Origin: Stropharia rugosoannulata
Taxonomy: Eukaryota > Basidiomycota > Agaricomycetes > Agaricales > Strophariaceae
Reading direction: 5' to 3'
DNA length: 64,000 nucleotides
Assembly (NCBI GenBank): GCA_028532985.1
Contig: JANCIK010000005.1
Coordinates: 3,044,501 to 3,108,500, forward strand
Of this stretch, positions 1-64,000 are shown piece after piece. The notes below the pieces were generated by a model that made no database searches, was not told where the DNA came from, and saw only the letters and a list, made by a program, of their open reading frames with translations. Both the position numbers and the translations under genes were made by a program. Numbering within the stretch: the first letter of the stretch is position 1; every line of letters begins with the position of its first letter.

Positions 1-1206
1 TCGAACTTCCCATTCGACTGCAACGCGTTGAAATTTACCTCTTGTCCCCGCCCATACTTTGTGTCCTACATATTTGACTCATGCCCACTTGGAATGACAC
101 CATAATCTCGAAGGCAGAAACAGGTATTAAAGCACTCTCGACAGTCACCGGCGCTCCTTCTTGGTCACTGAAATAAGTTGCTTTACATGTCTATTTCTTG
201 ATGGACGATTGACATGGCATCCTCGGGTGCCTATGTATGTTTCTCTTACCAATGTCATTGCGCATTACCACGGCCCTTCCATGTGCGGTATACATACCTC
301 GAGCGTGTACAGGCGCATACATACATCCGTGAGCGAATAAGCATTCAACCGAGTACCTTTCTGATGGCCCCCTTCCTTCACTACATGTGCCGTAGATAAG
401 GGCAAGTTGGAAAAAGGCCTGGAACGGAGCCGGACAAGCAAGCGACGGCAGTTCGATAAATCATTCTATGGCTCTAACTTCTCACCTGTTCTCATGGCTT
501 CTTTGCGTTGTCGTACTCGAGCCTCTCGGTTAGTGTTATATCTACGGAAAATATGTCTGATTTTCTACGAATGCACCTTTCCACCATCTCTGAACAGAAC
601 AGCGTCGGTCGAAAGCGTGCGAGGGCTTCTTTATTTCATGTCTGATTGCTGTCTTTTGATGTCTTGATTATGCTCAACTCCCCCTGGCATCAGCAGAAAT
701 CTGCACATCTCAAGGCATGAGTCCCTGGTTATTCTCTTGTGCTTACACATAGTAAAGGTCAGAAGCAGGTGACATACACGATGATCACAGAACGCAAATA
801 CTGCGTTTGATCAGCGTTATGGCCGTTAGGTACGAATCACGCCAGTATTCGGGGGAATGCAACCCATGGGAAGCGACTGTCGGTATTGCGCAACTCTGCT
901 GACATAGTTTCCGTCTAACGGGTGATCAAAACGACCACATTACGACGGTCGATGATTTGTGTACATTCGTGGAAAAAACTCGGAGTCTGCAAGAGGTGGT
1001 ACATGTCGCCTAACACGCCCCAGCGACAGGGCGGCACAGTCGATAACCAAGGTCTAACATGCTACTTACTTGTCTGACAGCTCTAATCATCAATTCGATA
1101 TCAGCATTCAGTGGCATTCAAGATTCTCCAAATAATGATATTGTCAATAAAAAGAATGTAGGATCGGTACAAGGTAAATACTACAATACATGCCAGTGGT
1201 ATCTAA
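1..1206. other. Intergenic, no gene supported
   Basis: Only short open frames (61 and 86 codons on the plus strand) occur here, with no recognisable domain and no consistent splice pattern. I see no repeat or RNA gene. Confidence 0.5.
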
Positions 1207-2519
1207 CTATCTGTTTTCTGAGTATTTCGCATATTCCGATTTTTCCATCGTATCCTCCATACGGTATGAATCTGAGTTGGACAGAGAGTTGTTAACTGTG
1301 GGAGAGGCTACTTTTCGGTTGGCTAATTCTATATCAACAAGATAGGAAGGTTCATCGGTTGTCCTGACTCGATTGGTCTGTATAGAGATGACGGGAGCGC
1401 CACGCATGCTCTTGCCTATTGAGCTGGCATCTAGTTCTCTAAACACACCGGCTTTCGTTCTCCGATATACCCGGCATGCCATGATATTGACAAGAACGAT
1501 GTTCGGTGTAGCGCACATCGACCTAAGAGGAACCGGAACGGATTGGTCGAAGGCCATGACTACAGTCACCAAGCTGGAAACCAAAGTAACTCTGTGAAGC
1601 GATTAGAAGAAGTCCCGACGTGCGCGACATGCATGCTGCGTGCTTACAAATAATAGCGCTGGCCATCTAACAGTAGACCGCGCGTGAAGTGAGGCAGGTA
1701 TTTACCCCACACAGCGACCTTGAGGCCCTCTTTTGTATCGACATGCGCATTCTGCACGAGCCGCCATGAGATGGCAATGAAGACTAGGGTGTCATGAACC
1801 AAGGGAGCAATGATGGCGGCGTAGGCTGTGTTCGGCACGAAGGCGTCCTGGCAGTACTTCGAATCGCCAATGTTCGTGCCCTGCACACCAATGGGAATGA
1901 ATAACGTGCATGCGAGTAGACCGAGCCATAGAACGAAGAAAGCGCCAACGACGAGAGGCTTGCGGTTGTAGATCGCTGCTACACGGAAGAAGAAGAGAAG
2001 GGCACTGCAACCGAGCGAAATCGGATACCAGGCAGTGAGAGCTTTCTCGGCAATTTCGCAGTGTCCAATAGGTGCAGCTGATATCATTAATGAAATAAGT
2101 GGGTGATCTATGATAGACTGGAATGTCAAAAATACTGACTTGTGAAGATGCTTGAACCCAGAACATAGCCTAATGATCCCAGGCTGAATCACAAAGTCAA
2201 TCACAGAAAGAAGAACATTTGTGGCATGACATACCGAGAACCCAGGTAAGCCAGCGTGGTCATAGTAATTCGACCTCTATACACAACCCTAAACTCCTCG
2301 CCAATGTTGTCCAGAATATCCCATACCAGAACCTATTCCACGAGGAAGCGAAGCGTTCTCACATCAGTCAAGGGAACCTTTCTGCTAACAATAAACATAG
2401 CGCACCCCGAGCGATGCCACGGTGACATACACAGAAACAGATGTCTCGTAGGCCGACTTTGGATCCAGAAAAGCCAGCGGTGTGTGTGGATTGGGGAGGT
2501 CCAACGAAGGATCGGACAT
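1207..2519 (-). CDS. DUF6533-type integral membrane protein
   Basis: Probable multi-pass membrane protein of the DUF6533 class that is expanded in Agaricomycetes; the function of the family is unknown. The ATG at 2519 opens an exon that joins in frame, through an intron with donor GTGCGC, to an exon encoding VLVWDILDNIGEEFRVVYRG. That is the usual 'W-D-x-L-x-x-I-xx-E-ffvvyrg' block of this family. Later exons carry hydrophobic helices (for example SALLFFFRVAAIYN and VVGAFFVLWLGLLACTLF), then TRGLLLDGQRYYL running into VSSLVTVVMAF, and a polar C-terminal tail of about 75 residues ending at 1207. The junction near 2080-2170 does not resolve cleanly by eye. Naming rests on pattern memory, not on a search. 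Confidence 0.65.
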
Positions 2520-5500
2520 GGCTGGTGACTGGCGGACGGTGCTAGAGTCATCGCTGTCCTCGCCCCAAGGTATTAAATATACTATCAAGGCGACGCTTAC
2601 TCCAAGTGAGGACCCCGGACTGTTCCCTATAACCGTGAGGTACAGTTTACTACTGAATTGAGATCAGAGTATATCGACAGTGGTATCGAGATCATCTGCT
2701 CTGATCGCGTGGTGACACAGGAAGGGTGGGAAGGATCACGGATAAAAATGGTGGGTCGCCTCGTCGGTTCAGGCTGTCGGGTCAATGAGCAAGGTGGGAA
2801 GAGATCAGTTCTCATCTGAACAGGGTCGCTCTTTGTCTTCTTTGACTTAGCCTTGTATACCCCGCAGCTCGCAGCGCGTCTATAGCAATACGCATGAAGA
2901 CTACAAAACTTTGTACGCACCACAAAAGCAGTGCAACGATATTATTATACTGACAAGAAACCGTTCTCAGGCCTGGCGGTGTGCGCCGGCGCAAATTTTA
3001 GAATGGAATTATACGCTATACTTGGTCACGGCTGCTTACGAGGGCTGAGCCAGGCTTTACAACTGTACAATGTACATACATACAGGACGTTGATTGTCTA
3101 CATGCCTTCTCGGAGTAATCAAATCAGCGTTTGCCGCGCCGTCCATCGGCGATGCTGGGACTGCGCGGCTTCAATGAATGCACATAGAGCTCACTTCCAT
3201 AACTTCCTCCGTTCGCGAAATTTCAAGAGACTTCTCAATAAAAATTTACGGTCGCGTGCATACTATTGTCTGCTGCTGATGCATCAGACCATAAATCTGT
3301 GGGCAAACACTGGAACTAGTATACAACAACACATTCAAACAGCTCGCTACTGTGGTACAGTCTTTCCGCAACTCATGAAGCGAATACCTGATATTATTTT
3401 CTACACGATAATACATTAAGCGCTCTGCGTTGTTACGGTAAGATTGTGGCATAACCTTATTGGGACTACGCCTGTACTCATAACTTTGTACAGTAGGGTT
3501 TCACTAAGACATACGACCAGACGCTACTATTTCGCTGCCTGTTATGGTAAAGAATTCAAATCGAGTTAGACACCTGCATAATAGTTCTGTTGAACTCTAT
3601 GAGTATCTTGTTCTTCTGATAAGCCTGCAGAGAGATTGTTCTGATTGAAAAAACCCCTTCGACCGCATATGTTTGAATGGAACCATACGGAGATGCACAG
3701 AGAGTTGAGCACGCCCATGATACCAAGCCAACTCTGTTTCAATGCGATTTGAGCCCCATAAATTTAAAAGATGCAATTGAATGTAGTTGCACCCGTGCTC
3801 AAAGTGACGTTGTCGTAACTCAAAAGCAGTCTATACTCAGTGAGACAGGTGGAAGTGGGAAAATGGAGGGAGAAAAGTGATCTACCTGAGTATCTGAAAA
3901 ATATTTTCATGGCTCACCACTTCGTCAGACTGGAACGGGACCCATATTAAACAGGCGCCTAAAAGAAGCTCTTAGTATTTAGGATGGACGTGTGCGACAA
4001 CGGTGGCAGGTGAGCATCCACTTCGACTGGGTTCGACGTCGCACGACCTTCTAAAGTTGGACCACTGCACTAACACAGCCGACACATTGTTACACTCTGC
4101 ACATACAACATTCGTCGCTCGGCTGAACTCTGCTCTTCTGATGGTTCGTCCATTTCGTAGATGTTGGGCCCGTTAGTAACCACCGACCATCGAGCTTGTT
4201 GTATCTGACCAAGCGTGGCGTGACTTATTTTACTGTGCCTTTTGACATGTCAAAGTCCGGTAGACTGGGTGCAGGATACGCGCCGGATGTATCTCAAGAC
4301 CAGGCACAATGCCTGTCGACATAGAAGATACCTCCGAGTTTCCGGCTGCCTAGGGCTGCCTCTGGCGACGGCTGCCTAAAAAGGAGCGACTGCCCGAACT
4401 GGACTAGCTTGGAAATAGGTGTAGCTAGAAACTTTATTAAAATGACATACCGTAAAGTGGAGCAGTTGCTGCCCCTTCCGCACTAGCACCACTGAAGATC
4501 CTATACAAAGCCTATCTTGACGAATGGTGCGCTACTACTCACTTCGAAAAGCAGAGGGCTCGCGCTGTTTTTTTAGAAGTTGATAGGCGTCTGCTATTGA
4601 CTTGTTTTCCGCCGAATTCACGACCATCACGGTTTCAATGCATACCGAACAAGCGAGATGGACCACACGGACGGCAAGAGCGGCAGGCCGGCTCATGGGA
4701 GACACAATATGAGGTTCTCATAACAAGCCTGAAAAAGTCTAAAAAGAGCAGGGAAGTGCGAATACTATGGGCCTGGGCAAGGTACATATCCGTAAAATCT
4801 TGTCAGAGCGATGTATAACTTTTGAAAGGGGTGCATTGTATCCCTAGAGACCCGCTCTATAAATAACTGTCCGTCATCGGATATTTCAGAGTTCGGATAT
4901 TCAGAGCTCAATTGTTACATATGTGTAGTCCTGCTTAGTCCTGCACAGTAATAAAAGTGCGGAGATGAGCAGAGCTTTGTGACTTCTCCAATTCATACAC
5001 GCTCAAATCCCTTAGTACTGAAGCTTCGTTGAGAGTTCAGACGGAATTGAACGAATGGGACACGCTGCGGAATTTATTTAAGAAGTATGCAGTATGAAGC
5101 TAAAATTCTGGTGGAGATGTCAGGCTCTCTGTACCCGTACATAGACTCCGTGGAGAAGAACTCATGGCCAATAAGGGTCGTATTTGCAGCGCGCATGTCA
5201 TCCTCTGTTGCCCTGTAAAAAAGCATTGTGCCCTCTCAACCGTACGTCTCGAAGTAGTAACTACGTAAGATACGGTAAGCATGACATTGAAGAAGCAATG
5301 TCAAGTCTTGCGGAGGCCAGGATGGGGCGTGTGCGCTTGAGTACAGGCAGCGGTGAAAATAAAAACGAGTTCTTTTACGCATCAGAGTGACTTGAAACCC
5401 ACGTTCTGAATTACATGTCTCTTCTTCCGCCACAGTGAAAGGTGCCACAACCAAAGACGCCACAAAAGAGCCAGAAGCCTATTTTACGTCGAAAAACATG

Positions 5501-7141
5501 ACTGGTACCCACGACATCGTTCATGTGAGCGTGTTATTATCGAAATCAGTTGGTGACGTAACTAACGACTGCACGACGGCAGCGCGCGGATATGCATGCA
5601 TTCAGTTGTCGCTGCGTCCCTTACTGGTCCTGCCCAGCTTGCTTATCTACTTTCTCATCCAACATCTTCTCTTATGGCTTAGTCTTTGGACTTGCGATGT
5701 CATCGGAAATTCTTTAAATTGAAGAGGCCAAAGAAGGCTCTCCATCGGCATCCAGTACAAGTACTACTACAGCTGAGGACAGGGAAAGTGACAGCATTCG
5801 AACTCTTTGAGGACAATGGTGACCACCTGGGCTTTGATAACTGTTGAAACGTTGACGTTTTCATTTCATACCGTTTTCTTAACACGCTCATCTTCAACTT
5901 CGCTGCCAACTCTGGACAGTGAGCTACAGCCCAAATACTCAACTCTGTCCATCTGAACTGCCGGTATTCGGAGCTAAAAGACCACCGACGTCAAGCAGCC
6001 TACACAGCTGGAGACTGGAGCGCAGTACTACTCATCAAACAATGTCGTTGCTGTCCGCTAATGTCTGACTGGTATTGTATGCTTCCGCTAACGGTGCGCG
6101 TTGCACAAGCGTGCCGGTTGTCTATCGCAGAGTACCTGTTCATTGGGATCCATCCAGACGGCAAGGTGGGCGAGAAGGGGCAAACGCATATCGATAGAAG
6201 TGCGTTCGCGCAGTGGACCATAGATAGTATGGATTTCTGCGCATACACCCTTGTCATCGCACAGAGTTTCCGGATACTTTTATGCACAATCAATAAAAAG
6301 AGATTATATGTAGAATTTGAAGACAGGCAAGGCAAGGCGGGTGGTCACGGTGGTGCGTACAAACACGCGTGTCTGGACCCAACCTTACCAATCACGACAT
6401 CTCCATTTGGGATGAATAGGTCAGTCTGGACTCTGGCCCACTCTATTTTTTCTGGTCTGTTTTCAGTCTATTGCATATTCAAAATGGCATACCAAAGATC
6501 ATTGCGCTAGGATGACTGGGATCAACTGGGATCCTCTAGGAACGACGACACCAATGTCGGATGAAATGCTATGGATCGATCATGGATACGGCTGTTGAGA
6601 GTGACCTATCAGAGTCCAGAAGAAAGTGCGACCAGCGTGCGACATACCAGGACATACCTCGCAAGACCTCGCAAGTGGTCGCTAGCCCTTGTATGGGGCC
6701 TCTGGAGGTTCTGGTCACCTGGTTACGCGTGCAATATACACGTTTTATTAGTGCATGCGACTACATCCTCTAATTTTTTCTAGTTCGGTCTTCTTGCTTT
6801 GGCCTAAGTAAAGCATTGCATGCCAGAAATTATATCCTTTGATCCTCATAGCGTATTCAGATGGTCAAAAGTTGGCTGGACCTGGGCCATTAATGTGGCT
6901 TGATATTTCGGGCCAGTCGCATCCTTTATTTGAGTGGCTTTTAAGTGGCATCGAGGCTTTATAAGGGGTGGTAGGGGGGAAGAGCTGGTCATTTAGAGTC
7001 TTTCCACTTTCTACAACGAGTAGGGTTATCTTATAGGCGGAGCTCGTCGTCTCCTATTTGGATTGATCTGAACTTTATAATTTTATCCAATCTGATTACA
7101 GCCAAATACAACTCCTATCCTGCTTCCTGCCTTCACACCCG
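2520..7141. other. 4.6-kb gene-poor stretch
   Basis: The longest open frames are 162 codons (2931-3419, plus), 149 codons (6061-6510, plus) and 111 codons (6000-6335, minus). None shows a domain, a signal peptide or a convincing spliced partner. A 7-bp inverted repeat lies at 3992-3998/4038-4044. A TATAAGG motif at about 6960 and a CCAAT motif at about 7085 may belong to the promoter of the coiled-coil gene that follows. Confidence 0.45.
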
Positions 7142-7213
7142 GTATGTTTGCATTGTGTTTGTCTCTGTAAGGCTGGCAAAGCTAAGCACTAATGTCGTTG
7201 CTGCTCTCGTTAG
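7142..7213 (+). other. Probable 5'-UTR intron of the coiled-coil gene
   Basis: A GTATGT donor at 7142, a CACTAAT branch-like site at about 7188 and a pyrimidine-rich acceptor ending TTAG at 7213 outline a 72-nt intron. It lies about 115 nt upstream of the ATG at 7328. Inferred from splice consensus only. Confidence 0.5.
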
Positions 7214-7327
7214 GCGGGTGCATAAAGCTCGATTTACGACCCCTTTCAGTCTAGATCCAAACTAAACGGACCGAGCCACAGTTTTCCCGACGAAGAGACC
7301 ACGGACCCAGGCCTGTACAGCACCGCA

Positions 7328-10315
7328 ATGTCAGAGCAAACAGAAGCCACTCCTCCCGCCGTGCAGAACGGTGGCCCAAGCTCTCCCAGCTCTCCCACCA
7401 GTCCCAGCTCACTGAACGGCACTAACGGGTGGGCCGACGAGGAACCGATCACACCAACTGGCGATGACAAGGAATCGGAACGCCAATTTAGCGAGCGGGT
7501 GAAAAGCGTCGTCTCCCGTGCGAAGAAAGTCAGGGAACAGGAGAAGGCGGTCGAGATGAGGGAGAAGACCGTATCTGAGAAGGAGGCTAAGGTCAACGAA
7601 CGCGAAGCCGACATCGAGAAGAAGGAGAAAGAGGTCACTGAACATGTCGCGACTGTTGATGCTCGTGTGCGTGAGGCGGAAGAGAAAAGTGCTGCTGCTG
7701 AGGAGAGGGCGAACGAGGCGGCGAAGAAGGAGGCGGAGCTGCTTGAATTGCGCAAGGAGGCAGAGAGCAAGTCCGACGAGGCGTATGAACGTCTCAAGGC
7801 CGTCGAACAGAAACAGCGCGAGGTGGACCAGCAGGCCAGCGAAGTCGACCAAAAAGCCAAAGAGGTGGACCAGCTCTTGGAGCAGATCACCCAGCAGTCC
7901 AAGGATGTTGAACAGAAGGCTGCTGAAGCGGACAAGAAGGTCGAGGAGGCTGCAGAGCGCGTCAAAGCTATCGAGGAACGTCATTCGGCCCTTGATGCTC
8001 GTGAACAGGAGCTCGTAGAGCGTATCCAGAAGCAGGCAGAAGAAGCTGACAAGAAAGCCAAAGAATTGGAGGAACATTCTGCTGCTGCCGAAGCGCGTTC
8101 GGCGTCTGTTGACGCACGCGAAAAGGCAGTCGCTGAACGTGAACAGGCCGCAGTAGTCGTCGAACAAAAATCCAAGGAGATTGAAGAGCAGCTGCAAGCC
8201 ATCGAGGAACGCCAAGCATCGTTGGATAAACGCGAACAAGAGCTCACCGAGCATGCTCAGAAGACGTCTTCCGATGCTGAAAAGCATGCGAAAGAAAATG
8301 AAGCCCAACTTGCCGCTATCGAAGAACGCCAGGCGTCCTTGTCCAAGCGCGAACAGGAGCTCGACGCGCGTGTTCAACAGGTCTCGGAGGACGCGGATAA
8401 GAAGATCAAAGAGGCTGAAGAGCGCAAGGCGCACCTGGATACCCGCGAGGAGGAACTCAACGCGCGAATGCAACAAGTTTTGGACGATGCTGCCACCAAG
8501 TCAAAGGACCTTGACGAACGTCAGGCATCGTTAGCTCAGCGCGAACAGGAACTCATTGAACGTACCGCGCAGGTTACTGCCGATGCTGATCGTGCACAGA
8601 AGCTTGCCGATGACGCTGAAAAGAAAACCAAGGACCTCCAGGAGCTTGAGGCTGCGTTGGCTACTCGCGACGCCGAACTTGCCCAACGCGCCCAACAGGT
8701 CTCTGATGACACCACCAAGGTCGCAGAGCGTCACGCTGCCTTGGAAACGCGCGAGATCGAAATAACGCAGCGCGCTCAGCAGGTGTCTGACGACGCGGCT
8801 CAGCAGGCAAAGGAGATCGAAGAGCGTCAAGCGGCATTGGATAAGCGCCAAACAGAACTCGATCAGCGTGCTCAGCAAATAGCGGAAGAGTCGGAAAAGC
8901 AGGCGAAGGCAGCTGAAGAGAGCCAGGCTGCATTTATTCTTCGCGAGAAGGATCTTGGTGAGCGGGAGGCCCAGGTGAATGCGGAGGCAGAGAAGAAGGC
9001 GAAGGATGCGGAGGTGCTCGTGCAGAAGGTAGAGGAGCGCAGCTCTTCCCTCGATGCTCGGGAGAAAGATCTAGATGAGCGTGCACAGCAGATCTCCGAA
9101 GACGCGGAGAGGAAGACCAAGGAGGTGGATGAACGTGCTTTGGCCCTTGACCAGCGTCAGGCATCACTGGACCAAAAAGAGCAAGACCTCAATGAGCATT
9201 CTCAACAGCTGGCTGAGGACGCAGAGAAGAAGTCGAAGGAAGTCGAAGGCAAATTGCAGGCTTTAGATGAGAAGGCCAAGGACGTCGAGCAACGCCTGCA
9301 GACCGTTACGGAGCGCGAAGTAGCTTTGAATGCACGGTCACAAGAGCTCGACGAACGTAGTCAGAAGTCTGCTGCCGATGCTGAGGAGAAGTCCAAGGAG
9401 TTCGATACCCGCTCGCTTGCCCTAGAAGAGCGTCAGACGTCCTTGGACAAACGCGAGCAAGAACTCAATGAACGTGCACAAAAAGTTTCGACCGATGCTG
9501 AGGTGAATGCTAAGAGCTTCGAGGAACGCCAGGCATCGTTGGAGAAACGCGAGCAAGAGCTCAGTGTTACTTTGACACAAGCTGAGGCCAGGTCGACAGA
9601 GGCCGCCAGTCGCCTGCTCGCGATTGAAGAGCGCGAAAAAACCCTTGAGGCGCGTACTCAGCAAGTTATGGACGAGGCCGAGAAGAAGACAAAGGAAGTT
9701 GAGGAGCGCCAGGCTTCTGTAGTAGCTCTCGAGCTTTCTGTCAAGGATGCCCATGACCAGGCTGCCGCTCGTGAACTCGCATTAGACGCCCGGGAGAAGG
9801 AAATTGAGGCCAAGGCTGTTTCTATTCAGGAAAGCGAGAATTCACTCACTGCCCGCGAGCAAGCCGTGGTGAGCAAGGAAACCGGACTTGACGAGCGTGA
9901 GCGCGCGACCGTACAGGCTGAGGCCAACCTCCAAGTTGCGAAACAGATGTTCAGCCTCCGTGAGGAAAAAGTGAACGTCCAGACTGAGGAAGTGAAGAAA
10001 TCCGAGGAGGAGCTCCGCACGCGCGAGGAGACATTGAAGCAGCGCGAGGATGCTCTTGCTGAACGCGAACGTGTGGCGAAGGAGAAGGAGGATGCAGCAG
10101 CTGCGAGCGCTGCCGAGGCCGACGCCAAAATTAAGTCATTGGCAGAGGAGGAGGCTAAACGCGCTGCAGAAGCTGCTAAAATGCAGGCCCTCGTCACTAC
10201 GCAACCCTCGTCGAGACTGGGTACAGTGTTCCTCCGTCATTGCTGGAATACCTTCGTGCTCCCTGTCTTGGGTGAGAATCGCACTCCCGGATTCCTGCGC
10301 ACTGATAAACAGTGA
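7328..10315 (+). CDS. Long repeat-built coiled-coil protein
   Basis: A 995-residue product in one uninterrupted exon, which is rare in this window. The first 45 residues are Ser/Pro/Gly-rich (SSPSSPTSPSS). From about residue 50 to 945 the protein is a continuous charged helix rich in E, K, Q, A and R. It is made of units of about 25-42 residues built on a block like ERQASLDKREQEL followed by AQQVSEDAEKKAKE. This predicts an extended coiled coil. There is no membrane segment or signal peptide, so a cytoplasmic scaffold or structural role is a guess. The last 40 residues (after MQALVTTQPSSRLG) look unlike the rest and may change if an intron starts near 10220. I cannot assign it to a named family; eisosome, septal-pore or cytoskeletal proteins are alternatives. 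Confidence 0.85.
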   Translation: MSEQTEATPPAVQNGGPSSPSSPTSPSSLNGTNGWADEEPITPTGDDKESERQFSERVKSVVSRAKKVREQEKAVEMREKTVSEKEAKVNEREADIEKKEKEVTEHVATVDARVREAEEKSAAAEERANEAAKKEAELLELRKEAESKSDEAYERLKAVEQKQREVDQQASEVDQKAKEVDQLLEQITQQSKDVEQKAAEADKKVEEAAERVKAIEERHSALDAREQELVERIQKQAEEADKKAKELEEHSAAAEARSASVDAREKAVAEREQAAVVVEQKSKEIEEQLQAIEERQASLDKREQELTEHAQKTSSDAEKHAKENEAQLAAIEERQASLSKREQELDARVQQVSEDADKKIKEAEERKAHLDTREEELNARMQQVLDDAATKSKDLDERQASLAQREQELIERTAQVTADADRAQKLADDAEKKTKDLQELEAALATRDAELAQRAQQVSDDTTKVAERHAALETREIEITQRAQQVSDDAAQQAKEIEERQAALDKRQTELDQRAQQIAEESEKQAKAAEESQAAFILREKDLGEREAQVNAEAEKKAKDAEVLVQKVEERSSSLDAREKDLDERAQQISEDAERKTKEVDERALALDQRQASLDQKEQDLNEHSQQLAEDAEKKSKEVEGKLQALDEKAKDVEQRLQTVTEREVALNARSQELDERSQKSAADAEEKSKEFDTRSLALEERQTSLDKREQELNERAQKVSTDAEVNAKSFEERQASLEKREQELSVTLTQAEARSTEAASRLLAIEEREKTLEARTQQVMDEAEKKTKEVEERQASVVALELSVKDAHDQAAARELALDAREKEIEAKAVSIQESENSLTAREQAVVSKETGLDERERATVQAEANLQVAKQMFSLREEKVNVQTEEVKKSEEELRTREETLKQREDALAERERVAKEKEDAAAASAAEADAKIKSLAEEEAKRAAEAAKMQALVTTQPSSRLGTVFLRHCWNTFVLPVLGENRTPGFLRTDKQ
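7700..10100 (+). repeat. Degenerate tandem repeat encoding coiled-coil units
   Basis: The protein block ERQASL-x-x-REQEL and variants recurs more than a dozen times with spacings of about 25, 28, 32, 39 or 42 residues. Nucleotide copies have drifted, so this is an old internal expansion under selection for the helix pattern rather than a fresh minisatellite. Confidence 0.8.
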
Positions 10316-11029
10316 GTTTTATTTTCCCTGATAAATCTAGTACCATTGCTTATGCCGACCAAAGAAAAGGGCAGGAGGAGCATCAACGCCCAGACCATGC
10401 ATCCATTTGAAGCCACGGTCATGACCTGAGTTGAGATACCTGAATCGCTGGGCTTTGGGAACTAACCGACGGATACCTTTTCTTTGAGGGTTCTTTATAT
10501 GCTGCTCGATCGATTTGATAAACGACGAGGACATGAGGCCTGCGCATGTACTTGTGTATTTTTGGGATTTTCATATGCTTCATTTGTTCATCCTTCTATC
10601 GTACTTTCATTTCGGCTTCTTCCAAACCTTAAAATTATCTTTCTTTTATGCTCATTTCACGATATAATATCGCTGTTTTATTTACGATCACCTAACGATT
10701 TCCTTTTCTTGCACTCAAAACGCTTGCTGACGGTGGACGGGAACTGGCATAGTATGAGGCCGTCTATGAGATGTTGTGTAACTGTTCAACGTACATCAGT
10801 TATCAAAAAGGAAGATAGATTTCACATAACTAAGCGGAGACGTGAAAAAGTTGTCCCGGGTAGGCGCGGTCTCAATGGGAGACACGTAGAGATACGTGCA
10901 GACTAGAGCAAGCAGGGTAAGGAATCGATTGATCGGTGGAATAAGGGAACCTGACAACGTATAGTATATCAAGTATCTGAATGATTTTTATAACGAAAGG
11001 AAAGAAGTATTATACAGTCGGTGAAGTCG
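10316..11029. other. Intergenic, no gene supported
   Basis: This is the 3' flank of the coiled-coil gene and the 3' flank of the minus-strand peptidase. A 140-codon plus frame (10484-10906) has no recognisable features. Confidence 0.45.
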
Positions 11030-12056
11030 TCACAGTTGCTCTTTGAGCCATGCACCCACGACGTTCACAAATCGTTCGCGTTCTTCGAACTGAGCCATAT
11101 GCGACGACTCCGCGAATTGGACCCATTTCACTTTCGGGATGCGAGTGAAAAAGGGAAGCATGGCGTTATCCTGAGCTTCATCGTATCTTCCGTTCAGCAA
11201 AAGAGTTGGAGCGGAAACCTTGGGCAGTTCGTCAAGGACAGACCAGTCCTTGAGCGTACCCGAAACGAAAAATTCGGATGGACCCCACCTAGATTGATGT
11301 GTCAGTATGAGCATTTAATAGAGAGCGGACTTACTGACATATTTTTGTATACCGTCGAGTCTGCTTCAAGCAGAGCGAAGCTATCCAAGATCTCCTTGGG
11401 CATGGGATCCAAGCGACATAGAAATTTGGTATAGTACAAGCCCATAGCAGATTTGTATTCTTCGGAATCAGTGTTGCCATTCTTCTCACATTTCTCGATA
11501 GTCTCCTGGACGTCTTTCGGCAGCGTCTTTAGAAGGATGTGCTGGGCGTCAATCCAGAGCTTTGCGCTTGGAGCTGACGACAAGATGATGTAGCGTCGCA
11601 GACCTTTTGGTTGTTTCACCGCGAAATTGGTGCCGAAAAACCCACCCCAAGCTGCATATATGCTGTGAATTTGAGCCAGTCACAGCAGCTGAAACGAAGC
11701 TTACAATGACCTAGCACATCGTACTCCGTCAATCCGAGATGGGCAATCAGGTTCTCGAGCTCTGTCACGTAGAGGGTCGTGTTCCAGAACTCGGCACCTG
11801 CAGAGGCCTTATCGCGCAGATCTGTCGAGTGCCCGCAGCCGACTTGGTCGTATTGTACGACCGGAATACCGTGAGTGGAAACAAGGTCAACGGCAAGAGG
11901 ATTGTAGGCCAATGAAGTGATCCCAGGTCCGCCGTGCAGGATAATCAGCGGGGTCGATGATTTAAGATCGCCTGTAATCTTATACCATGTCTTGAGAGGT
12001 TTCCCCGCAGCGGGGTAATTGAAGTCTGCTTCGCCTGCTAGTACAGCTGGGGTCAT
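11030..12056 (-). CDS. Proline iminopeptidase-like S33 alpha/beta hydrolase
   Basis: Likely removes an N-terminal residue (proline or another L-amino acid) from peptides or amides. The start is the ATG at 12056, giving MTPAVLAGEADFNYP. Early residues carry the oxyanion-hole motif HGGPG. The nucleophile elbow GHSWGG appears only after splicing of a 53-nt intron (11652-11704), which supports that junction. The acid residue fits NGRYDEAQD and the catalytic His fits ESSHMAQFE near the C-terminus. A second intron lies at about 11290-11340; its donor is ambiguous (GTAAGT does not keep frame, GTCAGT does). The product is about 300 residues, normal for the family. Fungal L-amino-acid amidases look the same, so the substrate is open. 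Confidence 0.85.
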
Positions 12057-13889
12057 ATGTAGCGTTAATGGATGAATTGGTACTGACCTATGATGGTTCA
12101 GTCCTTTTATGTGTTCAAGCTGTACGGCACGAAATTTAACCATGTGAGTTTCACGGTATTTCCTCGATCCCAATCAGTAAAAAAGTGCGTTCTAGTCAAT
12201 CATCCACAAAAACGTCCGCGCAGACCGCATTGCTTCTGGCTTTGTGTGCTGATAACTCTCGAGTTTGTTGCCAATTTGTTGCAGGTTGATATGCGTAAAC
12301 ATGGGACACGCAGTATGTACACATGTTTCAAGGAAGACACCCTTTTCAGCAGATGGGTTGAGCAGGTATAACCGCAATAATTGAAGGCCCTAAGTCGGGG
12401 CAGGCACCAGCGGTAAGACTAGCGGAGATAGAACATCAGCGGGGATTACCGACAATTTCTGTCAGGACCAAGTCACGACACTGAACGGTCCTGACTCCTT
12501 TGCAAGTTCTTCGACGGGACGAGACCATATTGATTCTCACTCCCATAAAGGTATAAGGATACAAAAGAACCGTAAGTGTACGGTTGTACTTTCTTTTTGC
12601 TCCCTTTGCTTTAACACATCAAGCAAAGATCGGACATGGTGGACCTTTTCAACGCGGAGTCGTTTTATAGGCAAATCGAAGGCAAATCGTACATAGACAC
12701 GTTTCAAGAAACAAAAAACTTGCAGCCTCAAAACAATAGGCACGCGTGAGACTCGTGACAGAGACAAAGCGAAGTGAGATGGTATAGATAGTTTCTGGAC
12801 TAAATACCCACTAGTTGTTCCTTTGAATTGTTCGTACCTTTGGAAAACCATGTCACTGGATAGTAATGACATGTTCAAAAAACGATGTAGATTAACTAGT
12901 TGCCAGAGTATGAGCAGTGCTCCGACAGATAACATAGGACTTAATTCTAGTTCTAGAAAGGCATCTACTAAAAATAGTCGCGAAGCAAGTACTGGCGCAG
13001 TCATAAAAATTTCCATTCAGCCCAAATTCAGCCACACAAAACAGGTACTGGATTTTCTACCTACCGACTCGGAGTATGTATACTTATTTTCCGATGTAAC
13101 TAATCTCGTTATTTAAAAGCAATAGACTCCGTATTGCCAGCTCATTTAGTCACGAATATATGGCATATTCGTGACGGTCCCACTGCGGAATCATGATTAA
13201 TTTGACTTTGAATCACAGAATATGTGCCCAGAGTACTTAGGTACTACACCGTAAGTAGCTCTTTCAGTGTATTTGATGATTAGTTGTGGATTAGTTTGTT
13301 CTATGAAAATTGGGGTGCAGACCAATCTCGACATTTATGTTCTGGCCAAGCTTTATCACGGTCGAAGTCATAGTTCTTTTGTACAACTTACAAGTGTCGG
13401 TCCAAGCATTAGGTACTTCCTCTATCCAACAGCCAAACTGCTACTCTGCCCACCTTGAACACTTCTCTAAACTTCTCAGAAAATCATTACCCGGTAAAGG
13501 ATCTTAAAATGATGTCTTACACTTGATTTTAAATGTTGTAGCCTGCGTCAATCAGTTTTATCCCTCTGTCCTCGACGAGCCCAAACACCATTCAAACACA
13601 ATAATGAGACTACGTGAAGCTGAAAAGGAGTGAGAAGAGAAATCTTGGGCTGTCAACTATTTTTTGGTGTATACACCTCTGCAGATAGATCTTCCTCGGT
13701 AACAATACAGGATGACCGTAGGACGTTTAACAGTAGTTTTCAACATCATGAAAGTCGAGACTGACGTGCTACAAATGATATATCATTGCTGTCTTCTGAC
13801 TTAACACTGTCTCGTGGGGTGCTCAGGTGTCCTGACTTAATCCACTATACTTGACCACAAGAACTATAATTACAGATTACCTCGTGCAG
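12057..13889. other. 1.8-kb intergenic region, no gene supported
   Basis: Overlapping frames of 159 codons (12537-13016, minus) and 97 codons (12823-13116, plus) compete for the same DNA. Neither resembles a known protein. No repeats noted. Confidence 0.4.
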
Positions 13890-15829
13890 CTAAAGATATG
13901 CTGAAACATATGTTATGCCATACTCCCCCAATCTTTGTTTCTGCACAGGTCGACTAAGGCCCGATTGATTCAGCGTTAATACTTCTCCTGTATCAATCTT
14001 GCTTCCAGGACTTATAGAATCCAGGGCGATATGTCTAGACCAGTCAGCATGGGATTCCACAGCAGAGAGGTCTAGCAGGAAAATAGAACACAGCAAAGGA
14101 ACCTGAATTGTATCCCCTGGAAGCTCGGTGAAGTTCCAGATTGCGAATCCGAAGTGATCTTTCGACGGGTCAAAGGATGCAACCTCTGAGCTATCGATGT
14201 GACAAACCACAGGATCCGCGCGCCATCCTTGGATGTCAACGCAATGGAATCTTTGGTCACCAAAATCCGAGATATAGTCTGTGTCGCATGTCGCCATTAC
14301 AATCAATAGTGGTATCCTTAATCCAATGTGCGTAAGGCTGATTGGCCGACGTGGGAAGAGGTTATAGAGTGCCAAGTCCTGGTTGTAATTGGAGTAACAG
14401 TCTGGGCTCGAAGGCACTATATTCGAAACATGGATGTTTGAATCAATTGGGTCCCCTCCAAAGTTGAAAATGTCGTAACAGTTTGGAAAGGTAGTCAGAA
14501 TTGCTTCTATTAAACGCAGAAACGCTCGTTCCTGCCCTTCACCGTAAGCAATGGAGAAGCTGACCCCAAAGATACCCATGAGACAATATGAGCGGTCCTC
14601 TGCTTTTGTCGTGCGCCTTGTGGATGCCCATGCCATTTTGTGTGCCACGCCACGACCAATGCCAGGATGGAATGACTTGATAGAAGGTTCGTCAACCTTT
14701 GTCACTTTCTCTATTATCGAGAGTATCTCCACGGAGGCTTTATCATTCGTGTGGTTGGAAAGTGGAACCCAATCTCTGTTGTAGAACTTCATGCGCCGGG
14801 GGGCAAGTAGCTCTTGCAGAGTCCAGCCTCGAGTAAACCAGCGATCACGCTCCATGTCTTCCAGAGCGTCTGTGTCTGCGAGGTAAGAGAAACACACTTT
14901 TGCCCGCTCGTACCAGCGGTACATGGACCGAATGGATTCTTCAAGCTCGGAAGTACTGTCCTTGTTAATACATATAGTGTCCATCCAGGCGAACTCCATG
15001 CGCGCTTCTTCATGGGCCGTCTTGCAGAACCAGAAAAGCTTTCTGTATCCAGGATCTCCTTTAGATACAATGGCATTCCACCTCTTCTCTTTGACGCGGT
15101 CTTTGTAAGTCACTTCAGGATACTCTTCAAGCCAGGTGTGCGACAGGATGGCATAAACGGCATGTTCGCTCACGATCTTGTTGAGGAGATGACTACTCGC
15201 TTCTTCTATGTCCTCCTCGGTGATCTCTTCGTCGTTGAACAGAAGGGTAAATTTTGTCCAAGCATGTCTCCGTGTCAGGCCCTCCATGTTCTGGTACAGC
15301 ATGTCAATTTCGCGCTGCTTTCGCGCTTCCTCTTCTCTCCTGCTAAACGAGCGGCTCGGGGAGCTCGAGGTGTCGCGACTGGCGGATCCACCTAGCTTCA
15401 TCCAGTGGACAGTATCTGCAAGCATTTCGTTATAACGCTTCGGAGTGATATACGCTAGCTTGCGTAGTAGATGTTGCAGAACACTACCCCTCTCGACAAG
15501 CTCCATCTCGGGCAGCTTCAGCATACGAATCGGCATCTCGTTAAAGACGTGCTCCCGTAACACCTCGTTTACATCTGGGTGAACCTTGACGGGGGGAGGT
15601 TGCGCTCGGGAGACGCCCAACAATAATGGTGTCTTCGGTACTGGGTCAGAGACTGCACGGTTTACTGTTACTTGATTCAATGATAAGGTGGAAAACAAAA
15701 CCGATCTAAACACTTGCCGACTCGAGGAATGCGGCTCGACGGAGTTTCATCATGTTCCACAAGAAGTGTAGCATTGGACGCAGGTTCAATGACTTGAATA
15801 TCCTGTGGTGGATCCTCTAAAGGAGACAT
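13890..15829 (-). CDS. HET-domain (heterokaryon incompatibility) protein
   Basis: Putative non-self-recognition or cell-death effector of the fungal HET family. The large exon holds the HET blocks in order: YAILSHTWLEEYPEVTY, WMDTICINKDS, SMYRWYERAKVCFSYLAD, RWFTRGWTLQELLAPRRM and later DRSYCLMGIFGVSFSIAYGEG, all typical of basidiomycete HET proteins. The open frame at its 5' end has no ATG. A short first exon starting at 15829 (MSPLEDPPQDIQVIEP) joins in frame through a 48-nt intron if the weak donor GTTTAG is used. The product is about 640 residues with a C-terminal region of unknown function. No NACHT or WD40 partner domain is visible, so signalling partners are not evident from this locus. 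Confidence 0.85.
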
Positions 15830-16437
15830 TGTCTATGTTCATCCTGCGCCGTGACAAAGTATCAACACCATCAGATCTGTGTGCAATCAATTTGGAAGCG
15901 TGGAACTTCAAATGTAAGCAAGCCACTGATGCAGTCTGATTCGCTCCTGTCAGTGTTAGCTCCAATGACTATGTTCACGAAGAATGTACGGAAGACTTCG
16001 ATATCTCCCTATCAAACAAAGTGATAAGCACACCTTCCTACTCGAGCCAGCTGTGTCCGCAAGGTCTGGGATGGTAAAAATGAACACGAGTCGGATTTGA
16101 GAGTGGTCGCGAGTCACTGCGTTCAACCACATGTTCAAGTCGATTTCAGTCTAGGGTGACCGCTTGGGACATAATAGTAGAAAATTCTCTTGCATTTTCC
16201 CAGTCCTGGGGCAAGAACTGCTGGTCTTGCATAGACGCATATGATAACCAGTGACTCAATATTCTGGATGGCAAAGTTGAAACGTATATCACATTCCATC
16301 AATAGATCTGAAGTGCAGGATTAACTCGATAGACAGTAGGAGCTTGGAGCATCCTACGAATGTCATGTTTATACCGTATACATCAACTCCATACATCTCC
16401 CCCAGTCCATCCCCCTTTGCATAAATTCGTCGTTACG
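15830..16437. other. Intergenic, no gene supported
   Basis: Presumably holds the promoter of the minus-strand HET gene and the 3' flank of the proline-rich gene. Nothing else recognised. Confidence 0.4.
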
Positions 16438-17153
16438 CTATAAGTTCAATGGCGCCGGTCTTCGTCGTGTTTGCACCATTTGTGGAGCGGGCGCTGGTGC
16501 TTGCGCAGGAGGAGCAAGAATATTGTTAGGCTTTGGTTTAGAACCAAAGAGTGCCCTGAAATCTAATACGATGGTTAATCACCAAGGCACTGTCTGGAAG
16601 GTAGAACCTATAACATACTAAAGCAACCACAAAAAATACTGGGTGGTTTCTCGTCTTCCTCTTGGCGCTGTTGGTCGTGATTCGCGACATTCACAGGGAA
16701 GTTCTTGTGTACACTCTCTGCGCTATACAGACTCAAGCTCGATGTCTCGCTTGGTGTGGGACTCTGGGATCTCCGTTGCGCAACTGCTTGCCCCCCTGCG
16801 TTAGGATGTGCTGTTCGGGGAAGTTGAGTCGGCGGATGCTGCGGATCGTTCAATGACAAAGGGGGTGGTGGCTGGGACCTCGGGCGCTGTGCGCCCGCCA
16901 GCGGGCGGCGCGCTTCCGGGGGGAACGCAACCCTCGACTCAGTAGGTCCTTTCGGCTGCACTGGCCTGTCCGGGGTAGTAGGATAGTAAGAATACCCTGT
17001 GAATGCCATGTGGGGGGCGAGCGGCGGCGGGCCCGTTGGTGGGAGCCCCAGCGGCGAAGGACAGCGGGGCGAATACGGTTGGCGCGGCCGCGGGGACGCC
17101 TGCGCCTGTGCATGGGATCGAGACATAGGCGTGGGCTGCGCCCGGGCGGACAT
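16438..17153 (-). CDS. Proline-rich low-complexity protein with Cys-rich end
   Basis: Not recognised. From the ATG at 17153 (MSARAQPTPMSRSHAQAQ) the frame is rich in P, S, Q and R (for example SPLGLPPTGPPPLAPH) and ends SIFCGCFSM, where a donor-like GTATGT follows. A further plausible exon at about 16438-16559 continues the style (ALFGSKPKPNNILAPPAQA) and ends with TAG at 16438. The two exons are one nucleotide out of phase with the splice sites I can see, so the junction is unresolved. The open frame extends upstream to about 17249 without an ATG, so an extra 5' exon is possible. The CGC motif could be palmitoylated, which is speculation. Strong composition bias makes homology searches unreliable. 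Confidence 0.5.
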
Positions 17154-17951
17154 GATGCGTGTCGTCAAGGTCGTAATGGTCGTAGGTGGGCTGGGGACGG
17201 CGTTCGAGACGGTGATGCTTGCTCGACCAGCGAACAAGTGGGTGAGCAAGAAATGGCCGGCGCTGCATTTTATATGATCTCCAGTTGCACCGCTTTTTCG
17301 CTAAAGCAACCGAGCGCCTGCATGGCCGCATCATGTTTCCGTGCCTTGAGAATGCAGAAAATGTCAATAACATATCCGCCTTCTTTGCACCATTTGCATA
17401 GATCTATGGTCTAAAAATCAAGTCTAACAGTTCTAAAGGTCATTAAAATACAATCTCGCCTTGGTGTATTTTGCTGCTTTGAAGCGGAGTCATAATGTTC
17501 GTACCCCGCTGTAGCATTACAAAACGCAAGGCTGACATCTTGTCCCTCGTGTACCAGCATCAAACGCATACATAGACCCTCTTCACGCTCGCACACAGAA
17601 ACTCTATCATTCAACTATCTTTAGGTCAACATAGAACCCCAATCATCCCGCGTCTGCAACTCGTTAGTCCTCAATTCCGCACTGTCCTTAGACGATTGTA
17701 TTTTACTGAATATATGCGCGTTTCAAGAACACTGCGTGTCATTATCGCACATATACCCATATACTTGCATACCTGCTTTGAAAACTCACCCAAATTGTAT
17801 GTTTCTACGCGTATATGTCGCGCATATATCCACCCATCGAGGTCAAAATTCTTCCATATGCTGATTCTCCATGTTAAAGCTCCACCTGCTTGTTTTCCTG
17901 GACAATAACTTCACATCGTTTCAGACGCTCACCGAATTTCATCTCTCAAGC
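17154..17951. other. Intergenic between proline-rich gene and POP4
   Basis: The two genes are divergent, so this likely holds both promoters. Pyrimidine-rich tracts precede the POP4 start. No other feature recognised. Confidence 0.4.
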
Positions 17952-19064
17952 ATGGATCAACAAAAGCTAAAACCTGTAGACCCATATATGCCGCTCCCAT
18001 CTCGAAAGGTATGCGCAACCCGTCATCCAGATCTCCCATTTTGCTCATCTGATTGTTCATATGTCTCAGGATGAGCGCATTACTTTCAGCTCTTCAACCC
18101 CCTTCACGCCTACATACGTTGCATCAAACCTTTCTCTTGCATCTGATCCTATGTCGATGTACAATAATCGCGTAAAAGGCCGGCAGATTCTACTTGAAAA
18201 TCCAGTACGGGACAGCCGACTGAAGCAAGAACGCGAGAAGAAACGCGCAGTACGCAAGCAGGAGAAAGAGCGTAAGAATGCAGGAATAATTGGAAAGAAA
18301 GAGGCTAGAGAGAGGGGCGTGTGGAAGTTCGACGAACGACAGGCCAGGTGCGTTGGTAGTTGGCTATATGCGCGATATTGCAGCTGACAGCGGCCAGGAA
18401 GGTTTGACTTGTTCCTACCGTTACATTCGCTTTGGATGGATTACATGTCAGAGCTCCTGACTCTACCTTCCAGGCCCACTGAGACACCTTCTGCTCAAGG
18501 CGCGGAGAAGGCTATGCCCGGATCGGCTGGGATGCATGGCAAATTGTTGAAAGCAGACTTTCACGGGTCCATTTTGACTGGTGAGTGTGTTGTGGTTAAA
18601 TCAAAGAATAACTTTTAAAGTTCGTCGCAGTATCTCAAAGCAAGAACCCTTGCATCGTCGGCCTTTCCGGAATTGTCATCCACGAGACCGAGAACGCGTT
18701 CAAGGTGGTGACGCGCGATAACAAGGTGAAAAGTAAGCTTCATATATGCGCCCTTTTAGCAGCTATTTGACGTCCTCTCACATTCTATTCAGTGCTTCCA
18801 AAGCAGAACCTCGTGTTCAAATTTGCAGTGCCGCTTTACTCCACACTGCCAGCGACGCACAACGTTAACACGCCCTTCGTCCCTCCTCCTCCTGCAGCCA
18901 TTGATCCAACAACTGGCACATCTACTCAGCCGATACAGTCTAATTTGAAGACGGTTTTAGACCACCCTTATATTGAATTTGAACTATACGGGAATCAATT
19001 CAGGTTCCGCGCAGCAGACCGTGCTGGCCGCAAGTTTAAGCACAAGGAAACTATCGAACTCTAG
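17952..19064 (+). CDS. POP4: RNase P/MRP protein subunit POP4 (Rpp29)
   Basis: RNA-binding subunit shared by nuclear RNase P (tRNA 5' end processing) and RNase MRP (rRNA processing). Five exons are readable. Exon 1 (MDQQKLKPVDPYMPLPSRK) ends at a GTATGC donor and exon 2 starts at 18070. Exon 2 ends near 18347-18357 with a basic helix (LKQEREKKRAVRKQEKERK). Exon 3 carries LFLPLHSLWMDYMSELL. Exon 4 (18631-18732) carries KNPCIVGLSGIVIHETENAF and exon 5 (from 18793) LPKQNLVFKFAVPLYS and ELYGNQFRFRAADRAGRKFK. The Sm-like Rpp29 fold signature (HGKLLKADFHGSILTV, then GIVIHETENAFKVV) is clear. Only the exon 2/3 junction is uncertain by a few residues. A Pro/Thr-rich loop in exon 5 (about 25 residues) interrupts the barrel, as is common in fungal POP4. 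Confidence 0.92.
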
Positions 19065-19705
19065 TGGGTGCATCGGACGAGCTTGTGTTGGATCGCCCCG
19101 TTAAATAGGGACGACGGAGCTCCCCTGTTCCTGTCCGTATATAGGCCACGTCAGGCCTAAGCAAATTGAATCAACGCACGATAGCGCGCAGGATGTTGAC
19201 AATGATAAAATGGCATCCAATGCCAAAATCCTTGTTCGCGAGAATAGATATTCAAGATGTGCTGGGGTGCTGGAGCTGTCTTTTCATATCCTCACCTCAC
19301 TTTGTTCCGGACATGATACACGAACAAAATGCTTCAGACATGGACAACCAAGTAGCCAATTTATGAAGCACCGAATGTCACCACGGTATCTCCATACTAA
19401 CCAGTTTTGGCACTATGGCCTATTTAGGTTTCAGCTCCTCCCAGCGCCAGCTTACAGTGTTGTGACAGTATGAAGTACCTACTTACGCCCACTGCATGCT
19501 CCAAAAAAGAAACTTTGTTATAATGTTAGTCTCTTTCTTGGTATGGTGCTCACAAAATAGTATCCTGGCTGTATTCGCAAGGTCAGTGAACGTGCAGCCT
19601 GAATAAAGGACATTTGCCTCTTTTAGACATGTTCACCTCATACCCCAATCCAACCTCTACCACTATGAGTTGCTACATTTTACAGCCTCTGTTGCAGTTT
19701 TCTAT
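19065..19705. other. Convergent intergenic region
   Basis: Lies between the 3' ends of POP4 and the ADAL-type gene. Only short frames; nothing recognised. Confidence 0.4.
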
Positions 19706-20933
19706 CTATCTAAACCTTTGCTCCATGCTCATCTCTGCTATCCTTCTTACTTGGGCCTCCGAAAGCCCTAGACCGTAGGGCTTTTCTGCAAGCAATAACG
19801 CATATTCTGCTACCAGCGAAGTACGAAAGGGTAAGACATCGTCCGTCTGTTGCGCGTTTTATTCAGAGAAAGTGGCATTGGGGGAGTATTAAAAACGTAC
19901 GCAGATAGCGACGGGGTGACCACAGTATAGATATTGACTGATGTGATGTGCTTCCAGAGAGGGGACAGTTTTACAACTGTTAAAGTACTTCAGTAAGGAT
20001 ATATATTTTACTTGATCGGACACCTCACAGTAAATTTGAAGACAAACATATCTCGATGCACATTTTCTCCTTGAGAACCAAGGCAATCGCGTCTGCGTCC
20101 AGGAATGTGGCATGTCCTAACCTAGATGGGCCGTATGACAGGAGTTGGAGGGTCTCTGAGTTAGGATTCGCCGCAGTCTAAAACAGTAAAAAGTAGGCTT
20201 TCTCATTGGAGTCAATACTCGTAGACAACAGCTTGGGACGTACTTCAGCAATATGCATAGTAATTCCCAACCCTGCTGCTTTCGCTTTCGCGATTACTGG
20301 TGCCAACAGCTCCATGTTCCCCGCCATGGGGTCTCCGCACAAATCCAAGCCCACCACGCGGCGCCCTTCCTTCCTGAGAGAACATGCCAGATCCGCGCAT
20401 TCATTTAAGTCATCAACGCTCATCCGTCGGTCAAGGGAGACGATGAGAGCCGCTTGCGAAGACGGATATAGTTCCAGCGCGTCAAGCACGGTGGTGATGT
20501 AAACAGCACGAGTCATGGCCGATGTAGCACGCGGGGTGGTGCGAAGCTCCAGGTACGCCGCCTGTGCAGGTGTGTCATCATCCCCGTCAAGAAATGCTGA
20601 TAGAACCGCGAGAGTGGCGCGCCGAAGGGCATCGGGAGTTGAGGTAAGAGCGTATATTGCCGGGAAGAGATGAAAAAAGTCGTCTATTTCGTCTAAAGCG
20701 GGTCCTGCAGCGAGTGTGTCAAGCCCTGCTTGAACAATAGTAGCAGGTACAGATCCGGACTGTAACTGATCAGGATTTTTCAATCTCTCTGCTGCAAGGT
20801 CTTGTAGAAGTGAGATAGGTATAGATCCGTTGAGATGAGCGTGAAGCTCAGCTTTAGGGAGCGACTGTATAAACTGCTTCTGGGCCGACGTCAGGCTGCG
20901 CAGGGCAGTTGCGGCTGCTCCAGAGACTTGCAT
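19706..20933 (-). CDS. ADAL: N6-methyl-AMP/adenosine deaminase-like protein (ADAL)
   Basis: Zinc-dependent purine deaminase of the ADAL/MAPDA branch, expected to hydrolyse N6-methyl-AMP to IMP and so clear modified nucleotides. Four exons join in frame: 20244-20933, 20029-20177, 19901-19976 and 19706-19846. Zinc and catalytic motifs appear in order: LPKAELHAHLNGSI (HxH), TMHIAET (His, formed across the first intron), SRLGHATFLD, TVPSLEAHHISQYLYCGHPV and TDD at the start of the last exon. The C-terminus ends AEMSMEQRFR. The product is about 350 residues, normal for the family. Classical adenosine deaminase is less likely because the HAHLNGS block matches ADAL better. Confidence 0.88.
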
Positions 20934-22803
20934 CTATGCGTGAATAGAGGATAAAAGCGTCCTGTTATAATCACTTTAAGCAAATTCGTATATTTTGTTA
21001 TGCAAGAAACGGACACGAACAGTGCTTAGTTGATAGAGTAGTTCAAGTTACGATTCGGAAGTCCAGGGGCGAAGACCTAACTATTCCAGAATTAAAGGTT
21101 ATTTATCACAGAAGAGAAAGCAAGTTCGTACCAATGTACTACCGACCAGGCATATGACAATGCAAGACTACCAATGGGTCAGGTCGGAGTTTTTGAGGAA
21201 GAGCCTAGAGAGACGCGCGCGGCGAACTTTAATAGTGCCCGGTCCGTCCTTCCGCTCCGGGTCGTCGAGCCGACTGGCTTTTGGGAATCTGACTTCAATT
21301 CTACTCAAGACACCCTAAATCGCGTCTTCACTGCAGATTTTGCTGCTTTAATATACAACAAGTGTAAGTTGTGTGACGCTCACTCTTTTATTGTGTATTG
21401 GCGTACTTACAGTGTGTTGAATATATGCGCTTTGTATGCGCTTTATTCGTATGGTATTGAGTCGGGTAGCGCATCTCGAGCGAAAGAACAGAGTAGCCCT
21501 CCGACTGCTGGAACATACTCAGATATATAGCGGTAGACCTGATCTCATTGTATACATGATAACAGGAGATGGAGGTCCTGCAAATTATTAGCAAGTTGTA
21601 GTGAATGTATGCATTCGAAAATCACGATTCACGCTGACTTCTCTTCGGTCACATCGTACTCAGGTTGTACAGTTGTATAGACGCAGTATATCAGTATATA
21701 GCGCTGTTTAGTTGTGCGTGAATTAGTGATTGTGCAGGAAATACAAAAGCTGCCCTTGGACTCACGAATGTGCCTGATCTATGGAAGAAGACAACTTATA
21801 TGAGGAGCAGTTATATCATTGATTCATACATGTCTAAAAGAGCCATAAACTTTGGATTCACGGAAGTTGAGGAAAGCGCAAAGTGAGTTTGAAGTAAGAA
21901 AGTAAGTGCAGTTGAAGTGCAAATGAAGTGCAGAGTCTAACAGAATAAGTTGAACAAAACCGGAAGATGCCCGGTCTGACTTTGAAATTCATGTACTCCG
22001 CCGATCGTTCAAGTTGAGTTCAAGCTGACGGTGGCGGCCTCTTCGTTCACGCTTGGTCCGCGCTTCAGAATTACACGTGAAAATTGACTTAGCTACACAT
22101 GGGTACACGGTATATGCAAGGCCATCTGTGCCTACTACCTCTTACTCGGATTCAAGAGTGACATACCATTCACCAATGACAATGACTCAACCATGGCCTT
22201 CTAGGTCCTCTTGTCTTGCCTAGTCGTGAACATCTTCCCTGCTGAATCAATCTGATTTGATCCAGCTACCTGTCGGACTCTAGTAACGAATAAATATGGC
22301 TGCTGAACAAAAGCTCGTGCCTGGTCGATGTGGTGGCTGAAAGAGCCCTTGTACTACTATGTGTAAAGGACGCTGCAACAAAGCTACCCGTGCGGCCAGA
22401 TCAGGTATGTGTTGTCCGCTATTTCTGCTATAATATATTCTCATGCGTTTTTTCTATCTGTCACTATTCTAAGACGTTTTAAAGAATCTATGGCTGAATT
22501 TAGACGTGAGGCATCGACATGTACTGTGACAGATGTTTACTGAGGGCCATGGAAACTTGCAGAGCGCTTGTTCAGGGAAGACAGTTAAAGCTTTAGACAA
22601 AGTACTCTCATGAATGAACATCGCTAGCAATCGCGAAGACAACGCTTATTCTTATCATCACGGATCACTGACAACGTCGTCTGTGTTCAGCACTGTTTGT
22701 TTTCTGCGTTTAAAAGTGAACGGAACACGAACTATCGTTTACTACATCCTTCTCATTATCGCTGCCTTCCGTCCTCCATTCATTTTATCTTTATCGAAAC
22801 TCA
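20934..22803. other. 1.9-kb intergenic region, no gene supported
   Basis: Holds promoter space for the divergent ADAL-type and F-box-like genes. A 118-codon plus frame (21174-21530) and a 148-codon plus frame (22614-23060) show no domains; the latter overlaps the next gene in another frame. Confidence 0.4.
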
Positions 22804-25001
22804 ATGACATACCCGGCCACTACTGTGCTCCAACAGTTACGCAAGACATATCAAACTTTGCAACGTCTTTTCCGGCATTCCACTTCTCGGAGACGATACA
22901 ATCCTCAAGATCAATCACTCCAGAAACAAGGAGTTCATCTCAGACTTCGACGCTGGCGGCAGTCTGCATGGAATTACAGCAGATACAAGCTTCAACACAT
23001 TCATTCCAGGTTGAGACGCAGAAAAAGAAGTGCTTTATCTACGATCGTGCCCCGACGTAGTAGATGGAACCACGTCCTCCAAAAATCTACATGTCAACCT
23101 AAAGGGTATAGGAGCTACGTGAAAGCGGCCTCGCAGCAGCAGTCTAGTCGTCAGCGTTTGCAAATATCCCAGCCTTATGCTCTCCGCCGCCCGGCTGCAG
23201 GCCTCACAATAACTCAGTGTACGGCAGAGGTCACTCGTAGCTCAATCGTAGCACAATATGTGTCCGTGTCTACTCCTTCAACACCTCTTCCCGTCATTCC
23301 AGAGGAAGTAACAACACCTAATAGCTTCGATGCTTCGAACAGCTCCTTCCTTAGCACTGGCCTCCCTACTCCTCTGTTTCAGTGTGAAAACGATGGATCT
23401 TTAACCTCTTCATTATCCCCGGTATCATTAAACAACCCTCTTTCACCCTGCGGCAGACAAATAGAAATGTCTCCGGAGCTTGATGCTCAAAGCTTAGTCG
23501 ACGACTTTACCTGGACATCTCCTTGGCCGCGCCCAGACTCCCAGAGCGAAATCTACTCAGATGCCTTAACGCCATTAAACTCAACGAATAGTCTCAGTTC
23601 AACTTCTCCGTTGTCTCATTTCAACAGCCCGTGGTATGCAAACAATGGTAAGCGACGTTTCAATACTCCTGTATAGCTCCACTGAACTAGGGATTTTTGG
23701 CACGTACAGTCCAACAGGACGACTTGGAGAAGATAAAGGGACATATACTCAGACACTACGCAGCGCTTCGGCCACTTTTGCCAACATATCAAGTTTACCA
23801 GCATATATCTGCTGTTGATCGCGGATGGTGGGAGAAACATGCAGGAAATATCGATACCTTTGTGGTCTCCGGTTCTGATTTCGAGAAAGCTTGGCTTAGA
23901 GAGTTCTACAATGCCAAGGATTATTTCGACACGGTCGCCTATATTTCTAGTGATTGTCCGCGTCCAGATGAGGAGCTAGAATCCATATTCACGGATGCTG
24001 TGTCGAAGTGCAATCGAGCTGTTATCCTCAACCTTAATCATTCCTCTGGCCTCATGGCAGGACATTATCCAAAGGTCGACTTCACTGGTTCCCTTCCTTG
24101 GTCACAACTACAAGAATTACACCTCGACTGTCCAGTAACAGATATAGAAGTGTACCATCTGCTTCATGAGGGCTGTCAGACACTCAAGACGGTCTCATTA
24201 AACCTGGCAGAGAGTGTCTCGCCTGGTGAGGTTGCGGGTTCCCCTGTTTTAATGGAGCAGTTACAGTCCTTGGTTCTGCATAGTCAAATCGACCTAAGCA
24301 ACCTGTTTAGCGTTGGCCTAAATTTTCCTGCATTGCAGGAACTGGACTTGGATCTATTCACGGATTTCCTCCCTTTTAACTCCTTTCCCTGGCACCAACT
24401 TGACCGTCTCAAACTCAGAGCCCCAGCGACTGGTACCTATGACCTTGACTTCATACTCTCCAGATGTCCTTCGTTGACATATTTTGGTTGGACTGGGCCG
24501 TCGTCGAGATTCACCCTTCTTGGAAATCCGGCATGGACACATCAGTGTTCGAAATGGCTTCAGGATGTCTATATCGCGTCTGACAGGTCTGGGTGTCATG
24601 ACCTGGGGGACTTCTTGCAGCTGGATAAGAAGAAGATTGATTCATTGACTATTTCATATCCTATCCCCTGCCTTCCGCTCACTCTCAAGCGCTTAAAGAT
24701 CCTTAATGGAATAACTCTAGAGGAACTGGATGACATACTTCAAAGATTGTGCCATGTAATCCGTCATGGCTCATTTGTCGTAGCTTCGGGAAACGATGCA
24801 TTCACACCTACGCCTCGTGCATTTGAAAACCTCAAAACACTGACTTTAAAAACTAGCGTACCCTTGGACTCTTTTTGCGATATATTTGGGGAGGCAAGAT
24901 ATCTCAGGGCACTTGTAATTCAGTCGACAAACCCAATCTATACACCGGACGTGGCACATTTCAGGAACTGTACTATTAGAAAAGTTTTGATAGTAGCGTA
25001 A
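22804..25001 (+). CDS. Leucine-rich F-box-family-like protein with basic N-terminal extension
   Basis: Two exons (22804-23647 and 23710-25001) join in frame (GT donor at 23648, CAG at 23709, phase 1), giving about 711 residues. The first about 115 residues are strikingly basic (TSRRRYNPQ, RLRRWRQSAW, RLRRRKRSAL) and the next about 165 are Ser/Thr/Pro-rich. The second exon looks like the C-terminal half of basidiomycete F-box-like proteins, with irregular leucine-rich stretches (WSQLQELHLDCPVTDIEVYH, FPALQELDLDLF, WHQLDRLKLRAP, LSRCPSLTYFGW). No clear F-box motif is seen, so a substrate-receptor role in SCF ubiquitin ligases is uncertain. If the splice is wrong these are two genes, the second lacking an ATG at its start, which argues for the fusion. 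Confidence 0.7.
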
Positions 25002-25019
25002 CTTGTAGTCATTAATATT

Positions 25020-25060
25020 AATATACTACTGTATATGCCTTATATATATATATATATGTA
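25020..25060. repeat. AT-dinucleotide microsatellite
   Basis: A (TA)n run of about 20 bp sits in the 178-bp gap between the convergent 3' ends of two F-box-like genes. Confidence 0.75.
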
Positions 25061-25179
25061 TGTCGAGCTAAGCAAGAAGACACCGGTGTAGAAGGGGCTT
25101 TCCATTTCTTTCACCGGTTTACACTACCAATCTATGGCATTCTGTTCATAATTAGGAAATAGGAATTACAAACACCTGG

Positions 25180-26586
25180 TTACATGCGTAACTTATAGTT
25201 GTGAATAGGGTTAATAATATGAAGTGTAGCACTCTTCCAGGAAAACCGCAATGTATCAAACCTCTCAAACTCTTTCCAACCCACCACAGCTTTTCTTGCA
25301 GAGTTATCCCAGCCCAACAGTCTCGGAATGGTACGTAGGCGCTCCAATGCTTCTGTTTCATCTTGTATCGCTTGCAGTAGAGCTCTGTGTATGTGAACAT
25401 TCTGTAATTCCACCCTTGGAATTCCAGCCAAAGATGCCCTACTAAAAAACGTAGTCGTGGTATCTGGTAGTAGGGACTGTTCCTTAGTCCTGTCCTGGAC
25501 TATGATCGCCTTCAGGCAGCAACCCGACCGGGTCAAGAAATTGTCCAAAATCTCGTATGAATCAGTGGAAGACGATGCGCACACTTCAGTCTCGAGAGTT
25601 TCGAGAGCCGGAAAAAGGAAGCTGTCAAAGAGAGAAAGAACATGACTGCCATCCAAGTGGAAATGTTTCAGAAGGGGAAGATGAAGTACGGTCCCATTGT
25701 AAAGAGGGGGTAGTCTGGGTCCAGTTACAGTTGTGAAGGTGATATCAGTGGCAGCGGTGCACTGGGACAAGTAGAACATAACGCTTGCTGGCGTGAGTTC
25801 GGCGTGAATGTAGATACTATGAAGTTGCCTCCACGGCAACTGCATGGAATCATGGGCTTCAAAGTACTCCGCATGCCATATGATGTGTCGTAGGTTCTTG
25901 AGCGAAGAAACCGCATCCATGATCTTGATATGCTGATCGGGGAGAGACCTTCCTCCAAAATTAATATCGAGTCGCTCAAGTAAAGGAAATTCGTGCTTTT
26001 GCTCATGATGCCGCAGGATCGATGTGAGTTCTTGGGTAAGGGCCGTGTCCACTTCAATGCTAAGTGCTTGCCAACGGTGAGCCTGAGTAGCGAACAATCT
26101 AAGTAAAGAGCATTGGTATACGGAGCCCTGGAAAGGATACTCGTCGTCAAGTTCAAGTTGAAGGCGAAGTGGGGCCGTTCCAGAAAGAGTCAACCAGTGA
26201 CTTATTTCAGGTCTTGTTGGAAGGTATTTATCACGGGGAAGGTAGGGCAAACGATGACCACCTAAACGAGACAAAGCATTAATAAAACGAAGGTTGCATG
26301 GATCCCGTAGCTTTCCCGAAAGTGTTTGCCAAAGAAAAGGAGTGTTAAGGGCGATAGACCGCCACGTTCTGCAGACCTGCAGCAGATTGAAAGGGGCACT
26401 GTTGGTGGTATATCCAACATGCAGGGTTGAATAACGGGAATGCTTTCTTTGAAATTCTCCGAATTCAGCCTTGACTCCAGAGAAAGCTAAGATCGACCGG
26501 GCAGCTGCAGTGCATATATGAAAAATTTCTGTTAGGAGTTCTACCGGGAAGTCGTTTATAGATATCGCATGCTGAATTTGCGTCAT
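25180..26586 (-). CDS. F-box-like protein
   Basis: A single exon encoding about 468 residues from the ATG at 26586 (MTQIQHAISINDFPVELL). The F-box-like N-terminus is clear: INDFPVELLTEIFHICTAA, then APFNLLQVCRTWRSIALNTP and FLWQTLSG, the pattern found in hundreds of paralogs per Agaricomycete genome. The rest holds weak leucine-rich repeats (FPLLERLDINFGG, LPWRQLHSIYIHAELTP, LPLLKHFHLDGSHV). The expected role is substrate recognition for an SCF E3 ligase through Skp1, but the targets are unknown. The open frame continues upstream to 26610 from a TTG; the ATG is preferred. Confidence 0.85.
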   Translation of the reverse strand: MTQIQHAISINDFPVELLTEIFHICTAAARSILAFSGVKAEFGEFQRKHSRYSTLHVGYTTNSAPFNLLQVCRTWRSIALNTPFLWQTLSGKLRDPCNLRFINALSRLGGHRLPYLPRDKYLPTRPEISHWLTLSGTAPLRLQLELDDEYPFQGSVYQCSLLRLFATQAHRWQALSIEVDTALTQELTSILRHHEQKHEFPLLERLDINFGGRSLPDQHIKIMDAVSSLKNLRHIIWHAEYFEAHDSMQLPWRQLHSIYIHAELTPASVMFYLSQCTAATDITFTTVTGPRLPPLYNGTVLHLPLLKHFHLDGSHVLSLFDSFLFPALETLETEVCASSSTDSYEILDNFLTRSGCCLKAIIVQDRTKEQSLLPDTTTTFFSRASLAGIPRVELQNVHIHRALLQAIQDETEALERLRTIPRLLGWDNSARKAVVGWKEFERFDTLRFSWKSATLHIINPIHNYKLRM

Positions 26587-28134
26587 TAGCCACCCGAAAC
26601 AAGGAAACAAAGTGGACCTACGGCCGTTTCAGTAGGACGTGTCGTAGGCGACAATGACTGGCGTTGGGGAACGATTTTATGCTTCCGAAGCCTATTACTC
26701 TTCTCAATAATGCTTCTTTTCCATCGTTTGGATGAACTTGCGACCATGATCTCTTGCGTCTGCTTTGGGCTGGATTTGCTCGGGAGAGGTATGCTTTTCA
26801 CCAAAACATTGTACGCTTTTGTACTGCTGCAAAATACTTTATTGTTTCGCCGTAGACATCCATAACCACAGTGGCATAAGTGAGTAGCATTTTTTCCAGA
26901 CACTCAACAATAGGATGCCTTGACGATGCTCTATACAGCATTTGGCATATGTCAGTTGCAATGAGAACAGAACAACAATTAAACAATAAGAGTCACCAAA
27001 GAGTCACCGTAGCTAACTCTCCCATTACTTGCCCATTACAGTGAGTAAGATCTGCGCCACTTTGACCCATTTTTTTAGTTACATGTAGGTATCCTCTAGA
27101 GTGTGATATTGGGAAGATGGAGGCTGACGTTCATGTTGAATAAGTACTTGTGGCCGCGACTCGGCAATTGGCGTAGTTAGTGGACGATTTCAAATTTCAA
27201 ACTCCGCGTCCCACTTTGGACAACGCGGCTTGGAACGCGGCGGGGAGGTGGTGGTGTCTCTGCTTGGTCTCTGCTTCATCCGAGCATCTTATGCGCTCAA
27301 CACTCAAGAAACATATTACAAACAGCGCCATGAAATTCACACCCTGAATCCGAATGCTCTTTGCTGATGGACAGAGGGGTCCTATTTTGCCTTTCTGATG
27401 CGACACACGGCCGTAGCACGGTCCGTCGGTCCCAACATGGTTCTCTCTTTGACCCGTACAGATTGGGGCTGTCTTCTGACCTGCTAAAGGGCACGCAAAT
27501 ACTGCTTAGGCTCATGCTATGAGTGGGGAAGAGAAGGGAAAAATATGGCCAGTAAAGTTAGTAGCAGACGAAATCCGAGATGATGTTGACTTACGAAAGT
27601 ATTCCAGTGACTCGTAGATTCCAAATATTCGTTTATTTTGCGAATTTGTCTTGTCGATTGACGCACACCGTCTAGGGTGCTCTGAAAAGTTTGTTCATTG
27701 AGATGAGAACATGATCCTCCGTAGAGTGTTTCATTCAAGACAAGGTTCGAATCGTACAAGTCGAAGATAAGCGCCTGCTGGAGTCCATATGTTTGAAATT
27801 ATCTGAAGATCATATCTATTACACATATAACACTGCACAGACACCATGCGAACCTACCCAGTTTTTTCTCGACCACGTGTGACTCTGGCTCACGAATACA
27901 TGTATCAAGAGATCAAGGCGCCCAGCTGCGCATGGGAGCCCTCGTCCATGTGTGGCTAGGCAAGGATTAGGTCAAGATTAGGTCAAATTCGGACACTGAT
28001 GATGATGAGGCGGAGTTCCGGAAGCCGGTTATCTGTTCCGTTTCCAGTCAACCTCTTGCTTGACCTTATCCATGAACATCCTATCAAAGCCAACTGCTGG
28101 TACGACGGTGGTGAGGCCCATAATACCTGCTACA
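26587..28134. other. 1.5-kb intergenic region
   Basis: Divergent promoter space between two F-box-like genes. A 105-codon minus frame (26586-26903) with basic residues abuts the F-box start and has no support of its own. No repeats seen. Confidence 0.4.
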
Positions 28135-29678
28135 ATGTCGTTCTCACTTCTTGGACCAGAGCTATGGAGAGACTATGAACCCCCTGCCAAGGACGTCCGA
28201 ACGGGTTGAAGGTTGCCTACAAGTACGCCTCATGTTGTGGATGTGAAGACAACATTCCTGACATTCTTCAGAGTACAGAGCTCTCAACCATTCAAGAGTT
28301 GCCTTTTGAAATACTCCGACATATATTTATCCTTTCTGTGACCCTTTCCCTACCACCCTCGTCGCCCACAGGTCCTCCTTCAAATGGGAGGCAGCGCTAT
28401 CGGCTTGCGCCTGCGCTCCTGAATGAACCCCTTTCATTTACCCATGTCTGTCGTTGGTGGAGGGCAGTGGCAATTGCCGTCCCCGAGCTATGGACCGCGG
28501 TCTCGGGCATGTATGATTGGACACGTAGGACGACACCTGGCATACTCCGTATCTGGCTCACACATGCGAGAGAAAGCACCAGCAAAACCCATCGTCTGAA
28601 TTTGCATCTTGCACACCCAGTGCCGACCCCACCCGACCCACTAGACGCGATGCGGCTGACGCGTGTCCTGCGTCTGTTTTGGGCGCATATCGCGCACGTG
28701 CGGTCCCTGCACCTTCGCCTTGAGAGCGGCATGCTACTCGAGCTCCGTTCACTTATAAATTCACTCAAGCACGATCCTGTCGCTCCGCAGCTCCAGCTGG
28801 AATCGGCTGATTTGACTTTCGCTCAAAACACGGGCGGCCGTGCGTCCGAGATCAACGCGCTCATAGCATTTTTAGGTCGTGCACGAAATTTGCGATCACT
28901 CAGGTGGGTCTATCTCCCTTCAGGACAGTCATACACCGGGATCCATATCGAGCGGCTCCCGTGGGAGACACTGGAGGAGGTAAGAATACGCTTCCCCATG
29001 TCGCTCAAGACCGCCCGGGCGTGCATTGCCCGTTGCTCTGCTGTCAAGATGCTTATGCTTGAAGCCGTCGGATGGGCAGCCGAAGAGGATGACGACGAAA
29101 GCGAGGACACGTTCGATTACCCTACATCTACGCTCACAGCTTCGCCCTCGTTACTCCCTCACCTCACCTCTCTCACACTGTACGCGCTTTCTGCGCAACA
29201 CCTGCTCACGGCGCATCTCATCCTCCCAGCTCTGCGTGTTCTGCACATCCGCTTGCTTCCCCCGCACGGGTATCGCTCTAGCGCAGGTGCAAGCGCGGGA
29301 CTCACTATCGCGAATCTCAAGGCCTTCCTCCTACGCTCTGGCGCGTCTTGTGAACTTGAAGAGCTCGTCCTCCGACACCCAACCGAGATGTTGCTTGACG
29401 CAGACATCAGAGCGTTATTTGCCCTACCTGGAGTGGGGAGGCTCTCTGTACTTGATTTATGTTACCATGGTATACAAGCTTGCTTTTCTGAATTTTATGC
29501 ATCTGGGGGGGCCGAAGAACTCGCGTCGCTGGGCGTGCGCAAGGTTATGGCATGGGATTGCGGTTCTGGGGCGGCTATGGGGCGAGGCGTATACCAGCCA
29601 TGGGAAGGGCATATCGGATGGAAAGAGCATTTCGATCGGGATGAGGTTGTCAGCGAGGTGTTCGACTTCAGGGACTGA
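28135..29678 (+). CDS. F-box-like protein
   Basis: The long frame (from 28206) has no ATG before its F-box. An upstream ATG at 28135 (MSFSLLGPELWRDYEPPAKD) joins in phase 0 if an intron runs from the GTCCGA donor to CTTCAG at about 28270. That makes a protein of about 490 residues. The F-box-like block reads TIQELPFEILRHIFILSVTL, then LSFTHVCRWWRAVAIAVPEL and WTAVSG. Leucine-rich stretches follow (HVRSLHLRLESGML, LPHLTSLTLYALS, LEELVLRHPTEML), with an acidic insert (EEDDDESEDTFD). Codon use is more GC-rich than in the neighbouring F-box genes. Probable SCF substrate receptor; target unknown. Confidence 0.8.
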
Positions 29679-29924
29679 ATCAGAATACATCTTACATACT
29701 TACAGCATTATGTTACTGTTCAATAGTTAATAATACTTATATCCATTAATTTGTACAGGTTGATACCCATGACGTACGAAGCGAGTTCAGTCTGCAGGCT
29801 AGCGAAGATGGGTATGTATTGTCACAGTAGCAGGACAGATATACATAAACAAAAAACGTTGCTTCCAAATGACATTCTTCATATACGTACAACATGATGA
29901 CTTATGTATGATACAATAGGCAAC

Positions 29925-31657
29925 TCAGCCTTCTTTTACAACTTCCCTGACACTCTCCGCGAAGATTGCGCAACCCTGCTTCATCTCCTCCTTGCTGACG
30001 TTCAGCGGAGGTATAAACCGAATCACCTCATAAACACTGGTCGTAAGTATCAACATGCCTTTATCAATGCATTTGCGTGCCACACGCGCCGCCATGTTTT
30101 CTGGATGGCTCGCATCGCTACCCTTAGCAGACGGGCGGTGGGAAAGGGCCGGAGGAAGAGATGCGGCGGAATGTGTTGAAAAATGATGCTCGGATGTCTT
30201 AGGCGTTGCAAATTCAACGCCGACCATGAGACCCCGCCCACGGACGTCCACGATGTGCGGGTTCAGAGCGGGATCGTACTTCAACCCATTGAGGGCAGAG
30301 AAAAGTTCATTAGACCTGGAAGAAATAGAGATCGTGATCAGCTATAAAAAATAAAGTCACAGTGGACCAGAGACAAACCTTACGCGAACATTGTCAAGAA
30401 TATTTTCCTCCTGCATAACCTTGTTCACCGCAACTGCTGCAGCACAGGCAACAGCATTACCAGCATACGTTCCGCCCTATGCAAGCGAATCGGTTAGATC
30501 TATTTATAGAACAATCTGAAGGTGGCTTACCATAGACCCGGGGGTCAGTGTATCTGTGAGCTCACGTCGGCTGACGATACCGCTAATCGGAAACCCGTTA
30601 CCCAGCCCCTGATGCGCCACCTAAGCTCTATTGTCTGCAGCATGACAAGACAATACCCACCTTTGCCATGACCATAATATCCGGCCGGACCCCACTCTCG
30701 CTGACTGCGAAGTAGGATCCCGTGCGGCCGAAGCCACTCTGAACCTCGTCAACAATGAGCAGAATGTCATGCTCATCACAGATTTTGCGCAGGCCTTGGA
30801 GGAATTCAGGGGGCGCAGGGACATATCCACCCTCGCCCAGAACCGGCTCAACGATGATGGCCGCAGTGTCTTTTGGTGACGTTTGTTGAGAGAGTAGAAG
30901 CTCCAGCTGGTAGAGGGAGTGTGCAGTTAGGACGCTCGTTGGGGTGTCAAGTGGGAAGTTGGATTGATGCCAGTACGGATAGGGAATCGAGAAAACACCT
31001 GGCTACTCCACACTGTAAGCCGGAAGTTCCCAGAAACGATTATACACACCATGAGTGGATGGACACCCGCCGAGTAAATCGTCTTGCTTTTTGTCACCGC
31101 CATTGCGCCAAACGTCCGTCCGTGGTATGCGCCTGCCCATAGTCGAGCTTAGTACACGAAAACATTGACCTTGAAAGACAAACCTTGCATGCAAATTATG
31201 TTCTGCTTCTTCGTGAACCACCTCGCCATTTTGATAGCTCCCTCTACTGCTTCAGAGCCAGAGTTCCAGAAGAAGAACGAGTCGAGCGACGGGTCTGGCA
31301 TGACAGGCAGCAGGCGCTCAATGAGTCTGAGGTAGGGCTCGTGTAGTGCTATACTGCACTGGGAGTGTACCAGTTGCATGCATTGATCAGCGGCGGCTTT
31401 GCTCACAATGGGATGGGCATGTCCTGTATCCACAGTTAGTTCGATATTCAAGACGGCAAATCTGTATCTGAATGAATACCGAGGTTGGTCACACCAATGC
31501 CACAAGTAAAGTCCAGGAGCTTGCGGCCGTCGTCGTACGTGACGTATGTTCCCTCGCCTTTCATCATGATCCCCTGCGTGATTCGACCAACGCCCTTGTT
31601 GACATGCTTCACCCCGAAGTCGTGCAGATCCTCAGGAGGGTTGGAGTTGGTGCTCAA
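29925..31657 (-). CDS. Class III PLP aminotransferase (4-aminobutyrate aminotransferase-like)
   Basis: Transfers an omega-amino group (GABA or a similar omega-amino acid) to 2-oxoglutarate. Start ATG at 31657 ([19 protein letters not shown]). Motifs in order: [15 protein letters not shown] across an intron, [20 protein letters not shown] (PLP-phosphate region), [46 protein letters not shown] (PLP-ring Asp) and [13 protein letters not shown], which contains the Schiff-base Lys. That last motif forms only if the intron ends at CATCAG, which fixes the acceptor. [17 protein letters not shown] and [12 protein letters not shown] follow. At least five introns. A Ser/His/Pro-rich insert ([17 protein letters not shown]) in the small domain is unusual. 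The substrate could be GABA or another omega-amino compound; no neighbour helps decide. Confidence 0.9.
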
Positions 31658-32642
31658 TGCCCGAATGCAGCTCGGACGACATGAGATTCTTTAATAGATA
31701 AGTCAGTGAGCAAAACAAATGATATAAGACATAACAATGCATACAGTCTTCCAGCTGCGCTGAAGCGGCCTGCACTGACGAAGCGGCCTCTGAGCATACT
31801 ACAAGATGACGGTACACAACAATGTGTGGGGTACTATGATGGCATGATATAATAAGTACAGACAGGGGGTGAGAAAGCACGGAGTTTGCGGCGCTGATTG
31901 GATGGTCTCAACGAACTGGAGTTTACATGTACATTTGGTTTACATCCTCATACATACTAGGAGAAGCTGTAGTAAAGTTACCCTTTGTACTGTAACTCAG
32001 GGCAATAAATACAAGCTATGCGCTATGCCAGAATAGCGTGCATTGGAACCCCACCGCCATCCATCGCGATTCCCTGTCATATAACCAATTGTATCGTGTA
32101 GCCCTCAAGGAAATTCGCTCAACTAATATTGCCACATAATATGTTTCGAAATTAATGCAAGTGCCTCCTTCCATCGAGGTTCTGTTGCAGTGTAACTTAC
32201 TAACAACTAACAAGTAATGTAGCTCAAGATGCGTCAATTCTTTGTGGGTAAGCAAAACCTCAATGACCATTTGGAGTACGTTCCAGCCGAAAGCATGGTT
32301 CAGATCAGAGAGTTGGTGAGCACAAAACAGTGCCACACAGCGAAGGTTCGAGGCTTGAAACATATAACAGCAACAGGTGCATCTACGCACTGTTCCCGAG
32401 TACTGTCCTGACCGAATGGTGCCGGTGGATTGCAGTTAGCTCAAAACAAGCATTGCCGCGCTCAGATGCATACCGTCATTGGTTGTCAACACCTTAACGG
32501 TTTACACACCGTGTTGGATGCATTCTACATGAATCAGCCAGTGGAAGAACATTTACTCGTCACGCTCGCCAAACTTTCACCCAAGGAAACAAACGCAATG
32601 ACATCAAACTACTCTGCACAAATTTTAACTACATGAAATCCA
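31658..32642. other. Intergenic region, no gene supported
   Basis: Between the promoter of the aminotransferase and the 3' end of the repeat-peptide gene. A 124-codon minus frame (32016-32390) shows nothing recognisable. Confidence 0.4.
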
Positions 32643-34020
32643 TTAGAGATTCAAATTACGGAAATCATAGGCACGGCGCTGATAAGAGTGTTGCTCCTCT
32701 TCCTGATGGGGCTGTTCGTGGTGCTCCTGTGTTTCATGGTGCGGGTGTTCTGCGGCTTTGGCTTTGTGCGAATTAAGCATACTTATAAAAGAGAGTAAGT
32801 AACCATGTCCAAAATTATCGTTAAAGATAAATTGAAGCACTTACCCAGCACCGATAGCACCTGCAGCACCGGCACCAAAGAAAGCCAAAAGCTTGGATAT
32901 GGGCTCTCTCGCCTCCCTGAACATATTCATTAACATAGACCATGACGAAACTTAACTGCTCGACCTACAAATCGGTAATGTCTTCATCGAAAGAACGGCG
33001 AGCGGGCTGTTCTGCGTCTGTGGCGTGGTGCGAGTTATACACACTGAGGAAAGTAAGCTACCATGTTCAAATTCAAGAATAAATTGAACTACTTACCCAG
33101 CACCGATAGCACCTGCAGTACCGGCACCAAGGAAAGCCAACACTTTGGACATGGGCTCTCTCGCCTCCCTAAACAGTCATTAGTATTTATCATAACAAAA
33201 CTTGGCCGCTCGACCTACAAATCGGTAATGTCTTCATCGAAAGAACGGCGAGTGGGTTGTTCTGCGTCTTTGGCTTTGTGCGAATTATAGACACTTGGAA
33301 TGATAGTAAGCACAATGATGTGCAAATGAAAGGATAAACGCCTACCCAGCGCCAATAGCACCTGCAGTACCGGCACCAAGGAAAGCCAAGATTTTGGACA
33401 TGGGCTCTCTTGCCTCCCTAAACATATTCATCAATACTAATTAGAATGAAGTTTAACTACTCGACCTACAAATCGGTAATGTCTTCATCGAAAGAACGGC
33501 GAGTGGGTTGTTCTGCGTCTTTGGCTTTGTGCGAATTATAGACACTTGTAATGATAGTAAGCACAATGATGTACAAGTGAAAGGACAAATCAAAACGCTT
33601 ACCCAGCGCCAATAGCACCCACAGTACCGGCACCAAGGAAAGCCAAGATCTTGGACATGGGCTCTCTTGCCTCCCTAAACGTATCTATTAGTAATGCTTA
33701 TAATGAAGCTTAACTACTTGACCTACAAATCGGTAATGTCTTCATCGAATGAACGGCTGGCGAAAGTGGCCTCTGGACCGTTCAATGGCTCTCGAGCCTC
33801 TCTTTATTATACCCGTCAGTACTTATAAGAACGTATAGCAGCTGCACCACTCACAAATCGTTACTATCTTCCCTCGCCTCACTTGAAATTTTGTTAGCAG
33901 ACAGAAATCATGCTACATTCCGCCCTAGACTCACAAGCGACTCGGAGTAGGAAGTGCGAAACCAGTGTTCGCGAGGGTCGTGGCAGCCAAAACGAAAGAA
34001 AAGAGAGTAGCAGGCAACAT
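32643..34020 (-). CDS. Secreted tandem-repeat peptide precursor with Kex2-type sites
   Basis: Eleven exons: 33935-34020, 33855-33881, 33727-33801, 33603-33674, 33470-33544, 33346-33417, 33219-33293, 33097-33168, 32969-33043, 32845-32916 and 32643-32781. They total 840 nt and encode 279 residues. All ten introns are phase 2. Exon 1 encodes a signal peptide (MLPATLFSFVLAATTLANTG, cleavage probably after GFA). Two short units follow (EAREDSND; EAREPLNG to SFDEDITD). Then come four near-identical units starting LEAREPMSKILAFLGAG, each with a Gly/Ala hydrophobic stretch (AFLGAGTAGAIGAG) and VYNSHKAKDAEQP. Arg-Arg pairs at residues 102-103, 151-152, 200-201 and 269-270 are Kex2-like sites that would free 47-residue peptides (SFDEDITD to AEQPT). 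The last unit ends in a His/Glu-rich tail. The family and activity are unknown. No methyltransferase, DUF3328 or other RiPP enzyme is nearby. Confidence 0.82.
32845..33801 (-). repeat. Tandem duplication of an exon-intron-exon-intron module
   Basis: A module of about 250 bp (spacings 250, 251 and 257 bp between successive copies of the SFDEDITD-coding segment) is repeated. Each contains a 72-nt exon, an intron of about 50-65 nt, a 75-nt exon and an intron of about 50 nt. Introns are conserved as well as exons, which points to recent unequal exchange. Confidence 0.9.
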
Positions 34021-35851
34021 ATTTGATTATGGGATAAGTGTTTGGATGATTTTTTGGGCGGGTTGTTTGTTCTTCGGCGTTCAACGCTACTGTAAGAATG
34101 GGAGGATGAGACCAGCTAAAGAGAATGGATACACATCGTCCGTGTTTTATATGTGGGCACATGTCGGCAGGACATCGCGGACACAGATCTACCCACGCAC
34201 TAGAGCCTACCCCTTAAAGTTGTAGATGAAACCCGAGCTGCTGAGCGTCAGATCATTATCAGTTAACAACGTACAAACAACGTAAGTATTTTGATCAAGA
34301 ATAGGTACTACTAAAGTATGTAGTACTTATAACCTGCTACTGGGGAGCAGCATGTAGCGCAAATGTAGACAGTTCTTAGTACGTACATACATAGCATTTA
34401 GTAGGCGCAGATATGGATGCACCGGTGCAGAGTGCGATTGAGCGCCTGTCGCAGAATGTATTAATCGGGCATCGCCGCCGAGCGAACTAATAAATTCCCA
34501 AGCCCCCCAAAGCAGTGAATTGTTACCGAGGTTATAACAAATGTTTTACTAAGCCTAGCTGCATATTAATGGTAATTCCGATTCCTCAATACCGCATACG
34601 TCTTGACAAGGATTGACACTGAATGTGACCTGTCACTGATTGTTTCGTATGTCAAGTATGTAGAAGACACACAGGGTGAAACGTAGGACATGCATAGAAG
34701 AAATTATGCGACACAGATACATAACAACCGGCTCAGTCGAGTATCGGTGAGTATTCTTTCTATGTATGTAGTAAAGTCAGAATACTGCTTACGTCCCCTC
34801 TCTACTGATAGTCATATTGCAAACAGGCCTGTTTGAACTACTTGCTTCGGCGCAGCTGACATGCAAACGTTTTGAACGCAATGCTGCTTACATGTTACAT
34901 GATTTAAATTGTACAAACATACATATTGTTTGCTAATTTTTATTTTTGGCCTGTTGAGAGTTTCCTGAGTTCTGCGTCCCTTATCGTCATTTGAGAAACT
35001 CCGAGCCATCATTTCAGTCCAATTTTGATGCCGGGAGATCTTCAGACTCGCCGCCTCTCACCGCCTCAGCCTTCGCGCATCAGCGTAGATCAGCGTTGAA
35101 TCAGAGTGCCAATCACGCGATGATTTTCCTTCATATCCATCTCTAAGCTCTTGAAATTACTTACATACATATGTAGCATGTAGGCGCTTGAACTACGGAA
35201 ACGTTACAAGCGCTGCTGCCTTGGTTTGAAATAACAGTCAGCGACTAGACTTGACCGTACTACACAATAAACATTGACTAGCTTCAACGCAACTCAAATT
35301 TATATTTCCGTGCCATACCGTTCCTACGCTGGACTTTCGCAATGGCAAGTTGGTTGCAAGGCAGAATTTCGAGAAATCTAGCCAGATTACTACATATATG
35401 AGATATACTATATACCCTAATATACCTGATATCAGTGATAACAGTAATATGTAGGCTCAAATCAAGTGATGGATCGGCGTCGGCAGGCGACCAAGTACGT
35501 AGTCAAGAGGTATGAATAAAATCGTGATCAGTGATTGATCAGGATTTATACATGTATGCACCTAATGATAAATTATAACCTATTATAACTGTTGTCAGTA
35601 CTTCTGCATTCTACTCTATATATAAGCTGCCACCCACCAGGGGTTACCGGTTATAATTAGAATGTGCATAACTTACTACCACGCTCTTCAATCTCGTGAA
35701 TGTAATCGCATTGATCATGTGTCGTTTCACATGCATGCATTATTGTGCGTCCAAATCCCAGTAGCCTAGGGCCTTTCCAAGCCTTTCCACTGAATAGTTA
35801 ACTACTGGTTTCGCCATTTCTCTGCCTTCGACGATTATTGCCTCTCAATCT
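34021..35851. other. 1.8-kb intergenic region
   Basis: The first part is the promoter and 5' UTR of the repeat-peptide gene (ACTTATCCCATAATC-type leader just before the ATG). The rest is AT-rich with short TATA-like runs near 35390-35420 and 35610. No gene supported. Confidence 0.4.
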
Positions 35852-36527
35852 ATGTTTGAAACCCCGCGCCTTCGCCTGCGTAGATATCAGTCTTCCGATG
35901 AGGAGTTTTTCGTCAATCTATTCAATGACTACGACATTTTACTGAATACAACAACGACCTACGTTACACCACTAACACGGGAAAGCGTCGTAAAGATTAT
36001 CAGCCAATTGTGCAAAACAACACTGTTTGTAGTCGCTGAATCGAAAGAAACGGGCGTCCCAATAGGATTTTGCCACGTGGCGATACTGGTACCGCTGAAC
36101 CAGGATGGAGAATTAGGAATAGCGGTTGGAAAGGAATGGCAGGGGACGGGGTTTGGGACAGAAATCATAACGTGGACTATATCCTATTCATTCAAGTCCC
36201 TTGGACTTCGCAGGCTATCTCTGTCGGTTTTTGCCTCAAACCTTGGTGCTGTTGCCCTTTATGAACATGTGTATGTGTGTCTATGTTTTTACAATTTTAA
36301 GATAATAATGATTTATATGACACAGTGGATTCAAACATGAAGGTCGGAAGCGTGAAGCAATGTGGAAGGAAGGAAAATGGGTCGACTTCCTATACATGGG
36401 TCTGCTTGCAAAAGAGTATTATGCTACTGCAGACTCTTCCTCTGGTACCGTTCTGCCCGTGCCGCTTATTACTACACCGTTAGATACACAAGAGTCGGAA
36501 ATATCCGAATGGATTGTCCTGTCTTAG
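35852..36527 (+). CDS. GNAT-family N-acetyltransferase (RimJ/RimL type)
   Basis: Transfers an acetyl group from acetyl-CoA to an amine; the substrate is unknown. Two exons (35852-36270, 36326-36527) join across a phase 2 intron with a GTATGT donor, giving about 206 residues. The start MFETPRLRLRRYQSSDEEFF is the standard opening of Acetyltransf_3 proteins. ELGIAVGKEWQGTGFGTEII is the acetyl-CoA-binding motif A, with QGTGFGTE fitting Q/R-x-x-G-x-G/A. LGLRRLSLSVFASNLGAVALYEHV runs over the intron into GFKHEGRKREAMWKEGKWVD, the typical 'N-x-x-A-x-x-x-Y-E-k-x-G-F' end of the domain. The C-terminal about 35 residues are an extra tail. Confidence 0.9.
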
Positions 36528-37265
36528 AAATTTTATTTCAAAAGCGGAGAGCGCACTGATCTGTCCAGAATGTATGGATTCGCTGAAAGCTATCAGAGTC
36601 TGAGTAGATTCGGCACATACATATGTGTACGGCTTCTTCCGTACTTCTTCTAGAATCCGTCGGATTGTTCCGAAGTGTTCGCAAGGCGGTGTCTGGGCCA
36701 ATATTCCTCTAAGTAGGCTCTGGGTGAGCTTATTCATACCTAGATCATTCTCAAATCATGCACAGTATGGCTAATAAACAGTTTGAGTATGAGATATCAT
36801 TACTTTGCACGATGGCCACTAAGATACAACTCGGAGATAAAGGCAATCTTTGATATGTCCTTGTTCTCAGAAGAGAAATATTATCATTATCACACTCCGA
36901 TCTATGCGCAAAGTTCTAGTTACTTCGGTCAACTAGTTGTTGTATACTCACCCTTTCTATTTGGAGAGAACTGGTGTTCTTGTCGATCTAATTGAATATT
37001 GGGTGTAATTCGGACATGCTGCTTCTCTGTCCTCATTGCCAATTGTTTGTCGCTCAAACATGCAAAGTGGCGTGCTGTGGAAGTTTGGTGGAAGTGGTCT
37101 AGAAGCACCTCCGAGCACCACGCCAGGGTGATCTACTTGGCGTAAATATATCCCCAAAGCTATTTTTGACATCCTTCGTACCGTATAAAGTGGTATGGTG
37201 GACGAGAACCGGATTCAAGATCGGCGCCTGTGAGTACTGCCTACTGGACGTACGATATATTCAGA
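36528..37265. other. Intergenic region, no gene supported
   Basis: Contains only short frames and AT-rich stretches. Presumed promoter of the DUF6534 gene lies at its right end. Confidence 0.4.
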
Positions 37266-38885
37266 ATGGACAACTCAACGACACCGATAAATGCTACAAA
37301 TGTCGAAACATTGTAAGCTTCCCTTTGCTACGACTTAACGTTCAACAGATAAAACTGATATGCTCACGACTCGGCGCGCTTGCCCTTACTTCAATATTTA
37401 ATCCTATTCCGCATAGTGCGGGACCACTGGTATGCGGAGATGCGTTGGTTTAATGTCTACACCGCATTGAATATGAAATGTTTTAATTTTTTAGCTATTA
37501 GGTTACTTTTTTGCATGGGGCCTGTATGGGGTTCTTTCAACACAAGTCTGTAAGTCAAAACTTCACATTAGGTCATGGGCCAGTGGATAACTGCTTCGGA
37601 TGCGTTTGTAGACACGTATCTTCAGGCATTCTCTGATAAAGATAACCGAATAATTAGGACATTGGTCGCCACCATTTACGCTATTCAAACTGTTCAGATC
37701 TTGCTCTTTACTACCAATGGGTTTCAATCTTTTGCGGCAGGATTTGGGGATTTTGTTGACATGAATCATGTGAAAGCTATGTGGTTTTCCATCTGCATAT
37801 GCGAAGGGACAGGTCAGTCGGATTGTTATAGCAGCAGTTCAGCATACCCAAGTTTAAATATTGCAGTGGCTTGTGCAGTACAATCATTTTATGCATGGCG
37901 TATTATGATCATTTCGGGCAGAAAGTTACCGACAGCATTGATATCGCTTGTTGGTCCTGATCACCATTTTCATCATCTTCTCACAAATAACGATATGGAA
38001 CAGATATCTGTGATGTCTTTTGTATCTGCAATAATTGTTGCAATCAGCGTACAGTCGAAGGCTCGTTGGAGTATGCTTTTCACACCGGCTATATTGATAA
38101 AAGTTGGGGCAAGTAACCATAGCTTATTTTACCTGCAATTTTCCTCTTATACTTGATTACAGTTTTGGGAAGCAAGTGCTGCCATTTGCGATATCCTTAT
38201 AGCAGGTTGCATGACATATTTTGTGCGAAAGATCTTTAAAAATATGCCGTTATATTTAATGACTCTTTAAGTAAATACTATTACAGCTCAGAAGTCGCGC
38301 ACAAGAAGGTCAAAACGAGCGTACAAGTGCAATCGTTAACAGAGTTATTCGACTCACAATTGAAACCGGAAGCATGACAGGTGGGTGACACTCAAGGGTC
38401 TTTTACCGTATATGTTGAAGTATATGTTGAAAATGATTTCAGCTGGTGTTGCTATTATCACTATGTCTGTCACATATATCCCTAGCCACCCGTCTTACTA
38501 CATCTGTCCACTCACGACTTTGTCTGGCTTCTATGCGACAACATTAATGGTTGTCCTCAACAGCCGGATTAAGTTCGGAGTCAGGGAGTCGCATCTGACA
38601 ACTTGGGAGGGCAATGGATCCGAGATAGGTTTCCCATTGCGACACCTGGTTCATAATGCGCCAAAAGGGAGCGAGAATGATAGAAGTCGGGCCGAAGGCG
38701 TTACTGTGGCTATGGAAGAAGACTTGGTGTGCTGCGATATTGAGTATAATTTGAAACAGGTAAGCATCAATGTTCATGTTCAGGCCTCAGGCCTCAGGGA
38801 GTATGTCATCTTAAAGAATCGATTGCAGAGGGATGGCGTCGGCCTGGTTGACGAAAAAAACTTACAACCGCCAACAAGCGGTTAA
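37266..38885 (+). CDS. DUF6534-type multi-pass membrane protein
   Basis: Membrane protein of a family (DUF6534) that is heavily expanded in Agaricomycetes and has no known function. A start at 37266 (MDNSTTPINATNVET) joins through an intron ending CCGCATAG to AGPL, then to LLGYFFAWGLYGVLSTQV, YTYLQAFSDKDNRIIRTLVA, MWFSICICEGT, VACAVQSFYAWRIMIISG, FWEASAAICDILIAGCMTYF, an amphipathic link with NRVIRLTIETGSMT, AGVAIITMSVTYIP and SGFYATTLMVVLNSR. This is the family's order of helices. It ends in a polar tail of about 100 residues at 38885. Seven or more short introns; the one around 37950-38010 is the least certain. Confidence 0.75.
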
Positions 38886-40928
38886 TTCAAACGTCTGAAG
38901 CCAAGGATGGGTCAACTTGTCAGCGGACCCTAGCGTATCAGCCTCAATACGCGTAAAAAATCTTTTTGCGCGAATGGACAGTAAGTCAAACAAAGAAAAC
39001 ACTATGTGACACACCGCAGGCCGCATTTTCAAGCCCAATGATATCATAGTAAAATGTACTCAGGTTTGTTTGTATTAAACCCGAATTCTCTAAGGAATAT
39101 GCTTAAACCTGTAATGGCGACATTAGAGAAGATGTGCGAAGAACATAAGGTTATACAAAGTGCCATAATCGCTGTATGACGGGAATGTATAGCGATAAGT
39201 GCTCTCTAGTAGCCCGATTGATGTGCAAGGTCAGTTGGGAATTGACAAGGTCTGACTTCGAACTTGGAATGATCAGGAATTGAACCAAGAAGTGGTGGCT
39301 TAACGTTTAACATACATACTGAAATGTTCCTGACGAAGTCTTGAGAAACCAATATTGGATCGTTTCGCATTCAAATTTTACAAATAGGATATCACATTGC
39401 AACACACACGAACAGACACAAACAGACAGAGGCGGACAGTAACACAGACACGGACAGAGGCAGAGTAAAACAGAGATATATGTAGGAAAGAGGAGAACAG
39501 CTACGTATAATGTGAGTAGGGGTTAGGGTGATGAGACCGTGGAGGATGAGATAGACAGATATCAGTTGAAAACAAGACGGAAAACATATCGAAGAAAGAG
39601 ATAACCGGTGCATATTTGGGGTAAAAAGAAATAAGAAAGCAGACGAATCCAGGATAGTAGTACAGAATAGCAGGAGGCTTTAGCTTTAAGCTTTAAGTAA
39701 TGCAGCAAGAGGTAGATGCGTGTAACGTAGCTTCTGGAAATCGTGTGTTATCTAGAGCCAATCGTGAAATATGCATATAACGAGGTATGTGGAGTACAAT
39801 ATGTTGCAATTATGCTGAGGCGTGGGGTATGTGCGAATAAAAGCCAACGGGAGTGACGTAGCGAGTATTGGCGTTGCCAGTTATGGTGGGATGAGGATCG
39901 CAGGCCGGGAAAAATTATCCGCCGTGACCATTCTGGGAGAAAGCGAAAGCAAGAAAATAACAGTTAATTTCTAAGTTGTTCATCCAAATCGAAGGTATAA
40001 AGAGAAAAGGGAGGATAAAAAACGTGCGGTACTGAAGTCATGGAAGAGTGAGCCGAACGGCAGAGATCATGAGCAAGGATAGGGGCGTATTGAGAAAGTA
40101 GGCATTGCGTTAGATAATGAATTGATGAAGACGATGGTGGTCGGAGACAAGGAAAACGACAAAGTGTTGAATCGAAGGCGATGATGGTCATTATTGGCAG
40201 GTGATTGGCAGTAATCGAAGGGGTCATGCAACAAACAAGGTGTGGTGGCGCGGTAGTGTCGTAGTGCTGGACTGTTTGAAGGAGGGAGACTAAAACGGCA
40301 GAGTGAGGACAAAGTGCAATGATCTAATGCACAAGCAAGGGCAGACAGAGCAAGATATGATGATTCTCGACCGTGCAAATGCACAGGAGCACTCGTGTCA
40401 TTATCTTACGCTACCCAACTTGTCCGCCCTCATGGCCGTTGTATCAGTTAGAACCGTCGAGTACTGAATACGGTTCGCCCTTCTGCAGACGGGTCTGGGG
40501 GTGCTTCAACTAAGTGAGTGCATCTGCGGTCACCAGGAGCGACTCGGCCCGTCTACGACATTTCGTGTTCGATTTTGTTTGCTGACCAATGTTTGCGAAT
40601 TAGTTTCTTCTGTTACTGCTCGTACAGCGGGGATGCCGGTGTTGCTGTAGATCGCGGACCTTCTGTTGCCTTCGTCGTCGTTAGTCGACTGGATACGCTA
40701 CGTCGACAAGCGAAAACTGAAACTCGTGCGTAAGCACGTGCCAGGAGCGAGGACCCAACCTATTCCTCTCTTGTATAAGATTGTCTTTTCATTCTCATTT
40801 CGCGGAGTGTTGCGCACTTGAAGCATCAACAACCTGTAACTTTCCCTTCACGTCCATAGTCTTGTGGCCGACGGCTTGCGGTGATGTAGTCTCCAATTGT
40901 CGAGGACCGCAGTTCAGTATTCCAAACC
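38886..40928. other. 2.0-kb intergenic region with purine-rich low-complexity tract
   Basis: Convergent 3' flanks. From about 39404 to 39480 the DNA is an imperfect ACAGACAC/GACAGAGG low-complexity tract. Short frames elsewhere have no support. Confidence 0.45.
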
Positions 40929-43900
40929 TCACCCGAGCGCAAAGCTCAAGGTGCTCGTCCCACTGCCTGAGCCGGACGAATCCGAGTTGTCTCCGTTGAC
41001 ACCACCTCCAATGCTGCCGTCGATGCTCACATCTAAGTCTGAAGATCTGTCAGCAAAGCCTGTATTTGGTAGCAGGGGAGCGTACCAAGTACCTGTATCC
41101 AACAAACCTGAGAAGTCAAACATGCTCAGAGCGCTGAACACCGGTACGTGGTGATCAAGCGCGGGCGAGCTCCCACGGGAGGTGCCAGTCAAATTGGTGT
41201 CAGTGTATGTCAGAGCTGAACTAAGCTCTGCAGAAGTGGATGCGACGGGAAGCTGTTGACGTTCAATGGTAACGCGTGGAGTAGGTAGAGGTAATTGAGG
41301 TATCTGTATTTGTGGGGAAGAGGGCGCCTGGTCGAAAGACTGCTTATCGTCGAAGTTCGTCAAGAACGACTCCCAAACCGGCTCAGGCATCGGCTCAGTG
41401 AGTTGAACGCCTGCGTGCGGCTGCAGGGATTGTTGTTGGTGGTGGTGACCCGATGTCGACAGCTGCTGATGTTGCATCCCAAACTCCTGCTGGAGAACCG
41501 AAGATGACTGATGTTGTTGTTGTGCTTCAAACCGTTCATGATGAACCGGTGACATCAGCTGCTGTTGCTGCACCTCAAACAGCTGCTGGTGAGCCAATGA
41601 CGACTGTTGCTGCTGTTGCTGCTGGCCACCACGCAGACCCCGACGCTTTACGATCAACCTCATCTTAGGTTGGCCCCTCGCCTCACTCTCTTCGTCGAGT
41701 TCGTCGTCCGCTTTTCTCTTCTGGCTCTTCCGCGAATACCTTGGGCGGATAACACCCCTTGCTCGGTCCTCAGCAAGCTGTCGGCAAGTTTCTGCAGCAA
41801 GCTTCGCCATGCACCATTGGGCGTAACCTCGTCCCCACTGGAGACCGCGGAGGCGGTCTCGAGGCGTTCCGTGGAGTTCAGAAGCATTCCACGGGGCAGC
41901 CCATGAATGGTTGCAAAGATGTGGGACACGGATAGATGATAGGCGCGGAGGGGGGAGGGGAAGAATAGGTGCGGTGGTGTTGGCTGGGGTCAGTTGAATC
42001 TGTGCATGTTGCTGATAGTGGTACGGTTCTTGCCCCTGCTCCATGGGTTGCATCTCGCTCGCTTGAGAATCCCACGAGTCCTGTTCAGCGTATTGAACAT
42101 GGTATGTTCCAGGAGGAGGGACATAGAAATTAGTTTCGCAGCCGTTTGTCGGCGCAGGCGATACAACAGGAGATGAAGTCGACGACGATAGCTCAGCATT
42201 GAATGATGGATCTGAGAATGGCTCGATATCCACCTCCATTTCACCCTCCGCATCTTCGTCTCCTGACATGACAGCAGGAGCACCCTTCTCAGCCTCCGCA
42301 AGCACATCTATCATATCCTCATCCTCATCAGAGTCATCATCATCTTCATCCCAATCATCCTCCGCTCCCTCATCGTCATCTGCGAGCTCAAAAGCGTAAG
42401 TTTTCTCACTCATGAATTCGTCACCAGCCATATGAGCTATTGAGCTTTGACCGGCGGATAAATTTGAGCGACGACGGGGTTTGAAGTCGGAACCGTTGTA
42501 TCCAGGCGGGAAGGAACCTGTCCTGGTATAATAGTCATGTGCTTCCTGAGCAACGATGTCTCGCAATACCTCGGCCGTGTACGTCCTTGCCCTAGGAAAT
42601 GAAAGTTGTAGTTAGACCACTGAACTGCGTTAGATTTTTCTTATGGCACTCACAGGTACGTTACTCGTGCCTGAGCAGCTATTCTCCAAATACGCGTCTC
42701 CTTCGGATTCTCGGGGCCCTCTAGACGAACGTAAAATCGATTGGTCGGCTGAGCGCTGGGCATGCGGCGCTTCGGGCGCTCGCCTACGACATGCATCTGA
42801 ACCCGCGAGGCAGATGATCGGGGCGCCTCCTCTTTCGTTGTTGAGGTATTTGCTACCTCAGGTTGCGCAGGTTGTGGCTGGGGCTGGTGGATTTGGGGCT
42901 CAGGAAGAGCGATCTGTGGTGATGGCGGCGGTTGCTCGATATAAACGGAAGGTTGAGGGTTGTTGTATACTACATCAAAGCCGTCTTGCGACTGAAAGCC
43001 AAACCCAAGTTCGCTTTCGTTAAGGACACCCATGTCATGGGCGGGGGCCATACTCATATCCACACCATGGTCAACTACCATGGAAGGCATCATGCGCAAT
43101 TGAGGAGCCATATCCATGTTCATACCGCTGATGTCGGCTGGATTACCCATGGGCATATTCATGTCGATGGGAATTGGAAGAGGCATGCTTAGACTCATAT
43201 CCATCTCAAACATTCCCATTTGAGGCGGTGTCTGTTGAGTAACAGGCATCGACATAATAGCTTGAGGGACCTCGTTGGAGGCAGGCGCCATATGCATCTC
43301 AGGGAGAGGTTGAATGGGGTTTTGAAACCCGTTAGTGTCGACAAATGTGCCTAGTAAGCCCGAAGTTGGAATGCTCTGGATCATGAAAGGGCTGACTGCG
43401 GTACCAACTGCAGGTAACTGCTGAGGCGCGAGCGGTTGCGACTGGGAAGTAGTAGGCTGTGGGGGGAGTCTTCCAGAGTTAAGGTCATCTTGAGCCTGCT
43501 TCAATGCTCCCTTTGCAATCTGAACGGCAGCGTTTGGCAGAACGAGTGGCTCAAGTGGGCCCAAATCGACAGCGCCGAGTGGCGGACTCGTGCGCAAGTA
43601 CCGCGACGGGGGAGACCCCGGAGGTGACGTTGTATGCGCCAGCGGCGACAAAGGCGAGTGTATATACGGCTGTACTGGAACATGAATTGCAGTACGCTGG
43701 TTTGATGATGGGGGGGATTTGGGTGGGCACGAGGGTGCGGGAGCAATAGGTGATGCGGTGGGAAGTGCATGGGGAGCCGTGAGAGCGGGGGCTACAGTTG
43801 CGGAGCTTAACGATGGCTCGCCCGGGGTGGCCTGAAGCATTGGCTCCTTCGCTGAAGTACTATATGCATCATCTTGTGCAACGAGCGCCTTTTCTGCGGT

Positions 43901-45434
43901 CTTTCTGAAGATCGCAGAAGGTAGGTTATCTTTCCTAGTTTTCGGCAGTCTCCCAACTCTCCTCCCCCCAGCTGCCTTATGAACCGATACAAACGAGCTG
44001 GCTCTAGTCTTCCCGGTTATGGGATTGGGGGTAGATGAACGTGTCTTGCGAGCAATCGCCGGCTTCAGCGCCTTGGGAGGGGTGCGCGCAGCGCCTGCAC
44101 GCCGTGGGCGAAGGGATGCACGTTTTGCAATCGTGGAAATATCGCCAGTCTCGGCCTCGGGCGCCGCCTCGGCCTGGATTATCTTACTTTCCAGAGGCTC
44201 TGCAGAAGGCGCCTGAATAATGAAATCAGATCAGTAGCAAAAAATCACACAAGCTAGAACATACAGTCACATCGGCGGTAGTTGACAGTGATGATTCCCT
44301 GGTAACGTCGCAGGTCTTGGACTCAGTCTCGACATCACAGCCCGCGTTCTTTATCAATTCTTCGCTGAACGCTGTTTCCTCTCCTTTCAATTCGGATGAC
44401 GCCTGTGTATGTTGTTCAGAAACGATGACCCAATAAGGGTACAAGGTGACCCGGAGCCCATAAAAATGAAGAATCGTACCTTGGTGGTCTCCTCAACTGA
44501 AGGGACTACGGTTTCGCTGAAATTCCGGTTTGCGTCACGCTGCTCACAGCTGAGAAAGTCAGCGTCTTGTTTAACTTGTCTTTGGGGCTCGCCGAGTTCC
44601 TGAGGGACAGTATGGTGATTAGCCCCGAAGCACAAAAATAACTCGAGAAGAGAAAAAAGATAACAAAAACAAAACAAAAGATAAGGCACGTACTATTGGC
44701 GCCTTGGATGTGGATGATGACTTTACACGACGTTTTTTGGAAGCAACGACACGGGCCTTAGAGATAGCTTTCAGTTCCTCAACAGCCTCGGTTGTGGTGC
44801 GCTTGCTGGAACGAGTCCTACGGGCAATTGGGGGGCTAACGGTGGCCACTGGCGGGGTCAGTAGTATGGCAGTGGAGGGTTTTATGGCTTTCATATGCTC
44901 TCCCGACTGCAAGATTGTAGTTGCTTGAGGTTCGCTACCATCGCTCAGGCGCTGCCGCTTCTGTGCCCGAAGCGAGCGGGGCGTGGGCTCCGGTGCCGAG
45001 ACTTGGGCCTGGGCCGGCGCCATTGCCGGTGCTTTCACTTTCGATGACTTGATCGCCTTTACCGCGCGATCCTTTGCGGATTTCAAGTTTACTTTGGGCA
45101 CTGAGGGCCTCAACGGGCGTCTGCTCTCGGAATCAGAGTCTGACTCGGTATGTGAATTCTGGCGCTCCTTCGTGCGAGGTCGTTTTCTCGAAGCAGGCAG
45201 AGTTTTCGGGGCATCTGCAAGGTTGTTCGATAAACTGGAAGCGATTTCTGAGGACTTGGTGCGTGCAGCATTTGTCGAGGAACCGGTAACAAGCACATTT
45301 GGCGCTGCGGCGGTGGTGGCAGCGGTAACAGTGGTGGGTAGAGGTTGTTGGTGCCCCAGGCGGGCGCTGCGACGAACAACAGGTGTTTGCTGCTGATGCT
45401 GCAGTCCGCTGCCGTAGAAAATGCTGACAGCCAT
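40929..45434 (-). CDS. Large disordered, probably nuclear protein
   Basis: Five exons (44694-45434, 44480-44599, 44265-44402, 42654-44212 and 40929-42591) join in frame to 1,406 residues from the ATG at 45434 (MAVSIFYGSGLQHQQQTP). Not recognised as a family. The N-terminal third is Lys/Arg/Ser-rich with likely nuclear localisation signals (SRKRPRTKERQ, ASKKRRVKSSS) and SARLG/RTRSS motifs. The middle has Met/Pro repeats (MDMSLSMPLPIPIDMNMPM). A short ordered-looking block around NRFYVRLEGPENPKETRIWR, ARTYTAEVLRDIVAQEAHDY and YNGSDFKPRRR is the best candidate domain. After it come an acidic run (DDWDEDDDDSDEDEDMID), a second basic patch (SRKSQKRKADDE) and Gln tracts (GGQQQQQQQSS). The composition suggests a transcription or chromatin factor; that is inference from composition only. 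Confidence 0.75.
41490..41640 (-). repeat. Poly-Gln/His-rich coding tract
   Basis: CAG/CAA-rich triplets (seen as CTG/TTG on the plus strand) encode QQQQQQQ and several QQQ runs inside the large disordered protein. Length variation between strains is likely. Confidence 0.75.
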
Positions 45435-47551
45435 AACGGCTGGTGTGTTGGGCACTGGGGGCTGCCTAATCACGATGAGGGGCGTGGTGGGAGGAAGAGG
45501 GGTGCTCGTTTCCCACGAGCCTGCTCTCAACCATTTTTTGCTAACTCTCCCATCACGTGCATGAACAATGAGGCTCTGCCAGCAGTGAGCACGTCATTGT
45601 GTATTATCGTTATCACTGAGAAAATAATAGAGGGGATGGAAAGGGAATAGAGATGGAAAGGACGAAGGGAATGAGCTGCAGTTTGCAGTATGTAGCCATG
45701 TACATGTGAGTATGTAAATATAAGTAATGTAGCATTGCTTGGCTGCCACGGGAATTGCAATATCCATTCCGCCCGCTTCTTAGCCATCCCGATCACCATT
45801 AAATTGGTTATTCTTGCCAACCCCATCTTCCCCGCATGCCTCCAGAGCAGCACGCTGTAATTTAGTACACCCTCATCATTGATATTACCACACCTTTTAA
45901 CTTTCAATGTATTTATATTTCTAAATGACAGTTCGTGCTACCCTGCTTCACACAGTCTTACATCGTTTCCAGAATAGACGCTAGTACTGCAGTCCAGGAG
46001 GCACCGCTGGCGCCACACAGTTACCCGATCTAGAACCTTAAATTAATGGTTCCGCGGACGTACCGCCATGTATTGAGCTTCCTATATGTCAGCAATGGTA
46101 TGATTAATGCATGCAGTGGATACGCACCTATATCTATTGAGAGATGCCAACGGAAAGAAAGCCTGCACAGAAAGTAAATGTGGGACACAGTTCTGCAACT
46201 TGTCTTATACTGTGCCATTTTAAATGGTTCGTCCGTCCCATGTCCCAAGGGTCTTGTACGTGGACGAAATCGGTGGTTTGTCCCGTGTCCCGGGCCCAGT
46301 GGACGACATAATTTTTCAATCGTTAAAAATGTATAAATAGACAATGATGTTAGGGGCATGTAGCGTCGGCTGCATAGAGCTGAAGAAGTGAACGACATGC
46401 ATGGATAACTAGACTGCGCGCGTATAAGAATTTTGGCTGGACGAAATTTTTGGTTGGACGTAATTTCTTGAAAATCCCGGGTCCTGCTGAAGGTGGCGGG
46501 CCGAAAATTCGTCCACGGAGTCCTATATCCTCCCTGGACGAACCATACGAAATGGTACAGTATTGATTTCCTCGAAGTATGAGAGACAAGTAACATCGTA
46601 ATAATTACATTTCGCGGGCTAAGCTCATACTACCCTAGTATATATTAACAAGATTTTGTAAATATCAAAGTATAGCGGAACTCTCACCAACGCGGAGATC
46701 GCAAACTCTCACTGGGCATCGTATCTATTAATACCCAGTTCATGAAGTATTATTGCCCTTCCATTCGTTAAAGCAACCCTCAACATACTCTGTATTTAGG
46801 TACTACCCTCCAGAACCTTGGAAAAATCTGAGAGTAAGATATTTTTGGAATATGATGCTATATGTAGCATACTTTTACGGTGCTACCAAATCAACGCAGA
46901 CTTATTCACAGCGCACCACAGCAACAGCTTAAGCATTTACGAAGATAGCAGAAGAGCAGTAATTTTGCTGGCTCTGCCTATCTACAGCCTTTTAAGTAAG
47001 AGTATCACCTCGTAACCGGGAACTCAGCTTTCAGCCAACTTTCAGAACGTACGGTGATATGCATACTGGAGTCAACAGCCCTGATCGGCTTCTCGGCAAT
47101 CACCGGGGGCATTGCAACTCGTTGCCTCGGGCTTTCCAATTGAAGTATCACCGACATATCTGCTAGTATAGTCTTTGTAACACAAGTACGATGGTCTTCA
47201 CGTATCGTAAGTTGAGGTGAGAGATTAATAACAGTACTTAACAGAAAACTTACGACAGGCAATGTCCTGGTAAATAGAAAACTCCGAATGCACATTGGCC
47301 AGCGCCAAGAGTCAATTTATTCCAACGGAACGCGCAGTTCAAGGTCGATTGTTTCAATGGGCGCTGTACATCCCATGATGGCTAAATAGCGCCAGATTGA
47401 GCTTGGTTTTCCGTGACAGAATGACTCGGGTTAAAAGGAATGTGCGAGTCTGCGCTTACAAGCTGCCTATATAACCTACGGTTTCAGACTGCATACTCTC
47501 TGCAAACACGACGTGCCTTGATTCTTTACTTCTGAGACTCGGACCATCGCG
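45435..47551. other. 2.1-kb intergenic region with clustered TTCGTCC/GGACGAA motifs
   Basis: No gene supported; the longest frame (46030-46596, minus, 188 codons) has no domain. Between 46224 and 46545 the heptamer GGACGAA or its complement TTCGTCC recurs in both orientations, mixed with GTCCC-rich segments, suggestive of a decayed element. Confidence 0.4.
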
Positions 47552-50346
47552 ATGAACGCCAACTCAGAAGTATATGATATCATCTTTGCTGGAGGTTTGT
47601 TCCAAAGCTCTGCTGTTCATTAACAACGTCTTATACATTAATCTGCAGGAGGAGCGACTGCCTGTGTGACAGCAGGTCGACTTGCAGAGACTGATCCATC
47701 ATTGAAGATTCTGGTATTTCTCATTTCCGCCAAGCTGCAATAGTAGTATAACAGTACAGGTTTGCAGATCCTTGAAGCAGGGCCACACACTTGCGATGCA
47801 CAAGAGCACACCCAGCCCGGCCGCCTAGTGCGAAATTTGTTCACCCAGCCAGACAAGTTTTTTGTCCATGCGGCTCAGCCCACACAGGCTCTAGCGGATC
47901 GTGAGATGGCGGTCCTTTCAGGACGAGCCGTCGGAGGTGGGTCTGTAATTAATTGTAAGTAACCTAAATGAACGTGAATCTCTGTCTCTGAGCCTGAACG
48001 CATTACCGCAGTCGCCACGTATACTCGCGCAGCTGCATCAGACTACGACGACTGGGAGAACGTGCATGGAAATAAAGGCTGGGGATCAAAAGATATGATA
48101 CCCCTTTCTAAAAAGGTTTGTCGACTTCATTGACACGGTATACTTCTTGAAGTAGTAGTTGACACTATTACACAGGCTGAGACATACCAAGGCGAAATAT
48201 TTAACGAGACTCACGGGACGTCGGGGCCAATCAAAGTGTCCTTTGCGACCGAACATTGTAACGTTGGGGAGGAATTCTTGAATATCGCTCCGAGATTTGA
48301 CACCAAGCGAACTTTGATCAATGACATGAACGATTTCACTTCTGTGAACGGTTACTCGGTATGAGGAAATACTCATTAATGTCTTTTAATATCTTAACAA
48401 TATATTAACAATATGTTACTAGCGCTGGGCAAGGTTTGTTATCTATGGCAGTTATAGACTCATGCTGCACTGCTTATATTGCTACTTAGGTATATCGACG
48501 GAAAGTCGGGCAGGCGGTCAGATACTGCACACCACTATATCTACAATAAGTTGGAAAATTCAAACTTGAAGGTTCTTGACCGTCAACGAGTGATCCGCGT
48601 CGTTTTCGAGTGAGTGGTCCAACAATCATCAAGCGTACTTTGACTCATATTCATTCATCGTATATGCCTTCATTATTGCAGGGATAAACGTGCCATTGGC
48701 GTTGAATATATCAGTGATGCCGCTCAGACGGGCGTGCAGCCTGTGAAAAAAATTGCCTATGCATCGAAGCTGGTAGTACTTTCCGCGGGAGCATTTGGTT
48801 CCCCGGCTATCTTAGAAAGGTGACGAGATACAACAGATCAAATGCATAAGCTCATATTACTTTTACTAGGTCTGGAATAGGCGCAAGCAAAGTACTCTCC
48901 AAGAACAATATTGAGCAAATAGTTGATCTCCCCGGTGTCGGAGAGAATTATATGGGTACGTGCTTATTAGTTTGCGTACAGAAAACCAATAACTAATTTG
49001 CTTTAGACCATAATCTGGTCGCTGTGCCTTTCATGGGAAGTGAGGACACAGACTCGTTTGATAGAGTTGCGAGAGGGTCAGATGCAGACATATCCTGTAA
49101 GTTTTTTTGACGCGCTATAGCTGTGAGGTTTTATCTTTTCTTTAATTAGCCTACGCCGATGAATGGACTAAATCTGGTACAGGAGTATTAGCAAACAAGT
49201 AAGATGGGACAAGGCAAAAATCATATTTGCATTCAATCTGTTGTAGTTCTTTAGACGCAGGTATCAAACTCCGACCTATAGCAGAGGAATTCGAAGAGAT
49301 AGGCCCTGAATTCGATTCTCGTTGGAAGACGTATTTTTTGAACAGCAAAGACAAGCCAGTGATCGGTATGGGTACTCTTGCAGCGTGAGTTTTGACAATT
49401 TCGGGGCTTACTATCAGACTGAGTTGAACACTTAACTCAGGTATATTGGGTCTAGCCAGCAAGCAGAGGCGCTCAATAATAAGTATTACAACATCTACTA
49501 CTGGGCGGTAAGATTGCGCTATACAAAAGATAGTTCATCATCATTCAACATGAGCTGGGCAGGCGTACCCGCTGGCCATAGGTCATGTTCATATAACCGA
49601 AGGTATGAATCCCTTTGGTAAACTGGACTTTGTGTCTGGTTTCCTCGAGCAGTCAGCTACTTTTTTTTTTTGCTCTTTTCTCTTCCTCAGTTAACTCTAT
49701 TCAATAGCCCGGCAGACCTTGGAGTACTACGTTGGGCCTACAAACACGGGCGGGAGCTCGCAAGAAGAATGCGTTTTTACCGGGGAGAATTCGCGCCTGA
49801 CCAGCCCCAGTTCCCAGCTGGGAGTGCTGCAGAATGTCGGCCTGCCAATGGACCTGTACCTATTTCTGCAGCAAAAATATCTTACACGGTCGAAGACGAT
49901 CAAGCCATAGACGACTTTCACAGACGCGCAGGTTGGCATATGATATCAGAAGTTACATTGGATAAACTAATGATTTATCCTGCTTCACAGTTGGCACGAC
50001 TTGGCACTCAGTACGTCTAAGCTCCTTTCTTTACCTACCATGTTAGAGAATTAATTGCTCTCCCACTTAATTTACAGAGCGGTACGTGTGCCATGAAGCC
50101 ACGTGAACATGGTGGAGTCGTAGACGAAAGACTTGATGTCCATGGAGTTGAAAACCTCAAAATAGTTGGTGCGTTCTCCGTGAAGCGTACTTATCAAACA
50201 AAAGGCACATATTTATAATTAATTCCCCTACAGATCTAAGCATAATACCCAGTAACGTGGGCTCTAATACATACAACACGGTCCTGACTATTGGGGAGAA
50301 AGCAGCTTTAATTATAGCGGAAGACCTATGCCTAACTCTTGGTTAG
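47552..50346 (+). CDS. Alcohol oxidase (methanol oxidase-like GMC oxidoreductase)
   Basis: FAD-dependent oxidase that turns a primary alcohol and O2 into an aldehyde and H2O2 (AA3_3-like group). About 16 short exons splice without breaks. Motifs in order: YDIIFAGGGATACVTAGRLA (Rossmann FAD site, formed over intron 1), ILEAGPHT, SGRAVGGGSVINF with TYTRAAASDYDDWE, VLSAGAFGSPAILERSGIG (GMC signature 2), LPGVGENYMDHN, GHVHITEGMN, ADLGVLRWAYKHGRELARR, YTVEDDQAIDDFHRRA, TTWHSSGTCAMKPRE (catalytic His) and PSNVGSNTYNTVLTIGEKAA (catalytic Asn). These match fungal methanol oxidases closely. The C-terminus (AEDLCLTLG) has no SKL- or ARF-type peroxisomal signal. Start is the ATG at 47552. The substrate could be methanol, another short alcohol or an aryl alcohol. 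Confidence 0.88.
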
Positions 50347-50408
50347 ATATCTATCTCGGAATACCTCCATGTCATAATAAGTTGAAAGCTAGTCTGGAGT
50401 TTCAAATT

Positions 50409-51653
50409 TCATGAGTCCGGAACCACTGTGCTGAGACCTTGTTTTAATGCGTCGAAAAATTCAGTTGCACGGGCTACTTCAATGAAGCTCAATCTCCTTG
50501 TTTGCCACCTCAACCATTCGGGCGCCCTCACACCATTCTTCTCTTGGTCCAAAAGGCCGACGGATACATCAATCACATCTGGTCGGCTATCAGTGTTCCT
50601 CCAAGATACTGTAGCACCACAGGTGCCACAGAACTCTCTGAATGTGTTCGGGCTTGACATGTAGCTTCTCAGTCCCCTGGGGCGTTCTGAATCATCTGTG
50701 AAGTTAATTGGAGTCTCGCTCCCCTCTTCAAACAAATTAGAGCGCGAGACAAATGCCCAGGATTGGACCTCAAATCCGGAGCCAAGTCTACAGTCATTGC
50801 AGACACAATGACCTGCGAGGTATCGACTGGGTGACTGTCTGTAAAAAAAAATTAAGCCTTGTTGTAAAATTATCACAAGTGGATATCCTCACCCGTTGTC
50901 ATTGAATGTTCCTATATTCTGTGGAGGTTGTAGCCACCATTTTACATCTTCCTTGTTAGACATGATCTCCTCGCTCGTGTGGGCCATCGGAAACAGAACA
51001 TCCGGGTAAGGTGAATGGGGTAGGGCTGAATTGGCGTTTGGGCGCGTTATGTACAAGCGCACATCACCGCATTGACAGTACGCCTTAACTCTGCCACCAA
51101 TTTCAGAGTTTCCATCCTCGTGTTGCTTCGCAGTATCTTGTACAGGCCATGGGTCACAAAGTTCATCACTCCCCGGTCCTTGAATAAATCTTGTAATGGG
51201 TCCATTACCGAGGCTTGGGATAAGTGTAGCGATACCTCCGTCCACCGTGTCGCCTACCCATATGTGAGAATTCAGGGTCGTTAATCCGTCGATGGTATCC
51301 AGCGATCCACTTGAGACTGACCATCCAACATTATCTGTACAGCAGAGAAGATGCGAGGCACATGTAGCACAGAAGTACCGCACTTTGTGATCCGATGTGC
51401 GATACGCGCGTAGATGAGGAGATTCGGCTAGATAAAGAAGAATGGTGTTGCTGGAGGTATATGTATACGGGACACCGACAATGGGCAGATAGCTGAAAGC
51501 AAGGTTTCCAGTAGTGTGCCGGCATGTATTACAATGACAGAGGCTGCGAGCGAGTGGAATGTCTGCCTTCCGGAACTTGACGCAGAAAGAGTTAATGCCA
51601 CAGAGGCAACGAGAACGATGTTCTACCTCTGTATCCAGTAGCGGCGTGCTCAT
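50409..51653 (-). CDS. Tandem GFA (CENP-V/GFA) domain protein
   Basis: Two copies of the zinc-binding GFA fold, the family named for bacterial glutathione-dependent formaldehyde-activating enzyme. Exon 1 starts at 51653 (MSTPLLDTEVEHRSRCLCGI). Domain 1 shows RCLCG, LCHCNTCRHTTGNLAFSYLP and YFCATCASHLLCC. Domain 2 begins AYCQCGDVRLYITRP and continues across a phase 2 intron (about 50837-50893, poly-T acceptor) to GHCVCNDCRLGSGFEVQSWA and FCGTCGATVSWR. The product is about 400 residues. Most zinc Cys residues of both domains are present. The 3' end is 62 bp from the end of the alcohol oxidase gene, tail to tail. Enzymatic formaldehyde activation has not been upheld for all family members, so the reaction is open. 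Confidence 0.85.
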
Positions 51654-52964
51654 TATAGTCCTTGTTGATGCAAGTAGTAATTTTGAGGAACCTGAATTTA
51701 TACTCAGGAGGCCCAGTCTTCAGCTTCCTCAGGGACACATCATTTGGTGTGTTCCGCGGGCCTGCTGACCATTTCGCGGTCCGCCGGATAGAAACATATT
51801 GTTGTAGCGACGAGTTGTTTTCCCACCACGGCCTTCCACTAAGTAGGAGCGACAAGACAAGGCTTCGTCCAGTGATGGCTACATAGAATCAATCCCTTCC
51901 AAGTACTATAGTTCTATAAGTGATATTGAATTTTTACGCACCTGTTTCTGGGCACGTTAAAGGGTGCTTCAATCTTCAACGCTTCAACCCCAGTTTTTCC
52001 GGTGTTAACGTGATGTCATGTCAATCACCCCTTATTTTCAACAATTTTTGGAAAACGATGGTGGCAACATTGGCAGCAGGCGGCAGGTGCGAGCTCCGTC
52101 GAAGCCGGTGAGGCGGACCTCATAGACTTGAAACACCGCTCCGACATGCTCCGGCAACCCGGCCATCCGACTCCATCGTCCGCGCGACTTCAAGTCGCCC
52201 GCTTGATTACTGCTGTCATCAAGATTCATACATAGCAAAATTGGGTAGAAACGCATATTCGTACCCCAAAAAACTCGTTTGGATCAAGTTTGGATTTGAA
52301 GCACCTTACAAAGAACTTGATGAACCGCGCTTGCGAAACCCCTCTTGGAACCAACAACAGACTTTGGATGCTTTATGTGCTCCTGTTATGCTATTCTTGA
52401 CTCTCTATGATGGTGCTCAACGTCTATGCTCAGTCTGCGAAAACGCAACTCTTTTTCTGAACTGGACGGACCGAGGCCAAAAAAAAAGCACGACTTTCCC
52501 GAGATTGAAACAATACGGTGATGAGCCGGACCTTCACTGGTCTCTGGAACAAGAACATCTACCTATTTGTCGGTCCTATCTAGTCGGCGACTCTCAGGCT
52601 GAAGTACTGACGGTCTAAAGCTCAATGGATATGGTCGGCTTATCAGCCGAAATGGTGGCAGGCTACAACTTTGTGGACACTGTCATCTGTCTCTCTTTCG
52701 ACAGGCATCAAGCACGCATGAGTAGGAGAGTTTCATCTTCAATGGATAAACGATATGATTGGACCGCAATTGTCTTCGTCACACGTGAAGGCTATGTCGG
52801 AGTGCCTCCTGGGGATGTAAGTAGTGCACTTGGTCCCTCTGTGAGCATGGGGCGAGCTTCACATCAAGGCAATCATCTCGAGGGAATGAACTTAATCTAT
52901 TATTACAGGCATACCCTCCTTTAAAGCGTGCTCAGTGGGCCAACCTGCGCAGTACTTAGATTAA
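51654..52964. other. 1.3-kb intergenic region
   Basis: Divergent promoter space between the GFA gene and the first arrestin-like gene. Two plus frames (52241-52618, 125 codons; 52625-52924, 99 codons) run close to each other and could be remnants of a decayed gene, but I recognise nothing in them. Confidence 0.4.
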
Positions 52965-54673
52965 ATGTCGAATGCTACCCCCCAAGGCTTTCAGCACGGC
53001 TTACCTAGCTACACTTTGCATGATATTGATAATGATCTCACAGCTCTAGACTTGGGACCGCTCGAGACTGGACATAACTTTGGGGATCTTCCTGGGTATT
53101 CAGCAAGTACAGTGTCTCAACTGCATAGCGATCCGACTAGGTTGCGTCGCATCCCAATCCCCCCAAAGGACTTCGAGTATCGAGTTACAAGGCGGGGTCA
53201 GGACGTTGTCAAGCTCGTTCTGTTTGCCAATGGTAGGGCATCAAAGGACTCGCCGACCCTAGTGGGCCGCGATCCTATCGCAGGAAATGTTCGCCTCAAG
53301 TTAGATAGACCCACCGCTATAAAGTCTATCACCGTTACTGTAAGTAAGCTTGCTTGTTCTGGCACCCCTTTAGTTTGATCCTAATCATGCATTGCCCAGA
53401 TTTGCGGCCGGTGCCTTCCTACTGCGGGATATTTTGTGGAAACAGATGTATACAGTGGCAACATCACATTTATGGAGATTTTACACACTGTCTGGTCATC
53501 AGAAATTGGTAGCAGGGCTCCCGACTCAATCAGCGGAGGCCTTACCCAGGACGGCAAGCTATCAGGAGAATATCTATGGTCCTTTTCCGTTCCCTTTCCA
53601 CTCACTCTCGTGGCCCCTACAACGGGAGGGGATGTATCCTTCGTCCCCCCTCAAACCTTCAAAGAGCAGTATTGCGCAATGGTGGTGTATGACATTACAC
53701 TGCGGATCAAGCGTACATGGCCCAATGCAGATTACAAGTGAGCCTTAACTTGTCGTTGTCCGTGATATCCCCTAATGCCCAAAATGAAGAATTGAGATAC
53801 CGTTCAATTATATTCCGGCTATCTGCCCGTCTGAGTTTCCCCTTATAAGGCGATTGGCGTATGAATCAGGGGCCCCTTTGCCTGCGCCCTGTGACGACCC
53901 CGAAGGATGGTACGCCCTAACGCCACTTCATCTCACCGGGACCCTCTTCAAAACGCGTCCTCTCAGCATGGAATGTACTGTAAGGTGTTTACTTTCTCTC
54001 TAACGACATTCTGCTCACGGGGATATATTTCACTGAAGTTGTTTCTAGCAAAGCCAGTAAGATATACAGGCGATTTATTGAGATGCTATCGTTGACGCTC
54101 CTTCAAAACAAACAGCTGCAGTACACGCGTGGCACGGAGGTCCCACTATTTATGTGCATCACAAGTCACAGCAGACAGGCACTTGATCTCATGTGTGCCA
54201 GCGCATCTACGGCTTTCAATGTACGGCTAAAATGGCGTATCTCACTGTGCGCATTACGGAAGAATAGAAACAATGGCCCATCCATCGCCTTAACGGGGGC
54301 AGAGAAGGTTCGAAACGGAACTAGCGGAAAAGCCGTGTGGTGGTCCCCTACGACCCTGGAAAATGAACGAGTACACAGCGGGAGATACTCTAGATACATC
54401 CGTGGGGAACTGCGAATTAAAAATGGCGCTAAGCCCTCCAGCATTATGCCGTACATGAAAATTGAAGTGGGTACCTTAATGTTCAAATGTCTTAATTTTA
54501 TAGCGCACTGATTTTTTTTGTCCCGACATAAGCATTTTGTATCACTACTTCCATTTTCCCCTATTACAGGAATTGAATTTGATGCAGATAATGACAAAAT
54601 TCTGCAAATGCAAAGTGTGGAGATAGGAACCATGTACGGACCAGGCCCCATTCCCAAACGACATAACCCATAG
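52965..54673 (+). CDS. Arrestin-like protein (copy 1)
   Basis: Predicted alpha-arrestin-like beta-sandwich adaptor; in fungi such proteins recruit ubiquitin ligases to membrane cargo. Exon 1 (MSNATPQGFQHGLPSYTLHD) contains the Arrestin_N pattern: TRRGQDVVKLVLFANGRASK, then PTLVGRDPIAGNVRLKLDRP and IKSITVT. Next come MEILHTVWSS, GKLSGEYLWSFSVPFP, YCAMVVYDITLRIKRTWPNA, then IEIPFNYIPAICPSEFPLIR, LFLAKP, LQYTRGTEVPLFMCITSHS and RYIRGELRIKNG. The last exon gives ILQMQSVEIGTMYGPGPIPK, stop at 54673. The last junction needs a GTACCT donor to stay in frame. The paralog at 58230-60185 shares the same order of blocks. No PPxY motif was noticed, so ubiquitin-ligase binding is not supported by sequence. 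Confidence 0.78.
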
Positions 54674-56634
54674 GCCAACTTTTTTATTTATTACATTCGA
54701 TGGACTATTGTACGTAGATAACAAATTATATCAAATCTTTTATAAGAATCACCGAGGTGAGGTAACGGGCTCTGAAACCAATCCACCCAGTCTATTGGCG
54801 AGGCTCCTTAGTGTATACACCACTTTGTGTCTCTAATTAGACATCAAACGAAAGGCACATAACAGCTTTGTTCATTGGGAACACAAATACTGCGTATTAA
54901 TAGCCTAGTGAGATATTTTTAGTGTTGGCAGTTTCTCGCACCTGTACGCACATTTTACCAGGCCCCATTGGCTCCGATTGTTCAAGAGTCGTTAAAAGAG
55001 GAGCGTCCCACCTACATCCACTGGGCCGAGATATATGGTTGCGACCAATGCTCTTACATCTATGCCACGATGGCACGAGTCGAACAAGCTGCTGGCAAAG
55101 GAGTTCCCAGAATGGGTCTGACAGCCTAGAGGGTAGGCTTCAGGGACCTAGTACAGGCCGGCCTAGTAACGCTCGAGTTCAGGATGAAACATGGTTGCTG
55201 TTTATACCATTCCCAGAAGAGTATATGGGGACACAGGCAGACAGAACAGTGACGATAGCCATGTACGCTTCTTCTCGCCCTACTTGATTGACTTTCGACC
55301 GTCTGAGAGGTACATGCTCTCTTTACCGGGATGACAGCATTATCCATTTGAAATATAGAGTCGGCGTTTAACAACGTTCTAGTTCCTGTGCTCCTAATTG
55401 ACGGACGATACCACACCTTAAAGTGCTTGAAGCCATACGCCTTTTTGGGAACAGAGGAAGTAATGCTTGTTCCGTCCAATACGGCAAGACCAGGTAGATG
55501 TTGCTTCGCATATTTGCCAGGAATTGTCCAAAGATTGTGATAACTTGGTGGTAATGTCGTCGTAATTTAAGCGTCTTACTCTAGAGGTAATTCATGGTTC
55601 CAGATTCTGAGGACCGAGGGATTGAGCTAGGGTCGCTATGTCTTTATGTAATATCCGTGGTAGTTCGCAGTTTACACAATCCAGCGAGTCCGTGAGCAGC
55701 CGATGTCTTTGTGAAACTGCAATGTGATACAGACATTTGATGCCCGCTGAGTACTGAGTACTGAGCGCTGAGTGTCGATCGAAGTTAAGTTTAAGGCTGA
55801 GATAAGATCGGCGACCAGCGTCAACCTGGCCAGCCGTCAGAGTATTTTTGGAATGATCCCGGTGTGCCATGTTGGTGCCATGAGTATAAAACACGTTGCT
55901 GCAGTCATGGCATTAGAAAATCATGTGGAAGACATAGGAAGGCATTCAAAGACAGCTCAACGCCAAAAATCTGTAATGGCGCTTGAGGCAGAGAAAAGGT
56001 TTTGTTAGGCTCGTCCATGAGAGTTCGAGTAGCGTGCTGTTTAGGAGTGAATTATTACGGCAAAAGTCTTGATTTCATTCAAGTGTGACGGGTCATTCGT
56101 AAGAAAGTATAACAAATGAAGTGGAGTACCGATGGACATACTTACCAGGTGTATAGCAGTGCATAGAGTCAATAAATTCGCCTCCATTTGGCTCGATGAA
56201 ATTAGAAGGTCCGGGACGGTGGCTGTCCTGGAAGAAAATGCTATCCATGATGACGCGTGATGAGAAAAAACATAGGATGACATCACTACCATCCGATAAC
56301 GACGAGACTTGTGGAGAGTTGTAAGACTCACAAACTTGAACTTTCATAGTTCTGCAACGTTCCACGATCTTCCATGTACGCTGAAGAGCAAGACGGAGGA
56401 GGGACGGAGGGAGTCAGGGACGCTGCGGTATCCGATTTCTATGACGCCATCAAGTGACCACTGCGACCACGCTGCCGGCTGACCTTTGTCCATCAACACC
56501 TTCCTCTTTCTCTGCCACTCACTGCTCCTATCCCCCTCCCACTTCTGGGGGCGGTGCCGCACAACTGGTCCACATCCTGTAAGTCTCCACCACGAGTCCT
56601 GTCGTCGTTTCCTGACCACCGCAGATCCCGCTGA
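54674..56634. other. 2.0-kb intergenic region, no gene supported
   Basis: Several frames of 78-121 codons on both strands, none with domains or consistent splicing. The right end is promoter space for the isochorismatase-like gene; a 237-codon minus frame (56344-57057) is a shadow of that gene. Confidence 0.4.
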
Positions 56635-57282
56635 ATGACTGCCCCCGACGCCGGACCCCCACACTCCTCGGGGCCGAGTACACCGCCACCCTCCATCGTA
56701 GCTGACACTCCGGCTCCACTCCCTACACACCATCGAGTTCTTCTGCTTCTCGACATTCAGGTCGCCATGCTTTCCGACCCGCCCATTGGGGTGCCTGCAT
56801 CTGGCCGTGTGCGCGCCCACCTGGCTCAAATCCTTGCCCATGCACGCGCCGCTCGACCCCCGCCTCTGATAGTGCACGTACGGAACAGCGGTGATGCAGG
56901 CGATGCCGACGAGCCTAATACGCTGGGCTGGGAGCTCATATTCCAGCCGCGTGTTGGTGAAGTAGTGGTAGACAAAAGGAAGAACAATGCGTTCGCGGGG
57001 ACTGATTTGGGGACGCTTATAGCGAGTGATGCTGAAATTGTCGTCGCTGGCTTCCAAACTGACTACTCAATCCGCGCTACATGCTCATTCGCCTTGGGAA
57101 GAGGAAATGAAGTGCTGCTTATCCGCGGAGCGCATGCAACATATGATCGCATAGAAGTTTTGCATGGCGGTGGAGTTACGCCTGCTGCACGCATCGAGGC
57201 AGAGATTGAAGCTGAACTTGAGGAGGCCGGGGTGCACCTGCTGGAGATGAAAGATGTTCCAGGCATATTCATGGATCGGTAG
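56635..57282 (+). CDS. Isochorismatase-like hydrolase with Ser in place of catalytic Cys
   Basis: Single exon, 215 residues, from the ATG at 56635 after a Pro/Ser-rich start of about 30 residues. The cysteine-hydrolase fold is clear: VLLLLDIQVAML holds the catalytic Asp (residue 40), VVVDKRKNNAFAGTDLGTLI the Lys (residue 114), and VAGFQTDYSIRATCSFALGR the nucleophile region. In the family this reads S/T-[DE]-x-C-V. Here residue 145 is Ser (codon TCA), with a Cys five residues later. LIRGAHATYDRIEVLHGGGV is the usual C-terminal block. The normal reaction would be hydrolysis of an amide or vinyl ether. With Ser at this position activity is doubtful or altered, or the protein may be a binding protein. 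Confidence 0.88.
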   Translation: MTAPDAGPPHSSGPSTPPPSIVADTPAPLPTHHRVLLLLDIQVAMLSDPPIGVPASGRVRAHLAQILAHARAARPPPLIVHVRNSGDAGDADEPNTLGWELIFQPRVGEVVVDKRKNNAFAGTDLGTLIASDAEIVVAGFQTDYSIRATCSFALGRGNEVLLIRGAHATYDRIEVLHGGGVTPAARIEAEIEAELEEAGVHLLEMKDVPGIFMDR

Positions 57283-58229
57283 CAGGGATAATGGGAGTTA
57301 CGTTACCTTACATTAGTACATCTATTTCTTGTCCTTTGGTTTCTTTTACTATGTGAATAGGTTGCTTTGTAGTCTTGATTTTGCTGTCGTAGGTTCGGCG
57401 CTCAGAAATAATTTGGTGAATTCGTTCCGGAGAAGATGGCGCCAGGGAAGTGGGCTGCATCGGTGTTGGTCTAGTCCGACACTCCGAAGTTTAGAACCTT
57501 TATTTGGACTAGTAGAACTTCGCTCCCCGGCCATGCAGCAAGCTGCAGTTTCAGAAATCATGATCCTCGCCAGCCTGTTAAGTAAAATAGTATTCAGTGC
57601 AGGGCTTCCCATTGTTTAGCTGACTATATGCTGCTGTAATCGTCTTGAAGGAAACACAGCTTATTCATATAGAATATACAATCAGACCACTGATCGCAGA
57701 TTGGTAGCCTGTCTCTATACTTTTCAAAGTAAGGCATCAAGGGAAGTGTTCAAGATGCATACATACCACTTACCTGGCCAAGGGAGCCCCTTTGTTGGGC
57801 TTGGCACGTAGTATGGGCACGTAATTTTCGATATCAGCGCGATGCACATAGGTCTTTTGCTGTGAGCCTCATAGCGTATATATAGGTAAATGCACGGCGA
57901 CCATAGCAGCCATCTGAATAATCAGTCATTATGCGAAGTGAAGGAGCGAAGAAGGAGCAGGAGAAAGGAAGGAGAAAGTTGGGAGAGAGGCGCAAGAGAA
58001 GCGCGTCATCGCGGTAAAATGAAATGTGCGGTATATCACGTGTCTGCTTAAGCACGCGTGTCGCGAGGAAGCTAACATTATGCACTGACTGCCACTGAGA
58101 ATTGCGGGGAGCTGCATCCTGCCTCTGCACTTGTGATACGTAGCTAATATTTCTGACTGTATTAGTGCATAGAGACTGGCGTACATGTGAGGGATTGTAA
58201 CGCTATTGGTATAAGGTACTTATTTCAGA
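57283..58229. other. Convergent intergenic region
   Basis: Between the 3' ends of the isochorismatase-like gene and arrestin-like copy 2. Frames up to 98 codons, none supported. Confidence 0.4.
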
Positions 58230-60185
58230 TCATCCGAAACAACGTCTGACGACTAGGGCGTCACTCCATACATAGATAACAGAGGAAAATAGAGACAACT
58301 GTCCACACCAGGTTAGACGTCCCGAGAAAATCAAATGAATACCTCCAAGTACAGGAGTCACGCTAGCATATAGTTTCATCAATATCCACGAGCTGTTCGC
58401 GTAGAATTGTGTCCCGGCCCATGCCACCCGCAAACTTGATTTCTGAAGCAGTAAAGGGACACAGGATCACAGCATACTTATATGGCAGTGTTAAATCTTA
58501 ACCTAAATTGTCAAATAAATAAAAGCTCACCTCAAGCTTCGTACTGCTCGCCTTGAGCCCTTTTGCTACTTCTAGCTCACCAGCTATGTACCGTACATGC
58601 TCCCCGCTGTTGCCTTTCTCGGTTCTTGAAGATGTCCATACGGCCGTACCAACATCAAGCGGCGTGGTATCGTCGTTGCCGAGAATGGGTATTTTCTTGC
58701 TAGTTATCCTAAGCGGTGCGTTGGAGATGGAGGCTAATGCTCCCCGCCGATGCAGACGGACAGAGATCGCGCGTGGGGCGGACAGAAGACTGAGAGCATC
58801 CGATGACTGAGAGACAAGCCGCATGCACATAGGAATCAGCGCCCCCCGTGTATAGTTAAGCTATGGGAACTATCAGCATCAAGGGAAACATTTGCAAAAT
58901 AAAACATGCTCACTGGCCTCGCCAAGAACAAAGTACAGCCTACTTCTATATTCTGTGAGCCTCGCAATGTTCCCAAAATGTGCACAGGCGGCATGGGGTA
59001 CCACATCTCCTTGAGTGAAGACGCGATTGATGGGGTTTTGTTGCTATTAGGAGATGATGGGGGTATAGGCAAAGGCGGAGGCCAAGTCACAGGAATATAA
59101 GTCACCGAAGCTTTAATTCTTCAATAAATCAGTACTACAGTAAATTTGAATACAATCAAAGGCCTTACTTGTAGTCCGGTACATTCCACTCCCGTTGTAT
59201 CCTCACAGAGATATTGAACACGGCATTGGCATAATACCCCTCCTTCAGGCGGCGAAGAGTTGCATATGCTGCCGCACCACTTGAACTAGGAGATACAACA
59301 GCCGAAGGCAAGTCAATAGAGAAAGTCCAATGGTAGTCTCCTTGAAGTTTTCCGTCGGTAATGGGTACGCGCCCGGCCCCAGTAGTGCTTCCATGCCCAT
59401 TACCATTTCCATGATAATGGCCTCCGTTCCCAAAACTGTGCGTGCTGTTACTTCGGTTGATTCCATGAGCTCCAGGAGGACCTAAAATACCGCGTCGGTC
59501 CTTAGGATCATGAGCGGCCCAGACTGTGTGCGATATGTCAAGAAAAGTGGTATCTTCATCAAACAGGTTGTCTGCGCCTGTGCGATCTTTGGGCTTGCAG
59601 CGCCCTGTGATCTGGTGAAATGAAAAATTAATCGTTAGTAACATGCGAATACTAGCCGAGTCGCACATGGTCAGGGGAACCCGGGCTCGGGTTCGGAGAC
59701 GGGGAGAGAATCAGAAATAGCAAGTCCACTGACACTTAAACGTTAACGCTAAGCATTAGAGATGACATGGACATGCATGTCAGTGCCACATGCAGCATTA
59801 TGGAACACATGGAAAAACAGACCAACCCCAAGTAAAGACTGGAACTCACCGACACAGAAATCGACTTGACCACCGTCGGTTTTTCCAGATGCAATTTGAC
59901 TGAGCCAGTGATCGGTTCACGCCCCAGATAAGTAGCAGTGTCCTTGGAATACACTGCGTTCGCTGTCAGTGTTAATACTGCCGCTGCGCGCCCTCTCGAC
60001 TCTGTCTTGTAGTCGAACTGGCGCTGTGGAGTCGGTACGTAGTCGTTGAAATGCACATGGGGGCTACTTTCTGATGCTGGTTGTGATGGCTCGTACTCCG
60101 GCGATGAAAGAACTGGATCTCGAGAAGCCGGCGTAGAGTCTACGAGCGCATACAAAGGAGGCGGAGGCGACAACTGGTTAGCCAT
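58230..60185 (-). CDS. Arrestin-like protein (copy 2)
   Basis: Paralog of the gene at 52965. Four exons join cleanly: 59850-60185, 59169-59611, 58914-59118 and 58531-58860. Blocks match copy 1 in order: AAVLTLTANAVYSKDTATYL, GREPITGSVKLHLEKPTVVK, TFLDISHTVWAA, GKLQGDYHWTFSIDLPSA, YYANAVFNISVRIQREWNVP, IKASVTYIPVTWPPPLP, VGCTLFLARP, LNYTRGALIPMCMRLVS and RYIAGELEVAKG. A Gly/His/Asn-rich insert (GNGGHYHGNGNGHGS) is absent from copy 1. The last exon (58230-58442) is in phase but reads SVTPVLGGIHLIFSGRL, unlike the VEIGTMYGPGP end of copy 1. The C-terminal strand may be lost or the last junction wrong; an earlier stop at 58498 is the alternative. Confidence 0.75.
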
Positions 60186-60766
60186 GGAATGGAGCAGTGC
60201 AAGCCCAGGGAGAACGAGGATACGGGGATGATGATAGCTCTAAGCAAAAGTCCAGACTCGGTGTCAGAAATGATAGAGTGGGCCGTGCTCTGCATTTCTT
60301 CTCCCCAGGTAAGTATGTCTGTCCGGCAGCGGAGACATCGTGATGATCGTTGCGCCGGTATTGAATTGGGGCCTTTGCAGATCACGCATGGTTTGTCAGA
60401 TTGTGGCCGGCTAACAGTTGTGCGTGGGCACTGGGCAGGCACCTCTGTAGCTGATGCAGATGTTTTGATCCTGGGCCTGATGGTGGGAGTATTTGGGGAG
60501 TGTAAAGAGGTTACCAAAGAGGAAATGGCTCTCAGACTGTCCCACGGCGCCTATCATTGATCGGAAGCAATTCTCATTACAAGGCCATCTGCATTTTGTT
60601 CACTCTGAGGGAGATCGTAGGAAATTATACGGAATGCATAGACAGTGACATGTATAACTATACAGCATAAGTAAGAGTACTAGCATGGGTAGTAAGTAGC
60701 AGTCTGTCAGTAGGTCCATATGTAAAGTTCAGACATCCCTGGCGACAAAGTAGTACAATAACGCCC
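60186..60766. other. Intergenic region, no gene supported
   Basis: Promoter side of arrestin-like copy 2 and 3' flank of the orphan gene. Overlapping 123-125-codon frames on opposite strands (60140-60560) are not supported by domains. Confidence 0.4.
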
Positions 60767-61802
60767 TCAGTAAATTCTTATCCTATTCTCTGTAATAACC
60801 CTGCCATGAAAGACGGTGGTTCCAGAATAAGTTTGTAGTGGTTTTGCATAAATCTCTTGTCCCGCAGGAACTTGGACATCGTCATTTGTTATGACATCGG
60901 ATTGAAAGACTATAGTTCCAAAGTAATGCTGGAAGGGGAATTGATCAGCTGGCTGGTGAGCTGAGTCTGAGGTAAACCTTGATGGTTCTGGTGTAGCCAT
61001 ATTGCTGTTTCTTCCATTCTTGGCAGCAAGGACGTCTACGAGTGCACGGCACTGTAAGAAGAAATTAGTACTCTATGTGACTCTTAGCGAATTACCGCAT
61101 TGAATAAAGAAGAAGAAGAAGAAGAAGAAGAAGAAGAAGAAGAAGAAGAAAATACAAGCGTACCAAAAAGTACTCCAGTTTAGCTCCAGCTCGACTCGAC
61201 ATGGTCTTAAGTCTCTCTTTATCGTCGAAATACAATCTGAGTTTCTGTATTCCGTGTCTCCTTTTGACAGTCTCACGAAACTCCTTCAGTGCTTCAAAAC
61301 GCCTGAATAACATTGAGTTCATCATAGTCATGCGAGTTGAGAAAAGGCACCCACCCAGCAATCCCCTTTAATTCTGCGTTCATTTGTTCAATCTCCCACT
61401 GGCTCATCCATCCTTCTAGAGCATATGATAGCAGGAGGCTAAACCTGAGCTTTGTCGACGAATAGGGAATTATCTCGGTCAACTTGTAATCCTAAGGAAA
61501 AATATTATGACAGCTCTGAGTGGCGAGACGAGAAGACCTACGGTAATCACATCAAGAATTGTATAGGTCAGTTCGCCAGTTTCCTTTAGATATTCAATTG
61601 ATGAGATGGTAGCCGCGTGAGGTCCCTGAACCATTTCAGTGTGGCGAGTAATGAATCAGGGATAGATGATGCTCTGAAGAAGGTTGTGAACTGATGAGAG
61701 AAGGAGAAGTTGAGCGGTCAAATTACTTACAGGTGTGATGGCTTTTATACTAGCCGCTGGCACAGCCACTTTGTGGGCGTTTTCATCAGCACCCACAAAC
61801 AT
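60767..61802 (-). CDS. Unrecognised 238-residue protein, five exons
   Basis: Five exons (61731-61802, 61542-61625, 61355-61491, 61164-61302 and 60767-61051) join with all frames kept, total 717 nt. Starts MFVGADENAHKVAVPAASIK. No family recognised. The middle is helical and charged (STKLRFSLLLSYALEGWMSQ, then RRHGIQKLRLYFDDKERLKT). The C-terminal 60 residues hold two related blocks, GTIVFQSDVITNDDVQVPAG and SGTTVFHGRVITENRIRI, which look like short beta-strand repeats. Intron 4 contains the AAG microsatellite. No signal peptide or membrane segment in the spliced form; the poly-Leu seen when the intron is translated is an artefact. Consistent phasing over four introns is the main evidence that it is real. 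An additional upstream exon is possible. Confidence 0.7.
61107..61150. repeat. AAG/CTT trinucleotide microsatellite in intron 4
   Basis: About 14-15 AAG units on the plus strand. On the coding strand this is a CTT tract and so supplies a long pyrimidine run upstream of the acceptor of intron 4. Confidence 0.95.
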
Positions 61803-62348
61803 TTCAGGTGTAAAGCCAGAACAATGATCTACGTTACTAGAGGGGTTGCACTTGGTACCCTATACGGAAGCCGACGAGTAAGACAATAAACGTGTTTCCC
61901 GATTCCAGTAAGTCTAACTCGGCAAATGTAACCTGGCTAAAATGAATTCAAGGCTAATAGTGTTGGGCCACGGCCATTTCTTCTTCGGGAGGTAAGTACT
62001 TAAGTAGTCAAGGTGGGTAACGCACTGCCATTGCAGTGGCCACTTGTTCGTCTGAGCAATTCAATGACTCACGGCCACTTTTTATTCGAAAGTAGTCAGG
62101 GTGGCTAGCCCACTGCCATTAACCCAGTAGCTCGTCTGCGCATTTCATTGCTTTGACTTTGACTCAATTGGGCACCCGGGAGATTGCTTTCAGACATACG
62201 ATAATATCAAATATTTATAGACTAGCAGTGTACCTGACCTCCGCAGCCATACAGAACAAAAAGATAGAACAAAAAACAACAAAAGAACAGGAAAGAGAGA
62301 AGAACAAGAACAGTTCAGAAATAGAGGAAATGAGATACAAGGTCGAGC
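61803..62348. other. Intergenic region with a duplicated segment
   Basis: Two related stretches (about 61985-62060 and 62080-62150) share the pattern GTAGTCA-GGTGG-CCACTGCCATT-GTCTG-GCA-TTCA, an imperfect tandem duplication of about 90 bp. No gene supported. Confidence 0.5.
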
Positions 62349-63299
62349 TTAGAAGTCGTCGTCGAACTCCGCGTCGTCGAAGTTATTGTCCTCTTCGGGC
62401 TCAGGGAACTCGTCGGCTTCGTGTTCATCGTCTGCAGCAGCGTCCCCATCTTGGTAAAACTCGTCCGCCACAGGTTCTACAGTATCCTGCATTCCAACAT
62501 GATCCATAGGGGAAATCTCAGCCTCCTTGTCGGTGACGGCGACCTGTTGATACTCCGGGGCGGCAAGATCGCTGACCTCAGCAACTCGCCTGCATCCGCA
62601 CCGGCGACGGCAACAGCATCTCCTGCGACGGCAACAACACCTGCGACGGCAACAGCACCTGCGACGGCAGCAACGTCTGCGACGGCGGCAACACCTGCGA
62701 CGGCAACAACGGCGACGGCAGCAACGGCGACGGCAGCAACGGCGACGGCATGGGCATGGGCATGGGCGGCATGGGCACGGGCACGGGCACGGGCATGGGC
62801 ATGGGCACGGGCATGGGCGGCATGGACATGGGCAGGGGCGGCATGGGCAGGGGCAGGGCAAACAAGGGCAAGGGCGTATGCATGGCCTGAAGCAAGGTCG
62901 GCAGCAAGGCCTGAAGCACGGGCGACAGCAAGGCCTGCAGCACGGACGACAGCATCTGCAACAGCCACAGCAGCGACGGAAGAGGCTTTCTACAGGAAGG
63001 CTGTCTTGTCCTTCGATTACATCCGGTGTATACTCCTGTGCGTTGGCTTCGAGGGGAGAGAATGAGGGCCACTCCGCCTCGGAGGCAACTTCAAGGCCGT
63101 GAGCTTGGTTCTGGCTTTCCCCGGAAACTGGTATTGTGTAGTCATTGGCTACGGTGGCGAGGTCCCCAAGGACATCGTAGGCCTCGACAGTCGTTTGTCC
63201 AGCCGGCGCTGCAGAGACAGCGAGCAACCCAGAGGCGATGATGAGTAGGGCACCGATTTTGCCCTTCATGGAGGAGAACATTGTTGGATAGACCTTCAC
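62349..63299 (-). CDS. Secreted Cys/Arg/Pro-repeat protein
   Basis: A single exon of 316 residues. After the first ATGs a hydrophobic leader (GALLIIASGLLAVSAAPAG) predicts a signal peptide cut near AVSAAP. An acidic spacer of about 70 residues follows, ending SLPVESLFRR. The core (about residues 108-238) is almost only C, R and P in three zones: RPCCRPCCRPCFRPC repeats, PCPCPC runs, and RRRCC repeats with one GC. The tail (about 75 residues) is strongly acidic (DDEHEADEF, EPEEDNNFDDAEFDDDF). No known family fits. CxC and CC density recalls metallothioneins, but those are not secreted or Arg-rich. Arg pairs at FRR and CRR could be Kex2 sites that release the core. It could be a metal-binding, wall-crosslinking or cationic defence protein; none is proven. 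Confidence 0.8.
   Translation of the reverse strand: MKVYPTMFSSMKGKIGALLIIASGLLAVSAAPAGQTTVEAYDVLGDLATVANDYTIPVSGESQNQAHGLEVASEAEWPSFSPLEANAQEYTPDVIEGQDSLPVESLFRRCCGCCRCCRPCCRPCCRPCFRPCCRPCFRPCIRPCPCLPCPCPCRPCPCPCRPCPCPCPCPCPCPCPCRPCPCPCRRRCCRRRCCRRRCCRRRCCRRRRRCCRRRCCCRRRCCCRRRRCCCRRRCGCRRVAEVSDLAAPEYQQVAVTDKEAEISPMDHVGMQDTVEPVADEFYQDGDAAADDEHEADEFPEPEEDNNFDDAEFDDDF
62585..62975 (-). repeat. Coding minisatellite of the Cys/Arg/Pro core
   Basis: Short repeats such as GGGCATGGGCACG and GCGACGGCAGCAAC (plus strand) build the RPC, PCPC and RRRCC motifs. Three repeat types follow each other with sharp borders. The other strands and frames translate to Ala/Thr- or Met/Pro-rich shadows and are not genes. 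Confidence 0.9.
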
Positions 63300-63345
63300 T
63301 TTCTGGATGCGAGAGGCGTCCGAGTACGAATACTAACGATTAGCA

Positions 63346-63382
63346 CACTGCTCCCAGATATATATACTGACTGGGAGCAGTG
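63346..63382. promoter_or_regulatory. TATA box inside a perfect 12-bp inverted repeat
   Basis: CACTGCTCCCAG (63346-63357) and its exact reverse complement CTGGGAGCAGTG (63371-63382) flank a 13-nt spacer holding ATATATATA (63358-63366). The TATA element lies about 60 bp upstream of the first ATG of the Cys/Arg/Pro-repeat gene, a normal distance. The arms could bind a dimeric regulator; this is inference. Confidence 0.6.
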
Positions 63383-64000
63383 GACATATGGCCTGTCCTG
63401 TGTGCAATCCGCCAAAGCATTGCATATTCTGTTCAGATATGCCGCTCATCAAATTTTAGGCGCCTGCTGATAGAATACCTTAATGATGAGTTCAACTTTA
63501 AGACTCCTATTCGGAATTTAGTTAGTAAGTGATGTACTACTAACTGGAACAGAAGGTCAAAAACTTGCCTAAATTGAACTTTGAGAGTATGGACCAGAGA
63601 GCCCCTAGCTCGTTATACGGCGTAAACTATGCGACATATAACGGCGTCTTGCTTGATGTATGGCACCTGCGCGTCGATGATAGATATGTTGCAGATTTGT
63701 CGTCGCACATACAGTACTGTTTAGCTTCTTTCAATGAATGAGTGTGTTGCTCATGTCTTCGAATGTACGATGAATAGAAGGTTATTCAGGGTCAATTGAC
63801 GTTTGCACGGAATGGCGCCGTTGTGATGCTGCGCGTTGCATGCAAGAATGCTTATAATGGGCGTCTATTGGGCTTCTCGAAGGCAAGGTACAATAGGGCA
63901 GAAAGAGACCTGCAGTCATAGCTTCCATCGCAGAATGTTTAGTGACAAGAACATGGAAGCCAATGTAAGCAAGATCAAAGCAAGATGGAAGTTTCGTCAA
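63383..64000. other. Intergenic region to window end
   Basis: Upstream region of the Cys/Arg/Pro-repeat gene. A 72-codon minus frame reaches the window edge (63782-64000) and shows no domain. Confidence 0.4.

Follow-up and report, generated by a model that had tools for sequence, protein, structure and literature searches.

A predicted Stropharia rugosoannulata gene hidden in phase-2 micro-exons may encode a multi-peptide precursor with acidic spacers and a second kind of candidate cut site

In a stretch of 64,000 nucleotides of the mushroom Stropharia rugosoannulata (positions 3,044,501 to 3,108,500 of contig JANCIK010000005.1, here called the window) we found a predicted minus-strand gene that may encode a kexin-processed multi-peptide precursor, a KEP in the broad sense, in which cuts at Arg-Arg and at LEAR would release acidic spacers and likely membrane-active helical peptides; we regard this reading as evenly poised between right and wrong. 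KEPs are common in fungi and their functions are mostly unknown (PMC9769878). The KEP itself is a known kind of protein, and the family to which the window gene apparently belongs would be a variant of it with acidic spacers, LxxR sites and phase-2 micro-exons. A second candidate cut site that is not dibasic, present in at least five genes, would broaden the rule by which KEPs are searched for.

The coding sequence runs on the minus strand from 34020 to 32643 (window coordinates, as for all features of this gene) and in the splice-site model comprises 11 exons and ten GT-AG introns of 50-63 nt, all ten in phase 2, encoding 279 residues followed by TAA. A previous sequence-only reading had proposed a gene of 11 exons and 279 residues, and joining the exons reproduced it; splicing is inferred from the splice sites, the frame and the comparison of copies. 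The likely signal peptide (residues 1-22, 33955..34020), a hydrophobic N-terminus ending in GFA that was recognized by eye and nearly matches the start of a related gene on contig C3, lies in exon 1 (33935-34020). It is followed by an acidic propeptide with two early EAR sites (residues 23-54, 33753..33954), which extends over exons 1-3 (exon 2, 33855-33881; exon 3, 33727..33801). The predicted intron 1 (33882..33934) has a GTGAGT donor, a CTAAC branch-like site and a final AG; the predicted intron 2 lies at 33802..33854. Exons 4 (33603..33674, EAREP...GAIGA), 6 (33346..33417), 8 (33097..33168) and 10 (32845..32916) are the core exons of units 1 to 4, and exons 5 (33470..33544), 7 (33219..33293) and 9 (32969..33043) each carry the end of one core, Arg-Arg and the acidic spacer of the next unit. 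Exon 11 (32643..32781) holds the end of unit 4, an acidic His-rich tail, a fourth Arg-Arg and the stop. These exons are separated by the predicted introns 3 (33675..33726), 4 (33545..33602), 5 (33418..33469), 6 (33294..33345), 7 (33169..33218), 8 (33044..33096), 9 (32917..32968) and 10 (32782..32844). The donor of intron 3 contains an in-frame TAG; indeed, all four units read SFDEDITDL and then TAG within the donor GTAGGT, just as had been claimed for the unspliced units.

The repeat array has a tandem-repeat score of 1198, and its exons are more alike between copies than its introns: exon A is 91-100% identical (three copies compared) and exon B 86-96% (four copies), whereas the introns reach 67-79% in one class and 41-81% in the other. 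The exon differences, counted pairwise and hence not independent, fall at codon positions 1, 2 and 3 in 15, 5 and 35 cases, and this predominance of third positions is a mark of translated sequence; the same kind of non-independent pairwise count gave 22 synonymous and 23 nonsynonymous codon differences. As far as sequence can tell, the repeat array and the predicted gene model are confirmed as real, beyond chance. A Pfam search with the whole window protein listed 16 families with E values of 1 or less, none of which passed its curated cut-off; the rows for the Latarcin precursor (E 0.064) and bacteriocin IId (E 0.67) are among these sub-threshold ones and were not taken as evidence. The PDB sequence search with this protein gave 0 matches.

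The units start at residues 55, 104, 153 and 202, a spacing of 49 residues, and each consists of SFDEDITDLEAR, a core such as EPMSKILAFLGAGTAGAIGAGVYNSHKAKDAEQPT, and Arg-Arg; in unit 4 the core continues into the long tail, which leads to Arg-Arg 269-270 and the end AYDFRNLNL. The sequence-only reading had counted three Arg-Arg and expected 47-residue peptides starting with SFDEDITD. A fourth Arg-Arg is present, the sites being residues 102-103 (33496..33501), 151-152 (33245..33250), 200-201 (32995..33000) and 269-270 (32673..32678). Two stretches of 47 residues (104-150 and 153-199) are in fact flanked by Arg-Arg, but unit 1 is preceded by a single Arg (FASR). Moreover, since LEAR stands before the core in every unit and fits the extended LxxR motif of kexin, we predict 35-residue cores rather than the 47-residue peptides: each unit would yield an acidic spacer of 12 residues and a hydrophobic core rich in Gly/Ala, which has 35 residues in units 1-3. 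With these putative cut sites, the spliced products would be core 1 (residues 67-101, 33502..33664), core 2 (residues 116-150, 33251..33407), core 3 (residues 165-199, 33001..33158) and core 4 together with the acidic His-rich tail (residues 214-268, 32679..32906). The broader proposal of a spliced, secreted, Kex2-cut repeat precursor finds good support in the sequence, with the changes that Arg-Arg is probably not the sole cut and that the gene is not an orphan.

The search covered the genome of 48 Mb in 20 contigs, of which C5 carries the window. The spliced window protein gave four weak matches outside its own gene, with E values from 0.02 to 0.18 (one on C3, two on C6, one on C5). The unit had been said to resemble no familiar fungal peptide, an orphan status that it loses with at least four more predicted genes of the same plan, reached from these matches and by further queries: C6a (C6 3536124-3537592, plus strand, 375 aa), C6b (C6 3523073-3521421, minus strand, 417 aa, one unit more than C6a), C12 (C12 719318-721262, plus strand, 445 aa) and C3 (C3 952495-951801, minus strand, 149 aa). 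Five precursors are a lower bound, because the genome searches score the best candidates only. These apparent paralogs share a likely signal peptide, units of the form [acidic spacer]-xxR-[core], and introns that lie within most cores or directly behind them; a single exon holds the last four C6 cores. Phase 2 holds for 36 of the 37 introns in the five models; only an uncertain early intron of C12 deviates. The start of C3 agrees with that of the window gene at 74% over the matched part. The window gene matches C6 only weakly (best E 0.097), and C12 was without a match to the window gene query and was reached only through C6, so that kinship with these rests on the shared plan and the intron phase. 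C3, C12, C6a, C6b and the window gene apparently form a family that has expanded as phase-2 exon units were duplicated.

Codon-level searches of the genome point to the same genes. All seven matches of a codon pattern for [LF]-E-A-R-E-P lie in C6a, C6b and C12 (three matches with the backward control), and a version with the acceptor AG found four of its five matches in the window gene (backward control, one); the fifth, on C11, was dropped, as there were no related frames around it. A query made of the tails and one core matched only the C3, C6 and C12 genes. Two further matches were dropped, C5:2790748 (E 0.086), a long frame of unrelated look, and C11:1555521 (E 1.65). At the C-termini of C6a, C6b and C12 and inside C3 we observed an acidic YIRD/FIRD motif followed by an acidic Tyr-rich end, of which none was seen in the window gene.

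The two C6 genes share 1125 coding positions (375 codons), of which 26 differ; all 26 differences are third-position and synonymous, with no nonsynonymous difference. Their introns show 22 mismatches over 338 aligned positions, and nine gap columns. This comparison argues strongly for constraint on the two spliced C6 proteins, and it gives indirect support to the window gene model. At least part of the gene set is thus under strong selection. Both C6 precursors lie in an inverted duplication (C6:3518762-3540320), each flanked by a HET-domain frame; a flanking 2-kb stretch is 77% identical between the copies, and the precursors differ only synonymously in the shared codons.

Kex2 has Arg at P1, accepts more than one residue at P2 and favours Leu or another aliphatic residue at P4, and LxxR is described as an extended motif (PMC8528282); the P2 residues named there do not include Ala, and the Asp that LDAR has at P3 is given as unfavourable. 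In the five genes [LIVFM]xxR precedes all 36 delimited cores and strict LxxR 30 of them, a count that is partly circular, as the cores were delimited at [LIVFM]xxR, and in which two short pieces from the propeptide of the window gene are included. Because of this delimitation, the number of sites per precursor compared with shuffles is the fairer test. Each of the five precursors has more [LIVFM]xxR sites than its shuffles have on average, and the observed count was reached in 3 (C6a), 6 (C6b), 0 (C12), 7 (C3) and 54 (window gene) of 2000 shuffles; the excess is therefore modest in the window gene and clear in the other four. Five cores of C12, which begin with Gln, have no Arg-Arg between them and are bounded by LEAR (once LVAR) and by MVTR or LVTR, so that Arg-Arg cannot be the sole cut in this precursor. 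Glu-Pro, an XP dipeptide of the STE13 kind, follows the cut site at the start of 26 of the 36 cores. Predicted enzymes for both steps are encoded in the genome, with three matches to the proprotein-convertase P-domain (P_proprotein) and one dipeptidyl peptidase IV-type locus (DPPIV_N, in two matches). For KEP peptides of Agaricomycetes, apparent single-Arg cut products, removal of XA/XP and pyroglutamate ends have been reported, and several of the mushroom peptides that start with Gln occur as pyroglutamate (PMC9769878).

Measured against the definition of KEPs, the window protein has at least three repeats of at least eight residues between dibasic sites and none over 100, with fragments bounded by Arg-Arg at 102, 151, 200 and 269 and two units cleanly flanked on both sides; the hydrophobic 22-residue N-terminus, judged by eye, would serve as the signal peptide, and the predicted convertases and peptidase as processing enzymes. 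The exclusion of membrane proteins by TMHMM is a filter of one survey only (PMC6339444). With Agaricomycete KEPs as described in three surveys (PMC9769878, PMC6339444, PMC7329392) the window family has in common a likely signal peptide, near-identical repeats, Arg-Arg and XP after the cut; cores starting with Gln occur likewise in C12, and single-Arg-cut products are reported in KEPs. In contrast to the named KEP peptides of about 6-20 residues (PMC9769878), most cores found here have about 20-43 residues and are hydrophobic or cationic. Unlike what these sources describe for KEPs, the acidic spacers of the family moreover end in [LIVFM]xxR, most cores contain a phase-2 intron or are followed by one, and some cores have no Arg-Arg between them. 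The three surveys used annotated or predicted proteomes, and one of them discarded TMHMM positives; since they were built on such proteins, micro-exon precursors could be missed. The window cores reach hydropathy peaks of 1.31-1.51 over 19 residues, and a TMHMM filter might discard them. A literature search by titles and abstract starts found no fungal precursor family of such a plan, though it did bring up the spider precursors; the supplementary tables of the surveys may hold relatives.

The charges of spacers and cores were parsed for 28 spacers and for 31 of the 36 counted cores. The spacers are negative in 26 of 28 cases (mean -3.46), the two non-negative rows being parsing artefacts in C12, and the 31 cores average +1.0, with 21 positive ones that all belong to the other genes; the cores of the window gene have net charges of 0, 0, -2 and -5, the last including the tail. 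Many C6 and C12 cores are cationic and some are amphipathic; the window cores are hydrophobic and rich in Gly/Ala. Helical amphipathicity reached a shuffle p below 0.03 in seven of the 15 cores tested (C6u3, C6t1-t4, C12v and C3b), with p values of 0.037 for C6u1, 0.069 for C6u4 and 0.117 for C12u1, and for the two window cores tested the helical moment was not above that of shuffles (p 0.73 and 0.32). The expectation that all cores would be amphipathic helices was therefore given up, five of the 15, both window cores included, lying at p 0.32 or above. A single-sequence structure model of a 31-residue reading that contains the residues of exon 10, and whose first residues come from the intron, predicted a helix at residues 3-29 with a mean pLDDT of 82.4.

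Taken in sequence, the processing would start with the removal of the ten introns of 50-63 nt, after which the precursor, to judge from its N-terminus, may enter the secretory pathway. Kexin would then cut after Arg-Arg and after the LxxR-type LEAR, and the leading Glu-Pro may be removed by a dipeptidyl aminopeptidase, the role ascribed to STE13 in other mushroom peptides. The acidic spacer, with a net charge of -5 in the window gene, might keep the hydrophobic core soluble and harmless until it is cut. In the last and weakest step, the Gly/Ala-rich cores might enter membranes or assemble on them, those of competitors or grazers being the likeliest targets. Such a membrane-active role is our first choice for the whole precursor set, with a repellent-type coat as the main rival for the window gene. 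In C. cinerea six KEP knockouts were reported to have no phenotype, and synthetic KEP peptides no antibacterial activity (PMC9769878); these peptides have other sequences than the window cores.

Precursors of spider cytolytic peptides (cupiennins, latarcins) are described as having a signal peptide, an anionic propeptide, membrane peptides and short anionic linkers bounded by Arg (PMC7889660). Their strict processing quadruplet motif, with Arg at -1 and Glu at -2 to -4, is found at 26 of the 36 sites in the five genes and at all six in the window gene. The comparison has its differences: the strict motif is absent at ten of the 36 cores, those of the window gene lack a cationic character, and another kingdom and another protease are involved. 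We take the resemblance as a likeness of plan, with no claim of sequence kinship. Ece1 of Candida albicans, the source of candidalysin, is a single secreted precursor from which kexin cuts release a membrane-active peptide; by description its general plan is like that predicted for the window precursor. Going further, one might tentatively see in the family a venom-like library, in which a phase-2 unit of acidic spacer, LxxR and helical core was duplicated and diversified into a membrane-active cocktail, reached independently of spiders and hidden by introns, although we consider this extension more doubtful than the precursor reading itself. Such units would have stayed hidden because small introns break them, as do, in the window gene, the stops at the donor sites.

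Several other explanations have to be weighed against a membrane-active role. The strongest, which we nevertheless judge improbable, is that kexin cuts at Arg-Arg only and that the 47-residue peptides, with an acidic head and a hydrophobic Gly/Ala body, coat the hyphal wall and make it water-repellent. Its model is Rep1 of Ustilago maydis, in which Kex2-separated repeats yield ten peptides of 35-53 residues (PMC4617103), so that both size and plan agree and peptides of 35 or 47 residues from the window gene would fit that length; near-identical units would also suit a polymer. Since the window cores are hydrophobic and, taken as helices, show no clear amphipathicity, a repellent-like coat stays conceivable for this gene. 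By description, the repeats of Rep1 are amphipathic (PMC4617103), and the window cores are set apart from them by their Gly/Ala-rich, hydrophobic character, the acidic spacer and the second site. The retention of LEAR in every unit, the five C12 cores with no Arg-Arg between them, and the wide differences of the C6 and C12 cores among themselves, unlike a uniform coat, argue against a repellent role.

Secreted signalling peptides, pheromone-like or hormone-like and released by Kex2 and STE13, are a less likely explanation. They would account for the Glu-Pro after the cut, and alpha-type pheromones are among the KEPs (PMC6339444, PMC7329392), but the known ones are reported to have 9-24 residues (PMC6339444), whereas most of the cores are long (about 20-43 residues), hydrophobic and diverse between genes. 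To the same low degree we expect an intact secreted cell-wall repeat protein with Arg-Arg and LEAR uncut: cleavage of the window precursor is predicted and no observation contradicts the uncut form, yet several genes show a regular order in which an acidic spacer, a basic site and a hydrophobic core take turns, and without cleavage this would be hard to account for.

Dikaritin-type RiPPs, with cores oxidatively cyclised by UstYa (DUF3328), come from precursors of the ustiloxin type that are secreted, repeated and kexin-cut like the window precursor. Ustiloxin-type cores are far shorter than those of the window family. At least 22 UstYa matches are listed genome-wide, 20 of them over the cut-off, and the C3 gene has one pair at a distance of about 13 kb, but none of the 22 listed is on C5 or C6; their positions disfavour this explanation, which appears very improbable. 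A chance or decayed repeat array with no working gene, for which it can be said that the window gene model is predicted from sequence, is scarcely credible in view of the closer likeness of exon than of intron copies, a frame that stays open across all ten splice junctions, and the C6 pair, in which all 26 coding differences are synonymous.

As to the surroundings of the precursors, no family adjoining all loci was seen among the 20 ORFs scanned. The precursor of the window lies between exons of a class-III aminotransferase (29928-31631, minus strand) and a GNAT acetyltransferase (35798-36337, plus strand), the nearest Pfam matches among the ten window frames scanned. The UstYa pair on C3 (C3:938193-938556) is the one about 13 kb from the precursor there (951801-952495), and the nearest listed UstYa match on C12 is about 49 kb from the C12 precursor. 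A HET-domain open frame is found in the window at 13893-15746 (minus strand), about 17 kb from the precursor; HET genes were considered as precursor partners and set aside; on C6 they look like part of the one inverted duplication. The window has a second odd secreted-type repeat protein in an open frame at 62352-63332 (minus strand): behind a likely signal peptide, acidic flanks enclose a long array rich in Cys, Arg and Pro, in which runs of CCRRR and PCPC are frequent.
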